Shown here one piece after another: positions 1 to 64,000 of a stretch of DNA of 64,000 nt. The position numbers were made by a program, and so were the translations under genes. This stretch comes from Streptomyces sp. SCL15-4 (GTDB lineage Bacteria > Actinomycetota > Actinomycetes > Streptomycetales > Streptomycetaceae): contig NZ_JAOBTQ010000001.1 in assembly GCF_033366695.1 (NCBI RefSeq), positions 3,596,001 through 3,660,000 of the forward strand. The letters run 5' to 3'. The notes under the pieces are model-generated. The model saw nothing but the letters and a program-made list of their open reading frames with translations, was not told the origin of the DNA and did no database searches. Numbering within the stretch: the stretch's first letter is position 1; each line of letters begins with the position of its first letter.

Positions 1-276
1 CCAGCGAGCACAGCTCACGAATCAAGGGGTGCTCGGACAGCTCCAAGGCATCTCCCGCCCCTGGAGGACAGACAGTCCGGCCGCCGACCGCGCCGCCATG
101 CCCATGGCCGGTGCCGCCATGACACCGGCCAGAGTACCGACCAGCCGAAGCGTTCCGCCTGGCTGGGCCGGCGCCGGAGAACCGCCCCCAGAGCGGCCAG
201 GACGGCGGCACAGAGCGCCGCCCAGGGCCGTATGCGGTCCGTGTACGAGGAAACGGCCTAGCCGCCGCACACGCCG
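1..276. other. non-coding stretch downstream of rpoC
   Basis: This stretch lies beyond the rpoC terminator. The open frames here are weak: one minus-strand frame of 88 codons starts inside the terminator hairpin, has no ribosome binding site and carries no recognisable domain. I see no RNA gene or repeat. A gene continuing to the left of the window cannot be excluded. Confidence 0.4.
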
Positions 277-310
277 AAGGGCGGCCACCCCCTACGGGAT
301 GGCCGCCCTT
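277..310 (-). terminator. rpoC terminator hairpin
   Basis: An 11-bp perfect inverted repeat (AAGGGCGGCCA and its complement) encloses a 12-nt loop and begins 12 nt after the rpoC stop codon. It has no clear U-tract, which is usual for streptomycete terminators. It should end the rpoB-rpoC transcript. Confidence 0.8.
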
Positions 311-322
311 CATGCTGCTCGC

Positions 323-4222
<3,900 letters not shown>

Positions 4223-4280
4223 TATGCGTCAATCCCTCTCAGGGTCGAAAGTCTGTGGTCTGAAACGGGGGCCTGGGGGT

Positions 4281-4311
4281 CGGCGGGGCCCTGTGGGTGA
4301 GGGCCCCGCCG
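4281..4311 (-). terminator. rpoB-rpoC intercistronic hairpin
   Basis: A perfect 12-bp GC-only stem (CGGCGGGGCCCT and complement) with a 7-nt loop sits between the rpoB stop and the rpoC start. There is no U-tract. Because beta' must be made in step with beta, it is more likely an RNA-processing or stability element or a partial attenuator than a full terminator; that reading is inference. Confidence 0.5.
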
Positions 4312-4319
4312 GACTCCCG

Positions 4320-7300
4320 TCAGACCTCTTCGACGCTGCTCGGCTCGCGCCGGGACAGGTCGATACCGAGCTCCTCCGCGGCGCGGAAGACGTCCTCGTC
4401 GGTGTCGCGCATCTCGATGGACATACCGTCGCTGGACAGCACCTCCACGTTCAGGCAGAGCGACTGCATCTCCTTGATGAGCACCTTGAAGGACTCGGGG
4501 ATGCCGGGCTCGGGGATGTTCTCGCCCTTGACGATGGCCTCGTAGACCTTCACGCGGCCGGTGACGTCGTCGGACTTGATGGTCAGCAGCTCCTGGAGCG
4601 CGTAGGCGGCGCCGTACGCCTCGAGTGCCCACACCTCCATCTCGCCGAACCGCTGGCCACCGAACTGGGCCTTACCACCCAGCGGCTGCTGGGTGATCAT
4701 CGAGTACGGCCCGGTCGAGCGGGCGTGCAGCTTGTCGTCGACCAGGTGGTGCAGCTTCAGGATGTACATGTAGCCGACGGAGATCGGGTCCGGGAACGGC
4801 TCACCGCTACGGCCGTCGAACAGCCGCGCCTTGCCGGACGGGAGCACCATGCGCTCGCCGTCGCGGTTCGGGATGGTGTGCTGCAGCAGACCCGCCAGCT
4901 CGTCCTCGCGGGCACCGTCGAAGACCGGGGTGGCGACGTTGGTGCGCGGGGCGACCTTGTCGGCGCCGATGACCTGCAGGCGCTGGGCCCACTCGTCGGC
5001 GAGACCGGAGACGTCCCAGCCGCGGCTGGCGAGCCAGCCGAGGTGGATCTCCAGGACCTGTCCCGGGTTCATTCGGGACGGCACACCCAGCGGGTTGAGG
5101 ATGATGTCGACCGGGGTGCCGTCCTCCAGGAACGGCATGTCCTCGATCGGCAGGATCTTGGAGATGACACCCTTGTTGCCGTGCCGGCCGGCGAGCTTGT
5201 CCCCGTCGGTGATCTTGCGCTTCTGCGCGACGTAGACGCGCACCAGCTGGTTCACACCGGGGGGAAGCTCGTCGCCCTCCTCGCGGTCGAAGACGCGGAC
5301 GCCGATGACCTTGCCGATCTCGCCGTGCGGCACCTTCAGCGAGGTGTCACGGACCTCACGGGCCTTCTCACCGAAGATCGCGCGCAGCAGGCGCTCCTCG
5401 GGCGTCAGCTCGGTCTCACCCTTCGGCGTGACCTTGCCGACGAGGATGTCGCCGGCGACGACCTCGGCACCGATACGGATGATGCCGCGCTCGTCGAGGT
5501 CGGCGAGGACCTCCTCGGAGACGTTCGGGATGTCCCGGGTGATCTCCTCGGGGCCGAGCTTGGTGTCACGGGCGTCGACCTCGTGCTCCTCGATGTGGAT
5601 CGAGGAGAGGACGTCGTCCTGTACGAGGCGCTGCGACAGGATGATCGCGTCCTCGTAGTTGTGACCCTCCCACGGCATGAACGCCACGAGCAGGTTCTTG
5701 CCGAGGGCCATCTCGCCGTTCTCGGTGGCCGGACCGTCGGCGAGGACCTGGCCCTCGACGATGCGGTCGCCCTCGTTGACGATGACCTTCTGGTTGACCG
5801 AGGTGCCCTGGTTGGAGCGGGCGAACTTGGCCAGGCGGTACGTGATGTACGTGCCGTCGTCGTTGGCGGTGGTGATGTAGTCCGCGGAGACCTCCTGGAC
5901 CACACCCGCCTTCTCGGCCTTGACGACGTCGCCGGCGTCGACGGCGGAGCGGTACTCCATGCCGGTGCCGACGAGCGGGGCCTCCGACTTAATCAGCGGC
6001 ACGGCCTGGCGCATCATGTTCGCGCCCATGAGGGCACGGTTGGCGTCGTCGTGCTCGAGGAAGGGGATCATGGCGGTCGCGACCGACACCATCTGGCGCG
6101 GCGAGACGTCCATGTAGTCCACGTCCTCGGGGCCGACGTAGTCGACCTCGCCGCCACGGCGGCGGACGAGCACGCGGCTCTCCTCGAACCGGAGGTCGCT
6201 GGTCAGCGGCGCGTTGGCCTGCGCGATGACGAAGCGGTCCTCCTCGTCGGCGGTCAGGTAGTCCACCTCGTCGGTGACCTGGCCGTCGATGACCTTGCGG
6301 TACGGGGTCTCGACGAAACCGAACGCGTTGACCCGGCCGTACGAGGCGAGCGAGCCGATCAGACCGATGTTCGGGCCTTCGGGCGTCTCGATCGGGCACA
6401 TGCGGCCGTAGTGCGAGGGGTGCACGTCACGGACCTCGAAGCCGGCCCGCTCACGGGACAGACCGCCGGGGCCGAGCGCCGACAGACGGCGCTTGTGCGT
6501 CAGCCCGGAGAGCGGGTTGTTCTGGTCCATGAACTGCGACAGCTGGCTGGTGCCGAAGAACTCCTTGATGGAGGCGACGACCGGCCGGATGTTGATCAGG
6601 GTCTGCGGCGTGATCGCCTCGACGTCCTGGGTCGTCATGCGCTCGCGCACGACGCGCTCCATACGGGCCAGGCCCGTGCGGACCTGGTTCTGGATCAGCT
6701 CGCCGACACTGCGCAGGCGCCGGTTGCCGAAGTGGTCGATGTCGTCGGTCTCGACGACGACCGTCTCGCCGTTGTCACCGGTGGTCTCGGTCTCGCCGGC
6801 GTGCAGCTTCACCAGGTACTTGATCGTCGAGATGATGTCCTCGACGGTCAGGATGCCCGCGTCCAGCGGGGTGTCCGTACCCAGCTTCTTGTTGACCTTG
6901 TAGCGGCCGACCTTGGCGAGGTCGTAGCGCTTGTGGTTGAAGTAGAGGTTCTCCAGCAGCGTCTGCGCGGCCTCACGCGTCGGGGGCTCGCCCGGGCGCA
7001 GCTTGCGGTAGATGTCGAGCAGCGCGTCGTCCTGGCCCTGGGTGTGGTCCTTCTCCAGGGTGGCGCGCATCGACTCGTAGTCGCCGAACTCCTCGAGGAT
7101 CTGCTCGGTGGTCCAGCCGAGCGCCTTCAGCAGCACGGTGACCGACTGCTTGCGCTTGCGGTCGATGCGGACACCGACCATGTCGCGCTTGTCGATCTCC
7201 ATCTCCAGCCAGGCACCCCGGGACGGGATGATCTTGGCGGAGAAGATGTCCTTGTCGGAGGTCTTGTCGATGGTGGAATCGAAGTAGACACCGGGGGAAC

Positions 7301-7805
7301 GGACCAACTGCGACACCACGACACGCTCGGTGCCGTTGATGACGAAAGTGCCCTTGTTCGTCATGAGCGGGAAGTCGCCCATGAAGACGGTCTGGGACTT
7401 GATCTCGCCGGTCTCGTTGTTGGTGAACTCGGCGGTGACGAAGAGCGGGGCGGCGTACGTGAAGTCGCGGTCCTTGCACTCGTCGATCGAGTTCTTCGGC
7501 GGCTCGAAGCGGTGGTCCCGGAACGTCAGCGACATCGACCCGGAGAAGTCCTCGATCGGGGAGATCTCCTCGAAGATCTCCTCCAGACCGGACTTGGTGG
7601 GGACGTCCTGACCGTTCTCCAGAGCCTCCTCGACCCGAGTCTGCCAGGCGGTGTTGCCGAGCAGCCAGTCAAAGCTCTCGGTCTGCAGCGCGAGCAGGTT
7701 CGGAACCTCGAGGGGCTCCTTGATCTTTGCAAAGGAGATGCGCAGCGGGGCGGTGCTGGCGCCGTTGTTCGTATTCGCGGTCGAGGCAGTGCGCGAGGCG
7801 GCCAA
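4320..7805 (-). CDS. rpoB: DNA-directed RNA polymerase subunit beta
   Basis: Second-largest RNA polymerase subunit, target of rifamycins. The TTG at 7805 is chosen as start: it has a GGAAGGA ribosome binding site just upstream and gives the streptomycete N-terminus ([15 protein letters not shown]) and 1161 aa, the known streptomycete length. The open frame extends 20 codons further up without support. The rifampicin pocket reads [15 protein letters not shown] then [10 protein letters not shown], with the Asp, His and Ser positions all wild type (the Ser is about residue 442), so this allele looks rifampicin-sensitive. It is the first gene of rpoBC. Confidence 0.98.
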
Positions 7806-8266
7806 GAGGGGGTCCTTCCGAGGGCTCGGACTCACTACGCGCGTACCGGTCCCTCTCCTGTACACAGAGACGGAGACCCCAGGTCGGGGGGTTTCGGTCG
7901 ACTGTGCTCAAGTGAGGGCAGACCCCTGGTGACGGGCAGGGGACAGCTAACAGGCAGCGCAAAGGGTCAGTGTAGCCACTTGGCACACTGATGTCCAGCG
8001 CGGGTATTCGAAGACCCTCGTTGTGCTCAACGCCCTCTTCAACGTCCTCGGCATGCCTGCTCTCAACGCACGTTGATACTGCCCTCTTCGTCGTCGATCC
8101 ATGCCTCGGATTCGGATCCTTGTGACGACGCGTCCTGAGAATTGCGCGCTGCGTGCCGTTCGTCAAGGGCTCCTGGCCGGAACCGGGACATCGGGAGACA
8201 CGACGAAGATCACCTTACCCCGCACGAACACAGGTGCAAGGCGGCCCTCGCCGGGCCCGGGGAACG
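7806..8266 (-). promoter_or_regulatory. rpoBC leader and promoter region
   Basis: About 460 nt without a coding frame lie between the rplL terminator hairpin and the rpoB start. By position this is the rpoBC promoter plus a long 5' leader. I could not pick out convincing -10/-35 elements by eye and claim no specific promoter. Confidence 0.5.
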
Positions 8267-8304
8267 CCGAAGGGCGACCACCCGGATGGATGATCGCCCT
8301 TCGG
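8267..8304 (-). terminator. rplJL terminator or attenuator hairpin
   Basis: An 11-bp inverted repeat (CCGAAGGGCGA with complement) encloses 16 nt and begins about 50 nt after the rplL stop codon. It probably ends or attenuates the rplJL transcript ahead of rpoBC, where L7/L12 must be made in excess over polymerase subunits. Confidence 0.75.
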
Positions 8305-8353
8305 TGCGTTCGCGTTACAGCCCTAGCGGGCCGCTGTGGCGCTCGCGAAGGTC

Positions 8354-8737
8354 TTACTTGACCTCGACGGAGGCACCGGCGCCCTTGAGGGCCTCGGCGG
8401 CCTTGTCAGCGGCCTCCTTGTTGACCTTCTCGAGGACCGGCTTCGGGGTGCCGTCGACGAGGTCCTTGGCCTCCTTCAGACCCAGGGAGGTCAGCTCACG
8501 CACGACCTTGATGACCTGGATCTTCTTGTCGCCGGCACCGGTGAGGATGACGTCGAACTCGTCCTTCTCCTCCTCGGCCTCGGCGGCCGGGGCACCCGGG
8601 GCGCCGGCGGCGGCAACGGCGACCGGGGCGGCGGCGGTGACGTCGAACTTCTCCTCGAACGCCTTCACGAACTCGGCGAGCTGGATCAGGGTCATGCCCT
8701 CGAACTCGGCGAGCAGTTCGTCCTGGGTGAGAGCCAT
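8354..8737 (-). CDS. rplL: 50S ribosomal protein L7/L12
   Basis: Forms the multicopy L7/L12 stalk that recruits translation factors. The protein is 127 aa. It has an N-terminal dimerisation helix region ([20 protein letters not shown]), an Ala/Gly/Pro-rich hinge around residues 42-55, and the C-terminal factor-binding domain with the conserved [16 protein letters not shown]. It follows rplJ by 111 nt on the same strand and ends before a strong hairpin. Confidence 0.98.
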
Positions 8738-8848
8738 GATGGCTTTCCTTCCACTAAATCGGCAGGTGCCGGATGTACATGGTTGGCGGGCGTACGTTCG
8801 GCCCGCTACGACCGCTGCCTGGAGACGGCGGTCATGATGCGAGCCGAA

Positions 8849-9379
8849 TTACTCGGCACCGCCCTGCTCGGCCTGCTTGGCGCGCAGCGCGTCCACGGTG
8901 CGGACGAGCTTCGACGGGAGCGCCTGGAAGAGCGCGGCAGCCTGGGACTGCTTGCCCTTCATGGCGCCCGCCAGCTTGGCGAGCAGAACCTCACGGGACT
9001 CGAGGTCCGCAAGCTTCTTGATCTCGTCGGCGGACAGCGCCTTACCGTCAAGGACACCGCCCTTGATGACGAGATCGGGGTTCTCCTTGGCGAAGTCACG
9101 CAGACCCTTCGCCGACTCCACCGGGTCACCGGTGACGAAGGCGACGGCCGTCGGGCCAGCGAAGAGCTGGTCCTCCAGCGTGATCCCGGCCTCCTTGGCC
9201 GCAATCTTGGTCAGCGTGTTCTTCACCACGGCGTACTGGGCGTTCTCACCGAGCGACCGGCGCAGCGTCTTGAGCTGCGCCACGGTGAGACCGCGGTACT
9301 CGGTCAGCACGGCGGCGTTGGAGCTGCGGAACTTGTCCGTCAGCTCCGCAACCGCGGCAGCCTTGTCGGGCCTCGCCAT
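8849..9379 (-). CDS. rplJ: 50S ribosomal protein L10
   Basis: Anchors the L7/L12 dimers to the large subunit and, in bacteria, represses its own operon. The ATG at 9379 gives 176 aa beginning [17 protein letters not shown], the usual actinobacterial L10 N-terminus, with a GGAAGGAGG ribosome binding site upstream. The open frame runs 200 codons further upstream but that part has no family similarity. It is co-transcribed with rplL. Confidence 0.98.
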
Positions 9380-9530
9380 AGAGCCTCGGCCTCCTTCCGG
9401 GTGATTCGGACCGCGCGGACCCGAAGGAGGACTGGGGAAACGAAACGCCCCGGCGCAGGCGCACGGGGCGGACTCGACCGGACTTGCACGCGCTAGTCGT
9501 GCGCACCCGGGAGTACTTCCACTGTCACCT
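9380..9530 (-). promoter_or_regulatory. rplJ 5' leader, probable L10 autoregulatory region
   Basis: Just upstream of rplJ the transcript can form several GC-rich hairpins, for example CCGCCCCGTGCG folding on CGCCGGGGCG. L10-L7/L12 complexes bind a structured leader in most bacteria, so this is the expected place. I did not match a specific L10-leader consensus base by base. Confidence 0.4.
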
Positions 9531-9709
9531 GCGCGGGTCGTCCACTTTTCAGCGGATCCTTCGGCCACCGCGCCCTCATTCGAGCGCACGGCAACGACCA
9601 GCGGTCTTTGGCTTCTCCGAGAGAGTACGGGACCGACACGCCACAGAGCAAATCGGTCCGTTTGGGAGTACGACGGGACGGGCATGGGGCGCAACGCGAC
9701 GGGGCCGGC

Positions 9710-10640
9710 CCTACGGTGACGGCTCAGCACTACGGCGGCACGAGAAAGGCGGGCGGGGGCTGGCCGGCTTCTCCGGCGCCGGCGCGCGGTCCGGGCGCCG
9801 GGACAGGGGGCGGCGGCCCGCCGGCACGGCGAAGGCGCGAGCGAGGTCACGGCCGGCACCACGGCGGTGGCCCGAAGACGGCGGCGCCTCACCGGTACGG
9901 CGGCGAGGCGGCGGGAGCGGGATGGTCCGGAGCCGGACTGGGCCCCGGTGCGCGGGGCGCGGTGGCGGCCTGGAGCCACCGCCGGGCCGGGACCGGACCG
10001 GGCTCACAGCCAGCTCCAGTGCGGGCGTGAGGTGCCCGGACCAAGAGAAGACCGGGGCCCGGGCCGGCTCAAGGCCCCGCAGCTGCCTCCCGTGCGCGCG
10101 TGAAGCGCCGTTCGGCGCAGGAAAGCCGGGGGACGAGGCCAGGCCGGAGGGACGGGCTCCCCCGCGCTTACGATGCGCGGGCGCGGCCTTGGGCTGGAGC
10201 CGAACCGAGGACCGGGCTGCTCATCGCCCCGGGTACAGGTCACGGGCCGAAGCCGGCCCTCGGTCAGAACCGAGGGCAACCGACGGCCGGACTCGCCGCT
10301 CCCCCGATGCACGGGACGCGGCCATGGGCTGAAGCTGCCGCCAGGCCGGGGCCGGGACAGGCCCGGCCAGTAGCTTCCGCGCAAGCATGAGGCGTCGAGG
10401 CCGAGAAAAGTCGCGGTCCGGGCCGGAGGCCGAACGGGGCTTCTGGTCCTCCGCGGCGGGGCCGGAGCCGGCGCAAAGGCTCCCGCGGTCGCCTGCCGTG
10501 CGCCGGTGAAGCCGCGGAGACGGGCGCCCGCGCCTCGGCTGGGGCCGACGACGGGGCGGGGCGGGGCCTCGACAGGCCCCGCCGGTGCCTTCCGACCGCG
10601 CACGCCGTGCCGGGCCGTGCGGCGTGCGGGGGGCACAAGG
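9710..10640. repeat. long GC-rich non-coding region with degenerate repeats
   Basis: About 0.9 kb between the rplJ promoter region and the lipoprotein gene has no credible gene. It contains divergent repeats. A motif resembling GCTTCCGTGCGCGCGTGAAG recurs near 10013, 10082, 10374, 10492 and 10587. A longer block (GGCCGGA, then CTCCCCC, then GCGGCCATGGGCTG) occurs at about 10144-10200 and again at 10284-10340, about 140 nt apart. The open frames here differ between strands and share no domain, so I read the region as a decayed tandem repeat. Confidence 0.55.
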
Positions 10641-10652
10641 TGATGCGTCGGG

Positions 10653-11582
10653 TCAGGAGGCCGTGCCCGTGCCCGTGCCGCCGGTGGCCATGCCGCCGGA
10701 CTTCATCATGTCGGCGAAGTCCTTGGTGTCGCCGGCCGGCGGTGCCTCGGCGGCGACCTTCACGCCGTAGTCCGAGTAGTACGCCGTGCTGGTCATCGCG
10801 CCGTTGGCGGTGTCCGCCTTCTCGGTCTTCTTGATCAGCAGGTCCTTGCCGTCGACCCAGATGTCGATGGTCTCCGTGGTGACGCCCGCCTGGCTGAGCT
10901 GCTTCTTCAGCGCCGCCATCTGGTCGGCGTCGAGGTTGCTGGTCTTGTCGGCGAGGTCGGCGACGTTGACCTTGCCGGAGTAGTGCGTGGTCTGGACGCC
11001 GGAGACCTTCTCCTCGCCGACCTTCTTCACGTCACCGGAGGCCAGCAGCAGCTTCACGGACTGGTTCGGGGTGGCGTTCTGGATCTGGTCCTTCATGTAC
11101 GAGCCGGACGCGCCGCCTATCTTGGCGAGGTCGTCGTACGAGTACTTGATCCAGTGCTTGCCGCCGCCCGCCTGCTGGGCGTAGGCGTCGCTCATGTGCG
11201 CGTAGTAGGCGTCCGACAGGTACCGGGCCTCCATCGACTGGGTGCCGGCCTTCTTCATCAGCTCGGCCATCTGACCACCGGTGTAGGTGATGGTCATGGT
11301 GCCCTTGAGGCCGTCCTCCCAGGTGAGGGCGCCGTTCGCGGACATCGACATGAGGTCGCCGACGGACGTCGTGGAGCGCACCTTCGCCGAGTCGGCCTGG
11401 TCGGTGGACTTCTCCACGGAACGCAGCGCGGCGATGGGGCTGAGGTGCACCGGGCCCTTGCCGGCCGCCTTGCCGTCCTTGTCGTCCTTGCCGGAGTCGG
11501 AGGAGCCGCAGGCGGCCACTCCGGTCAGCGCGGCCACCACCGCGATCGAAAGGGTCACCCGGCGCACGGTCGTGCTCTTCAT
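10653..11582 (-). CDS. putative lipoprotein, LppX/LprG-like
   Basis: Exported lipoprotein of 309 aa. The signal peptide has a lipobox ending VAAC with the lipidated Cys at residue 25, followed by a Gly/Ser/Asp/Lys-rich linker. The body (residues about 45-290) resembles the LppX/LprAFG-type fold in length and pattern, with alternating strands such as VRSTTSVGDLMSMSANGAL and a C-terminal Gly/Thr tail. In mycobacteria that fold carries lipids; the role here is unknown. It is transcribed separately from rplA, with a strong terminator between the two, and points into the repeat region. Confidence 0.85.
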   Translation of the reverse strand: MKSTTVRRVTLSIAVVAALTGVAACGSSDSGKDDKDGKAAGKGPVHLSPIAALRSVEKSTDQADSAKVRSTTSVGDLMSMSANGALTWEDGLKGTMTITYTGGQMAELMKKAGTQSMEARYLSDAYYAHMSDAYAQQAGGGKHWIKYSYDDLAKIGGASGSYMKDQIQNATPNQSVKLLLASGDVKKVGEEKVSGVQTTHYSGKVNVADLADKTSNLDADQMAALKKQLSQAGVTTETIDIWVDGKDLLIKKTEKADTANGAMTSTAYYSDYGVKVAAEAPPAGDTKDFADMMKSGGMATGGTGTGTAS

Positions 11583-11661
11583 CTGCTCCCACCCCTATTG
11601 CGTGTCCTGTGCCTGCACCGTAACCCAGGCCACTGACAGTCGTACGAAAGGTCGTACACAG

Positions 11662-11705
11662 AAAGGACGGGCCCGGAACCGGAGAGGTTCCAGGGCCCGC
11701 CCTTT
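11662..11705 (-). terminator. rplKA terminator
   Basis: A long nearly perfect hairpin: AAAGG, CGGGCCC and GGAACC pair with GGTTCC, GGGCCCG and CCTTT around a 5-nt loop, with single-base bulges. It begins about 45 nt after the rplA stop, so it ends the rplK-rplA message before the lipoprotein gene. Confidence 0.85.
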
Positions 11706-11748
11706 CGTTCTACGCGTCCGTGACGCGGCTACCGCGCTGAGCCGGGGC

Positions 11749-12474
11749 TCAGACGGCGGCCGGGTCCTCCTCGACGAGGAGGTTGCGGGTGCGGTTCGGG
11801 TCGACCGGAACGCCGGGGCCCATCGTGGTGGTGATGGCGGCCTTCTTGATGTAGCGACCCTTGGCGGCGGACGGCTTCAGACGGAGGATCTCCTCCAGCG
11901 CGGCGCCGTAGTTCTCCACCAGCTTGTCGTCGTCGAAGGACGCCTTGCCGATGATGAAGTGCAGGTTCGAGTGCTTGTCGACGCGGAACTCGATCTTGCC
12001 GCCCTTGATGTCCGTGACGGCCTTGGTCACGTCGGGGGTGACGGTGCCGGTCTTCGGGTTCGGCATCAGACCACGCGGGCCGAGGACGCGGCCGAGGCGG
12101 CCGACCTTGCCCATGAGGTCCGGGGTGGCGACGACGGCGTCGAAGTCCAGACGGCCCTTCGCGACCTCGTCGATCAGCTCGTCGGCACCGACGATGTCGG
12201 CGCCCGCGGCACGCGCGGCCTCGGCACGGTCGCCGGTCGCGAAGACCAGGACCCGGGCGGTCTTACCGGTGCCGTGCGGAAGGTTCACGGTGCCACGGAC
12301 CATCTGGTCGGCCTTGCGCGGGTCGACACCCAGACGGAAGGCGACCTCGACGGTGGCGTCGAACTTGGTCGTGGAGGTCTCCTTGGCGAGACGGACGGCT
12401 TCGAGCGGGGCGTAGAGCTTCTCCCGGTCGACCTTGGCGTCCGCAGCGCGGAGAGCCTTGCTGCGCTTGCTCAC
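11749..12474 (-). CDS. rplA: 50S ribosomal protein L1
   Basis: Builds the L1 stalk next to the E site and can act as a translational repressor. The GTG at 12474 ([16 protein letters not shown]) gives 241 aa, the usual streptomycete length, and has GGAG 7 nt upstream; the upstream part of the frame is not conserved. The signature [14 protein letters not shown] is present. It follows rplK by 109 nt. Confidence 0.98.
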
Positions 12475-12583
12475 AACTTGCTCCTGTGTGTTCTGAAAGG
12501 AGTCGTGGTCCTTGGGCCGAGCAGGCCCTGCCACGTGCGGCCGCGACGTGCAGGCAGCCGCATGACTGCTACGAAGGTGGGGT

Positions 12584-13018
12584 TCAGCCCTCGACCGTGA
12601 CGCCCATGGAACGCGCGGTACCGGCGATGATCTTCGCCGCGGCGTCCAGGTCGTTCGCGTTCAGGTCGGCCATCTTGGTCTGGGCGATCTCGCGGACCTG
12701 CGCCTCGGTGATCTTGGCGACCTTGGTCTTGTGCGGCTCGCCCGAGCCCTTCTCGACACCCGCGGCCTTGAGGATCATCTTCGCGGCCGGCGGCGTCTTG
12801 GTGATGAAGGTGAAGGAACGGTCCTCGTAGACCGTGATCTCCACCGGGATGACCCAACCACGCTGCGACTCGGTCGCGGCGTTGTAGGCCTTGCAGAACT
12901 CCATGATGTTGACGCCGTGCTGGCCCAGCGCCGGGCCGACCGGCGGAGCCGGGTTGGCGGCGCCGGCCTGGATCTGGAGCTTGATAAGCCCCGTGACCTT
13001 CTTCTTCTTGGGAGGCAT
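12584..13018 (-). CDS. rplK: 50S ribosomal protein L11
   Basis: Binds the GTPase-associated centre of 23S rRNA and is needed for RelA activation and thiostrepton sensitivity. The protein is 144 aa and starts [19 protein letters not shown]. The Pro-rich N-domain ([18 protein letters not shown]) and the C-terminal RNA-binding domain ending [12 protein letters not shown] are intact. It is first of the rplKA pair. Unusually, it is separated from nusG by another gene. Confidence 0.98.
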
Positions 13019-13148
13019 GCTCTCTCCGGGTCCTTACTGAGAGGTTGATGGCCGTCTGCGTCATCCGGATCCATGCCTTGCACGATCCCGCAGATGGCAT
13101 ACCGCACAACGATAGCCGCTGTCCCCTCGGGACAAGAAATCCTCCAGG

Positions 13149-13598
13149 TCAGACGGCCTGCGCGGGACCCTCGGGACGCCGGTCGCGCAGCACGTGCGCG
13201 GCCGCGGCGAGCAGCGCGAACAGGGTCGCGCCCACGGGCAGCGCGAGCAGCGCGGCCACGGCGCCACGCCCGGTGTCGCCGACGAGCGCCGCCCGGCCCG
13301 GCTCGCCGGGCGCGGTGCGCACCGACACGGTGTCGCCCTCGGTGTGGCCTCCCGCGCGCGTGCCGACCGGCAGACCGGCCGTCACCCGCTCGCCCGCGAC
13401 GGAGTAGGTCACCGCGCAGCCGCCGAGGAGGCAGGGCCCGTCGTGGAAGGTGGCCGCGACCGGCTCGGCGCCGCGCAGCCCGGTGCGCTGCCAGGCCGCC
13501 GGGAGGCAGAGCGCGTACGACAGGACGAGCGGCGCCAGTACCGCCACGGTGACGACGGCGGGCCGGACACGACGGAAGCGCCCCGGGCCGGTGGTCAC
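13149..13598 (-). CDS. small membrane protein, DUF3592-like
   Basis: Predicted 149-aa protein with a hydrophobic segment near residues 13-33, a soluble loop of about 80 residues and a second hydrophobic segment near 112-132. The loop pattern (CAVTYSVAGERVTAG ... GDTVSVRTAPGEPGRA) resembles DUF3592-type membrane proteins; I infer no function. The GTG at 13598 is 26 nt after the nusG stop, so the gene is probably read through from nusG. It interrupts the nusG-rplK order that is adjacent in most bacteria. Confidence 0.7.
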   Translation of the reverse strand: MTTGPGRFRRVRPAVVTVAVLAPLVLSYALCLPAAWQRTGLRGAEPVAATFHDGPCLLGGCAVTYSVAGERVTAGLPVGTRAGGHTEGDTVSVRTAPGEPGRAALVGDTGRGAVAALLALPVGATLFALLAAAAHVLRDRRPEGPAQAV

Positions 13599-13624
13599 CG
13601 GCGGGGCGCTTCCGGAGCGTGTGC

Positions 13625-14482
13625 TCAGTTCTTCTGGATCTGGTCGAAGGACAGCTCGACCGGGGTCTCGCGGCCGAAGATCTCGACCAGGCCCTTGACC
13701 TTCTTGGAGTCGGGGTTGATCTCGTTGATGGTCGCCTGGAGCGTGGCGAACGGGCCGTCGGTGACGGTGACCGAGTCGCCGACCTCGAAGTCCAGGACCT
13801 GGACCTCGACCTTGCGCTGCGGAGCGGGCTTGCCCTCGGCCTCGGCGGCCTCCCGGGCGGCCTTCTCCTCGGCCTCCGGGGCGAGCATCTTGACGATCTC
13901 GTCCAGGGTCAGCGGGTAGGGGTCGTAGGCGTTGCCGACGAAGCCGGTGACGCCCGGGGTGTTGCGGACGACGCCCCAGGACTCGTTGGTCAGGTCCATG
14001 CGGACCAGGACGTAACCCGGCAGCTTGTTCTGCTTGATCGTCTTGCGGTCGCCGTTCTTGATCTGGACGACCTCTTCCTGCGGCACCTCGGCCTGGAAGA
14101 TGTAGTCCTCGACGTTCAGCGAGACGGCGCGCTGCTCCAGGTTGGTCTTCACGCGGTTCTCGTAACCGGCGTAGGTGTGGATGACGTACCACTCGCCGGG
14201 CAGGGTGCGCAGTTCCTCGCGCAGGGCCTCGACCGGGTCGACCGGAGCGGCCGGCTCGGCCTCGACGGCCTCGGCGTCGGCCTCGGCCTCCTCGGCGGGC
14301 TCTTCGTCCTCGTCCTCGGCGTCGACGGCGGCCTCCTCGGCCGGCTCCCCCGCCTCGGCCTCGGCAGCCTCGAACTCGTCCTGGTCGTCCGCGCCCTCGA
14401 CGATGTCGAGCTCGTCGTCCACCGTCTCGGCAGCCAGCCCGCGGGGGTCTGTGGCGTCGTCGTTCAGGTTCGGGTCAGACAC
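13625..14482 (-). CDS. nusG: transcription termination/antitermination protein NusG
   Basis: Binds RNA polymerase and couples it to Rho or the ribosome. It has 285 aa because of a long acidic N-terminus (residues 1-105, very rich in Glu, Asp and Ala) that is typical of streptomycetes. The NGN domain begins at [17 protein letters not shown]. The KOW domain at the C-terminus contains [12 protein letters not shown]. The Met at 14482 starts the known [13 protein letters not shown] N-terminus. It lies 80 nt downstream of secE. Confidence 0.97.
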
Positions 14483-14520
14483 GATGGCTGCTTCTTCCTG
14501 GATACATAGGGGTGGAACAT

Positions 14521-14555
14521 GCGAAAAGGGGCGCCGGTACCACGGCGCCCTTCGC
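14521..14555 (-). terminator. secE-nusG intercistronic hairpin
   Basis: Inverted repeat GCGAA ... GGGCGCCG / CGGCGCCC ... TTCGC with a 6-nt loop lies between the secE stop and the nusG start. It could attenuate or process the message; a complete stop is unlikely if nusG has no promoter of its own. Confidence 0.5.
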
Positions 14556-14562
14556 TTTTGGC

Positions 14563-14847
14563 TCAGCCGAAGACGTACTTGGCCGCGTGGTCGAGCCCAT
14601 AGTCAATCACGGTCACCAAAGCGATCATGATGACGACGAAGAAGATCACCACGGTGGTGTACGACGTCAGCTGGTTGCGCGACGGCCAGACGACCTTGCG
14701 GAGTTCCGCGACGATCTGGCGGTAGAAGGTGGCGAGGCGCTTGAGCGGGCCCTTCTTGGCACGCTTTCCGCCCTTGCGGGCCTTCTTCGACTCCGGCACC
14801 TCGTCCTGGGCGTCAGGCGTGTCGATGGAGCCCACGGCGTCCGTCAT
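14563..14847 (-). CDS. secE: preprotein translocase subunit SecE
   Basis: Membrane subunit of the SecYEG translocon. The ATG at 14847 gives 94 aa. A charged N-terminus precedes an amphipathic segment ([19 protein letters not shown]), which is the SecE signature, and one transmembrane helix at about residues 64-83. It is the first gene of the secE-nusG transcript and lies next to tRNA-Trp, the standard streptomycete arrangement. Confidence 0.96.
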
Positions 14848-14953
14848 GATCCTCACCTGATCCCGGGTCGTGGCCGTGCCGCGCCCGGTTTCTGAGCCGC
14901 ACGGCGGTGCATTGCTGTACGTACATGCGCACACATCCTGGCGGTGTGTGTAG

Positions 14954-15026
14954 CAGGGCCGGAGGGACTTGAACCCCCAACCGCCGGTTTTGGAGACCGG
15001 TGCTCTACCAATTGAGCTACGACCCT
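14954..15026 (-). tRNA. tRNA-Trp (CCA)
   Basis: 73-nt cloverleaf with a 7-bp acceptor stem (AGGGTCG with CGGCCCT, one G-U), D-loop AGCTCAATTGGTAGAGCA, anticodon CCA and T-loop GGTTCAAGTCC. The discriminator base is G, as expected for Trp. The 3' CCA is not encoded. Confidence 0.97.
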
Positions 15027-15287
15027 TTGTGTGTCCCCCAACGTACCGCATCCGCCCGGGTGCCCGATGTGCACCGGCTCGGCGACGGCCGTCGAGAGGC
15101 CAACGAGGTGAGAGTGTACGTGTTCCGGGGCCCGGCGTCGAACAGAAAGGGCCCGTCGAAGGCATGGAGACGAAGATCGTCCAGGCCGGAGGCCGGATTC
15201 GGACCCGTGTTCACCCTTTGGCCGGTGGCCGTTCAGTCTGTGAAACCCGTGTGCCGGGGGTATTTCCGGTCTGGAACGATGGGCGGC

Positions 15288-16514
15288 ATGAGCGCTGCAA
15301 CCCCTCCCACCGAGCGCCGGGTCTCCGCCCGAGTCGGCGCGATCTCCGAGTCCGCCACCCTCGCCGTGGACGCCAAGGCCAAGGCCCTGAAGGCCGCCGG
15401 GCGTCCGGTGATCGGCTTCGGCGCCGGTGAGCCCGACTTCCCGACCCCGGACTACATCGTCGAGGCGGCCGTCGAGGCCTGCAAGAACCCCAAGTACCAC
15501 CGCTACACCCCGGCCGGCGGCCTGCCCGAGCTGAAGGCCGCGATCGCCGCCAAGACGCTGCGCGACTCCGGCTGGGAGCCCGACGTCTCGCAGATCCTGG
15601 TCACCAACGGCGGCAAGCAGGCCATCTACGAGGCCTTCGCCGCGATCCTCGACCCGGGCGACGAGGTCATCGTCCCGGCGCCGTACTGGACGACGTACCC
15701 GGAGTCGATCCGTCTGGCCGGCGGTGTCCCGGTGGAGGTCGTCGCGGACGAGACCACCGGTTACCGCGTCTCGGTGGAGCAGCTGGAGGCGGCGCGCACG
15801 GAGCGGACGAAGGTCGTCCTGTTCGTCTCCCCGTCCAACCCGACCGGCGCGGTGTACTCGGAGGCCGAGACCGAGGCGATCGGCCGCTGGGCCGTCGAGC
15901 ACGGCCTCTGGGTGCTCACCGACGAGATCTACGAACACCTCGTCTACGGCGACGCCGCCGCGGTGTCCCTGCCGGCGCTCCTGCCCGAGCTGCGCGACAA
16001 GTGCGTCGTGGTCAACGGCGTGGCGAAGACGTACGCCATGACCGGCTGGCGCGTGGGCTGGGTCATCGGCCCGAAGGACGTCGTCAAGGCCGCGACGAAC
16101 CTCCAGTCGCACGCCACCTCCAACGTCTCCAACGTGGCCCAGGCGGCCGCCCTGGCCGCCGTCTCCGGCGGCCTGGAGGCCGTGGCGAAGATGCGCGAGG
16201 CCTTCGACCGGCGCCGCAAGACCATCGTGCGGATGCTCAACGAGATCGACGGCGTGGTCTGCCCGGAGCCCGAGGGCGCGTTCTACGCCTACCCGTCGGT
16301 CAAGGCGCTGCTCGGCAAGGAGATCCGCGGCAGGCGTCCGCAGGACACCGTCGAGCTGGCCGCGCTGATCCTGGAGGAGGCCGAGGTCGCGGTCGTCCCG
16401 GGCGAGGCGTTCGGCACGCCGGGCTACCTGCGGCTGTCGTACGCGCTCGGCGACGAGGACCTCGCCGAGGGCGTCAGCCGCATCCAGAAGCTGCTGGCGG
16501 AGGCGCGGGACTAG
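15288..16514 (+). CDS. aspC: pyridoxal-phosphate aspartate aminotransferase
   Basis: Class I aminotransferase interconverting aspartate/oxaloacetate and glutamate/2-oxoglutarate in the cytoplasm. The ATG at 15288 gives 408 aa beginning [17 protein letters not shown]. Family motifs include [13 protein letters not shown], the [11 protein letters not shown] loop, the cofactor-binding Lys in [16 protein letters not shown] (about residue 247) and a C-terminal [13 protein letters not shown]. It is monocistronic: a tRNA gene lies upstream on the other strand and a terminator follows. Other class I substrates cannot be excluded. Confidence 0.94.
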
Positions 16515-16538
16515 TTCCCGGCCGCCACGCGCGCGTGC

Positions 16539-16566
16539 GGGCCGTCTCCCTGCGGGGAGGCGGCCC
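16539..16566 (+). terminator. aspC terminator
   Basis: Inverted repeat GGGCCG-CTCCC / GGGAG-CGGCCC with a 4-nt loop and one T/G mismatch, 25 nt after the aspC stop codon. Confidence 0.75.
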
Positions 16567-16641
16567 GTTCGCGTGTACGAGCAAGCGCACCTATGGGGAA
16601 ACGGCTACCGGGAAAGCGGTGATGTACGGCAGGATCTGGGA

Positions 16642-17682
16642 ATGGAGCGTGTACGTGATCTCTCTGAGCTGCCGAAAGCCCATCTGCACCTGCACTTCAC
16701 CGGATCGATGCGACCAGGGACCGTCCTGGAGCTGGCCGACAAGTACGGCGTACGGCTGCCCGACACGCTGAGGGACGCCCTCGTCAGCGGGGAGCCGCCG
16801 CAGCTGCGCGCCACGGACGAGCGGGGCTGGTTCCGTTTCCAGCGGCTGTACGACGCCGCCCGTTCCTGCCTGCGCGCGCCGGAGGACATCCGGCGCCTGG
16901 TGCGCGAGGCCGCGGAGGAGGACCTGAAGGACGGCTCCGGCTGGCTGGAGATCCAGGTGGACCCGACGTCGTACGCGCCCCGGCTCGGCGGCCTGATCCC
17001 GGCGCTGGAGATCATCCTGGACGCGGTCGACACCACGTCCCGGGAGACCGGCCTCGGCATGCGCGTGGTGGTCGCCGCGAACCGGATGAAGCACCCGCTG
17101 GACGCGCGCACGCTGGCCCGGCTGGCGGTGCGCTACGCGGACCGGGGCGTGGTCGGCTTCGGGCTCTCCAACGACGAGCGGCGGGGCATGGCGCGGGACT
17201 TCGACCGGGCCTTCCACATCGCGCGCGAGGGCGGTCTGCTGTCGGTCCCGCACGGCGGGGAGCTGGCCGGCGCGACGTCGGTCCGGGACTGCCTGGACGA
17301 CCTGCACGCCACGCGGCTCGGGCACGGGGTGCGGGCCGCCGAGGACCCGCGGCTGCTGAAGCGGCTGGCCGACCGGGGCGTGACCTGCGAGGTGTGCCCG
17401 GCCTCGAACGTGGCGCTCGGCGTGTACGAGAAGTCGCGGGACGTCCCGTTGCGCACCCTCTTCGAGGCGGGCGTGCCGATGGCGCTCGGCGCGGACGACC
17501 CGCTGCTGTTCGGCTCCCGGCTGGCCGCCCAGTACGAGATCGCGCGGCACGCCCACGGCTTCACGGACGCCGAGCTCGCGGAGCTGGCGCGGCAGTCGGT
17601 GCGCGGCTCGGCCGCGCCGGAGGACGTCAAGGCGCGGCTGCTGGCCCGGGTGGACGAGTGGCTGGCCCGCCCGGCGGCCTGA
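16642..17682 (+). CDS. add: adenosine deaminase
   Basis: Hydrolyses adenosine and deoxyadenosine to inosine and deoxyinosine for purine salvage. The ATG at 16642 gives 346 aa starting MERVRDLSELPKAHLHLHF; an upstream GTG in frame would add 23 residues of unlike composition. Metal and catalytic motifs are present: HLHLHFTGSMRP, the PHGGE catalytic motif, RLGHGVRA, CPASN and GADDPLLFG. The TG change in place of the more usual EG after the HLH motif is a subgroup trait and does not remove a ligand. Confidence 0.92.
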   Translation: MERVRDLSELPKAHLHLHFTGSMRPGTVLELADKYGVRLPDTLRDALVSGEPPQLRATDERGWFRFQRLYDAARSCLRAPEDIRRLVREAAEEDLKDGSGWLEIQVDPTSYAPRLGGLIPALEIILDAVDTTSRETGLGMRVVVAANRMKHPLDARTLARLAVRYADRGVVGFGLSNDERRGMARDFDRAFHIAREGGLLSVPHGGELAGATSVRDCLDDLHATRLGHGVRAAEDPRLLKRLADRGVTCEVCPASNVALGVYEKSRDVPLRTLFEAGVPMALGADDPLLFGSRLAAQYEIARHAHGFTDAELAELARQSVRGSAAPEDVKARLLARVDEWLARPAA

Positions 17683-17683
17683 G

Positions 17684-18304
17684 TCACCCGGCGGGCTCGT
17701 CGGCCCGGATGCCGCCGAGCAGGGTCCGGGCGAGCCGGGCGGCGAACTCGTCGACCGGTGGCCGCCGTCCGGTCTCGGTGGCGTCGTAGGCGAAGGCACG
17801 CTGGGCGCAGGCGCCCAGGAGCAGTGAGGCGGCGGCGTAGGTGTCGGCGTCGGCGCGGACCCGGCCGGCGGCCTGTTCGGCGCGCAGGTAGGCGTCCAGG
17901 CCCTGGATGGGCATGTGCGGGCCGGAGCCGAGGGTGCGCAGCGTGTCGTCGTGGCGCCGTTTGAGCTGTGTCTCGGCGTACAGGGAGGCGGCGATCGGGA
18001 AGCTCTGCTCGTAGAAGAGCGCGGCCTGGCGGGCGATCGCGGTGAGGTTCTCCTCCAGAGTGGCCCGTCCGGGTGCGGCGGCGAGGCTGTCGAGCAGCGG
18101 GGTGAGCCGGGGCAGACGCTCGGTGAGGACCCGTACGAACAGCTCTTCCTTGCTGTCGAAGTACTTGTAGAGGGCTGCTTCGGAGCAGCCGGCCGCGCGG
18201 GCGATCTCCTTGGTGGTGGCGCGGGCGAGCCCGATGGTGAGCATCAGCTCGTGGGCGGCGTCGAGGATGCGCACACGCGCCGGTTTCGTCTCCACGGGCT
18301 CCAT
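17684..18304 (-). CDS. TetR-family transcriptional regulator
   Basis: Predicted 206-aa repressor. The N-terminal helix-turn-helix (about residues 10-57, ending GCSEAALYKYFDSKEELF) is typical TetR; the remaining 150 residues form the ligand and dimer domain. The start ATG at 18304 has AGGAG upstream. It diverges from the NAD(P)-binding-protein gene at 18420, and the gap of 115 nt holds two symmetric sites, so it very likely represses both. The effector is unknown. It converges tail-to-tail with add. Confidence 0.9.
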   Translation of the reverse strand: MEPVETKPARVRILDAAHELMLTIGLARATTKEIARAAGCSEAALYKYFDSKEELFVRVLTERLPRLTPLLDSLAAAPGRATLEENLTAIARQAALFYEQSFPIAASLYAETQLKRRHDDTLRTLGSGPHMPIQGLDAYLRAEQAAGRVRADADTYAAASLLLGACAQRAFAYDATETGRRPPVDEFAARLARTLLGGIRADEPAG

Positions 18305-18328
18305 GGGGCTCCTATCGGCCTTGACGGG

Positions 18329-18382
18329 TGGGTGAGTGCTTACCCACTCTAGGAGGCACATGGGTGAGTGAACACTCACCCA
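18329..18382. promoter_or_regulatory. divergent operator of the TetR/NmrA-like pair
   Basis: Two related palindromes lie in the divergent promoter. The one at 18361-18382 has perfect 10-bp arms (TGGGTGAGTG and CACTCACCCA) around AA. The one at 18329-18346 keeps the outer TGGGT and ACCCA arms and shares the TGGGTGAGTG half-site. The repeated half-site next to a TetR gene points to autoregulation and control of both genes. Confidence 0.8.
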
Positions 18383-18419
18383 CTGCCTGACAGGCAGCCG
18401 GGGAACGAGGAAGGTCACC

Positions 18420-19052
18420 ATGAAGCTCACTGTTTTCGGCGCCACCGGGGGAACGGGCCGGGAGCTGGTCCGCCAGGCCCTGGACGCCGGTCACGAGGTC
18501 ACGGCGGTCGTCCGCGACCCCGCCCGGCTCCGGGTGTCCGGGGACCGTCTGGAGGTCGTCCGCAGCGGCCTGGCCGACCCGGAGGAGCTGCGCGCCGCCG
18601 TCCGCGGCCGGTACGCCGTCCTGTCCGGCCTGGGGCCGCGCGGCCGCAAGGCCGGCGGCGTGACCGCGCGGCTGACCCGGACGATCGTGAGCGCCATGGA
18701 GGCGGAGGGGGTGCGCCGGCTGCTGGTGGTCAGCGCCAGCCCGGTCGGCCCGGCCCCCAAGGGCGACGGCGCCGTGGACCGCGCGGTGCGGAGCGTCATC
18801 TCGGTGATCCTCAAGGACGTCTACGCCGACCTGCGCGAGATGGAGGCCGACCTGGCCCGCAGCGACACCGACTGGACGTGCGTACGGCCGCCGCGGCTCC
18901 AGGACAAGCCGCTCACCGGCCGCTACCGCACGGTCGTCGGCGGCAACCCGGCCCACGGCCGCTTCCTCGCGCGCGCGGACGTCGCGCACGCGATGCTGTC
19001 GATGATCGACGCCAAGGAGACCGTGCGGCAGGGGGTGGGGGTGGCGTACTGA
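18420..19052 (+). CDS. NAD(P)-binding protein, NmrA-like
   Basis: Atypical short-chain-dehydrogenase-like protein of 210 aa. It opens with the dinucleotide-binding loop MKLTVFGATGGTGRELVRQAL and has the RRLLVVSASPVGP strand-loop, but the catalytic YxxxK of classical SDRs is not in place. Such proteins bind NAD(P)H and act as flavin/biliverdin reductase-like enzymes or redox sensors. It is controlled from the shared operator with the divergent TetR gene. Confidence 0.87.
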   Translation: MKLTVFGATGGTGRELVRQALDAGHEVTAVVRDPARLRVSGDRLEVVRSGLADPEELRAAVRGRYAVLSGLGPRGRKAGGVTARLTRTIVSAMEAEGVRRLLVVSASPVGPAPKGDGAVDRAVRSVISVILKDVYADLREMEADLARSDTDWTCVRPPRLQDKPLTGRYRTVVGGNPAHGRFLARADVAHAMLSMIDAKETVRQGVGVAY

Positions 19053-19082
19053 GCCGGGTGCGCCACCGCCGCGGGACGGTCG

Positions 19083-20138
19083 TTACAGGCTCACGCCCAC
19101 GGTCACCGGCTCGTTGACGAGGGTGACGCCGAAGGCCGCGCGGACGCCGGCGACCACCTCGCGGGCCAGGGCGAGCAGGTCCTCCGTGGTGGCCTCGCCC
19201 CGGTTGGTCAGGGCGAGGGTGTGCTTGGTGGAGATGCGGGCGGGACCGGTGCCGTAGCCCTTGGTGAAGCCCGCCTTGTCGATCAGCCAGGCCGCGGACG
19301 TCTTCGTACGGCCCTCCCCCGCCGGGTAGGCGGGCGGTTCGACGCCGTCGCCCAGCCGCTCGCGCACGCGCGCGTGGAAGGCGGCGAACTGCTCGGCGGT
19401 GAGGATCGGGTTGGTGAAGAAGGACCCGGCGGACCAGGTGTCGTGGTCCTCGGGGTCCAGCACCATGCCCTTCCCGGCGCGCAGCTTCAGCACGGTCTCG
19501 CGGGCGTCGGCCAGTGGCACCCGGTCGCCGGTCGCCACGCCGAGCGCGCGGGCGGTCTCGGCGTACTTCAGCGGCGCCGACAGCCCGTCCGCGTCCTCCA
19601 GCGCGAAACGGACCCGGAGCACGACATAGCGGTCGGGGTCGGCCTTGAAGCGGCTGTGGCGGTACGAGAAGGCGCACTCCTCGTTCGTGAGGATGACGGT
19701 CTCGCCGGCCCGGCGGTCGTACGCGACGACCTCGGTGATCGTCGAGGAGACCTCCTGGCCGTAGGCGCCCACGTTCTGGATCGGCGTGGCGCCCGCGGAG
19801 CCGGGGATGCCGGCCAGGCACTCGATCCCGGCGAGCCCGGCCTCCACGGTGCGGGCGACGGCGTCGCTCCACACCTCGCCGGCCGCCAGCTCCAGCGTGC
19901 TGCCGCGCAGTTCGACCCCGCGCGTGGCGATGCGCAGCGCGGTGCCGTCGAAGCCCTTGTCGCCGATGACCAGGTTCGACCCGCCGCCGATGACCAGCAG
20001 CGGCGTGCCGCTGTCGTCGGCCTCACGCACCGCGGCGACGACCTCCGCGTCGGTGCCGGCCGTCACCAGCCGGGTCGCGGGACCGCCCAGCCGGAAGGTG
20101 GTCAGCGGGGCAAGGGGGGCGTCGTGGAGTACCTGCAC
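19083..20138 (-). CDS. murB: UDP-N-acetylmuramate dehydrogenase
   Basis: Reduces UDP-GlcNAc-enolpyruvate to UDP-MurNAc with NADPH and FAD, a committed step of peptidoglycan synthesis. 351 aa, starting MQVLHDAPLAPLTTFRLGG. The FAD site (LLVIGGGSNLVI, residues about 47-58), the GIECLAGIPGSAGATPIQNVGAYGQ region and the substrate-binding YRHSRFK are present, with the catalytic Ser in the SAGSFFTNP motif. It stands alone on the minus strand, away from the dcw cluster. Confidence 0.96.
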   Translation of the reverse strand: MQVLHDAPLAPLTTFRLGGPATRLVTAGTDAEVVAAVREADDSGTPLLVIGGGSNLVIGDKGFDGTALRIATRGVELRGSTLELAAGEVWSDAVARTVEAGLAGIECLAGIPGSAGATPIQNVGAYGQEVSSTITEVVAYDRRAGETVILTNEECAFSYRHSRFKADPDRYVVLRVRFALEDADGLSAPLKYAETARALGVATGDRVPLADARETVLKLRAGKGMVLDPEDHDTWSAGSFFTNPILTAEQFAAFHARVRERLGDGVEPPAYPAGEGRTKTSAAWLIDKAGFTKGYGTGPARISTKHTLALTNRGEATTEDLLALAREVVAGVRAAFGVTLVNEPVTVGVSL

Positions 20139-20218
20139 GGGCCAAGCGTACGAGACGTGGCCGGCGGGGCCGGGCGGGGTTCGGCCGTGACGGTAAGCAA
20201 AGGGCCGAGGAGGGACGC

Positions 20219-20253
20219 GTAAGGGGCGCTCCGCAAGGGAGGACGCCCCTTAC
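20219..20253 (-). terminator. terminator of the hot-dog dehydratase pair
   Basis: Perfect 10-bp arms (GTAAGGGGCG and CGCCCCTTAC) around a 15-nt loop, 17 nt after the stop codon of the gene ending at 20270. Confidence 0.8.
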
Positions 20254-20269
20254 ACCGGCACCCGGGCCG

Positions 20270-20698
20270 TCAGGCCAGTCGCACGACCGCCCGGGACATG
20301 CCCAGCACCTTCTGGCCGCCGCTCATGGCCGTCAGGTCCACCCGCACGGTGTGGTCGTCCAGCTTGGCCGCGACTTTGCCGCTGACCTCGATCAGCGCGC
20401 CCCGGTCGTCGTTCGGGACGACGACCGGCCGGGTGAAGCGGACGCCGTACTCCACGACCGCGCCCGGGTCGCCGGTCCAGTCGGTGACCACGCGGATCGC
20501 CTCGGCCATGGTGAACATGCCGTGCGCGATGACGTCCGGCAGGCCCACCTCCTTGGCGAACTTCTCGTTCCAGTGGATCGGGTTGAAGTCGCCGGAGGCA
20601 CCGGCGTAGCGCACCAGCGTGGCGCGCGTCACGGGAAAGCTCTGCGCCGGCAGCTCGGTGCCGACCTCCACGTCGTCGTACGCGATCTTCGCCGTCAT
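20270..20698 (-). CDS. MaoC-family dehydratase (HadB-like)
   Basis: Hot-dog fold (R)-hydratase/dehydratase of 142 aa. It keeps the hydratase motif with catalytic Asp and His (SGDFNPIHWNEKFA followed by IAHGMFTMA). In mycobacteria the HadAB complex dehydrates beta-hydroxyacyl-ACP in fatty-acid elongation; here it may act on acyl-CoA or acyl-ACP. It lies 7 nt after its partner gene on the same strand, so the two subunits are probably made together as a heterodimer. Confidence 0.9.
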   Translation of the reverse strand: MTAKIAYDDVEVGTELPAQSFPVTRATLVRYAGASGDFNPIHWNEKFAKEVGLPDVIAHGMFTMAEAIRVVTDWTGDPGAVVEYGVRFTRPVVVPNDDRGALIEVSGKVAAKLDDHTVRVDLTAMSGGQKVLGMSRAVVRLA

Positions 20699-20705
20699 CG
20701 GATCC

Positions 20706-21158
20706 TCACGCCTCCTCGGCCGCGCGGGCCACGAGCTTGGTCCAGGCGGTCACGACGAGCTCGCCGGTCTCGTCGTGGACCTCGCCGCGGATGTCCAGGA
20801 TGTCGTTGCCGGCCAGGGACTTGATCGCCTCGATGGTGGAGGTGACCGTGAGCCGGTCGCCGGCGCGGACCGGGCGGGCGTAGGCGAACTTCTGGTCGCC
20901 GTGCACCACGCGGCTGTAGTCCAGGCCGAGCTGCGGGTCCTCGACGACCTGTCCGGCGGCCCGGAAAGTGATGGAGAACACGAAGGTCGGCGGGGCGATC
21001 ACATCGGGGTGACCGAATTCCTTGGCGGCCTCGGGGTCCGTGTACACCGGGTTGGTCTCGCCCACCGCCTCGGCGAACTCGCGGATCTTCTCCCGGCCCA
21101 CCTCATAGGGCGCGGTGGGCGGGTAGGTCCGTCCCACGAAGGACTGGTCGAGCGCCAT
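20706..21158 (-). CDS. MaoC-like N-terminal dehydratase (HadA-like)
   Basis: 150-aa hot-dog protein, MALDQSFVGRTYPPTAPYEV. It has the family segment ETNPVYTDPEAAKEFG and a PDVIAPPTFVFS strand, but lacks the catalytic His of HadB-type subunits, as HadA/HadC do. It probably forms the acyl-chain-binding partner of the next gene. It is first in the two-gene unit, downstream of rpmG on the same strand and beyond its terminator. Confidence 0.9.
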   Translation of the reverse strand: MALDQSFVGRTYPPTAPYEVGREKIREFAEAVGETNPVYTDPEAAKEFGHPDVIAPPTFVFSITFRAAGQVVEDPQLGLDYSRVVHGDQKFAYARPVRAGDRLTVTSTIEAIKSLAGNDILDIRGEVHDETGELVVTAWTKLVARAAEEA

Positions 21159-21270
21159 GGCCCGGCACCTCCTGATCTTTGCTGTGAGGGCCCCAAATTA
21201 GCCGGAAACCGGCCGGGGAATCCCAAGGGGCCGGATGGGGCGCGCGGTGCGGCCGGGCCGGGAAAACGCC

Positions 21271-21304
21271 GTGAGGCCGCCCCCTCGGAAGGGGACGGCC
21301 TCAC
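21271..21304 (-). terminator. rpmG terminator
   Basis: Inverted repeat GTGAGGCCG-CCCCT / AGGGG-CGGCCTCAC with a 4-nt loop and one mismatch, starting 13 nt after the rpmG stop. Confidence 0.85.
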
Positions 21305-21317
21305 GAACGAGCCTGAT

Positions 21318-21482
21318 TTATCGCGTTTCGCGGTGCGCGGTGTGCGCATTGCAACGCGGGCAGTGCTTCTTCATCTCCAGACGATCCGGGTTGTTACGCC
21401 GGTTCTTCTTGGTGATGTAGTTCCGCTCCTTGCACTCCACGCAGGCCAGCGTGATCTTCGGGCGGACGTCGGTGGCAGCCAC
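21318..21482 (-). CDS. rpmG: 50S ribosomal protein L33
   Basis: 54-aa ribosomal protein of the zinc-binding (C+) type: the CVEC and CPRC pairs form a zinc ribbon. Streptomycetes also keep a zinc-free copy under Zur control, so this is the form used when zinc is plentiful. The GTG start at 21482 has an AGGAG ribosome binding site 5 nt upstream. It lies between the tRNA-Met gene and the dehydratase pair. Confidence 0.96.
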
Positions 21483-21572
21483 GTGAGTGCTCCTAAGACG
21501 AACGGATGGACTGGTTCAACGCAAGAAAGAGTAGCCGATCGAAGGACCGACCCCACAATCGGCTACTGTCAG

Positions 21573-21645
21573 TAGCGGTGACCGGACTTGAACCGGTGAC
21601 ACAGCGATTATGAGCCGCTTGCTCTACCGACTGAGCTACACCGCT
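21573..21645 (-). tRNA. tRNA-Met (CAT, elongator type)
   Basis: 73-nt cloverleaf with acceptor AGCGGTG/CACCGCT, D-arm AGCTCAGTCGGTAGAGCA, anticodon CAT and T-loop GGTTCAAGTCC; discriminator A. The first acceptor pair is A-U, whereas initiator tRNAs have a mismatch there and three G-C pairs closing the anticodon stem, so this is an elongator. The CCA is not encoded. Confidence 0.95.
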
Positions 21646-21691
21646 TTGATGAGATCAGCCCCCGCCTTGCGGCGGGAACCTCTCACACCAG

Positions 21692-21764
21692 AGCCCCAAA
21701 ACGGAATCGAACCGTTGACCTTCTCCTTACCATGGAGACGCTCTGCCGACTGAGCTATTGGGGC
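21692..21764 (-). tRNA. tRNA-Thr (GGT)
   Basis: 73-nt cloverleaf with acceptor GCCCCAA/TTGGGGC, D-arm AGCTCAGTCGGCAGAGCG, anticodon GGT in loop ATGGTAA and T-loop GGTTCGATTCC. It lies 46 nt from tRNA-Met in the same orientation and probably in the same transcript. Confidence 0.96.
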
Positions 21765-22015
21765 GAGCGATGAAGACATTACACGGTCCGCAGCCGTTCA
21801 CCCAAATCCGTATCCCGCCGCCCGCCGCAGCCTTGCTCACGGCCCGCTCGGCGGCCTCCCGAGCCCCGGGCCACGCCGGTACGACTATTGCGCTCCTACG
21901 GGATCCGCGCGCCCGGCGACCCTAGGCTCGACCCGCCCTGCGCGATCTTGGGGCGACCACGCGCCCCGCACCCGTCACGCCGGCCCGCCCGAGCCCTGCC
22001 CGACCCTGGAGCGCG

Positions 22016-23281
22016 ATGCCCGACAGCCAGCCGCAACCGCAACCGCCGCCGGACCCGCCGGGTTCCTCCGGGTCGTCGGGACCGGCCGCCCTCCTGCTGT
22101 GCGGGGCCCGGCTCACCGACGGCCGGGCCGTGGACGTGCGGCTGGGCGGGGGCCGCATCGAGGCGGTGGGCACGGCCGGCAGTCTCACGCCGGGTCCGGC
22201 CCGCGCGGGCGTCACCCGGGTGGACCTGAGCGGCTATCTGCTGCTGCCGGCCCCGACCGAACCGCACGTCCACGGGGACACCGCGCTCTCCGCCGAACAT
22301 CCCGGGCCGGTGTCGTACGCCCCGGAGGACGTCCAGCGCCGGGCGACGGAGGCGGCCCTGCTGCACCTCGGGCTCGGCGCGACGGCGGTGCGCGCGCATG
22401 TGCGCGTGGGCGACGTCCGGGGGCTCGGCGCGCTCGGCGCGGTGCTGCGGGCCCGGCGGTCGCTGCGCGGGCTGGCGGAGCTGACGACGGTGGCGATGCC
22501 GCGGCTGCTGACCGGGGCGGCCGGGGCCGACGGGCTGGCCGTACTGCGGGACGCGGTGAAGATGGGCGCCTCCGTGGTGGGCGGCTGCCCGGACCTGGAC
22601 CCGGACCCCATCGGCTACGTCGAGGCCGTCCTGGAGGTGGCCTCCGAGCACGGCTGCCCGGTGGACCTGCACACCGACGCCGCCGACCCGGCCCGGCTCT
22701 CCCGGCTCGCGGCCATGGCCGGCGGCCTGCGCCCCGGCGTGACGATCGGGCCGTGCGCCGGTCTCGCGCGCCTGCCCGCCCGGCTCGCCTCGCGCACCGC
22801 GGACCAACTCGCGGCGGCCGGCGTGACGGTGGTGTGCCTGCCCCAGGGCGGCTGCGGCGGCGCCGACCGGCGGGGCACGGCGCCGGTGCGGCTGCTGCGC
22901 GCGGCCGGGGTACGGGTGGCGGCCGGGAGCGGCGCCCTGCGCGACGTCTCCAACCCCGTCGGCCGCGGCGACCCGTTGGAGGCGGCCTACCTCCTCGCCT
23001 CCGTCCACGGCCTGCGTCCGGAGGATGCCTACGACGCGGTGTCCGCCTCGGCGCGGGCGGCGCTGGGGCTGCCGGAGGTGCGGGTGGAGGCGGGCTTCCC
23101 GGCCGAGCTGCTGGCCGTACGCGGCGACCGTCTGGCCGGCGCGCTGTCCCTGGCCTACAGCAGGATCGTGGTGCACCGGGGCCGGGTGGTGGCCCGCACG
23201 AGCGCGGTACGCGAGTACTGCCACTCGGCGGCTACGGCGGAACTCGGGCTGCCGCGGCAGGGGCGCGGGGAGTTGTCGTGA
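22016..23281 (+). CDS. amidohydrolase-like (cytosine deaminase-like) protein, probably degenerate
   Basis: 421 aa with a Pro-rich N-terminus, then a TIM-barrel amidohydrolase pattern closest to cytosine deaminase. The first metal motif survives (EPHVHGD), as does the C-terminal SNPVGRGDPLEAAYLL block. Aligned by eye with E. coli CodA, the HxDE motif with the catalytic Glu reads DLHTDAADP, the SHTT-type His is absent at TIGPCAGLA, and the GHDD metal/catalytic Asp reads GSGALRD. Catalysis therefore looks lost or changed. Start ATG 22016; no operon partner. Confidence 0.75.
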   Translation: MPDSQPQPQPPPDPPGSSGSSGPAALLLCGARLTDGRAVDVRLGGGRIEAVGTAGSLTPGPARAGVTRVDLSGYLLLPAPTEPHVHGDTALSAEHPGPVSYAPEDVQRRATEAALLHLGLGATAVRAHVRVGDVRGLGALGAVLRARRSLRGLAELTTVAMPRLLTGAAGADGLAVLRDAVKMGASVVGGCPDLDPDPIGYVEAVLEVASEHGCPVDLHTDAADPARLSRLAAMAGGLRPGVTIGPCAGLARLPARLASRTADQLAAAGVTVVCLPQGGCGGADRRGTAPVRLLRAAGVRVAAGSGALRDVSNPVGRGDPLEAAYLLASVHGLRPEDAYDAVSASARAALGLPEVRVEAGFPAELLAVRGDRLAGALSLAYSRIVVHRGRVVARTSAVREYCHSAATAELGLPRQGRGELS

Positions 23282-23418
23282 GCCGGGCGGGTGCGCCGGC
23301 GCGTGACCGCGCTCGTCGGCGGGGCTCGCAGGCGCGGCGCGCGGCTCGTGGCGCGGGATCGTGGCGCGCCGGTTAACTCGTGCGGCGGATGCGGCCCTTC
23401 GGGCGTACGGTCGGAATC

Positions 23419-24075
23419 ATGCGCATTGTCATCGCTGGTGGTCATGGTCAGATCGCGCTGCGCCTGGAGCGCCTGCTCTCCGCGCGCGGTGACGAGGTGG
23501 CGGGCATCATCCGCACGCCCGAACAGGGTGACGACCTGCGGGCGGCCGGCGCCGAACCGGTCCTGCTCGACCTGGAGTCGGCCCTGCTGGAGGAGGTCGC
23601 GGCGCATCTCCAGGGCGCGGACGCGGCGGTCTTCGCGGCCGGTGCGGGCCCGGGCAGCGGCGCGGCCCGCAAGGACACGGTGGACAGGGGCGCCGCGGTG
23701 CTGTTCGCGGACGCGGCCGTACGCGCGCGCGTGCGCCGCTTCCTGGTGGTGTCCTCGATGGGCGCGGACCCCGCGCACCAGGGGGACGAGGTCTTCGACG
23801 CGTACCTGCGCGCCAAGGGCGAGGCCGACGCGTACGTCACCCGTCAGGAGGCCCTGGACTGGACGATTCTGCGGCCGGGCGCGCTGACGGACGAGCCGGG
23901 CACCGGCCTGGTCCGGATGGAGGCGCACACGGGACGTGGCTCGGTCCCCCGGGACGACGTCGCCGCCGCCCTCGCGGAGCTGGTCGACACCCCCGCGACG
24001 GCCGGTCTCACGCTGGAGCTGATCAGCGGTTCGACACCGGTGTCGGTCGCGGTCAAGTCGGTCGCGGGGAACTGA
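23419..24075 (+). CDS. NAD(P)H-binding SDR-like protein
   Basis: 218-aa NmrA/SDR_a5-type protein. It starts MRIVIAGGHGQIALRLERLL, with a GGxGxIxxR nucleotide loop, and contains RRFLVVSSMGAD followed by YLRAKGEADAYV, where the spacing matches the SDR Tyr/Lys region, and DWTILRPGAL. The reaction is unknown; homologues are described as sugar-epimerase-like or redox proteins. The ATG at 23419 is chosen because the Rossmann strand begins there; 13 upstream residues in frame do not fit. Confidence 0.88.
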   Translation: MRIVIAGGHGQIALRLERLLSARGDEVAGIIRTPEQGDDLRAAGAEPVLLDLESALLEEVAAHLQGADAAVFAAGAGPGSGAARKDTVDRGAAVLFADAAVRARVRRFLVVSSMGADPAHQGDEVFDAYLRAKGEADAYVTRQEALDWTILRPGALTDEPGTGLVRMEAHTGRGSVPRDDVAAALAELVDTPATAGLTLELISGSTPVSVAVKSVAGN

Positions 24076-24097
24076 GGGCGCACCTCGCGCGCGGGGG

Positions 24098-24310
24098 TCA
24101 GAACAGGGGCAACTGCCCGGGGAGGTCCGGCAGGACGTAGCCGTCCAACGACGGTTGTGCCGCGCCGATTTGCGCGTGCTGCCGCGACCCGGCGCAGGAG
24201 ACGAGTTCGCCGTTCGCGCGCGCCCCGGGCGGATCGTGCCGCGCGAAGCGGCCCGCGACGACGGCGATGTCGCGGTGGCACACGGGACAGGTTCTGCGTC
24301 GGGAGGACAT
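24098..24310 (-). CDS. small zinc-ribbon-like protein
   Basis: 70-aa basic protein. CPVCHRDIAVVAGRFARHD followed by LVSCAGS gives a CxxC plus a later Cys and His residues, consistent with half of a zinc ribbon. The C-terminus ends GQLPLF. I recognise no named family. It is transcribed against the SDR-like gene and sits 103 nt beyond the next small gene, so the two may share a message. Confidence 0.65.
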   Translation of the reverse strand: MSSRRRTCPVCHRDIAVVAGRFARHDPPGARANGELVSCAGSRQHAQIGAAQPSLDGYVLPDLPGQLPLF

Positions 24311-24413
24311 GCCGCCAGTGTGCCCGCCGGCCTGCCGGGAATCGACCGGCCGTGTGTTCCGTGCGCCGCCGGGGCGCGTGCGGATGCGGGCCGTAGGCGG
24401 GCACGGGGCGCGG

Positions 24414-24638
24414 TCAGGTTCGGGTTTCCGCCTCCCAGCGGTCGGGGCCGACGCCGCGCCAGTCGATCAGGGGCGAGTCGGCGACCTCTTCCGGTTCCAT
24501 CTCCAGCCCCGCCCGGCGCAGGAACTCCACCAGGTCCCGCACGTTGTGCGCGAGGCCGAGGATCTCGCCGTCCACCCGCACCCGGCGACCGCCGGTCGGG
24601 GACGGCAGGTGCACGATGATGGGGCGTTTGCCGGCCAT
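24414..24638 (-). CDS. small hypothetical protein
   Basis: 74-aa protein from the ATG at 24638 (MAGKRPIIVHLPSPTGGRRV). It has an early beta-strand pattern (IIVHLPS, GRRVRVDGEILG) followed by a helix (HNVRDLVEFLRRAG) and an acidic end with DWRGVGPDRWE. No domain recognised. It diverges from the large phosphatase gene at 24786 with a 147-nt gap, so the two could share a regulatory region. Confidence 0.7.
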   Translation of the reverse strand: MAGKRPIIVHLPSPTGGRRVRVDGEILGLAHNVRDLVEFLRRAGLEMEPEEVADSPLIDWRGVGPDRWEAETRT

Positions 24639-24785
24639 GGCTCCAGCATCGTCCGGACCGCCCGCACACGCACCCGGACCGGTCGTCCGGGCGGCTTCGG
24701 CGGGACGTCCGCGGCAGGCACCCCCAGCGGGACGTTCCGGGATCTTTGCCCTTTTCATTCGCATTCTTCTGGGCACCCAGCCGAT

Positions 24786-27404
24786 ATGGGCAGCCCCATC
24801 CCCCCGGGAGCACCGGTGCGGCACCTGGCTCCGGCGCCGGAGAGCGTCGTGGTGGCCCGCAGGTTCGTACGGTCGGTGCTGGACGGTCTCGTGCCGGACG
24901 TGGTGGACACCGCCGAGCTGCTGACCGGCGAGCTGGTGACCAACGCCGTCCTCCACGCGCGCACCGGGATCGAGGTGGAGGCCTGGACCGTCGAGGGCCA
25001 GGCCCATGTGCGGGTCAGCGATCACCGCCCGGACTACGGGCTGGTGCCCCACGCCCGCCATCTCTACGCCAGCACCGGCAGGGGCCTCGCCCTGGTCGAG
25101 GAGCTGGCCACCAGCCACGGCGTCCACAGCGGCGAGGGCCGCAAGACGGTCTGGTTCGACGTGTGGCCCGAGGCGCCCGCGCCGCCGCCGTCCGCGTGGG
25201 AGACCGTGGCGCCGCCCGGCCGGACCGTCACCGTGTCGCTGAACGACGTGCCGTACGCGCTGTACTGGGCGGCCCAGCAGCAGTGGGAGGGGCTGCTGCG
25301 CGAACTGCTCCTCGCCGCCCCCGCCGCCACCGGGGCCGAGGTGTGCCCGCAGGACCTGACCGTCGCCCAGGACACGAGCAGCATGATCTGCGCGTCCATG
25401 ACGGCGGCGGTGGAGCAGGAGACGCCCGACAGCTCGACGCTCTCCCTGCGGGTGGCGTTCGCGGCGGACGCCGGGCCCCGCGTCGCGACGCTGTCCCGGG
25501 TCCTCGACGCCTCGGACGCGGCGGCACGGCGGGGCAGTCTGCTCGCCCTCCCGGCGCTTCCGCACATCCGGGCCTTCCGGCACTGGCTGCTCGGCCAGAT
25601 CACCGGCCAGTTGTCCGGCGCACGGCCCACCGCGTGGACCCAGGCCCCGGTGTCGCCGGGCACCAACCCGACGGACCTCTCGCCGTGGGACGCGAGCGAG
25701 GTGGAGGCCGCGTTCGTGCCGACCGTCGCGGCCGACGACGGCAACCGGATCATCGCGGTGAACAACGCCGCGTCCAGCCTGCTGGGCTGGCCCGCGCACG
25801 ATCTCGTCGGGCAGCGGCTGACCGTGCTCATGCCCGAGCACCTGCGCCAGCGCCATGTGACGGCCTTCACCGCGCTGCTACTCACCGGAGAGTCGCGCAT
25901 CCTGGGCCGGCCGGTACCGGTTCCCGCGCTGCACCGGGACGGCCATGTGGTCCCCATCCGCCTCACCATCGAGACCCAGGAGGCGATCGACGGACGGACC
26001 GTGTTCGTCGCCCAGCTCACCACGACGACGACTCCGCCGGTCCCGGCGGACGTCCCCCGGGAGGCGCGGCACTCGACGCGGCCGTCGCCGGGCCCGGTGC
26101 GGTTGCCGACGACCACCAAGACGGTGAAGCCGGTGCGGACGCAGACGGCGACGCCGGAGTGGCTGTCCCTGTTCGCCGACATCGGCATGGCGCTGACCGG
26201 CACCCTCGATCCGAACGAGCGGCTGCGGCGGGTGTGCCAGGCCCTGACCCGGGAACTGGCCGACTGGTGCATGGCGGACCTCGTCGACGAGCAGGGCCGG
26301 CTGGAGCGGGTCTGCCTCGTCCACCGCGACCCCCAGGTGCCGGTGCCCGGTTCGCACCTCGGCCTGCTCGCTCCGCCGTCGGAGGTCACCGAGGGTTCGC
26401 TGCCCCGGGTGCTGCGCGGCGCGGGGCCGCTGCTGGTCACCGACGCCTCCTCGCCCGGACGGCCGCAGAACGCCTTCGAGGCGCGGGAGCTGGAGCTGGT
26501 GGAGCACCTGGGCGCGAGCACCGCCGTCGTCGCTCCGCTGCGGGCCCAGCGGGAGGTCTTCGGCGCCCTGACCATGGTCCGCACCGAGGACGAGCACCCG
26601 TTCACCAAGGAGGACATCCCCTTGGTCTCGGAGCTGGTCCGTGCCGTCGCGCTCGGGGTGGACAACGCCCGGCTGCACCAGCACGCCCGCTCCAACGCCG
26701 AACACCTCCAGCGCGCGCTGCTGCCCGAACTGCCCCGCGTGGAGCACCTGGAGCTGACGGCCCGCTATGTGCCGTCCAGTACCACCGCGGAGGTCGGCGG
26801 CGACTGGTACGACGCCTTCACGCTGCCCGACGGCGACATCGCGCTGGTCATCGGGGACGTGTCGGGGCACGACCTCCAGGCCGCGGTCGCCATGAGCACC
26901 CTGCGCAACATGCTGCGCGGTATCGCCGTCGACCGGCAGGAGCCGCCCGGAGAGGTCCTGCGCCGCCTGGACCTGGCCAGTCAGACCCTGAGCCCGCAGT
27001 CCACCGCGACCTGCGTCTACTCCGTCGTCAAGGGCGACGGCGGCACGACATGGCTGCGCCACTCCTCCGCCGGCCACCTGCCGCCGCTGCTGACCACCGA
27101 GGAGGGCCATACGCGCTATCTGGACGAGGGCCGGGGCCTGCTGATCGGCATGGACCCGCGCCTGCCCCGCCGCTCCGCCTACGACGCGCTGCCGCCCCAC
27201 TCCACGCTGCTGTTCTTCACCGACGGCCTCATCGAACGCCGCGGGGAGTCGCTGGACGACGCCATGAACCGGCTCCGCCACTACACCGCCGCCCAGGCAC
27301 GGGCCCCCCTGGACGTCTTCTGCGACGAACTGATCATCAAGTTCGGCGCCGACACCACCGACGACATCGCCCTGATCGCCCTGCGGCCCACACCACCCGC
27401 CTGA
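24786..27404 (+). CDS. HATPase-PAS-GAF-PP2C multidomain regulator (SpoIIE/RsbU type)
   Basis: 872-aa cytoplasmic protein. An RsbW/SpoIIAB-like ATPase occupies residues about 15-125 (ELVTNAVLHA is the N-box; STGRGLALVEEL the G-box). A PAS domain follows at about 307-420 (NNAASSLLGW), then GAF at about 458-620, and a PP2C/SpoIIE Ser/Thr phosphatase at about 635-870 with GGDWYDAF, GDVSGHD and FFTDGLIE. One chain therefore holds an anti-sigma-factor-type kinase and the phosphatase that usually opposes it, a frequent streptomycete design for partner switching. Its partner is not encoded alongside. Confidence 0.92.
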   Translation: MGSPIPPGAPVRHLAPAPESVVVARRFVRSVLDGLVPDVVDTAELLTGELVTNAVLHARTGIEVEAWTVEGQAHVRVSDHRPDYGLVPHARHLYASTGRGLALVEELATSHGVHSGEGRKTVWFDVWPEAPAPPPSAWETVAPPGRTVTVSLNDVPYALYWAAQQQWEGLLRELLLAAPAATGAEVCPQDLTVAQDTSSMICASMTAAVEQETPDSSTLSLRVAFAADAGPRVATLSRVLDASDAAARRGSLLALPALPHIRAFRHWLLGQITGQLSGARPTAWTQAPVSPGTNPTDLSPWDASEVEAAFVPTVAADDGNRIIAVNNAASSLLGWPAHDLVGQRLTVLMPEHLRQRHVTAFTALLLTGESRILGRPVPVPALHRDGHVVPIRLTIETQEAIDGRTVFVAQLTTTTTPPVPADVPREARHSTRPSPGPVRLPTTTKTVKPVRTQTATPEWLSLFADIGMALTGTLDPNERLRRVCQALTRELADWCMADLVDEQGRLERVCLVHRDPQVPVPGSHLGLLAPPSEVTEGSLPRVLRGAGPLLVTDASSPGRPQNAFEARELELVEHLGASTAVVAPLRAQREVFGALTMVRTEDEHPFTKEDIPLVSELVRAVALGVDNARLHQHARSNAEHLQRALLPELPRVEHLELTARYVPSSTTAEVGGDWYDAFTLPDGDIALVIGDVSGHDLQAAVAMSTLRNMLRGIAVDRQEPPGEVLRRLDLASQTLSPQSTATCVYSVVKGDGGTTWLRHSSAGHLPPLLTTEEGHTRYLDEGRGLLIGMDPRLPRRSAYDALPPHSTLLFFTDGLIERRGESLDDAMNRLRHYTAAQARAPLDVFCDELIIKFGADTTDDIALIALRPTPPA

Positions 27405-27435
27405 CCCCTGGCGCCCGGACCCGGCACGTACGACA

Positions 27436-27473
27436 AGAGCCCCGTGACCTGTTCTCACAGGTCACGGGGCTCT
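27436..27473. terminator. bidirectional terminator
   Basis: Perfect 16-bp stem (AGAGCCCCGTGACCTG and complement) with a 6-nt loop. It lies 31 nt after the multidomain regulator and just beyond the 3' end of tRNA-Tyr, so it can serve both converging transcripts. Confidence 0.9.
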
Positions 27474-27484
27474 CATTTCCCGTG

Positions 27485-27566
27485 TGGCGGCGCCAGGATT
27501 CGAACCTGGGAAGGCTGAGCCGGCAGATTTACAGTCTGCTCCCTTTGGCCGCTCGGGCACACCGCC
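27485..27566 (-). tRNA. tRNA-Tyr (GTA)
   Basis: 82-nt class II tRNA with a long variable arm. The acceptor is GGCGGTG/CGCCGCC with one G-U pair. The anticodon loop is TGTAAAT with anticodon GTA, and the T-arm is CAGGTTCGAATCCTG. Discriminator A, as expected for Tyr. The long variable arm excludes other GTA-like readings. Confidence 0.97.
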
Positions 27567-27793
27567 GGGTAGTGCTGCCGCGTCAAACCCGCTTTCGGCG
27601 GTGTTCCCCGGCAACGACGTAAACAATACCCGATACACAGGGGTGCTTCGCCACCCGGTTGATCTCCGCATCCGGGCGCGCGGGATGGCTAGGCTGGTGC
27701 GGATGCGGTCCGGTGATCCACCGGGCCCGGCGGTCGCCGCCGCGCACGCCGGCACCCACCCCATTCGCACCCCGATACAAGGAGCCACAGGAC

Positions 27794-28282
27794 ATGGCCG
27801 ACTCCAGTTTCGACATCGTCTCGAAGGTCGAGCGGCAGGAGGTCGACAACGCCCTCAACCAGGCCGCCAAGGAGATCTCGCAGCGCTACGACTTCAAGGG
27901 CGTGGGGGCCTCGATCTCGTGGTCCGGCGAGAAGATCCTCATGGAGGCCGACTCCGAGGACCGGGTGAAGGCCGTCCTCGACGTCTTCGAGTCCAAGCTC
28001 ATCAAGCGCGGCATCTCCCTGAAGTCGCTGGAGGCGGGCGAGCCGCAGCTCTCCGGCAAGGAGTACAAGATCTTCGCGACGATCCAGGAGGGCATCTCCC
28101 AGGAGAACGCCAAGAAGGTGGCGAAGATCATCCGCGATGAGGGCCCGAAGGGCGTGAAGGCGCAGGTCCAGGGGGACGAACTGCGCGTCAGCTCCAAGAG
28201 CCGCGACGACCTCCAGACCGTGATCGCCCTCCTGAAGGGCAAGGACTTCGACTTCGCGCTCCAGTTCGTGAACTACCGCTAA
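27794..28282 (+). CDS. yajQ: YajQ-family nucleotide-binding protein
   Basis: 162-aa cyclic-dinucleotide/nucleic-acid-binding protein of the YajQ (DUF520) family, starting [20 protein letters not shown]. Two ferredoxin-like domains are visible; the family signatures [13 protein letters not shown] and the C-terminal [13 protein letters not shown] are intact. In Xanthomonas a YajQ protein binds cyclic di-GMP; the role in streptomycetes is not known. Start ATG 27794 has AGGAG upstream; the gene is monocistronic and followed by a strong terminator. Confidence 0.95.
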
Positions 28283-28295
28283 GCGCACGACGGAA

Positions 28296-28327
28296 GAAGG
28301 GCGGGCACCGTGGGGTGCCCGCCCTTC
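28296..28327 (+). terminator. yajQ terminator
   Basis: Perfect 14-bp stem (GAAGGGCGGGCACC and complement) with a 4-nt loop, 14 nt after the yajQ stop. Confidence 0.9.
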
Positions 28328-28365
28328 CGCGCTGTCCGTGCCGTCCGTGCCGCGTCCGGCCGCGG

Positions 28366-28632
28366 TCAGTCGCGTGAGTTGCCGAACAGGAGGCGGTAGG
28401 CGATCAGCAGCACCAGGGAGCCGCCGATGGCCGCCGCCCACGTCGCGCCGTCGAAGAAGTGCTTGCTGACCGGGTGGTCCAGCCAGCGCGCCGAGATCCA
28501 GCCGCCGATGAACGCGCCCGCGATGCCGATGAGGGTCGTCCCGATGAAGCCGCCGGGGTCGCGGCCCGGCAGCAGGACCTTGGCGATGGCCCCGGCCAGC
28601 AGCCCCAGGATGATCCAACCGATGATGCCCAT
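28366..28632 (-). CDS. GlsB/YeaQ/YmgE-family membrane protein
   Basis: 88-aa stress-associated membrane protein (transglycosylase-associated family). Three hydrophobic segments lie at about residues 3-20, 28-48 and 62-82, with the family pattern LGLLAGAIAKVLLPGRDPGG and TTLIGIAGAFIGGWI. The function of the family is unproven; members are often induced by stress. It diverges from the permease gene at 28720. Confidence 0.92.
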   Translation of the reverse strand: MGIIGWIILGLLAGAIAKVLLPGRDPGGFIGTTLIGIAGAFIGGWISARWLDHPVSKHFFDGATWAAAIGGSLVLLIAYRLLFGNSRD

Positions 28633-28719
28633 GCCGTGAACCCGCCTTTCCGCGCTGTGTCGGAGAGAAGGACGCCGGCGGCCCGTCCCCCGGTTGCCGC
28701 GCTCAGTAGGGTGCGGCGC

Positions 28720-29973
28720 ATGACACGTACGGATGCCGGTCTGCGCCGCGGCCTGGGCGTGCGGGACGCCGTGGTCGTGGGACTGGGCTCGATGCTCGGG
28801 GCCGGTGTCTTCTCCGCACCGGGGCCCGCCGCGCGCGTGGCCGGGTCCGGGCTGCTCGCCGGGCTCGCCGTCGCCGCCGTGGTGGCCTACTGCAACGCGC
28901 GGTCATCCGCCCGGCTGGCCGCCCGTTACCCGGCCTCCGGCGGCACGTACGTGTACGGCAGGGAGCGGCTGGGCGCCTTCTGGGGGTATCTCGCGGGCTG
29001 GGCGTTCGTCGTCGGCAAGACGGCCTCGTGCGCGGCCATGGCGCTCACCGTGGGCGCGTACGTGTGGCCGGGACAGGCGCACGCGGTGGCGGTCGCCGCC
29101 GTGGTGGCCCTGACCGCCGTGAACTACGGCGGGATCCAGAAGTCGGCGTGGGTGACGCGGGGCATCGTGGCCGTCGTCCTGGCCGTTCTCGCGGCCGTGG
29201 TCGTGGTCTGCCTGGCCTCCGGGGCGGCGGACGCCGGGCGGCTGGGCGCCGGCCCGCCGGCGGAGCCGGGCGGGGTGCTCCGGGCGGCCGGGCTGCTGTT
29301 CTTCGCGTTCGCCGGGTACGCGCGCATCGCCACCCTCGGCGAGGAGGTACGCGATCCGGCGCGCACGATCCCCAGAGCCGTCCCGCTGGCCCTGGGGATC
29401 ACCCTGGTGGTGTACGCGGGCGTGGCCGTGGCGGTGCTCGGTGTGCTCGGCGCGGACCGGCTCGGGCACGCGGCGGCGCCGCTGGCCGACGCGGTACGGG
29501 CGGCCGGGGCGCCGGGGCTCGTACCGGTGGTGCGGGCCGGGGCGGCGGTGGCGGCGCTCGGTTCGCTGCTCGCGCTGATCCTCGGGGTCTCCCGGACGAC
29601 GCTGGCCATGGCCCGCGACGGGCATCTGCCGGGCGTGCTGGCGGCCGTGCACCCCCGGTTCCGGGTGCCGCACCGGGCGGAGGCGGCGGTGGGCGCGGTG
29701 GTCGCCGTGCTGGCCGCGACGGTGGACGTGCGCGGCGCGATCGGTTTCTCGTCCTTCGGTGTGCTCGCCTACTACGCCGTCGCCAATGCCTCGGCCTGGA
29801 CGCTGAGCGCGGCCCCGCGCTCCCGCGTGGTGCCCGCGGCGGGCCTGCTGGGCTGCGCCACGCTGGCCTTCGCGCTGCCGCCGGCCTCGGTGGCCGCCGG
29901 CGCGGGCGTGCTCGCGCTGGGCGTGGCGGCCTACGGCGTACGACGGTGGCGGGCGGACCGGCGCGAAAGGTGA
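28720..29973 (+). CDS. APC-superfamily amino-acid/polyamine permease
   Basis: 417-aa integral membrane protein with about 12 hydrophobic segments. TM1 carries the family break motif VVGLGSMLGAGVFSAPGP, and the loop ARYPASGGTYVYGRERLG is typical of the APC superfamily. It should exchange or import amino acids or amines by secondary transport; substrate unknown. Start ATG 28720 (MTRTDAGLRRGLGVRD). It lies 53 nt before the YccF gene on the same strand. Confidence 0.93.
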   Translation: MTRTDAGLRRGLGVRDAVVVGLGSMLGAGVFSAPGPAARVAGSGLLAGLAVAAVVAYCNARSSARLAARYPASGGTYVYGRERLGAFWGYLAGWAFVVGKTASCAAMALTVGAYVWPGQAHAVAVAAVVALTAVNYGGIQKSAWVTRGIVAVVLAVLAAVVVVCLASGAADAGRLGAGPPAEPGGVLRAAGLLFFAFAGYARIATLGEEVRDPARTIPRAVPLALGITLVVYAGVAVAVLGVLGADRLGHAAAPLADAVRAAGAPGLVPVVRAGAAVAALGSLLALILGVSRTTLAMARDGHLPGVLAAVHPRFRVPHRAEAAVGAVVAVLAATVDVRGAIGFSSFGVLAYYAVANASAWTLSAAPRSRVVPAAGLLGCATLAFALPPASVAAGAGVLALGVAAYGVRRWRADRRER

Positions 29974-30026
29974 CGTGCGACGGCGGCAGGCATGCCGGCC
30001 GATCCGCCTGGAGAGGTATACCGGAC

Positions 30027-30428
30027 ATGAAGGTGTTCAACCTGCTGCTCAATATCCTGTGGTTCCTCCTCTGCGGGATCTGGATGGCGATCGGTTACCT
30101 GGTCGCCGCCCTGATCTGCTTCGTCCTGATCGTCACCATTCCGTTCGGCATAGCGTCGCTGCGCATCGCCGGATTCGTCCTCTGGCCGTTCGGCCGTACC
30201 ACTGTGGAAAAGCCGGGTGCCGGGGCGCCGTCGTGCGTCGGCAACGTCATCTGGATGGTCTTCGCGGGCTGGTGGCTCGCACTGGCCCACGTGGTCACGA
30301 GCATTCCGCTTTTCCTGTCGGTCGTCGGCATTCCCTTCGGCTGGGCGAACCTGAAGCTCATCCCCCTCTCGCTCATGCCGCTGGGACAGGAGGTGGTGCC
30401 CACGGACCAGGCATTCGGCCGACGCTGA
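30027..30428 (+). CDS. YccF-family membrane protein
   Basis: 133-aa protein with the YccF domain: two similar hydrophobic halves, NILWFLLCGIWMAIGYL ... IPFGIASLRIAGFVLWPFGR and NVIWMVFAGWWLALAHV ... IPFGWANLKLIPLSLMPLG, so the gene shows an internal duplication. About four transmembrane helices. The function is not established. It may be co-transcribed with the upstream permease. Confidence 0.9.
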   Translation: MKVFNLLLNILWFLLCGIWMAIGYLVAALICFVLIVTIPFGIASLRIAGFVLWPFGRTTVEKPGAGAPSCVGNVIWMVFAGWWLALAHVVTSIPLFLSVVGIPFGWANLKLIPLSLMPLGQEVVPTDQAFGRR

Positions 30429-30528
30429 CCCCGGTCCCCCTTGTCGCCGGCTCCGCTGGATTCCGTCCCGGCGGCGTCCGACAATGGGATTACGCCCGCA
30501 CGAGGCGGTGGATCGAAAGGCGGGATCC

Positions 30529-30756
30529 ATGAGGACGAGCACACGGCGCGCCAATCGTATTCTCGCGGTGTCCGCACTCGGCGTTTTCCTGGCCGGCGGT
30601 GCCGCGTCCGGCACCGTCGCAACCGCTTCGGCGGCTGCCCCGGCTCATGTCGCGTCGCTCTCGGGCCAGTCGGGACGCGGTTGCGACGAGGTCTGGGGGG
30701 ACGGCGGCTGTGACAGCTCGGCGCCCGGCCGAGCGGAGTTCACGCGCCCGTCGTAG
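30529..30756 (+). CDS. small secreted protein
   Basis: 75-aa predicted exported protein. A Sec signal peptide (basic RTSTRRANR, hydrophobic ILAVSALGVFLAGG, cleavage near ATASAAA) leaves a mature peptide of about 40 residues with two Cys (GRGCDEVWGDGGCDSS) that could form a disulfide. No family recognised. The stop overlaps the 3' end of the converging gene by 17 nt. Confidence 0.6.
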   Translation: MRTSTRRANRILAVSALGVFLAGGAASGTVATASAAAPAHVASLSGQSGRGCDEVWGDGGCDSSAPGRAEFTRPS

Positions 30757-31081
30757 CGCTCGGGTGAATGTCGTCCAGGCTGTCGACGATGGTCACGGAC
30801 AGCGGACGTGAAGGCCTGGGCACCTGGATGAGAAGAGGCACGTACACCACGTCACCGTGCCTGAACTCGGCCTTCCAGGAATGCCGGTAGCACACGACTT
30901 CGTCCGGCTCGTCCCGCGTCGCGTAGCACTGAGTCGTCGACTTCACCGGTGCGGTCCGCGGTTTCTGCGCCAGGACGCCGGCGTCACTCGCCGTGGCCCC
31001 CCATCCGCCCAACGCCAGACAGCAGGTGGTTACGGCTACGAGGCCGCCTCTGCGCACGGTCGCTTTCGTCGTTTTGATCAC
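30740..31081 (-). CDS. small secreted protein
   Basis: About 113 aa from the GTG at 31081 (VIKTTKATVRRGGLVAVTTC), which places a signal peptide at the N-terminus (LVAVTTCCLALGGWGATASDA). The frame itself continues to a TTG at 31144 with no ribosome binding site. The mature part has two Cys (TTQCYATRDEPDEVVCYRHSW) and a Pro-rich strand. No family recognised. It lies 65 nt downstream of the polyasparagine protein on the same strand and may share its transcript. Confidence 0.6.
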   Translation of the reverse strand: MIKTTKATVRRGGLVAVTTCCLALGGWGATASDAGVLAQKPRTAPVKSTTQCYATRDEPDEVVCYRHSWKAEFRHGDVVYVPLLIQVPRPSRPLSVTIVDSLDDIHPSATTGA

Positions 31082-31146
31082 CCCGCACGAACGTGGCAGT
31101 CCGACGGCCAGGGAACTGTGGACACCCGGCCGCCGGACCGTCAAGT

Positions 31147-31665
31147 TCAGCCGTTGTTGTTATTGTTGTTGTTGTTCGCCCCTCCGCCCCCATTGTTGTT
31201 ATTGTTGTTGTTATTGTTCCCGCCTCCACCGTTGTTGTTGTTATTGTTGTTGTTGTTCGCGCCCCCACCTCCATTATTGTTATTATTGTTGTTGTTGTTG
31301 TTCGCTCCTCCGCCTCCATTGTTGTTGTTGTTATTGTTGTTGTTCGCGCCTCCGCCGCCATTGTTGTTGTTATTGTTGTTGTTGCCACCCCGTCCACCGT
31401 TGTTGTTGTTATTGTTGTTGTTTCCGCCCCGACCTCCGTTGTTGTTGTTGTTATTGTTGTTGTTGTTGTTGTGGTGGTGGCCACCCCGTCCGCCGTTGTT
31501 ATTGTTATTGTTGTTGTTGTTCCCGCCGTTGTCGCTCGGCGCCGTCGCGTGGGTTCCTGTGGGTGCCGGGGCGGCGAAGGCGCTCGACGGCGCCAGGGCG
31601 CCTCCTGCGGCCAGGGCTGCCGATGCGGCTATCAGGGCCGCGCGCTTGGCATACTGGTTCGCCAT
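31147..31665 (-). CDS. secreted polyasparagine/glycine repeat protein (first copy)
   Basis: 172 aa. A clear Sec signal peptide (MANQYAKRAALIAASAALAA ... SAFA, cleavage near residue 31) is followed by nine runs of 8-11 Asn separated by GGRGG, GGGGA or GGGG; one run is preceded by HHH. AAGGAAA lies 6 nt before the ATG. The Asn codons are mostly AAC with an AAT placed inside nearly every run, which makes this the least GC-rich stretch of the window. The mature chain should be disordered or aggregate-forming on the cell surface; function unknown. Confidence 0.85.
   Translation of the reverse strand: MANQYAKRAALIAASAALAAGGALAPSSAFAAPAPTGTHATAPSDNGGNNNNNNNNNGGRGGHHHNNNNNNNNNNNGGRGGNNNNNNNNGGRGGNNNNNNNNGGGGANNNNNNNNNGGGGANNNNNNNNNNGGGGANNNNNNNNNGGGGNNNNNNNNNGGGGANNNNNNNNG
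31160..31527. repeat. imperfect tandem repeat encoding Asn runs
   Basis: Nine units of about 36-50 nt: a GTT/ATT run of 24-33 nt on the plus strand (AAC/AAT on the coding strand) alternating with a GC-rich spacer coding Gly-rich linkers. Units differ in length by whole codons, as expected from slippage or unequal recombination under selection for the frame. Confidence 0.9.
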
Positions 31666-31973
31666 AATGTTTCCTTTCCGAGGGGCATGGACGTCGTAGA
31701 TCGGCAGTCCATTGGGCAGAGGGCAGGCGACACACTCGGCGCGGAACGGCCGGCGCCGCGATCTCCGATGCCCGGGTCTGAGACTCTCCGGCCAGCATGC
31801 GCGGCCATGGACGGCGGACGCATCGGGTGAGCACCCCAAGTTCCGCCCCCCGCACCCCACGTCCGTCCCGGCACACCCCACGCCCCGTCCGGCAGCCCGC
31901 GTCCCGGCCCGGCCGGTCTTGTTCGGTCCGGATCTTTTGCGCGGCTGCGGCCGCAGGAGGAAACTGGCCGGTG
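31666..31973. promoter_or_regulatory. divergent intergenic region
   Basis: About 300 nt between the first polyasparagine gene (minus) and the LuxR-family regulator (plus). It must hold both promoters. I see no strong palindrome; the minus-strand side carries an AAGGAAA ribosome binding site and the plus-strand side an AGGAGG. Confidence 0.5.
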
Positions 31974-34565
31974 ATGGACCTTCTGGAGCGGGAAACCGTG
32001 CTCCGGGACCTCGCCGGTCACCTGAAGGCCGCCGTGAGTGGTCCCGGACGCCTGGCCCTTGTCCGCGGGGAGGCCGGGATCGGCAAGTCCGCCGTCGTCC
32101 GCCGTCTCGCCCAGACAGCCGATCCCCATATCCGCGTCGTGACCGGCGCCTGCGACCCGCTCGCCACACCCCGTCCGCTGGGCCCTCTGCTGGACTTGGC
32201 CCCGCACCTGGGCCGTGAGGTGCGCACCGCCCTGGCGGCCACGCCGACCGGCCCCGGCCGTCCCGACGAGGTCTACGACTGTCTGCTCGCCGACCTGAGC
32301 GCCTATCCCAGCCTGCTGGTCGTCGAGGACATCCACTGGGCCGACGAGGCCACGTTGGATCTGCTGCGTTACCTGGCCCGCCGGCTGCCGAACGTCCCGG
32401 CACTGGTGCTGGCCACCTACCGCGACGACGAGATCGGCCGCACCCACGACGTGACCGCTCTCCTCGGCACCCTGGCCGGCTATCCGTGGGTGTACCGGCA
32501 CGATCTGGCCCCCTTGAGTCGTCGGGCCGTCGCGCGGCTGGCCACCGGACACGCCGTGGACGCCGAGCGGCTGTACCTCGTCTCCGCCGGCAACCCGTTC
32601 CTCGTCACCGAGATCCTGGCCGCCCCCGCCGAGCCCATCCCGGCCACCGTGCGCGAGGCCGTGGCGGGCCGCCTGGTGTGCCTGTCGGCCGCGGCGCGCA
32701 GGGTGGTGGACGTGCTGGCCGTCCTGGGGACCCAGGTTCCGCTGCGCCTGTTGGCCGGCGTCCTGCCGGCCCCGGAGGAAGCGCTGGACGAGGCCGTGGC
32801 CTGCGGCATAGTGCGCACCCACGGACAGGTGGCCGAGTTCCGCCACGAGTTGACCCGGCTCGCGGTGCTGGAGGCCGTGCCCGCCGCCGCCCGTCTGCGG
32901 ATACACCGGCAGGTACTGGCGGCGATGCGGTCCGGCCCGGCCGCCGAGGAGGATCTGGCGCTGCTGGCCGATCACGCCGCCGGCGCCGGGGACCCGGCCG
33001 CCGTGTTGCGGTACGCCCCCGCGGCGGCCGTCCGTGCCGCCGCGCTGGGCGCGCACCAGGAAGCCGCCGACCAGTACGCCCATGCCCTGCGGTACGCCGA
33101 CCGCCTGCCGTCCGAGCAGCGGATCTCGCTGCTGGAGGGCCATTCGCGGGCCTGTCTCCTGTCGGGCCGGCTGGACGAGGGGATCGCGTCCCGCCGTACG
33201 GCGGTGAGGCTGCGCCGTGCGCTCGGCGACCGGCTGCGCGAGGGAGAGAACCTGCGCTGGCTGTCCTGTTGGCTGTGGCCGGCCGGGCGGGCGGCCGAGG
33301 CCAGGCGGACCGGCGCCGACGCGGTGCGGGTGCTCGAAGGGCTGACGCCCGGCCGGGAGCTGGCGCGGGCCTACCTGAACCTGTGTCGTCTGGCCTGTTA
33401 CGGACATGAAGGCGAGGCGGCGGTCGCCGGCCACGCCGGGAAGGCGATCGCTCTCGCCGAGTGCTCCGGTGACACGGGAGTGCTCGTCCAGGCGCGCTTC
33501 CACACCGCGGCGGCACGCGTGCTGCGCGAAGGACGCGGCTGGGAGGAGTGCGAGCGCGCGGTGTCGGACGCGGTGGCCGCGGGTCTGCCGCTGGACGCGG
33601 GCGCGCTGGCGCTCGTCATGTGCTGGCTGGCCGCGTTGCGGCGGGACGCCGTCCGGGCGGCCGCGGCCGTGAGCCGGGCGGAGGACTACTGCCTCGATCA
33701 CGACCTGCCGGCCTACCTGCTGTGCGCACGGGCCTGGGGCAGTTGGGCACTGCTGAACCGGGGATCGTGGTCCCGGGCCGCCGATGCCGCGCAGAAGATC
33801 CTGGCCCATCCGGGCCCGCCGCCGGTCGCCCGGGCCCTGGCACTGACCGTGCTGGCCCTGGTGCGTGCGCGTCAGGGCACGCCCGAGGTGTGGCCGCCGC
33901 TGGATGAGGCGGCGCACCTGGTCGACCCGGGCTGCCTGCGGGACACGGGGCTGGGGTGGGAGGCACCGGTCGAGGCGGCCTGGCTGACCGGTGACCACGA
34001 GCGGGTTCGGGCGGAGGCCCGCAGCGGTCTGGCCGCGCTGGCGGACCGTGTCCACCCCTGGCTGTCCGGCCCCCTGGCCTGTTGGATCCGGCGCGCCGGA
34101 GGCGAGCCTCCGCAGGTCCCGGCGGCCGGACCCTACGCGCTGGAACTGGCCGGCGACTGGGCCGGCGCCGCGGCACGCTGGGACGGGCTCGGCTGCCCGT
34201 ACGACGCCGCGCTGGCCCGCCTGTCCGGTGACGCGTCCGCGCTGCGCCAGGCCCTGGCCGCGTTCGAGGCCCTGGGCACGCGGCCGGCCGTGGCCCACAC
34301 CCGCTCGCTGATGCGGGTCCGCGGGGTACGTCCGGTCCGGCAGGGGCCGCGGCCGGCCACCCGGGCCAATCCCTACCGGCTCACCAACCGGGAGATGGAC
34401 GTCCTGAAACTGCTGGACGAGGGTCTTTCGGACGCCGAGATCGCCGCTCGCCTCTACATCAGTCCCAAGACCGCCGGCCATCACGTAGGCGCCGTGCTGA
34501 CCAAGCTGGGAGTCCACAGCCGCCACGAAGCCGCCCGAAAGCACCACGGCCCCGAGCGCGAATAG
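31974..34565 (+). CDS. LuxR-family regulator with AAA-type ATPase domain (LAL type)
   Basis: 863-aa large ATP-binding regulator. The N-terminal ATPase has Walker A GEAGIGKS (residues 32-39) and Walker B LLVVEDIHWAD; a helical TPR/MalT-like middle of about 500 residues follows. The C-terminal LuxR/GerE helix-turn-helix (about 800-856) reads LTNREMDVLKLLDEGLSDAEI and SPKTAGHHVGAVLTKLGVHS. Such proteins activate specific operons on ligand binding. The start is ATG 31974 or the GTG at 31971; AGGAGG lies upstream. It is flanked by two polyasparagine genes transcribed the other way, the likely targets (inference). Confidence 0.93.
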   Translation: MDLLERETVLRDLAGHLKAAVSGPGRLALVRGEAGIGKSAVVRRLAQTADPHIRVVTGACDPLATPRPLGPLLDLAPHLGREVRTALAATPTGPGRPDEVYDCLLADLSAYPSLLVVEDIHWADEATLDLLRYLARRLPNVPALVLATYRDDEIGRTHDVTALLGTLAGYPWVYRHDLAPLSRRAVARLATGHAVDAERLYLVSAGNPFLVTEILAAPAEPIPATVREAVAGRLVCLSAAARRVVDVLAVLGTQVPLRLLAGVLPAPEEALDEAVACGIVRTHGQVAEFRHELTRLAVLEAVPAAARLRIHRQVLAAMRSGPAAEEDLALLADHAAGAGDPAAVLRYAPAAAVRAAALGAHQEAADQYAHALRYADRLPSEQRISLLEGHSRACLLSGRLDEGIASRRTAVRLRRALGDRLREGENLRWLSCWLWPAGRAAEARRTGADAVRVLEGLTPGRELARAYLNLCRLACYGHEGEAAVAGHAGKAIALAECSGDTGVLVQARFHTAAARVLREGRGWEECERAVSDAVAAGLPLDAGALALVMCWLAALRRDAVRAAAAVSRAEDYCLDHDLPAYLLCARAWGSWALLNRGSWSRAADAAQKILAHPGPPPVARALALTVLALVRARQGTPEVWPPLDEAAHLVDPGCLRDTGLGWEAPVEAAWLTGDHERVRAEARSGLAALADRVHPWLSGPLACWIRRAGGEPPQVPAAGPYALELAGDWAGAAARWDGLGCPYDAALARLSGDASALRQALAAFEALGTRPAVAHTRSLMRVRGVRPVRQGPRPATRANPYRLTNREMDVLKLLDEGLSDAEIAARLYISPKTAGHHVGAVLTKLGVHSRHEAARKHHGPERE

Positions 34566-34588
34566 GACTCCGTGACGGATTCCTCACG

Positions 34589-35041
34589 TCAACTGAATTT
34601 GCAGTTGATGTTCTGGCTGCCGGTGAAAGTGTTGTTTCCCTGTGCCACCTGCCCCGTCGGGTAACAGATCTGCAGGAGCGGCGGGATACCCAGAAGAGAA
34701 AGCAGTCCACCGCCGCCTTGCGCCGCGGCACCGGCGAGGATGTTGTTGTTATTGGTGTTGTTGTTCGTGTTCACCCCACCATTGTTGTTGTTATTGTTGT
34801 TGTTGTTCACCCCGCCGGCATTGTTGTTATTGTTGTTGTTATTGTTGGTGTTCGTGGTGCTCTGGGTGCCGGTGTCTCCCGTGCCCGCCTGCCCCATCCG
34901 GTAGGGAGCCTGGAGCAGTGCTGTCAGGCCCAGGCGGGACAGGAGTCCCGCGTCGCCCCGCGCCTGTGCGCCGCCGGCGCTGAGGAGCACCACCGTGATC
35001 GCGGCGGTACTGATCGTGGCGAACCGCTTGGTGAGCTTCAC
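34589..35041 (-). CDS. secreted protein with duplicated hydrophobic module and polyasparagine linker (second copy)
   Basis: 150 aa from the GTG at 35041 (VKLTKRFATISTAAIT), preceded by GAAAGG; signal peptide cleavage near GGAQA (residue 27). Two similar modules flank the linker: GLLSRLGLTALLQAPYRMGQ (from residue 32) and GLLSLLGIPPLLQICYPTGQ (from about 116), each followed by a Gly/Thr/Asn/Ser-rich stretch. Between them lie Asn runs of up to 9 with Gly/Val/Thr spacers. Two Cys near the C-terminus (LLQIC and NINC) could pair. I recognise no family. The layout recalls streptomycete aerial-surface proteins, by analogy only. Confidence 0.82.
   Translation of the reverse strand: MKLTKRFATISTAAITVVLLSAGGAQARGDAGLLSRLGLTALLQAPYRMGQAGTGDTGTQSTTNTNNNNNNNNNAGGVNNNNNNNNNGGVNTNNNTNNNNILAGAAAQGGGGLLSLLGIPPLLQICYPTGQVAQGNNTFTGSQNINCKFS
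34740..34855. repeat. tandem Asn-codon runs (second locus)
   Basis: Runs of GTT/ATT triplets on the plus strand encode the Asn linker. As in the first locus, AAT is scattered inside AAC runs. Confidence 0.85.
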
Positions 35042-35236
35042 TCGGCCAACCTTTCGTCGTCCCTGGTGCCGCATTTCCAGTGGACAGGATGGCGACGGCC
35101 GAGCGGAACGATCACCAGGCGCGCGGCAGTGCCCGCGATTTCCCCCGTACAGCCTCAGGGTTTCGCGCGGCTTGCCGGGCCGGAAATCAACGGCCGCCGC
35201 GTCGGGAAATTCCAGCGCGTCCGGCCGGGACGGTCC

Positions 35237-36100
35237 TCACCCGTGGCCGCCCGCCATCTTTTCGAGGCGGGCGATGCGCTCCGCCATCGGCGGGTGCGTG
35301 GAGAACATCCTGGACATTCCCTGGCCCGGGCGGAAGGGGTTGGCGATCATCATGTGGCTCGCCGTCTCGATCCGGGGCTCGGGCGGCAGCGGAAGCTGCC
35401 GGGTGCCCGTCTCCAGCTTGCGCAGCGCACTGGCGAGGGCGAGCGGGTCGCCGGTGAGCTGGGCGCCGGAGGCGTCCGCCTCGTACTCCCGGGAGCGGCT
35501 GATGGCCAGCTGGATCAGGGAGGCGGCGAGCGGGCCGAGGATCATGATGAGCAGCATGCCGAACAGGCCGGGACCCTCGTCGTCGTCCGAGCGGCCGACC
35601 GGGATCAGCCAGGCGAAGTTCACCAGGAACATGATCACCGAGGCGAGCGCGCCGGCGACCGAGGAGATGAGGATGTCCCGGTTGTAGACGTGGCTCAGCT
35701 CGTGGCCGATGACGCCGCGCAGCTCGCGCTCGTCCAGCAGGCGCAGGATGCCCTCGGTGCAGCACACGGCCGCGTTGCGCGGGTTGCGGCCCGTGGCGAA
35801 GGCGTTCGGGGCCTCCGTCGGCGAGATGTACAGCCGGGGCATGGGCTGGCGGGCCTCGGTGGACAGCTCGCGCACCATCCGGTACAGCGCCGGGGCCTCG
35901 AACTCGCTGACCGGACGGGCCCGCATGGCGCGCAGGGCGAGCTTGTCGCTGTTCCAGTACGCGTACGCGTTCGTGCCGAGCGCGACCAGGACCGCGACGA
36001 CCAGTCCGGGGCGGCCGAAGAAGCTGCCGATGACGATGATGAGTGCGGACAGCCCCCCGAGGAGTACGGCCGTCCTGAGCCCGTTGTGCCGGCGGTGCAC
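35237..36100 (-). CDS. htpX: M48-family membrane zinc protease HtpX
   Basis: 287-aa membrane metalloprotease that degrades damaged membrane proteins. The GTG at 36100 ([16 protein letters not shown]) has GGAGG 7-8 nt upstream and gives the usual length. Two N-terminal transmembrane helices (about 10-28 and 33-50) precede the zinc motif HELSH within [14 protein letters not shown]; the third ligand is in [11 protein letters not shown]. Two further helices follow the motif. It sits beside the polyasparagine locus but has its own promoter region. Confidence 0.95.
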
Positions 36101-36290
36101 GGTGCGCCCTCCAAGTCGTGCTGCTGGGGAACACTCTGATCCAGTGGACCCTCCCGCCCCTGACAACGGCGGACGAGGTCCACGAGTTCCCGCGCGCCCG
36201 CGGCCGCCCGCCCCCGCCGGGCGGGTGACGTGCTCTTTCGGCCGTACGCGCGTGGGGCGGCACGGGTGCCCCGCGCGCGCGTGACGACTC

Positions 36291-37808
36291 CTAGAACAGT
36301 CCGGTGGCCGCGAAACGCAGGACCAGCTGGGGCGCTCCGGACAGGGCGACGCCGAGGACGCCGGTGAGGGCGAGGGCGGCCGTGACGGGCGCCGGGACCC
36401 GGTGCCGGGCGGGCTCGCCCTCGGGGGCGCGGAACAGCAGGGTCGTCCACTGGAGGTAGTAGAAGAGCGCGATCACGACGTTGACGGCCATGACGACGGC
36501 GAGCCAGCCGAGGCCCGCGTCGACGGCCGCCGAGAACACGGTGACCTTGGCGAACAGGCCGATGACGCCCGGCGGCAGCCCGGCCAGGCACAGCAGGAAG
36601 AAGGCCAGCAGCAGCGCGCTGAGCGGATGGGCGGCGTACAGGCCCCGGTAGTCGGCGATCCGGTTCAGCGCCCGGCCACGGCCCACCAGGGCGGCCACGG
36701 CGAAGGCTCCGAGGTTCACGGCGGCGTACATCAGGGCGTACGCGACGGTGGAGCCGATCGCCCGCTCGGCGTCCTTGGTGTACCCGGCGGCGGCGATCGG
36801 GACCAGCAGATAGCCGGCCTGGCCGACGGAGGACCAGGCGAGCAGCCGTACGGCGCTGTACGCGCGCGTGGCACGCTGGCGCAGGGCGGCGACGTTGCCG
36901 ACGGTCATGGTGAGGGCGGCCAGGGCGGCGAGCGCGGGCCCCCACACGTCGGCGTACGACGGGAACGCGACGACGGTGACGAGGATCAGGCCGGAGAAGC
37001 CGACCGCCTTGCCGACGACCGACAGGTAGGCGGCGACGGGCAGGGGCGCGCCCACGTAGGTGTCGGGCACCCAGAAGTGGAAGGGCACGGCGGCCGTCTT
37101 GAAGGCGAAGCCGACGAGGGTGAGGACGACGCCGGTCTGGGCGAGGGTGTGCAGCTGTCCGTCGACGTGCGGCAGGCGCTGGGCGACCTGGGTGAGGTAG
37201 AGGGTGCCGGTGGAGGCGTAGACGAAGCTGATGCCCATCAGGCTGACCGCGGTGGCGGTGACCGAGGACAGGAAGAACTTCAGGGCGGCCTCGGAGGACC
37301 GCTTGTCGCCGTGCCGGATGCCGACGAGGGCGAACGCGGGCAGGGAGGCGGCCTCCAGGGCGACGATCAGCGTGGCGAGGTCGCGGGAGGCGGGCAGCAG
37401 GGCGGCGCCGGCCGCGGAGGACAGCAGCAGGAACCAGAACTCGCCGGCCGGGACGCGCCGCCGCTCGTCGTCCAGGTGGGTGACGGACAGCAGGGCCGCG
37501 AGCAGGGCGCCGCCGAGCACGAGGAACTGGATGACGAGGGTGAAGTGGTCGGCGGTGTAGCTGCACGCGCGCGGGGGGCCGCCGGTGCAGAAGGTGCTGC
37601 GGTCGCCGTCCAGGAGCGGCAGCAGCAGCGCGGCCGCCGCGGCGAGCCCGGCGACCGAGACCCAGCCGAGCACGGCCTTGCGGGACTCGGGGACGAACAG
37701 GTCGGCGACGAGGACGGCGAGCGCGACGAGGGCCGCGAGGGTGGGCGGGGCGATCGCGAGCCAGTCGACGGACTGGACCAGCGACTCGGCAAGCGGCTGG
37801 GCGCTCAT
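36291..37808 (-). CDS. nuoN: NADH-quinone oxidoreductase subunit N
   Basis: 505-aa antiporter-like proton-pumping subunit with about 14 hydrophobic helices. The family segment [20 protein letters not shown] with its conserved Lys is present, as is the discontinuous-helix region around [13 protein letters not shown]. The start ATG at 37808 overlaps the nuoM stop by 4 nt. It is last of the ten-gene unit. Confidence 0.95.
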
Positions 37809-39379
37809 CGGGGGCCTCCTGCGAGGAGCTGCTGCACGGCCGGGTCGGTCAGGCCGAGCAGGGCTCCCGGCCACAGTCCGGCGAGGACGGTGAGGACGAC
37901 CAGCGGGGTCCAGGCGGCGAACTCGTACCCGTGGACGTCGGCGAGCTTCGCCGCCTCCCGCTCGGTGGTGCCCATGCAGACACGGCGGACCACGATCAGC
38001 ATGTACGCGGCCGTCAGCAGCGTGCCGAACGCGCCGATCGCCATGAAGGTGAGGAAGGCCGGCCGGCTGAGGCCGGCGGCGGGCCGGAAGGAGCCGAACA
38101 GGGCCAGCATCTCGCCCCAGAACCCGGCGAGCCCGGGCAGGCCCAGCGAGGCGACCGCGCCGAAGGCGAGCAGACCGCCGAGGCGCGGGGCCCGGCCGTA
38201 GAGGGCGGCGCCGGTCTCCTCGGCGAGGGTGTCGAGGTCGGTGCTGCCGGTGCGGTCCTTGAGCGCGCCGACCAGGAAGAACAGCAGGCCGGTGATGAGG
38301 CCGTGGGCGATGTTGGCGAACAGGGCGCCGTTCACGCCGGTCGGGGTCGTGCTGGCGATGCCGAGCAGGACGAAGCCCATGTGGCCGACGGAGGAGTAGG
38401 CGATCAGCCGCTTGAGGTCGCCCTTGGCGCCCTGCCGGGCGAGAGCGAGGCAGGCCAGGGAGCCGTAGACGATCCCGACGACGGCGAACGCGGCGAGGTA
38501 CGGCGCGAAGGTGCGGAAACCGTCCGGCGCCACCGGCAGCACGATCCGGACGAAACCGTACGTGCCCATCTTCAGCAGGACACCGGCCAGCAGCACCGAG
38601 CCGACGGTCGGCGCGGCGGTGTGGGCGTCGGGCAGCCAGCTGTGCAGCGGCCACAGCGGCGTCTTCACCGCGAGCCCGATCCCGATCGCCAGAACGGCTA
38701 CGACCTGCACGGACGTGGTCAGCGACCGGCCGTTGTCAGTGGCGAGTGCCACCATGTCGAACGTGCCCGCCTTGATCCCGATCAGGAGCAGGCCGAGCAG
38801 CATGACGACGGAGCCGAGCAGCGTGAACAGGATGAACTTCCACGCGGCCCGGGTCCGGCCCGCGCCGCCCCAGCGGGCGATGAGGAAGTACATCGGGATG
38901 AGCACCATCTCGAACGCGAGGAAGAACAGCAGCAGGTCGAGGACGGCGAAGGTGGCGAAGGTGCCGGACTCCAGCAGGAGCAGGAGCGCGACGAACGCCT
39001 TCGGGTCCGGGCCCGCGGGCGGCTTGAAGTAGGAGTAGAGCGCGCAGAGGAAGGTCAGCAGCGCGGTCAGGACCAGGAGGGGGAGGGAGATGCCGTCGAT
39101 GCCGAGGTGGACGCGCACGTCGAGCGCGGGGATCCAGCTGATGTCGGTCGTGGCCTGCATCCTCGACGGGTGGCCGTGGTCGAAGCCGAGCGCGAGGACG
39201 ATCGCGGCGATCAGGATCACGCCGGTGACGGTCACGCCGTGCCGCAGCACGGCCTGCCCGGGTGACTTCCCCTTCAGTCCGGGCGGGGCCGGGAGGAGGG
39301 CGGCGACGGCGCCGAGGAGCGGGCCGGCGACGACGAATGCCAGAAGGAACTGCATCACGGACTCGTTGATATCGATCAC
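37805..39379 (-). CDS. nuoM: NADH-quinone oxidoreductase subunit M
   Basis: 524-aa antiporter-like subunit. The antiporter core contains FEMVLIPMYFLIARWGG, KTPLWPLHSWLPDAHTAAPT and LIAYSSVGHMGFVLLG. The start is a GTG at 39379, 6 nt after the nuoL stop; an ATG eight codons later is an alternative. It overlaps nuoN by 4 nt, consistent with translational coupling. Confidence 0.95.
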   Translation of the reverse strand: MIDINESVMQFLLAFVVAGPLLGAVAALLPAPPGLKGKSPGQAVLRHGVTVTGVILIAAIVLALGFDHGHPSRMQATTDISWIPALDVRVHLGIDGISLPLLVLTALLTFLCALYSYFKPPAGPDPKAFVALLLLLESGTFATFAVLDLLLFFLAFEMVLIPMYFLIARWGGAGRTRAAWKFILFTLLGSVVMLLGLLLIGIKAGTFDMVALATDNGRSLTTSVQVVAVLAIGIGLAVKTPLWPLHSWLPDAHTAAPTVGSVLLAGVLLKMGTYGFVRIVLPVAPDGFRTFAPYLAAFAVVGIVYGSLACLALARQGAKGDLKRLIAYSSVGHMGFVLLGIASTTPTGVNGALFANIAHGLITGLLFFLVGALKDRTGSTDLDTLAEETGAALYGRAPRLGGLLAFGAVASLGLPGLAGFWGEMLALFGSFRPAAGLSRPAFLTFMAIGAFGTLLTAAYMLIVVRRVCMGTTEREAAKLADVHGYEFAAWTPLVVLTVLAGLWPGALLGLTDPAVQQLLAGGPR

Positions 39380-39385
39380 GCCTGC

Positions 39386-41380
39386 TCACGCTCCCGTGGC
39401 GACGAGGAGGACGGCGACCGCCAGGACGACGGTGCCGGCGAGCAGCGCGCTCACATAGGTCTGCACATTGCCGGTCTGCGCGCGCCGCACGGCGGCCCCG
39501 AGCAGCCGGGGCAGGGCGGCGGCACCGCGCACGTAGGTGTCGACGACCTCGCGGTCCAGGAACCGGACGAGGCTCGCCGCGGCCCGCACCGGGCGGACGA
39601 ACAGCGCCGTGTACACGGCGTCCAGGTGGAAGCCGGCCGCGGCGGGCCGGTGCAGCGGGCCGAGCAGCAGCCGTCCGGGGTCCGCCGGGTCGGACGCGTG
39701 GGCGAGGTCGCCGTAGGCCGGCTCGTGGGTGGCGATGGCCTCGGCCTCGACCAGGCCGGCGTCGCCCTCGGGGTGGGCGGCGACCGCGCCCAGCGGGGTG
39801 CGGGCGGCGAGCGCGGTGGTGCGCTGCCAGGCTCCGTAGGTCAGCAGCCCGCCGACCAGGGCGAGGCCCGTACCGAGGACGGAGGTGAACGGGGTCGGGG
39901 TCAGGTCGCGGCCGTCGAACCAGTCGGGCAGGACGCGGTAGGCGAGCCCGCCGAAGGCGAGGGAGGGGATCGCGAGGACCCACAGCACCACGGTCATCGT
40001 CAGCGGCTGGCGTCCGTGATCGGGCGCCTCGGCGCCCCGGCCGCGGAAGGCCAGCAGCCACAGCCGGGCCGCGTAGGCGGCGGTCAGCAGGGCGGTGAGC
40101 AGGCCGGCGACGAGGACGATCCAGCCGGCCGCGCCGGGGGCGTGACCGGTGTGGCCCTGGGTGACGTGTTCGGCGGCGCCGAGGACGGACTCCTTGGAGA
40201 AGAAGCCGCTGAACGGAGGGATCGCGGCGAGGGCGAGCAGTGCCACGGTCATCGTCCAGTAGGCGTCCGGGACGCGGTCGCCGAGACCGCGCATCCGGGA
40301 CATGGCGGCCAGCGAGTTGGTGCCGGCGGCGTGGATGACCACACCGGCCGCGAGGAACAGCAGCGCCTTGAAGGCACCGTGCGCGAGGAGGTGGAAGACG
40401 GCGGCACCGCGGTCGCCGACGGCGAGGGCACCGGTCATGTAGCCGAGCTGGCCGACGGTCGAGTAGGCGAGGACGCGCTTGATGTCGTCCTGGGCGAGCG
40501 CGGCGACGGCGGAGCCGGCCATCGTGACGGCGGCCATGACGGCGAGGACCACCATCGCGGCCCGGGATGCCTCGAACAGCGGAAGGAGACGGGCGACGAA
40601 GTAGACACCGGCGGCGACCATCGTCGCGGCGTGGATCAGCGCGGAGACGGGCGTCGGGCCCGCCATCGCGTCCGGGAGCCAGGTGTGCAGCGGGAACTGC
40701 GCCGACTTGCCGGCGACGCCCGCGAGCAGCAGCAGTGCGATCAGCGTCGGATGGCCGATGCCGCCGCTGGTGACGGCGCCGAGGACACGGGTGATCCGGA
40801 ACGACCCGGCGTCGCCGGCCAGGGCGAACAGGCCGATGAGGAAGGGCACGTCGCCGAGCTTGGTGACCAGGAAGGCCTTCAGGGAGGCGGCGCGGGCCTC
40901 CGGTGTCTCCCAGTAGTGGCCGACCAGGAAGTAGGAGCAGATGCCCATGACCTCCCAGCCGACCAGCAGCACGATCAGGTCGCCGGAGTAGACGACGAGG
41001 AGCATCGCGGAGGTGAACAGGGAGACGAGCGCGGCGTACGACGGGTAGCGCGGGTCGTCGCGCAGATAGCCGGTGGAGTAGATCTGCACGCAGGCCGCGA
41101 CGCAGGCGACCAGGACGGCGACGAGCGCGGCGAAGCCGTCGATGTGCAGGGCCAGCTCGATGGGCACGGACCCGGTGGGCGTCAGCTCGGTGCCGGCGTC
41201 GACGGCCGCGTCGCCGCCCTGGCGCACGGCGACCAGCGCGGCCAGGACCAGCGAGGCCAGCGGCGGGAGCACGGCGAGCGGGCGGACGAAGCCGGGCGCG
41301 GCGCGGCCGAGCAGCAGGCCGCCCGCGGCACCCAGGAACGGCAGGAGGGGGACGAGGACGGCGAGGGTGGTCGTGGTCAC
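39386..41380 (-). CDS. nuoL: NADH-quinone oxidoreductase subunit L
   Basis: 664-aa antiporter-like subunit, the largest of the three, with the C-terminal lateral helix expected for NuoL. Core motifs: [48 protein letters not shown] (only part quoted as key residues K and H) and [16 protein letters not shown]. The ATG at 41380 overlaps nuoK by 4 nt. Confidence 0.95.
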
Positions 41381-41757
41381 GCGGTGGCCTCAGCCTTCTC
41401 GGCCGCGGGGTCGTCGCTGTCGGGGCCCTCGGCGTCGGGGCCCTCGGCGGTGTCGCGGAGCTTGTCGATGTCGGAGGTGCCGCGGTTGCGGTACACCGCG
41501 AGCACGATCGCCAGGCCGATGCCGATCTCGGCGGCGGCGATGGCGATGGTGAACAGGGTCAGCGCCTGGCCGGAGTGCAGGGTCTCCTTCGCGGTCCGGC
41601 TGAGCCACACGTCGAAGGCGACCAGGTTCAGGTTGACGGCGTTGAGCATCAGCTCGACCGACATCAGGACCAGGATCGCGTTGCGGCGGGCGAGGACGCC
41701 GTAGAGGCCGGTGCAGAACAGCAGGGCGGCCAGGACGGCGGGATAGGCGAGGTGCAT
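41377..41757 (-). CDS. nuoK: NADH-quinone oxidoreductase subunit K
   Basis: 126-aa membrane subunit, MrpC-like. Three helices are visible; the conserved acidic residues are in [16 protein letters not shown] and [12 protein letters not shown]. An acidic C-terminal tail of about 25 residues ([19 protein letters not shown]) is longer than in most NuoK proteins. The start at 41757 shares one base with the nuoJ stop. Confidence 0.94.
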
Positions 41758-42335
41758 CAGCGGGCGCCTTCCTTGCCGGAGGCCGCGGGTACGGCGTCGG
41801 TCTTGGCCTTGCGGGACAGCACGATCGCGCCGACCAGTGCCGCGAGGAGCAGCACGGACAGGGCCTCGAACGGCAGCACCCAGTGCCGGAACAGGCTCGC
41901 GCCGGTGACCTCGGTGGTGCCGGCGGCCGGGCCGTCCAGGTCGATCCAGGTGGTGCGGAAGGCGTCCATGACCACCCACACCAGGGCGACGCCGGCGACG
42001 GCCGCGACGGTCAGCGCGGCCCACCGGTTGCCGGAGTCGGCGTCCGGGGAGCGGCCGATGGGGGCCTTGGTGAGCATCAGCCCGAACAGCAGGAGGACGA
42101 CGACGGAGCCGACGTAGATCAGAACCTGCACCCAGGCGATGAACTCGGCCGTGAGCAGGAGGTACTCCACGGCGAGGCCGCCGAGCGCGACCACCAGCCA
42201 CAGGGCGGCGTGCACCAGCTGCCGGGTGGTGACGGTGACCAGCGCGGCGCCGAGGGTGACCAGGCCGACGAGCAGGAACGCGATCTCGACGCCGGTCGGG
42301 GACAGGAAGCCCTGGGAGGCCTGGGCGAGCGTCAT
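41757..42335 (-). CDS. nuoJ: NADH-quinone oxidoreductase subunit J
   Basis: 192-aa membrane subunit with five hydrophobic helices. The pi-bulge helix region reads [18 protein letters not shown], typical of NuoJ. The ATG at 42335 overlaps nuoI by 4 nt. A basic tail follows the last helix. Confidence 0.94.
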
Positions 42336-42883
42336 GCCGTGCCCTCCCCCGGCTCCGACCGCGCGGCGGCCAGCTTCTCGGCGGTCTTGCGGGCCGCGGC
42401 GATCTCCTTGGGCTCCTCGGCACCGGGGTCCAGGGCGGGCGGGGCCGGCACGGTCCACATCCACTCGCGGAGCTTGTCCCGCTCGTGGGTGAGGTCGCGG
42501 ATGTCGGTCTCGGCGTACTCGAACTCCGGGGACCAGAAGAGCGCGTCGAAAGGACAGACCTCGATGCAGATACCGCAGTACATGCACAGGGAGAAGTCGA
42601 TGGCGAACCGGTCGAGGACGTTGCGGCTGCGTTCCCGGCCGCCGGGGGCGGCGGGCGGGACGGTCTCCTTGTGGGAGTCGATGTAGATGCACCAGTCCGG
42701 GCACTCGCGGGCGCACAGCATGCAGACCGTGCAGTTCTCCTCGAACAGCCCGATCACTCCGCGGGTGCGGGGCGGCAGTTCGGGCAGGGCGTCGGGGTAC
42801 TGCTCGGTGACGGTCTTCTTCGTCATCGTGCGCAGGGTGACGGCCAGGCCCTTGGCGAGGCCGCTGCCGGGGATGGGGGCCAT
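42332..42883 (-). CDS. nuoI: NADH-quinone oxidoreductase subunit I
   Basis: 183-aa ferredoxin-like subunit. Both 4Fe-4S motifs are complete: [12 protein letters not shown] and [12 protein letters not shown], separated by about 36 residues. They pass electrons towards cluster N2 in NuoB. The C-terminal 60 residues are charged and probably surface-exposed. The ATG at 42883 lies 2 nt after the nuoH stop. Confidence 0.96.
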
Positions 42884-42885
42884 GG

Positions 42886-43854
42886 TTACCGGATCACCAC
42901 CTTGACGATGCCGGTGAGGGCGATCTGGGCGAGGGAGAGGGGGACCAGGAGGGTCCAGGAGAGTTTCTGGAGCTGGTCCTCGCGCAGCCGCGGATAGGTC
43001 ACCCGGAGCCAGATCACCAGGAAGGCGAGGATCGCGGTCTTCAGCAGGGTCCACACCCAGCCGAGGCCGTCGGCGCCCCACGGGCCGTGCCAGCCGCCGA
43101 GGAAGAGGACGGTGGTCAGGCCGCACAGGACGACGATGCCGGCGTACTCGGCGAGCAGGAACAGGGCGAAGCGCAGACCGGTGTACTCGGTGTACGCGCC
43201 GAAGATGATCTCGGAGTCGGCGACCGGCATGTCGAACGGCGGGCGTTGCAGTTCGGCGAGTCCGGCGACGAAGAAGACGATCGCGCCGACGATCTGCCAG
43301 GGCAGCCACCACCAGTGGAAGGCGTGCAGGATGCCGGGCAGGGAGACGGTGCCGGCCGCCATCGCGACCGAGGCCGCGGCCAGCAGCATCGGCAGTTCGT
43401 AGGCGAGCAGCTGGGCGGCCGTGCGCAGGCCGCCGAGCAGGGAGAACTTGTTGGCGCTGGCCCAGCCGGCCATCAGCGAGCCGAGGACGCCGACGCCCAT
43501 CACCGCGAGGACGAAGAACACGCCGGCGTCCAGGACCTGGCCGACGGCGCCCTCGCCCGGGCCGATCGGGATGGCGAGCAGCACCAGGAGGTACGGCAGC
43601 AGGGCCACGGCGGGGGCGAGCTGGAAGACTCGGCGGTCGGCGCCGGCCGGGACCACGTCCTCCTTCTGCGCGAACTTCACGCCGTCGGCGACCAGCTGGG
43701 CCCAGCCGTGGAAACCGCCGGCGTACATCGGGCCCAGGCGGCCCTGCATGTGCGCCATCACCTTGTGCTCGGTCTGGCCGACGATCAGCGGGAAGGTGAG
43801 GAAGACGACGAACACGACGAGGAGTCGCAGCGCGACGTCCGCCACGCCGTTCAC
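42886..43854 (-). CDS. nuoH: NADH-quinone oxidoreductase subunit H
   Basis: 322-aa membrane subunit lining the quinone chamber. About eight helices; the signatures [36 protein letters not shown] and [19 protein letters not shown] are intact, including the acidic loop residues. The GTG start at 43854 overlaps nuoC by 4 nt, so there is no space for the nuoD-G genes that normally lie between C and H. Confidence 0.95.
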
Positions 43855-45179
43855 TGCGGGCCTCCTGCGGGGTCGGGGGTGTCGGGTCTCTCGGGGTTGT
43901 CGGGGGTGCCGGGGGGCGGGGAGGCGGCGGGCTGGGACGTGGAGTCGGCCTGCGGCTGCGGCTGCGGAGCGCGCTCGGGCTTCGGCTCGTCGGTGTGTTC
44001 CGGCTCCGTCGCCTTCCGTGGCTGTGGTTCCGGGGCGGGTTCCGGTTCCTCGAAGGCCGGGCGGGCGTGGTGCCAGGGGGCGTCCGAGCTGCGCGGGGCC
44101 CGGGCGCGCTGGGAGGCCGAGCCTTCCGAGGCGCTGCGGGCGCGGCGCGGCGCGGCGGGGGTGGCACCGGGTTCGTAGGCCACCGATGCCTCGGCGGCCG
44201 GACCTTCCGCCGGTCCCTGCGCCGCCGCGTCCGTGGCGTCGTCCTCGGCCGCGGCCTGCTTGCGCGTCGCCGCGTCCTCGGCCCGGACCGCCGCCTGGCT
44301 CGCCGGACCCGCACCCGCATCCGCCTGAGCCGCCTGGCTCGCCGAACCCTCGCTCGCGCTGCGCATGCGACGGGGCCGGGCGGGAGCGCCCGCAGACGCG
44401 TCCGGAGCAGCGGCCTCCGCCTGAGTCGCCTGGCTCGCCGAACCCTCGCTCGCGCTGCGCATGCGACGGGGCCGGGCGGGAGCGGCGGCATCCGGCTGGG
44501 GCGTCTGGGTGGCCGAGCCCTCCGACGACGAGCGGGTGCGGCGTACCGGGCGGTCGCCTGCCGGGCGGGCCGTCGCCGTCCTGGCGGGACGGGTGGGTGC
44601 CGGAGGGAGCTGGCCCTTCAGGGGGCCCCATTCGTTGGGGTCGGGGACGCCGGGAGGCAGCATCTGGCGGCGCTTGGGGCCGCCGTGCTCGGACTCGCCC
44701 GGCTCCTTCGCGCCCGGCCACGCCTTGGCGACGCGCGCGGCGAGGACGAAGTCCTTGCGGAGGGGGTGGCCCTCGAAGGTCTCCGGCAGGAGGAGGTGCT
44801 CCAGCCCCGGGTGGCCCTCGAAGACGACGCCGAACATCTCGTGGGTCTCGCGCTCGTGCCAGCCGGCGCCCGCGTAGACGCCGACGGCGGAGGGCAGGAC
44901 GGGGGCCTCGTGCGGGACCGTCGTACGGACGAGGAGGCGGCGCACCGGGTGCAGGGCGACGACGTGCGCGGCGACCCGGAAGCCCGTGCCCGGTTCGTCC
45001 ACGGCGCTCAGCCAGTCGAAGTAGGTGCAGGACAGGGTCGTACGGGCCGTCTCCAGAGCGGTGAGCCAGGCGGACGGCGGTACGTCCACGGTCAGGAGGT
45101 CGTACGACTCCTGCGCCGTGGCGTCCGCGCCGAACAGTTCCTCGGCGGAGGCGGGCAGCCAGCCGGCGGGCGTGCTCAT
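43851..45179 (-). CDS. nuoC: NADH-quinone oxidoreductase subunit C with long repeat-bearing tail
   Basis: 442 aa, about twice the usual NuoC length. Residues 1-165 are the NuoC domain with the signature [21 protein letters not shown] and the HPLRKDF end. From about 165 the chain is a disordered, Pro/Ala/Glu/Arg-rich tail. A short motif RxRSxSEGSAxQ occurs four times near residues 217, 241, 273 and 350. At DNA level 44331-44388 and 44427-44484 are near-identical. NuoCD fusions exist elsewhere, but this tail has no NuoD sequence. Confidence 0.92.
44331..44484. repeat. 96-bp-period direct repeat inside nuoC
   Basis: A 58-bp segment (from CGCCTGGCTCGCCGAACC) is found at 44331-44388 and 44427-44484. 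The period of 96 bp is 32 codons, so the repeat stays in frame and adds one copy of the SEGSA motif. Related, more diverged copies flank it. Confidence 0.85.
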
Positions 45180-45781
45180 CGCGGGCCCTCCTCACCGGCC
45201 GGCGCCGGAGGCGGTACCAGGCCGCTCCGCAGGGCCGCCGCGGACGGCCGGGCGGCCGCGCCCTCGCCGTACCGCTCCCCCAGCGACTCGCGGGCGATCT
45301 TCTCCTGGAGCTTGAGGATGCCCTGGAGCAGCGCCTCGGGGCGCGGCGGGCAGCCGGGGACGTAGACGTCCACCGGGATGATCTGGTCGACGCCCTTGGT
45401 GACCGAGTAGGAGTCCCAGTAGGGGCCGCCGCAGTTGGAGCAGGCGCCGAAGGAGATGACGTACTTCGGCTCGGGCATCTGCTCGTACAGGCGCTTGACG
45501 GCCGGGGCCATCTTGTCCGTGACCGTGCCGGACACGACCATCAGGTCGGCCTGGCGGGGGCCCGGCGCGAAGGGGATGACGCCGAGGCGGATGAAGTCGT
45601 GGCGGGCCATCGACGCGGCGATGAACTCGATCGCGCAGCAGGCGAGGCCGAAGTTGAACACCCACAGCGAGTAGCGGCGGCCCCAGTTCAGGACCACCTT
45701 CATCGGTTCGGGGGCCAGCCGCGCCAGCGCCCCCAGCCGCTTGGGCTCGGGCAGGTGGACGGGGTCCGGGTTCACGTCCAT
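45176..45781 (-). CDS. nuoB: NADH-quinone oxidoreductase subunit B
   Basis: 201-aa subunit holding the N2 4Fe-4S cluster. The Cys ligands are seen in [18 protein letters not shown] and [12 protein letters not shown]. The Pro/Ala-rich end is longer than needed. The ATG at 45781 overlaps the end of nuoA by 10 nt and its stop overlaps nuoC by 4 nt. Confidence 0.96.
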
Positions 45782-46191
45782 GCCAGGACGCCCTTCTTGT
45801 ATGCGTAGAGCAGGCCCACGGCGAGGAAGCCGAGGAAGACGAACATCTCCACCAGGGTCGCCGCGCCGTAGCCGGGCGCGGCGAAGACCGTCGCCCAGGG
45901 GAACAGGAAGATCGAGTCGACCGCGAAGATCACGTACAGGAAGGCGTAGACGTAGTAGCGGACCTGGGTGTGGGCCCAGCCCTCGCCGACGGGGTCGACA
46001 CCGCACTCGTACGTCAGCAGCTTCTCCGGGGTCGGCACGACCGGGCGGAGCAGGCGGCCGGCGCCGAAGGCGACCGCGACGAACAGCACGCCGACGACGG
46101 CGAGCAGCCCGACCACCGAGTAGGACCGGAAGTAACCGGCCGCGACGACGTGCCCCGCGGCGACCGTCGAGTCCCCCAACGTCTCCCGCAC
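45772..46191 (-). CDS. nuoA: NADH-quinone oxidoreductase subunit A
   Basis: 139-aa membrane subunit with three helices. The conserved loop [32 protein letters not shown] contains the critical Cys and acidic residues; only the key residues C and D need be noted. The GTG start at 46191 has GAGGGA upstream. It is the first gene of the cluster and lies divergent from the kinase gene at 46425. Confidence 0.94.
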
Positions 46192-46424
46192 CGTGGCGTC
46201 CCTCGCTCCCTGACCTCGTGACCGTGGTGATTTCAGTGCACCGGGTGATGCCTCGTGATTCGAGGATCTGTACGCACGCGAGTCTAGGCCCTGATAAAGA
46301 CCGGGTAAGCGGCCCGTCACGCGGCGAGACGGACCGGACGGGCCGGGGGTGGGGTTTTCCCCCGGCGGCGCAGGGCGGTGTACCGCATGGCGGGAACGGT
46401 GCCGGGCACGGCAGGCTGACCGGC

Positions 46425-47633
46425 ATGACCGCTCCCAGCCCCGCCGCCGCACCGAACGCCGGCACCGACGCAGACGACGGACCCGACGGCTCGCACCGCC
46501 TGCCTCCGCCCCGGCCGGCCTACGACGCGCACACCTGGAAGGAGATCGCGCACCTGCTGCTGAACCTGCCGACGGCGGTGTTCGGTTTCACGTACGCGTT
46601 CACCGTGCTGGTCGTCGGCGGCGTCCTCACCCTCACCGTGATCGGGCTTCCGCTGCTCGCGTTCTGCCTGGTCGTCTCGCGGCAGCTGGGCAAGGTGGAG
46701 CGGGCCCGGGCCCGGGCGCTGCTCGGGGTGCGGGTGGAGGAGCCGTCGCCGCTGCCGTACGCCCGGAGCGGGGGCCCGGTGCAGCGGGTGTGGATGGCGC
46801 TGAAGGACCCGGTGGGCTGGCGCACCCTGCTGTACGACGTGATCCGGCTGCCGTGGGGCATCCTCACCTTCGTCACCGTGCTGACCTCGCTGTTCGTGCT
46901 GTGGCCGGTGCTGCCGTACCTGGCGCGGCTGATGGCGAACCTGGACCGGGCGATGGTGCGCGGGCTGCTGTCGCCCTCGGACGAGCTGGAGCGCCGGATC
47001 GCCGAGCTGGAGTCGGACCGCGGAGTCGTGGTGGACACGGCGGCGGCGGATCTGCGCCGGATCGAGCGGGATCTGCACGACGGCGCGCAGGCGCGGCTGG
47101 TCAATCTGGCGATGGGGCTCGGACTGGCCAAGGAGAAGCTGCTGGAGGACCCGGACACGGCGGCGGCGATGGTGGAGGAGGCGCACGGCGAGGTGAAGCT
47201 GGCCCTCCAGGAGCTGCGCGACCTGGCCCGCGGCATCCACCCCGCCGTGCTCACCGACCGCGGCCTGGACGCGGCGCTGTCGGCGGTCGCCTCCCGCTGC
47301 ACGGTGCCGGTGAAGGTGAGCGTGGACCTGCCGACCAGGCCGGCGGCGGCCATCGAGGGCATCGCCTACTTCACCGTCTCCGAGCTGCTGCAGAACGTCA
47401 GCAAGCACAGCGGTGCCCGGACCGCCTCGGTCGACGCCCGGCGGGCGGACGACCGGCTGGTCCTCCAGGTCCGGGACGACGGCCGGGGTGGCGCCCGGCT
47501 CGACGGAGGCAGCGGAATGCGGGGCCTGGCGGAGCGGCTGGGCGCGGTGGACGGCCTGTTCGTGGTCGACTCCCCGGCCGGCGGCCCCACGGTGGTGACG
47601 GCGGAACTGCCCTGGCGGGACCGCCAGGAGTAA
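46425..47633 (+). CDS. sensor histidine kinase (HisKA_3 type, first of two)
   Basis: 402-aa NarL-partner kinase. The N-terminal half is a membrane sensor region with about four hydrophobic helices ([36 protein letters not shown]). The phosphoacceptor is His218 in [15 protein letters not shown]; the ATPase has NVSKHSGAR (N-box) and DDGRGG plus [11 protein letters not shown]. The second kinase of the cluster is a paralogue: most residues in the catalytic half match. The cognate regulator is probably the one encoded at 49786. Confidence 0.92.
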
Positions 47634-48105
47634 CCACGCACGGTGGTTGTGCGCGGGCCCCGTGTACGACGGCCCGGCCCCGGGTCCGGGCCGGGCCGCA
47701 CGCGGGCCCGGAGCGGGCGCTGCGCGGGCTCCGGCTCTACTCCGGCTCCGGCTCGGGCTCCGGGCTCCGGGCTCCGGGCTCCGGGCTCCGGGCTCCGGGC
47801 TCCGGGCTCCGGGCAGGCTGTGCGCGGAGCCCTCGGCAGCCGCACGCCGACTCCGGGCAGGCCTGCACGGCGTCCGGGCAGGCCATACGCCGGACCCGAG
47901 CGAGCCCTGGCGAGCCCTGCACGGGCTCTGGGCGGGCCGGGGGCGGACCCCGAAGGCCGGGGCCCGGGCCCCGGCGAGGGCGGGAGCGGGCGGGTGAGGC
48001 CGGCCGCCGGCCGGGGTGGGGAAAACCCCCCGGTCGAGACGCCGACGGCCTCCATGTCCCCGGCGCGCGCGGCGGACCACTCTGGAAGTACGGCGGAACC
48101 GCCGC
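47634..48105. repeat. GC-rich intergenic region with heptamer array
   Basis: 470 nt between the kinase genes. It contains a GC-rich hairpin (GGCCCGGCCC with complement, 47670-47698) that may end the first kinase message. It also has eight perfect tandem copies of CGGGCTC at 47754-47809. The open frames crossing the region are low-complexity and I do not accept any as a gene. Confidence 0.8.
47670..47698 (+). terminator. terminator-like hairpin after the first kinase
   Basis: Perfect 11-bp stem of GC pairs (CGGCCCGGCCC and complement) with a 7-nt loop, 37 nt after the stop codon. Confidence 0.6.
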
Positions 48106-49458
48106 ATGGACGAGCAGAACGGGACGACGCCGATGGCCACGGAGTACGGACAGGGGTACGCCTACCGGAGTGAGCGGCCGCACCGGATGCCGGCCGGGCT
48201 GCGGGCGCCGTTCGAGGCGCGCAGCTGGCGGGAGTTCGGGTACGTGCTGCTGAGCCTGCCGGTCGCGATCGTGCTGTTCTGCTGGACGGTGACGATGGTC
48301 TCCCTCGGCGCGGGCCTGCTGGTGACCTTCCTCGGCATCCCGGTGCTGGCGGCGGCGCTGGCCGGCTGCCGGGGGTTCGGGGTGCTGGAGCGGGCGCGGG
48401 CACGCGCTCTGCTGGACGTGCGGGTGGCCGATCCGGAGCCGTTGCGTCCGGGCAAGCCGGGCCCGGTGGCCTGGATGGGCGCGGTGCTCAAGAGCGGCTC
48501 CTCCTGGCGGCAGGCGCTGTACACGCTGGTGCAGTTCCCGTGGGCGGTGTTCTCGTTCTCGGTGGTGGTGACGTTCTGGTCCCTCGGCTGGTCGCTGCTG
48601 ACGTACCCGCTGTGGTTCTGGGTGCTCCCGGTCTACGCCGGTCAGAGCGGTATCCAGCTGTACGGCGACAGCCATCACAGCGTCTACGTGGACAACCCGT
48701 TCGAGATCGCGCTGGCCGCGCTGGTCGGGCTGGTGTTCACGCTGGCCGGCCCGTGGCTGGTGCGGGCCATGACGACCGTGGACGGGCTGCTGGTGCGCGG
48801 GCTGCTCGGGCCGTCGCCGCTGTCGGCGCGGGTGGTGGAGCTGGAGTCGGACCGGGGTGCCGTGGTCGACACGGCCGTCGCCGACCTGCGCCGCATCGAG
48901 CGGGCCCTGCACGACGGCGCCCAGGCCAGGCTGGCCGGTCTGGCCATGGACCTGGGGCTGGCCAAGGAGAAGCTGCGGGACGACCCGCGGGCGGCGGCGC
49001 GCATGGTGGAGGAGGCGCACGGCGAGGTGAAGACGGCCCTCCAGGAGCTGCGCGACCTCGCGCGGGGCATCCACCCGGCCGTGCTCACCGACCGCGGCCT
49101 GGACGCGGCGCTGTCGGCGGTCGCCTCCCGCTGCGCGGTGCCGGTGCGGGTGGAGGTCGACCTGCCGGCCCGGCCGGCGGCGGCCATCGAGGGCATCGCC
49201 TACTTCACCGTCTCCGAGCTGCTGCGCAACGTCAGCGAGCACAGCGGTGCCCGGACCGCCTCGGTCGACGTGTGGCGGTCGGACGACCGGCTGATGCTCC
49301 AGGTGAGCGACGACGGCGTGGGCGGCGCGGACCTCACCCGGGGCTCCGGACTGGCCGGACTCGCGGCCCGGCTGGACGCGGTGGACGGCCTCCTCGTGGT
49401 GGACTCCCCGCCCGGCGGCCCCACCCGGGTCACAGCGGAACTCCCCTGGCGCGCCTGA
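48106..49458 (+). CDS. sensor histidine kinase (HisKA_3 type, second of two)
   Basis: 450-aa kinase. The N-terminal sensor region has more hydrophobic helices than the first kinase (extra segment around LTYPLWFWVLPVYAGQ and VDNPFEIALAALVG), so the stimulus may differ while the catalytic core is nearly the same: His269 in [16 protein letters not shown]-box NVSEHSGAR, G-box DDGVGG. Start ATG 48106; an ATG nine codons later is an alternative. It lies 327 nt before the regulator gene, on the same strand. Confidence 0.92.
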   Translation: MDEQNGTTPMATEYGQGYAYRSERPHRMPAGLRAPFEARSWREFGYVLLSLPVAIVLFCWTVTMVSLGAGLLVTFLGIPVLAAALAGCRGFGVLERARARALLDVRVADPEPLRPGKPGPVAWMGAVLKSGSSWRQALYTLVQFPWAVFSFSVVVTFWSLGWSLLTYPLWFWVLPVYAGQSGIQLYGDSHHSVYVDNPFEIALAALVGLVFTLAGPWLVRAMTTVDGLLVRGLLGPSPLSARVVELESDRGAVVDTAVADLRRIERALHDGAQARLAGLAMDLGLAKEKLRDDPRAAARMVEEAHGEVKTALQELRDLARGIHPAVLTDRGLDAALSAVASRCAVPVRVEVDLPARPAAAIEGIAYFTVSELLRNVSEHSGARTASVDVWRSDDRLMLQVSDDGVGGADLTRGSGLAGLAARLDAVDGLLVVDSPPGGPTRVTAELPWRA

Positions 49459-49785
49459 GCACCAGTCCACCGCGGCCGTGGACGGACTTCCGGTCCCCGG
49501 CCGCTCCCTTGGTCCGGTCGGCGGCCGCCGTGCCACCGCCCGGACCTCCCCCCTTGAACAGCGGGCCCTTCCCCCGTCGCGGCCCGGTACAACCCGCCCA
49601 GCCCCGGATCTTTCCCCCGGCCCGGCCGCGGATCAACGCGCCCGCTCCCTGATCTTTCCCCTGGTACGGCGGCGCTCCGGGCCGAATCCTGGAATGCTGG
49701 TGCTCCGTAGGACGGCGGACGGCCGGGGGCGGACGCCGTCGTGGCGGATCGCGCTGTGGGGGAACGAAAGATCGTGGAGGACAGG
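49459..49785 (+). promoter_or_regulatory. intergenic region before the response regulator
   Basis: No coding frame is credible here except a short extension of the regulator frame to a GTG at 49741. Several GATCTTTCCC-like segments repeat (49607, 49652), possibly protein-binding. I claim no precise promoter. Confidence 0.45.
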
Positions 49786-50445
49786 GTGCGAGTGGTCATC
49801 GCCGAGGACTCGGTGCTGCTCAGAGAGGGCCTGACCCGGCTGCTGACCGACCGCGGGCACGACGTCGTGGCCGGCGTCGGCGACGCGGACGCGCTGGTGA
49901 AGACCATCGCCGACCTGGACGGCGGCGGGGAGCTGCCCGACGTGGTCGTGGCGGACGTACGGATGCCGCCGACGCACACCGACGAGGGCGTCCGCGCGGC
50001 CGTGGCGCTGCGCCGGCTCCACCCGGGGCTCGGCGTGCTCGTGCTGTCGCAGTACGTGGAGGAGCGTTACGCCACCGAGCTGCTGGCCGGTTCCAGCCGG
50101 GGCGTGGGCTATCTGCTCAAGGACCGCGTCGCGGACGTGCGGGAGTTCGTCGACGCCGTGGTGCGGGTGGCCGAGGGCGGTACGGCGCTGGACCCGGAGG
50201 TGGTCGCGCAGCTGCTGGGCCGCAGCCGCAAGCAGGACGTGCTGGCCGGGCTGACGCCCCGGGAGCGCGAGGTGCTCGGGCTGATGGCGGAGGGGCGGAC
50301 GAACTCGGCGATCGCCCGGCAGCTCGTGGTCAGCGACGGCGCCGTGGAGAAGCACGTCAGCAACATCTTCCTGAAGCTCGGTCTGGCCCCGAGCGACGGT
50401 GACCACCGGCGGGTGCTGGCCGTGCTCACCTATCTGAACTCCTGA
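49786..50445 (+). CDS. NarL/FixJ-family response regulator
   Basis: 219 aa from the GTG at 49786 (VRVVIAEDSVLLREGLTRLL), with GGAGG 5 nt upstream; an in-frame GTG at 49741 would add 15 residues. The receiver has the acidic pocket ED and the phospho-acceptor Asp57 in VVVADVRMPP, plus the Lys in GYLLKDR. The LuxR helix-turn-helix at the C-terminus reads LTPREREVLGLMAEG and KHVSNIFLKLGL. It should be phosphorylated by one or both upstream kinases. Confidence 0.94.
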   Translation: MRVVIAEDSVLLREGLTRLLTDRGHDVVAGVGDADALVKTIADLDGGGELPDVVVADVRMPPTHTDEGVRAAVALRRLHPGLGVLVLSQYVEERYATELLAGSSRGVGYLLKDRVADVREFVDAVVRVAEGGTALDPEVVAQLLGRSRKQDVLAGLTPREREVLGLMAEGRTNSAIARQLVVSDGAVEKHVSNIFLKLGLAPSDGDHRRVLAVLTYLNS

Positions 50446-50652
50446 GCACCTCAAGACGCGCGGAAGCATCGCCGACGACGCTTCCGCGATGCGGGACATG
50501 ATGTTGAAGCCAGCGCGACAGGCCCTCCCGAAAGTGTCATCCGATCCGCGGATGGCCTCGGGAAGGCGACCCTGACCGACGTAGGGTTGATCCTGGGATG
50601 GTCCGTGGGACGACCAGGCCCCGGACAGCCGCCTCGAAGGAGGTCCAGTTCA

Positions 50653-52573
50653 GTGACCAGCCAGGTCAGCAGCCCAGCGGAGCAGACCGACGGAACCGTC
50701 GTGGGAGAGCAGCGCAAACCGGGCGACGCGAAGGACGTGCGGCGCCTGGACCGGGTGATCATCCGGTTCGCGGGGGACTCGGGTGACGGCATGCAGCTCA
50801 CCGGTGACCGGTTCACCTCGGAGACCGCTTCCTTCGGCAACGACCTCTCCACGCTCCCGAACTTCCCCGCGGAGATCCGTGCCCCCGCCGGCACGCTGCC
50901 CGGGGTCTCGTCCTTCCAGCTCCACTTCGCCGACCACGACATCCTCACCCCCGGGGACGCGCCGAACGTCCTGGTGGCGATGAACCCGGCCGCCCTGAAG
51001 GCCAACGTCGGCGACCTCCCGCGCGGCGCGGAGATCATCGTCGACACCGACGAGTTCACCAAGCGGGCCCTGCAGAAGGTCGGGTACGCGAGCGATCCGC
51101 TGCACGACGGCTCCCTCGACGGCTACCACCTCCACCCCGTGCCGCTGACCACCCTGACGGTGGAGGCGCTCAAGGAGTTCGACCTCTCCCGCAAGGAGGC
51201 CGAGCGCAGCAAGAACATGTTCGCCCTCGGCCTGCTGTCGTGGATGTACCACCGGCCCACCGAGGGCACCGAAAAGTTCCTGAAGTCGAAGTTCGCGAAG
51301 AAGCCCGAGATCATGGCGGCGAACATCGCCGCGTTCCGGGCGGGCTGGAACTTCGGCGAGACCACGGAGGACTTCGCGGTCTCCTACGAGGTCGCCCCGG
51401 CCGCCAAGGCGTTCCCCGTGGGCACCTACCGCAACATCTCCGGCAACCTCGCCCTGGCCTACGGCCTGATCGCGGCCTCCCGCCAGGCGGACCTGCCGCT
51501 GTTCCTGGGCTCGTACCCGATCACCCCGGCCTCCGACATCCTGCACGAGCTGTCGCGGCACAAGAACTTCGGGGTGCGCACCTTCCAGGCCGAGGACGAG
51601 ATCGCGGGCATCGGCGCCGCGCTCGGCGCGGCCTTCGGCGGCTCACTGGCCGTGACCACCACTTCCGGCCCCGGTGTCGCCCTGAAGTCGGAGACGATCG
51701 GGCTTGCGGTCTCGCTGGAGCTGCCGCTGCTGGTGGTGGACATCCAGCGCGGCGGCCCCTCCACGGGTCTGCCGACCAAGACCGAGCAGGCCGATCTGCT
51801 CCAGGCGATGTACGGGCGCAACGGCGAGGCACCGGTGCCCGTCGTGGCGCCGCGCACCCCGGCGGACTGTTTCGACGCGGCCCTGGAGGCCGCCCGGATC
51901 GCGCTGACCTACCGCACACCGGTGATGCTGCTGTCGGACGGCTACCTGGCCAACGGCTCCGAGCCGTGGCGCATCCCGGAGCCGGAGGAACTGCCCGATC
52001 TGAAGGTCCGGTTCGCGCAGGGACCGAACCACACGCTGGCCGACGGCAGCGAGGTGTTCTGGCCGTACAAGCGGGACCCGCGGACCCTGGCCCGGCCGTG
52101 GGCGATCCCGGGCACCCCGGGTCTGGAACACCGCATCGGCGGCATCGAGAAGCAGGACGGCACGGGCAACATCTCCTACGACCCGGCCAACCACGACTTC
52201 ATGGTCCGCACCCGCCAGGCCAAGATCGACGGCATCGACGTACCGGACGTGGAGGTCGACGACCCGCACGGCGCGCGGACACTCGTCCTGGGCTGGGGCT
52301 CTACCTACGGCCCCATCACCGCCGCCGTTCGGCGGCTGCGGGCGGCCGGCGAATCGATCGCCCAGGCCCATCTGCGCCACGTCAACCCCTTCCCGCGCAA
52401 CCTCGGCACGGTCCTGAAGGGCTACGACAAGGTCGTGATCCCCGAGATGAACCTCGGGCAGCTCGCCACCCTGATCCGGGCGAAGTACCTGGTGGACGCC
52501 CACTCCTACAACCAGGTCAACGGCATGCCGTTCAAGGCGGAACAGCTCGCCACGGCGCTGAAGGAGGCCATCG

Positions 52574-52581
<8 letters not shown>
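50653..52581 (+). CDS. korA: 2-oxoglutarate:ferredoxin oxidoreductase, alpha (gamma-alpha fused) subunit
   Basis: 642-aa CoA-acylating 2-oxoacid:ferredoxin oxidoreductase subunit. The N-terminal gamma domain (about 35-215, RVIIRFAGDSGDGMQL) is fused to the alpha domain (from about 230; SYPITPASDILHEL, AEDEIAGIGAALGAAFGG). With korB it converts 2-oxoglutarate to succinyl-CoA and reduces ferredoxin. The GTG at 50653 has AAGGAGGT upstream. Its stop overlaps the korB start by 8 nt. Confidence 0.95.
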
Positions 52582-53635
<1,054 letters not shown>

Positions 53636-53648
53636 CCCTGCCGCCGCT

Positions 53649-54053
53649 TCACGAGGCCCGGGACCGGTCGTCCCGGGCCTCGTCGTATGCCCGGCGGGCC
53701 TCCTCGACCCGGTCCATGCGGTCGCGCGTCCACCGGGCGAGGGCCCGCACCTGCTGTGCCGCCTCGCGGCCGAGACCGGTGAGCGAGTAGTCCACGCGGG
53801 GCGGTATGACCGGCTTGGCGTCCCGGTGCACCAGGCCGTCGCGCTCCAGGGTCTGCAGGGTCTGGGTGAGCATCTTCTCGCTGACGGCCCGGCCGGCCGA
53901 GGCGCCGACCGCCCGGCGCAGCTCGCTGAACCGGTAGGGCCGGTCCAGCAGCTCGATCAGGACCAGGACGCCCCAGCGGCTGGTGACGTGCTCCAGGACG
54001 AGGCGGTACGGGCACAGCGCCTCCGCGTCCCCTCCGCTCTTGCTTACCGACAT
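53649..54053 (-). CDS. HxlR-family transcriptional regulator
   Basis: 134-aa winged-helix repressor. The HxlR domain (about residues 14-105) starts CPYRLVLEHVTSRWGVLVLIEL and includes the wing around GASAGRAVSEKMLTQTL. A single N-terminal Cys (Cys14) lies in the position used for redox or electrophile sensing in some relatives (inference). It diverges from the NmrA-like gene at 54149 and shares the operator at 54057. Confidence 0.92.
   Translation of the reverse strand: MSVSKSGGDAEALCPYRLVLEHVTSRWGVLVLIELLDRPYRFSELRRAVGASAGRAVSEKMLTQTLQTLERDGLVHRDAKPVIPPRVDYSLTGLGREAAQQVRALARWTRDRMDRVEEARRAYDEARDDRSRAS
53651..53683. terminator. bidirectional terminator within the HxlR gene end
   Basis: A perfect 14-bp stem (ACGAGGCCCGGGAC and complement) with a 5-nt loop, 15 nt after the korB stop. 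It lies wholly inside the last codons of the HxlR gene, so those codons are constrained by the hairpin. Confidence 0.85.
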
Positions 54054-54056
54054 GCC

Positions 54057-54081
54057 AGTACCTTACTTCAAAGTGGGTACT
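54057..54081. promoter_or_regulatory. operator of the HxlR/NmrA-like pair
   Basis: An imperfect palindrome: outer AGTACC/GGTACT arms with ACTT/AAGT inside, centred in the 95-nt divergent region and directly abutting the HxlR start. The layout suggests autoregulation. Confidence 0.8.
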
Positions 54082-54148
54082 TTCTATTCGACAGCGCAGA
54101 TCTTACGGTGAGTGTCATCAAGGCATCCCACCAAGGAGTCGCGGAACC

Positions 54149-55003
54149 ATGAGCATCGTCGTCACCGGAGCCACCGGCCACCTCGGCCGTCATGTCGTGG
54201 AGCAGTTGCTGGAGAAGGTCCCGGCGGAGCGGATCACCGCCGTCGTCCGGGACCCGGCCAAGGGCGCCGGCCTCGCCGCGCGGGGTGTGCGCCTGGCCGT
54301 CGCCGACTACAACGCGCCCGAGACGCTCGACGGCCTGTTCGCGGCCGGCGACAAGGTCCTGCTGATCTCGGGCAGCGAGGTCGACAAGGACCGGGTGCGC
54401 CAGCACACGGCCGTCATCGACGCGGCGAAGGCGGCCGGCGTGGCGCTGCTCGCCTACACCAGCGCCCCGGGCACCCTGACGGCCGCGCTGGCGGACGACC
54501 ACCGGGCCACCGAGCAGGTGCTGCTCGCCTCCGGCCTGCCCTACACCCTGCTGCGCAACGGCTGGTACCACGAGAACTACACCGAGCATCTGGCGCCGGT
54601 GCTGGAGCACGGCGCCGTCGTGCAGGCCGCCGGCGACGGCCGGGTCTCCTCCGCCGCCCGCGCCGACTACGCCGCCGCCGCGGTCGCGGTGCTGACCGGC
54701 GAGGGCCACGAGAACGCGACGTACGAGCTGGGCGGCGACGAGGCGTGGAGCTTCGCCGAGTACGCGGCCGAGCTGAGCCGGCAGACCGGCCGGGAGATCG
54801 CCTACCGGCCGGTCTCGGTGGAGGACCTCACCGGCATCCTGGCCGGTGCCGGGCTGCCCGCTCCGGTGGCCGGGATCCTCGCGGCCGTGGACGCCTCGAT
54901 CGCGGCGGGCGAGCTGACCGTGTCCTCCGGCGACCTGTCCCGGCTGATCGGCCGTCCCACCACCCCGCTGGCACAGGCCGTCACGGCCGCGCTGAAGGGC
55001 TGA
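54149..55003 (+). CDS. NmrA-like NAD(P)H oxidoreductase (quinone-reductase QorB type)
   Basis: 284-aa SDR-like reductase. Opens MSIVVTGATGHLGRHVVEQLL with the Rossmann GxxGxxG, and contains YTLLRNGWYHENYTEHL, the segment typical of the QorB/YtfG group, which reduces quinones or detoxifies electrophiles. Together with the divergent HxlR gene it forms the common quinone/redox-responsive pair. Confidence 0.9.
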   Translation: MSIVVTGATGHLGRHVVEQLLEKVPAERITAVVRDPAKGAGLAARGVRLAVADYNAPETLDGLFAAGDKVLLISGSEVDKDRVRQHTAVIDAAKAAGVALLAYTSAPGTLTAALADDHRATEQVLLASGLPYTLLRNGWYHENYTEHLAPVLEHGAVVQAAGDGRVSSAARADYAAAAVAVLTGEGHENATYELGGDEAWSFAEYAAELSRQTGREIAYRPVSVEDLTGILAGAGLPAPVAGILAAVDASIAAGELTVSSGDLSRLIGRPTTPLAQAVTAALKG

Positions 55004-55152
55004 CCCGGGCCGGCCGAGGCCCGGACACCGCACCGGCCCCACCCGCCCCTGTCATGACCGTATGACGAAACGAACATGACATCGCAGGGCGCCCGGCGCT
55101 ACCTTCGTGCTCGCGCGACCGCACCGTTCGCGCCAGCACGAAGGAGGGGCCG

Positions 55153-56109
55153 GTGGCCGGGAAGTCGGAGGGTGAGCACCGTACAGGCCTGCTGAACGGT
55201 TTCGCCGCCTACGGGATGTGGGGTCTGGTGCCCCTGTTCTGGCCGCTGCTGAAACCGGCCGGGGCCGCGGAGATCCTCGCCCACCGGATGGTGTGGTCCC
55301 TGGTGGTGGTCGCCGTCGCGCTGCTCTTCGTGCGCCGCTGGGCCTGGGCCGGGCAGCTGCTGCGCCGGCCCCGGCGGCTCGGCCTGGTCGCCGTGGCGGC
55401 GGCCGTGATCACCGTCAACTGGGGCGTGTACATCTGGGCGGTCAACGCGGGCCATGTCGTGGAGGCCTCGCTCGGCTACTTCATCAACCCGCTGGTCACC
55501 ATCGCGATGGGCGTGCTCCTCCTCAAGGAGCGGCTGCGGCCCGTGCAATGGGCGGCGGTCGCGGTCGGCCTCGCCGCCGTCGTCGTGCTGACCGTCGGCT
55601 ACGGCCGCCCGCCGTGGATCTCGCTCTGCCTCGCCTTCTCCTTCGCCACCTACGGGCTGGTGAAGAAGAAGGTCGACCTCGGCGGGGTGGAGTCGCTGGC
55701 CGCCGAGACCGCGATCCAGTTCCTGCCGGCGCTCGGCTATCTGGTCTGGCTGGCCGCGCGGGGAGACGCCACGTTCGCGGCCGAGGGCGCCGGACACGCC
55801 GCCCTGCTCGCCTCCACCGGCCTCGTCACCGCCGTGCCGCTGGTCTGCTTCGGCGCGGCGGCGATCCGCGTGCCGCTGTCCACGCTGGGCCTGTTGCAGT
55901 ACCTGGCCCCGGTCTTCCAGTTCCTGCTCGGCATCCTCTACTTCCACGAGGCGATGCCGGCCGAGCGGTGGGCCGGGTTCGCGCTGGTCTGGCTGGCGCT
56001 GGTGCTGCTCACGGGCGACGCGCTGCGCTTCTCCCGGCGCCCGCGCCGGCTCCCCGTACCGGCGCCCCGCCCCGCCGAGGCCCCCGCGTCGGCCCCGGTA
56101 GACGCCTGA
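55153..56109 (+). CDS. rarD: EamA-family transporter RarD
   Basis: 318-aa drug/metabolite-type membrane transporter with ten hydrophobic helices. RarD-type motifs: GFAAYGMWGLVPLFWPLLK, AHRMVWS and SLGYFINPLVTIAMGVLLLKERL. The GTG start at 55153 has AAGGAGG upstream. Substrate unknown. The C-terminus is Pro/Ala-rich. Confidence 0.93.
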   Translation: MAGKSEGEHRTGLLNGFAAYGMWGLVPLFWPLLKPAGAAEILAHRMVWSLVVVAVALLFVRRWAWAGQLLRRPRRLGLVAVAAAVITVNWGVYIWAVNAGHVVEASLGYFINPLVTIAMGVLLLKERLRPVQWAAVAVGLAAVVVLTVGYGRPPWISLCLAFSFATYGLVKKKVDLGGVESLAAETAIQFLPALGYLVWLAARGDATFAAEGAGHAALLASTGLVTAVPLVCFGAAAIRVPLSTLGLLQYLAPVFQFLLGILYFHEAMPAERWAGFALVWLALVLLTGDALRFSRRPRRLPVPAPRPAEAPASAPVDA

Positions 56110-56160
56110 TCCGGACGGAACGGGCCCTTCCGTCAAGGCGGGCGGCTATAAGTGGGAGTC

Positions 56161-56628
56161 ATGACCACACAGGCGCCCGCCCCGCTGCACTGGAAGATCG
56201 TCGTCGACGCGGCCGACCCGCACGGCCAGGCCGACTTCTGGGCCGCCGCGCTGCACTACACCGCCGAGGACAACAGCGCCCTCGTCGAACGGCTGCTGTC
56301 CGCAGGCGCGCTGCCCGGGGAGGCCACCGTCGAGTACCACGGGCGGGCCGCCTTCCGTGACCTGATCGCCGTACGGCACCCCGACGACCCGTACGACCCC
56401 GAGTCCGGCACCGGGCTCGGCCGGCGGCTGCTGTTCCAGCGGGTGCCGGAGCCGAAGACCGGCAAGAACCGCCTCCACCTCGACCTGCACGCCGGCCCCG
56501 GGCGGCGCGCGCAGGAGGTGGCACGCCTGGAGGCGCTGGGGGCACGGGTCGTACGGGAGGTACGGGAGCCCGGGGGCGAGTGGGTCCTGATGCGGGACCC
56601 GGAGGGCAACGAGTTCTGCGTGCAGTAG
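56161..56628 (+). CDS. VOC-family (glyoxalase-like) protein
   Basis: 155-aa protein with the glyoxalase/bleomycin-resistance fold. Begins MTTQAPAPLHWKIVVDAADP; the C-terminal half has KNRLHLDLH and RDPEGNEFCV. The His and Glu of these motifs are usual metal or substrate ligands. Reaction unknown. An in-frame GTG nine nt upstream is an alternative start. Confidence 0.9.
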   Translation: MTTQAPAPLHWKIVVDAADPHGQADFWAAALHYTAEDNSALVERLLSAGALPGEATVEYHGRAAFRDLIAVRHPDDPYDPESGTGLGRRLLFQRVPEPKTGKNRLHLDLHAGPGRRAQEVARLEALGARVVREVREPGGEWVLMRDPEGNEFCVQ

Positions 56629-56669
56629 CCCCGCGGGCCTCCTTCGCGGGTGAGCCCGCGTCCCGGCCG

Positions 56670-57794
56670 CTACGCCCGCGCCGCCTTGGCCGCGCGGTCG
56701 GTCAGCCGGACCATGCGGGCGCGGGCGGCCTCCAGCGGGCGCGGATCGTCGGCGGCGGGACCCGGCTCGGCGCCGAGGTCCGCCCACAGGCCGATCAGGT
56801 CCCGGCCCAGCCGCAGGCCCTCCTCCGGGTCGCGCACGGCTCGCCAGGCGGTCGCCGCGCTCCGCACGTTGCCGTAGGCGGCCTCCCCGTCCCCGGCCTC
56901 GCGGCGCAGCCGGGCGAGGTCCAGGGACAGCCGGCAGGCGCGCACGGGATCGTCCGCCAGATAGGCGATGTAGGCCGACAGTTCGCGCACGTGCAGCACC
57001 TCGGCGTGGTGCGGGCCGAACACGGCCGACGCCTCGGCGAGCGTCCGCTCGGCCAGCTCCGCCGCCGCGTCGATGCGGCCCGCCCGCACGGCCTCGTTGA
57101 TCCGGCCCAGCGGCTCGGCGAGCAGCTCGGCGCCCTCGGCGGTCTCGGTCAGCGGCCCGTCGCCGAGCACCTCCTCGGCCACCGCGTCGAAGCCGCGGGC
57201 CGGGGTGCGGGCGGGGGCCGGTTCGTCGACGGGCGAGCCGAAGACCGAGGCCGGGTCCGCGCCCGCGTACGAAGCCGTACGCGCGCCCGGGCCGGTAGCC
57301 GTGCCCGAGGCCGATCCCGTACCCGCGGGCGTGCCCGGGGCCGGCCCCGCACCGGAGCCGGGCCGCGCGGCCGGCGGCGGCGCGGCGGGTGCCGGACGTG
57401 TGTCCATCACCGGCGGGGGCCCGAACCCGCCGGCCGGCGTCCGCCCGGCGGTGTCCGGCGCCGTCGTCTCCGCGGTCTCCGCGCCCGGCGTCCCGGTCTC
57501 GGTCAGCCGGACCGGTTCGCCGGTCATCCGGCTGGAGCCGTCCGCCGAGACCTCCAGCGGGACCACGCAGCCCGCGAGGTCGTCCTGGATGGTGGCTCGT
57601 ATGGGGGCGCCCACGCTGATGGCCAGGCTCTGCAGGCGGTTCAGCACGGCCTGCTGGATCTCCTCGCCCGGCGCCGCGACGACCGGCACCCCGTCCACCG
57701 AGGCGCTCTCCGGGCCGTACACCCGGACGGGCACCGCCGCCGGGTACTCCGCGGTCCGCGCCACCCGCTTCTTCTTGAAGCTGAGTCCAGCCAT
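56670..57794 (-). CDS. hypothetical protein with TPR-like C-terminal half
   Basis: 374 aa from the ATG at 57794 (MAGLSFKKKRVARTAEYPAA). Residues about 1-95 are a compact soluble region, about 95-200 a low-complexity Pro/Ala/Gly/Thr linker, and about 205-374 a helical tetratricopeptide-like region (NEAVRAGRIDAAAELAERTL, HAEVLHVRELSAYIAYLADD). I recognise no named family; a scaffolding role is inference. It converges with the VOC gene and has no operon partner. Confidence 0.8.
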   Translation of the reverse strand: MAGLSFKKKRVARTAEYPAAVPVRVYGPESASVDGVPVVAAPGEEIQQAVLNRLQSLAISVGAPIRATIQDDLAGCVVPLEVSADGSSRMTGEPVRLTETGTPGAETAETTAPDTAGRTPAGGFGPPPVMDTRPAPAAPPPAARPGSGAGPAPGTPAGTGSASGTATGPGARTASYAGADPASVFGSPVDEPAPARTPARGFDAVAEEVLGDGPLTETAEGAELLAEPLGRINEAVRAGRIDAAAELAERTLAEASAVFGPHHAEVLHVRELSAYIAYLADDPVRACRLSLDLARLRREAGDGEAAYGNVRSAATAWRAVRDPEEGLRLGRDLIGLWADLGAEPGPAADDPRPLEAARARMVRLTDRAAKAARA

Positions 57795-57937
57795 CGGTGT
57801 CCCTCCAGTCCCCCGGCGTCGCGATCCGGTCGTACGCGTCTGTCCACCAGTGTGTCGGCCAACCCCCGCCCGCCACGTCACCGCAGGGTCACAGCATCGC
57901 ACCAGCCGCCTGCCCGCCGTAAACCCTGGCGCCATTT

Positions 57938-57964
57938 AGATGCGTATGCATAAGATGCACATGC
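57938..57964. promoter_or_regulatory. direct-repeat candidate operator
   Basis: AGATGCGTATGC and AGATGCACATGC are repeated with a 15-bp period in the intergenic region between the TPR-like gene and the reductase gene at 58004. The A/T-rich patch stands out in its surroundings and is a likely protein-binding or promoter site. Confidence 0.5.
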
Positions 57965-58003
57965 CTTGTTCGTTGGTACGACCTGACGCATCTGGGGGAC
58001 CCA

Positions 58004-58600
58004 GTGGACCGCCGTTTTCTCTTCGTCCTGGGCAGCGCCCGCACCGGGGGCAACACCGAGCTGCTGGCCCGCCGGGCCGCCGAGCAGCTCCCCGAAGGAG
58101 TCGGACAGCGCTGGATCGACCTCACCGAGCAGCCGCTGCCCGACTTCGAGGACCTGCGGCACGACAGCGACCACGTACGGCCGCCGTCGGACACTCCGGC
58201 CGGTCTGCTGCTGGACGCCACGCTCGCGGCCACGGACATCGTGATCGCCTCGCCGGTGTACTGGTACTCGCTCTCCGCCCAGACCAAGCGCTACCTGGAC
58301 TACTGGTCCGGCTGGCTGCGCACCCCGGGCCTGGACTTCAAGGCGGCGATGGCCGGCCGCACCCTCTGGGGCGTCGCCGCGCTCGCGGACGAGGAGCTGT
58401 CCGTGGCCGACCCGTACGCCGGCACCCTGCGCAACTCGGCCGCCTACATGGGGATGCGGTTCGGCGGGGTGCTGCTGGGCAGCGGCAGCAAGCCCGGGGA
58501 CGTGCTGAGCGACACCGCGGCGCTGGCGCGCGCCAAGACGTTCTTCGCGCAGGACGCGCCCCTCGCGCGCTTCCCGGACGACACCGCCGGCGCCGCCTGA
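58004..58600 (+). CDS. NADPH-dependent FMN reductase-like protein
   Basis: 198-aa flavodoxin-fold reductase. FMN-binding loop GSARTGGNTELLARRA near the N-terminus and the second flavin-contacting segment SPVYWYSLSAQTKRYLDY are present. It should reduce a quinone, azo or similar substrate with NAD(P)H. The GTG start at 58004 follows the direct repeats. Confidence 0.88.
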   Translation: MDRRFLFVLGSARTGGNTELLARRAAEQLPEGVGQRWIDLTEQPLPDFEDLRHDSDHVRPPSDTPAGLLLDATLAATDIVIASPVYWYSLSAQTKRYLDYWSGWLRTPGLDFKAAMAGRTLWGVAALADEELSVADPYAGTLRNSAAYMGMRFGGVLLGSGSKPGDVLSDTAALARAKTFFAQDAPLARFPDDTAGAA

Positions 58601-58617
58601 GCACCGGGCGCCGGCCT

Positions 58618-59499
58618 CTAGGCGGTGATGTCCTTCGCCGTGAACCGTGCCCAGGCCGCCGAGCCGAACACGACCGCGTACAGCGCCTGGAGACCGAGGT
58701 CGCGCACCAGGTCGTCCCAGTAGACCGGGTCGCGCATCAGGTCGGCGAACGACAGCCAGTAGTGCGAGAAGAGGTACGGCTGCACCGCGTGCAGCTGGGG
58801 TATCTGGTCGACGATCTGCACGGTGATGAGCAGCCCGACCGTGGTCGCCATCGCCGCGATGCCGCTGTTGGTGAGGGTCGACACGAACAGGCCGACGGCC
58901 GCGACACCCACCAGGGAGGCCGCGACGACCAGGGCGATCAGCAGCGCGCGGGCCAGCCCCTCGCCCAGGCCGATCCGGGTGCCGGAGATGGTCGTCAGCT
59001 CGCCGAGCGGGAACAGCAGCGCGCCGACGGCCAGCGCCGAGACGGCGACCACCAGGGTGGCCAGCAGGCAGAAGGCCAGCACGGTCGCGTACTTGGTCAG
59101 CAGCAGCCGGGTGCGGCCGGCCGGGGCCACCAGCAGATAGCGCAGCGTGCCCGCGCCCGCCTCCCCGGCGATCGCGTCGCCGGCGACGACGCCGACCGCC
59201 ATCGGCAGGAAGAACGGCAGGGTCGCGGCCAGCGCGGTGAACACCAGGAACAGCCCGTTGTTGGTGATCTGCGCGATGAAGGCCGGGCCCTCGCCGCCGC
59301 CGCTCACCCGCCCGCCGCCCCGGGTCTCGATCCGCACCGCGACCCCGACCAGCACCGGCACGGCGGCCAGCACACCGAGCAGGGCGAGCGTGCGCCACCG
59401 CCGGACGGTGGTGAGCAGTTCGCCGCGCAGCAGTCCGAGGGACCACAGCGGGTTCGGCCGGCGCACGGCGGCGGTCTCGGACGGCTCAGCCCGCGACAT
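58618..59499 (-). CDS. ABC transporter permease
   Basis: 293-aa permease of the ABC-2 type with six hydrophobic helices (for example LLGVLAAVPVLVGVAVRI and LALTLVVAVSALAVGALLF-like segments). A DAIAGEAGAGTLRYLLV segment is typical of this class. It overlaps the ATPase gene by 14 nt and is the last gene of the operon. Confidence 0.9.
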   Translation of the reverse strand: MSRAEPSETAAVRRPNPLWSLGLLRGELLTTVRRWRTLALLGVLAAVPVLVGVAVRIETRGGGRVSGGGEGPAFIAQITNNGLFLVFTALAATLPFFLPMAVGVVAGDAIAGEAGAGTLRYLLVAPAGRTRLLLTKYATVLAFCLLATLVVAVSALAVGALLFPLGELTTISGTRIGLGEGLARALLIALVVAASLVGVAAVGLFVSTLTNSGIAAMATTVGLLITVQIVDQIPQLHAVQPYLFSHYWLSFADLMRDPVYWDDLVRDLGLQALYAVVFGSAAWARFTAKDITA

Positions 59500-60520
59500 C
59501 GAAACCCTCCCCGGTCAGCGCCACGAACGCGTCCTCCAGCGAGGCCCGTTCGACGGTCAGGCCCCGGACCCGGACGCCGGCCCCGACCAGGCCCGCGGTC
59601 ACCTCCGCGAGGTCCCGGCCGGGCGGTTCGCCGGTGACCCGGTCGCCGTCGGCGGCCACGTCCCCGACGCCCAGCTCCTTCAGCACCCGGGCCGCCTCGG
59701 CGGGGTCCGGGGTGGTCACCACCAGCCGGCCGCGGGCTCCGGACGCCAGGTCGGCCACCGGGCCCTGGGTGACGAGCCGGCCCTGCGCCATGACCGCGGC
59801 GTGGGTGCACACCTGCTCGATCTCGTCCAGCAGGTGGGAGGAGAGGAAGACGGTCGTGCCGTCGGCGGCCAGTTCCCTGATCAGGGTGCGGATCTCGCGC
59901 ATGCCCTGGGGGTCGAGACCGTTGGTGGGCTCGTCCAGGACGAGCAGTCGGCGCGGCTGGAGCAGCGCGGCGGCCAGGCCCAGGCGCTGCTTCATGCCGA
60001 GCGAGTACGCCTTCGCCTTCTTGCCCGCGGCCGCCGTGAGGCCGACCCGGTCCAGCGCGGCGGCCACGCGCGCGTGCCGGGTGCGCGGGTCGGCGGTGGG
60101 GTCGGCGGAGTCGTAGCGCAGCAGGTTGTCCCGGCCGGAGAGGAAGCCGTACAGGGCGGGGCCCTCGATGAGCGCGCCGACCTGCGGGAGGACCGTGCGG
60201 GCCGCCCGGGGCATGGGGCGGCCCAGCACCCGGGCCGTGCCCGCGGTCGGCTCGATGAGGCCCATCAGCATGCGGATGGTGGTGGTCTTCCCGGAGCCGT
60301 TCGGGCCGAGGAAGCCGAAGACGCTGCCCGCCGGGACGGCCAGGTCGAGACCGTCCACGGCGAGCTGTCCGCCGCGGTAGCGCTTGGTGAGCCCGCGCGT
60401 GTCGATGACGCTCGCCGGGCCGCCCTCCGGCGCACGCGCGGGCGGGCGGTCCGGAGCGGGCGGGTGTTCCGGAGCGGGCGGGTGTTCCGGAGCGCGCTCC
60501 GCGGTGGACGGCTCGTCCAT
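59486..60520 (-). CDS. ABC transporter ATP-binding protein
   Basis: 344 aa. Walker A GPNGSGKT (residues 72-79), signature YSLGMKQRLGLA, Walker B RRLLVLDEPTNGLD and the H-loop LSSH are intact. The first 36 residues are an extra Pro-rich arm with repeats (PEHPPAP twice, then PDRPPA) that other members of the family lack. It pairs with the permease and lies 32 nt after the LolA-like gene, so the three are probably one operon. Substrate unknown. Confidence 0.94.
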   Translation of the reverse strand: MDEPSTAERAPEHPPAPEHPPAPDRPPARAPEGGPASVIDTRGLTKRYRGGQLAVDGLDLAVPAGSVFGFLGPNGSGKTTTIRMLMGLIEPTAGTARVLGRPMPRAARTVLPQVGALIEGPALYGFLSGRDNLLRYDSADPTADPRTRHARVAAALDRVGLTAAAGKKAKAYSLGMKQRLGLAAALLQPRRLLVLDEPTNGLDPQGMREIRTLIRELAADGTTVFLSSHLLDEIEQVCTHAAVMAQGRLVTQGPVADLASGARGRLVVTTPDPAEAARVLKELGVGDVAADGDRVTGEPPGRDLAEVTAGLVGAGVRVRGLTVERASLEDAFVALTGEGFDVAG

Positions 60521-60552
60521 CGGCTTCCCTCGTCTCGTCGGTCCCGGTGGGG

Positions 60553-61749
60553 TCACTTCCCCGCGTCGGCCGCCTTCACCAGGGTCTCCTTCGTCACCAG
60601 TCCGGCGTACACCTTGCCGTCGTCGGTGATCAGGGCGTTGACCAGGCGGGTGGAGAAGACCGTGCCCTTGCCGAACTCGCCCGAGACCGGGTCGCCGAGC
60701 GAGCCGAGGAAGCCGCCGACGGCACCCTCCCGGGAGCCGGTCGGCAGGCCGCCCTCGGCGCCGGTGTCGAAGCTCGCCACGGACGTCCAGCCCTTGCCGA
60801 GGACGTTCAGCCCATCCATGCCGCCGGCGAGGTCCGCACCGTGCTTCGGGGCCGGTGCCTTGGCCGCCGTGTCCTTCTCCTCGGTGACCCGCGCACCCTT
60901 CGGCGGGGTGAAGTCGAAGACGGAGGCGGCCGGCCGGTCGAAGGAGACCTGGGTGAAGCCGGCGTCGACCACGGCGGCACCGCCGCTCCTCGGGGTGAGC
61001 GTGAACTTCAGCGGCGTCCACGTCTTCGCGTCCACGGCGATGCTGATCGCGCCGACCGTGGTGCCGGACTGCCGGGGCCGGATCAGCAGCTTGTAGGCGT
61101 CGCGGCCGGCGACCTGCGCGGTGCCGTCGACGGTGACGGACGTGGTGTCGTCCACCGACTTCAGGGCCTCGGCGGCGAAGTCCCCGGGAGTGGCCGGCGG
61201 CTCGGCCCGGCGCTCCTTGCCGGACCCGGCCGCGGTGGAGTGGTAGACCTCGTTGCTCTTGCTGTCGTAGCCCCAGACGTCCTTGCCGTCGTGGATCAGG
61301 CTGTACTCGGCGCCGCGCTCCAGCAGCGACACCTTCTGCCGGTCCGGGCCGTCGGCGGCGATCCGCAGGGTGTGCATGCCGGACGCCAGCTCGGTGAACC
61401 GGGACCCGGGGTCGGCGGAGGAGCCGTCCCCGGAACCGTCCCGGTCCCTGCCGGAGAGCAGGCCGTCCTCCAGGCCGCCGAGGTCGGGCAGGCCCAGGTC
61501 GGTGGTGATCTTCACGGTGCCGGACAGGTGCTGCGCGTCCGACGTGGCCATCTTCTCGACGAGCTGCTGAGCGGTGATCTTCGGCAGGTCGGGGTCGCCG
61601 GAGTCGGCGAGCGCCGGGACGAGCCCGATCGTGGCCGCCGCCACCCCCACCACCGCGACCGGGACGGCGTACCGGGCGGCCTTGCGCCGGCCGGAGCCCG
61701 CCTCCTCGTCCCGCGCGCCCACTGCGTCGTCGGATTCGTACGGTGCCAT
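60553..61749 (-). CDS. LolA-like/DUF2092-type membrane-anchored protein
   Basis: 398-aa protein. A cytoplasmic N-terminus is followed by one transmembrane segment at about residues 27-48 (AARYAVPVAVVGVAAATIGLV) and a large extracytoplasmic domain that reads like the LolA/LolB-type lipoprotein-carrier fold, with repeated beta segments (SGTVKITTDLGLP, RDAYKLLIRP). Such proteins bind lipids or lipoproteins, but the streptomycete role is unknown. It is first of the operon with the ABC transporter. Confidence 0.85.
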   Translation of the reverse strand: MAPYESDDAVGARDEEAGSGRRKAARYAVPVAVVGVAAATIGLVPALADSGDPDLPKITAQQLVEKMATSDAQHLSGTVKITTDLGLPDLGGLEDGLLSGRDRDGSGDGSSADPGSRFTELASGMHTLRIAADGPDRQKVSLLERGAEYSLIHDGKDVWGYDSKSNEVYHSTAAGSGKERRAEPPATPGDFAAEALKSVDDTTSVTVDGTAQVAGRDAYKLLIRPRQSGTTVGAISIAVDAKTWTPLKFTLTPRSGGAAVVDAGFTQVSFDRPAASVFDFTPPKGARVTEEKDTAAKAPAPKHGADLAGGMDGLNVLGKGWTSVASFDTGAEGGLPTGSREGAVGGFLGSLGDPVSGEFGKGTVFSTRLVNALITDDGKVYAGLVTKETLVKAADAGK

Positions 61750-62140
61750 GTGTGCCTTACCTCCGTCGTCGGCGGCGGCCGTTCCCACGCTGGTCAACCC
61801 TGAGCCGCCATTCTCACCCGAATCGGTGAGGAGTGGTGATATCCGTGGCTTCCATATGACCAAATCGGCGCTGCGGAAGCGTCAGCCCTCGGAGGCAACT
61901 GCGTGTACGCCTGCGGTATGACACCCGGCGGCAGGATCCTCCCCGACCCGTAAGGGTCGTAGGGGGCCGCGGCCATATGGGGGACGCCGGACCCACGGGT
62001 CGTACGGCGGTACGCCCGGAGTCGTGCGGCGGTACGGCGTCACGCCCGGAGTCGTACGGCGGTACGGCGGTCGGACGGGCGACGGTGGTGCGGCGGTCGG
62101 TCCGGGAGCACCCGGGGGACCGGCCGGTGGGCCGGGCCGG
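61750..62140. repeat. intergenic region with 30-bp imperfect repeats
   Basis: Holds no accepted gene. Two adjacent 30-bp units (starting ACGCCCGGAGTCGT at 62012 and 62042), with a partial unit before them at about 61990-62011, form an imperfect tandem array containing GGCGGTACGGCG. The 60-codon minus-strand frame at 61794-61976 has no convincing features. Confidence 0.55.
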
Positions 62141-62142
62141 TC
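62118..62142 (-). terminator. hairpin overlapping the prenyltransferase stop
   Basis: Inverted repeat GACCGGCC / GGCCGGTC with a 9-nt loop, overlapping the stop codon at 62141. Weak support as a terminator. Confidence 0.4.
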
Positions 62143-63151
62143 AGCCGGCGCGGTGGACCACCGCGTCGCACAGCTCGACCAGGGCGGCCTTGGCGTCGCA
62201 CTCCGGCAGCGGGGCGAGCGCGGCGCGCGCCTCCTCCGCGTACCGGACCGTGTCCCGGCGGGCCTGCTCCAGCGCGGGGTGGGCGCGCAGCGCGGCCAGC
62301 GCCCGGGTGTGCCGGGCGTCGTCGCTGAGGTCGGAGTCCAGCAGCTCGCACAGCGCGATGTCCTCGGCCAGCCCCAGCCGGGCGGCCCGCTCGCGCAGCC
62401 GGAGCACCGGCAGGGTCGGGATGCCCTCGCGCAGGTCGGTGCCGGGGGTCTTGCCGGACTCGTGGGAGTCGGAGGCGATGTCCAGGACGTCGTCCGCCAG
62501 CTGGAAGGCGACGCCGAGCCGCTCGCCGTACTGGGTGAGCACGTCCACGACCCGCTCGCCGGCGCCGGACATCATCGCGCCGAACCGGCAGGACACCGCC
62601 ACCAGGGAGCCGGTCTTGCCGGCCAGCACGTCCAGGTAGTGCTCGACCGGGTCGCGGCCGTCCGTCGGGCCCGCGGTCTCCAGGATCTGCCCGGTGACCA
62701 GCCGTTCGAACGCCAGGGCCTGCACCCGGACCGCCTCCGGGCCGAGGTCGGCGAGGATCTGGGAGGCGCGGGCGAAGAGGAAGTCGCCGGTGAGGACCGC
62801 GACGGAGTTGCCCCAGCGGGTGTTGGCGCTGTCCACCCCGCGGCGCACGGCCGCCTCGTCCATGACGTCGTCGTGGTACAGCGTGGCCAGGTGGGTCAGC
62901 TCCACGACCACGGCCGAGGGCACGACGCCCGGCGCGTACGGGTCGCCGAACTGGGCGGCGAGCATCACGAGCAGTGGCCGGAATCGTTTGCCGCCGGCCC
63001 GTACCAGGTGCTGCGCGGCCTCGGTGATGAACGGGACCTCGCTCTTGGTGGCATCGAGCAAGCCTTCCTCGACAGCCGCCAATCCGGCCTGGACATCGGC
63101 TTCCAGAGCCTGGTCCCGCACGCTCAGCCCGAACGGCCCGACGACGGTCAC
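62141..63151 (-). CDS. trans-polyprenyl diphosphate synthase
   Basis: 336-aa class I prenyltransferase. First Asp-rich motif DDVMD (residues 94-98) and second DDVLD (near residue 220), with the GKRFRPLLVML and GKTGSLVAVS regions. It builds a long-chain polyprenyl diphosphate, in actinobacteria probably for the menaquinone side chain; the exact chain length cannot be read from this view. Upstream of it lies a long intergenic region with the riboswitch. A hairpin overlaps its stop codon. Confidence 0.92.
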   Translation of the reverse strand: MTVVGPFGLSVRDQALEADVQAGLAAVEEGLLDATKSEVPFITEAAQHLVRAGGKRFRPLLVMLAAQFGDPYAPGVVPSAVVVELTHLATLYHDDVMDEAAVRRGVDSANTRWGNSVAVLTGDFLFARASQILADLGPEAVRVQALAFERLVTGQILETAGPTDGRDPVEHYLDVLAGKTGSLVAVSCRFGAMMSGAGERVVDVLTQYGERLGVAFQLADDVLDIASDSHESGKTPGTDLREGIPTLPVLRLRERAARLGLAEDIALCELLDSDLSDDARHTRALAALRAHPALEQARRDTVRYAEEARAALAPLPECDAKAALVELCDAVVHRAG

Positions 63152-63713
63152 GAGGGGTCTCCTGTCTGCTGGTGTCTGCTGGCGATTACACGGTTTGTCG
63201 ATAGGTCGCTGCCATCACTCAAGTCAGCGTATCCGGTCCTGTTTCGATCACCGATAGCGCCCACCGGTCCAGCTCGGGTGGTATCGAACCATGACCGGCA
63301 TGGTTTTGATCACACGGCAATAAGGGACATATATCGACTTAACGGTAATCCAGATGCCGTGTCGCGACCTCTCCGCACCTTCCTCACCCCCACTCTCCCT
63401 TCACCATCCCTTACGACAACGACGGGCGGCACATCCCGGGTTCCGTCACGACTCGGACTTCGGGCCCGAATCCTACTAATCCGCCATGTCTGATTTTAAG
63501 CCTTTTGCCTTTTCGTGAATTGGGTCACGCGCCCGGCCGGCCCGCACGCTCCGCCGCACTCCTCTCCCACCCTTGCCCCGTCGGCGAGTTGAGAACCGGC
63601 GACCGCAAAGGATCAAGCACCTCATACGGCGTCGATCAAGGTCAAAAGACGCATTGCATGAATCCGGTACTTGTTCCCGACATCTGCTCTCGCATACGTT
63701 CCGGGCCGTCGGG
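63152..63713. other. long intergenic region, no gene
   Basis: About 560 nt without a credible frame between the prenyltransferase gene and the riboswitch. It is more A/T-rich than its surroundings (for instance CATATATCGACTTAACGG near 63329), which suits promoters for both neighbours. I see no palindrome strong enough to name a regulator. Confidence 0.55.
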
Positions 63714-63909
63714 CGGACGCCTAATCCTGCCGCCGCCCGCGAAACCCATTCACGAACTCATTCGTACGGCAGGAGCGGGGGACCCAGGTAAGCCGCCGCG
63801 CCGGACGGCATCGCGCCGCGCCGGCACGGCTAGGGGTGAAGCCGTGCCTCCTCCCGGGCACGGCCGGGCGCCTCCCCGCCCGAACCCGACAGCTCACCTC
63901 GCAGGCGCC
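63714..63909 (+). promoter_or_regulatory. ydaO-yuaA (c-di-AMP) riboswitch
   Basis: Conserved blocks of the ydaO class appear in order: GCGGGGGACCCAGG (63756 onward), GGGGTGAAGCCG (63833 onward) and CCCGAACCCGACAGCTCACC followed by TCGCAGGCG (63879-63906). The 5' CGG-CGCC near 63714 pairs with GGCG-CCG at the 3' end to form P1. In streptomycetes this element controls cell-wall hydrolase genes such as rpfA in response to cyclic di-AMP. Confidence 0.93.
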
Positions 63910-63923
63910 GGAGAGGAACTTTC

Positions 63924-64000
63924 GATGTCTGCCGCCGCTCAGCACCGCCGTACCCGGAACGCCCGCCTCGTCCGCGCCCTCGCCGCCGCCTGCACCGGCG
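63924..64000 (+). CDS. secreted protein (N-terminus only; cut by window end)
   Basis: The ATG at 63924, with GAGAGGAA upstream just after the riboswitch, starts MSAAAQHRRTRNARLVRALA, the basic start of a signal peptide; the rest lies outside the window. By genetic context it is probably a resuscitation-promoting-factor or NlpC/P60-type wall hydrolase, the usual targets of this riboswitch; that is inference. Confidence 0.7.

Follow-up and report, generated by a model that had tools for sequence, protein, structure and literature searches.

The window, a 64,000-nucleotide stretch of the Streptomyces sp. SCL15-4 genome, contains four small genes (A-D) and one large regulator gene (LAL) in a locus bounded by yccF and htpX, according to Pfam and NCBIfam annotation (Table 1). 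The coordinates and strands of these genes in the original prediction were correct, as was its picture of two poly-asparagine proteins on either side of an opposite-strand regulator, and a literature search yielded no account of such a locus, in agreement with the view that the system is undescribed. Signal peptides of A-D were assessed by eye, without a predictor; in this way C, D and B were judged to have Sec-export-like starts.

Table 1. Features of the poly-asparagine locus, in positions of the window
Feature	Position	Strand	Description
A	30529-30756	+	75 aa; signal-like N terminus; not core
B	30740-31081	-	113 aa; small secreted protein; same strand as C, downstream of C
C	31147-31665	-	172 aa; secreted poly-asparagine protein
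CACCCCA x3, 21-bp spacing	31832..31880		C-LAL gap; proposed LAL operator
LAL	31974-34565	+	863 aa; LuxR-family large ATP-binding regulator
D	34589-35041	-	150 aa; secreted; two N9 runs
GGCTGTACGGGGGAAA block	35139..35154	-	upstream of D

Distribution and relocation of the cassette

We searched for LAL in 392 Streptomyces genomes and found it in eight (about 2%). All eight also contain poly-N coding DNA, compared with two of the 384 genomes without LAL (Fisher p 3.5e-15). The original prediction had made its case depend on such co-occurrence of the regulator and the repeat genes in other genomes, and the association was indeed found; its remark that long asparagine runs are rare also held, given that (AAY)8 occurs in only 10 of the 392 genomes. 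LAL orthologues are about 75-84% identical. In the named collection, six loci carry a LAL with 75-80% identity, and C is present in all six. The other 74 LAL loci returned from this collection (identity <=50%) showed no N6 run in any frame, and no poly-N ORF lies beside the LALs of L014-L017 and L105 (39-40%), L018 (34%) or L011 (51%).

The 13 LAL loci, among them L022 of S. griseofuscus DSM 40191, occupy six or more unrelated sites, which form six flank groups without a blastn match to one another. A C orthologue is divergent from LAL in all 13, including L019, whose contig holds only the start of C; D is kept in 11 of the 12 assessable loci (it is missing in G117) and B in 10 of 13, and D and B exchange sides between loci. 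In G117, the htpX-yccF site is empty and the cassette is located elsewhere. The regulator gene is linked to the repeat genes and changes site with them. Gene A was found in all four htpX-yccF cassettes, in none of eight cassettes elsewhere and in none of six yccF regions without a cassette. Therefore, the earlier grouping of four small secreted genes into one locus holds for B, which is core, and fails for A, which among the searched loci occurs only at htpX-yccF cassettes and was rejected as a core gene. We also looked for a mobile carrier of the cassette and rejected this idea, since B had no match in plasmids or phages and a plasmid search with LAL gave 92 matches, each with <60% identity.

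Properties of the exported proteins

In C, Gly-rich links lie between nine asparagine runs of 8-11 residues, and the final block is NNNNNNNNG followed by the stop codon. If a 32-residue signal is assumed to be removed, the mature protein is 59% Asn and 26% Gly. The coding strand was confirmed by the pairwise differences at codon positions 1, 2 and 3 (320, 235 and 832, respectively) when codons 1-44 of 10 orthologues were compared. A sequence search with C gave at least three poly-N matches with different N termini among 8000 candidates scored, and one genome (G250) has a lone C-like gene without LAL. D consists of a GLLSLLG-type module, the two N9 runs and a second module, GLLSLLG..CYP.GQ..GN.FTG.QNINC; the mature protein is 25% Asn (assumed 27-residue signal removed). 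Its dN/dS outside the N runs is 0.23-0.70 (8 loci), with weak constraint in some D pairs. Inspection by eye showed no anchor motif in either C or D, and both proteins may therefore just be released.

Pfam gave no family for A, B, C or D at E<=1, which agrees with the earlier statement that the poly-asparagine proteins could not be placed in a family. Among 11 D orthologues, it gave only one stray match in one orthologue (E 0.057), and it gave none for 10 B orthologues. The sole NCBIfam match among A-D was between D and the Rv1419 lectin model (E 0.0061, far under the cut-off); it spans only residues 4-46, and we rejected a lectin identity. PDB matches to the D profile (four sequences, E 0.0021-0.08) were unrelated chains judged to reflect low complexity and were also set aside; the B profile had no PDB match at E<=1.

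B has two conserved Cys in its mature part and the motif CYAT..CYR.S.KAE.RHG..VYVPILIQVP.P. Its dN/dS is 0.27-0.80 (8 loci), and constraint is weak in some B pairs. We considered B as a lipoprotein and do not claim this, given that the signal-region Cys is present in the 10 cassette copies and not in all wider relatives. When 359 genomes were searched for B, four of the six LAL genomes had it (G020 and G077 did not), and of the 16 genomes with B, 12 had no LAL; B is therefore not strictly tied to LAL. Away from LAL, nine of 13 B copies adjoin a tandem-repeat protein and a tenth carries one, and the repeat units near B include GNTQGGTQ, NTP and KPGQET. Strong tandem arrays lie within 3 kb of 10 of the 13 non-LAL B copies compared with 2 of 40 control regions (p 8.5e-7), at a TRF cut of 250 that was chosen after the scores had been seen; a cut of 200 gave 11/13 compared with 2/40. 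In this test, the B loci are partly non-independent (L138-L140, L147-L148 and L143/L150 seem to form related groups), three (L140, L141, L150) are near contig ends and two (L142, L145) contain unread stretches. B is a core gene and the most informative of the locus; it flags secreted repeat-protein loci beyond those with LAL.

The regulator and the CCCCA repeats

Pfam placed an AAA_16 domain at the N terminus of LAL (PF13191, residues 3-142, 71.7 bits, cut-off 32.6) and a GerE HTH at its C terminus (PF00196, residues 803-855, 54.5 bits, cut-off 23.5). The protein thus has the N-terminal ATPase and the C-terminal LuxR HTH that define the LAL class. The Walker A sequence GEAGIGK is invariant across five orthologues, and dN/dS is 0.27-0.39 (4 loci). 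The pattern CCCCA-N15-17-CCCCA was found in 13 of 13 C-LAL gaps compared with 0.18 expected by shuffling, an expectation that ignores kinship; because the 13 loci share ancestry, the conserved motif does not represent 13 independent events. In the whole genome, the strict repeat pattern occurs twice compared with six times for the reversed control, so that it is not rarer than the control, and the two matches are overlapping ones at the C-LAL gap. As the pattern matches only here, no wider LAL regulon is visible.

Upstream of D, the CCCCA pair was found in none of 11 loci. Direct LAL control of D is therefore unsupported by this motif, and placing D under the same proposed operator as C was not upheld; the original prediction of a dedicated regulator for both repeat genes is thus supported only in part. 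The region upstream of D contains the GGCTGTACGGGGGAAA block, exact in 8 of 11 loci and with one change in the other three, which has no second exact copy in the genome. We assign the D promoter to no class on the strength of this block.

Interpretation and comparison with known systems

As for assembly, location and function, we infer, at roughly even odds, that the B-C-LAL-D cassette encodes a regulated exported repeat polymer, in which C probably self-associates, D is a co-subunit and B a helper. LAL would be an activator gated by a ligand or by ATP; bound to the phased CCCCA heptamers, it would switch on C (with B following C in this genome) and/or its own gene. Once exported, the N8-11/Gly blocks of C would self-associate outside the cell in an amyloid- or hydrogel-like manner, and D, with its N runs and GLLSLLG/Cys end modules, may co-assemble as nucleator, cap or anchor. 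B, small and disulfide-bearing, could help as a chaperone or anchor for several kinds of exported N/Q/T/G/P-rich repeat proteins in Streptomyces. The product may be an extracellular fibre or matrix.

A somewhat doubtful alternative is that C and D, rather than building an ordered fibre, are secreted as soluble, disordered, hydrophilic proteins and act as a hydrogel, water-holding agent, stress-protectant or nitrogen-rich sink, switched on by LAL under a nutrient or stress cue. The Asn and Gly content of mature C is consistent with this, and the KPGQET and NTP repeats near B are unlike classical amyloid. However, the conserved GLLSLLG/Cys modules of D suggest association, and N-rich low-complexity domains are described as notoriously aggregation-prone (PMC11132505). 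It is improbable that LAL controls neither C nor D, being autoregulated or having distant targets, with CCCCA serving only lal or some other factor. The distances in the window, 98-140 bp from the CCCCA cores to LAL and 168-210 bp from the cores to C, and the lack of cores upstream of D fit such an arrangement, as does the confinement of the strict pattern to this gap; yet in every locus the boxes lie between C and LAL, which point away from each other, and B follows LAL in line by ~30 bp in seven loci (L010, L020-L023, L102, L103).

We regard as very improbable that neutral or selfish trinucleotide expansion produced the N runs in ordinary exported proteins and that LAL is linked to them by hitchhiking. 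Run lengths and block numbers do differ among orthologues, the C of L007 loses its frame after the fourth block, and in G191 a pure AAT tract accounts for every (AAY)8 match among the matches listed. Against expansion, a synonymous AAT interrupts 152 of 153 N runs (exactly one AAT in 106, mostly mid-run), although duplication of one interrupted unit could also give this even placement; the longest pure AAC stretch in N runs is 4.03 codons compared with 5.46 when shuffled. Two unrelated genes also share the same design, and these genes accompany one LAL at no fewer than six sites.

Returning to the exported polymer, we tentatively suggest, with slightly less confidence, that Streptomyces has undescribed surface/matrix systems of exported, interchangeable N/Q/T/G/P-rich repeats with B as common partner and local LuxR-family regulators, the poly-N LAL cassette being one exchangeable variant. 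If this is true, then a high-G+C bacterium purposely exports Asn-run proteins with their own switch and helper, a bacterial model for extracellular poly-N assembly would be at hand, and B would be a marker for a hidden class of Streptomyces surface/matrix proteins, which domain libraries miss because of their low complexity.

Among known systems, Pfam includes models for both curlin and chaplins. CsgA-type imperfect repeats were not found in C or D (no Pfam family at E<=1), and the chaplin domain was not found in A, B, C, D, 10 B orthologues or 11 D orthologues (no Pfam match, bar the one stray match in a D orthologue). In curli, a LuxR-type regulator gene and the gene of an exported, Q/N-containing repeat subunit, which has accessory subunits, are described as divergent (PMC9268375), as are LAL and C in 13/13 loci. 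CsgD and LAL both have a LuxR-type HTH, and the NCBIfam CsgD model matched LAL residues 799-854 with 27.3 bits, far under its cut-off of 250. However, no sequence relation between curli and the cassette was found: the CsgA repeat is Ser-x5-Gln-x4-Asn and that of C is N8-11 plus Gly, and the cassette has a large ATP-binding regulator, no exporter gene and a Gram-positive host.

Chaplins and rodlins are, like the cassette proteins, small exported streptomycete proteins, and RdlB is reported to form amyloid (PMC5314377). UniRef labels two D relatives (P0008 and P0025) 'RdlA protein', by the source label alone and with no rodlin sequence compared. C, D and B differ in having no Pfam match, bar the stray one in a D orthologue, and the cassette occurs in only 8/392 searched Streptomyces. 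The SARP-LAL regulator PimR has an ATPase plus a LuxR HTH, as has the cassette LAL; however, PimR and PnR2 control antifungal production, whereas the cassette LAL sits with secreted repeat proteins. Finally, Asn-rich low-complexity domains are also described from Dictyostelium and Plasmodium (PMC11132505); those proteins are eukaryotic, whereas the proteins of the cassette are exported, belong to a high-G+C bacterium and have interrupted codon runs.

A linked set of genes that relocates as a unit

The original prediction placed two poly-asparagine (poly-N) genes and a large ATP-binding LuxR-family (LAL) regulator gene between yccF and htpX, and this arrangement was borne out, with B, C, LAL and D forming what we call the cassette. 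The window spans C1:3596001-3660000 of G000, on a Streptomyces chromosome (genus inferred from homologues). The asparagine blocks of C are joined by Gly-rich links, and those of D are enclosed by two GLLSLLG-type modules, the C-terminal end being CYP.GQ..GN.FTG.QNINC. The repeat proteins could not be placed in a family in the original prediction; A-D gave no family match in Pfam, and D gave a single weak match in NCBIfam, below threshold. Differences among 10 orthologues of C are concentrated on codon position 3 (832, against 320 and 235), showing that its coding strand is correctly assigned.

Coordinates of the genes between yccF and htpX in the window and of other features, by locus
Feature	Locus (genome)	Position	Strand	Content
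A	window (G000)	30529-30756	+	
B	window (G000)	30740-31081	-	
C	window (G000)	31147-31665	-	nine N8-11 blocks
LAL regulator	window (G000)	31974-34565	+	
D	window (G000)	34589-35041	-	two N9 runs
CTCCGGG heptamer array	window (G000)	47740-47814		11 copies
C with frame break	L007 (G020)	10306-10989	+	
Distant LAL	L011 (G006)	5922-9359	-	
D-module proteins	L012, L013 (G129)	near 6715-6909 and 6128-6211	-	
Lone C-like protein	L099 (G250)	6910-7392	-	
Second poly-N protein	L100 (G117)	5769-6452	+	
Pure AAT tract	L104 (G191)	4357-4488	-	

We compared 13 loci (the window, L007-L010, L019-L023 and L101-L103), leaving out L024, apparently a second entry for the G077 locus. C and LAL were divergent at all 13. 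D was present at 11 of the 12 assessable loci, the contig of L019 ending inside C, and B at 10 of 13, being missing from L007 and L009 and from what can be seen of L019. The order was B-C-LAL-D at the htpX-yccF site (window, L008 and L101, and L007 minus B) and D-C-LAL-B at other sites (L020-L023, L102 and L103); L010 holds a cassette without D, and L009 one without B. The flanking DNA, taken to at most 6 kb, fell into six groups (htpX-yccF; L010/L020; L022/L102/L103; L021; L023; L009), with no blastn match between groups (E 1e-20). In four genomes (L107-L110) htpX and yccF lie no more than about 0.8 kb apart and the cassette is absent; G117 has such an empty site (L110) and carries its cassette at a different place (L010). 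The cassette genes stay together without a common neighbourhood, and relocate as a unit. B had no match in plasmid or phage collections. In G020, C runs out of frame past its fourth N block and more blocks lie in another frame, which reflects either a draft error or slippage.

Co-occurrence of the regulator and poly-asparagine genes

The original prediction called for a comparison of the regulator and repeat genes across streptomycetes, and the two do co-occur. LAL, counted as present when a match to its profile A2 exceeded 1600 bits, was found in 8 of 392 Streptomyces genomes, and (AAY)8, the DNA pattern for eight Asn codons, in 10; poly-N was found in 8/8 LAL genomes versus 2/384 others (Fisher 3.5e-15). 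G006, G205, G236 and G314, which passed E 1e-150 at 504-877 bits and were left out of the LAL count, lack (AAY)8. The LAL of G006 (L011) shares about 51% identity; no poly-N accompanies it, and the small gene product beside it, which looks exported, is a different one. Among the best 80 of at least 447 relatives obtained from a named collection with two peptide patterns, C was present in all six loci with LAL 75-80% identical, and the other 74, at 50% identity or less, had no N6 run in any frame. D matched in 5 of 199 genomes, four of them strongly and all four with LAL; the fifth, G129, matched twice, each time partially and at the end modules. The G129 proteins look exported and carry D's GLL.L...GN.FTG.QNINC module, lack N runs and continue into other sequence; they are possible relatives of D's source. 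In a sample of the family, 4 of 249 genomes had the poly-N pattern, one of which (G518) belongs to another genus.

The two poly-N genomes without LAL are G191, a Streptomyces assembly with a pure AAT tract, and G250, with a lone C-like gene around which no match to LAL, D or B was found in 14 kb. In the G250 protein, IIVVI precedes the N blocks. The second poly-N protein of G117 has DRSEARDEAE-type repeats, then IIVVV, then a pair of N8 runs, and by its looks is related to neither C nor D; IIVV[VI] before N is common to the G250 and G117 proteins.

Control regions and constraint

The gap between C and LAL is 247-496 bp long across loci, and the motif CCCCA-N15-17-CCCCA is conserved in 13/13 gaps, against 0.18 expected from dinucleotide shuffles; 9/13 contain a strict CACCCCA pair. 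In G000, the window's genome, the strict pattern is confined to the C-LAL gap, where it gives two overlapping matches, and since the reversed control gives 6, this rarity alone is not significant. The repeats are spaced 21-22 bp apart, or two helical turns; heptameric direct repeats have been reported for PimR, a regulator also of the LAL type (cited in PMC11784345). Upstream of D, the CCCCA pair was found at 0/11 loci, and a block, GGCTGTACGGGGGAAA, is exact in eight and has one change in the remaining three, with one exact copy in its own genome. Given the repeats in the C-LAL gap and none at D, it is likely from the sequence that LAL controls C, and we do not extend this to D.

Of 153 N runs (122 from C and 31 from D), 152 are interrupted by AAT, 106 of them by a single one, mostly in mid-run. 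Pure AAC stretches reach 4.03 codons on average at their longest, versus 5.46 after shuffling of the codons inside each run. AAT is about as frequent as in LAL genes (17/94 Asn codons), and its placement is even, which fits either a guard of the reading frame against slippage or an origin of the runs from a single interrupted unit. The genes are under constraint, with dN/dS by a crude counting method below 1 in every pair (0.23 to 0.80) for LAL (4 loci), D outside N columns (8) and B (8).

Partners of B and comparison with known systems

Scoring of 8000 candidates, a capped set, gave at least 99 relatives of B at E<=0.001. It occurs in 16 of 359 genomes (199 + 160), four of them with LAL, and is absent from two LAL genomes of that set (G020 and G077). 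We opened all 13 copies away from LAL (12 genomes and a second copy in G117), and a tandem array with a TRF score of at least 250 lay within 3 kb of 10, versus 2/40 control regions (p 8.5e-7). All ten arrays encode repeat proteins: one lies inside B (L144, TESPTGSP tail) and nine adjoin it, with repeats of GNTQGGTQGGG (L138, L139, L140), NTPNTPNTPGGG (L147, L148), KPGQET (L143, L150), PGQA (L149) and PAANPQGQ (L142). By a simple scripted rule, eight of the neighbouring proteins have export-like starts, that of L140 being cut off. L137, L141 and L145 fell below the TRF cut, L145 having an unread stretch beside B. By eye, an N-terminal stretch, CRV.G.T..G..F....F.V, precedes the repeats in L139, L142, L143, L149 and L150, and a gene named by look as a receiver-LuxR regulator adjoins B in L138 and L139. 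Based on these arrays, B looks like a partner shared by exported repeat proteins of low complexity, of which poly-N would be one type.

We propose that LAL would activate C, which would be exported and then self-associate; D would join this assembly as nucleator, cap or anchor, and B would assist. An exact-term search of the open-licence literature found no description of exported poly-asparagine proteins in Streptomyces. Regulated exported repeat proteins are a known kind of system, to which the cassette would add a version tied to LAL and unrelated in sequence; if B marks a general class, the novelty would exceed this variant. The Pfam scan did not place the cassette proteins among the chaplins; as to rodlins, two relatives of D carry the source label 'RdlA protein'. 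Although the cassette is not a member of the curli system, matching it in neither repeat nor sequence, curli is by analogy its nearest working counterpart: csgBAC is activated by CsgD, whose operon is divergent from it (PMC9268375).
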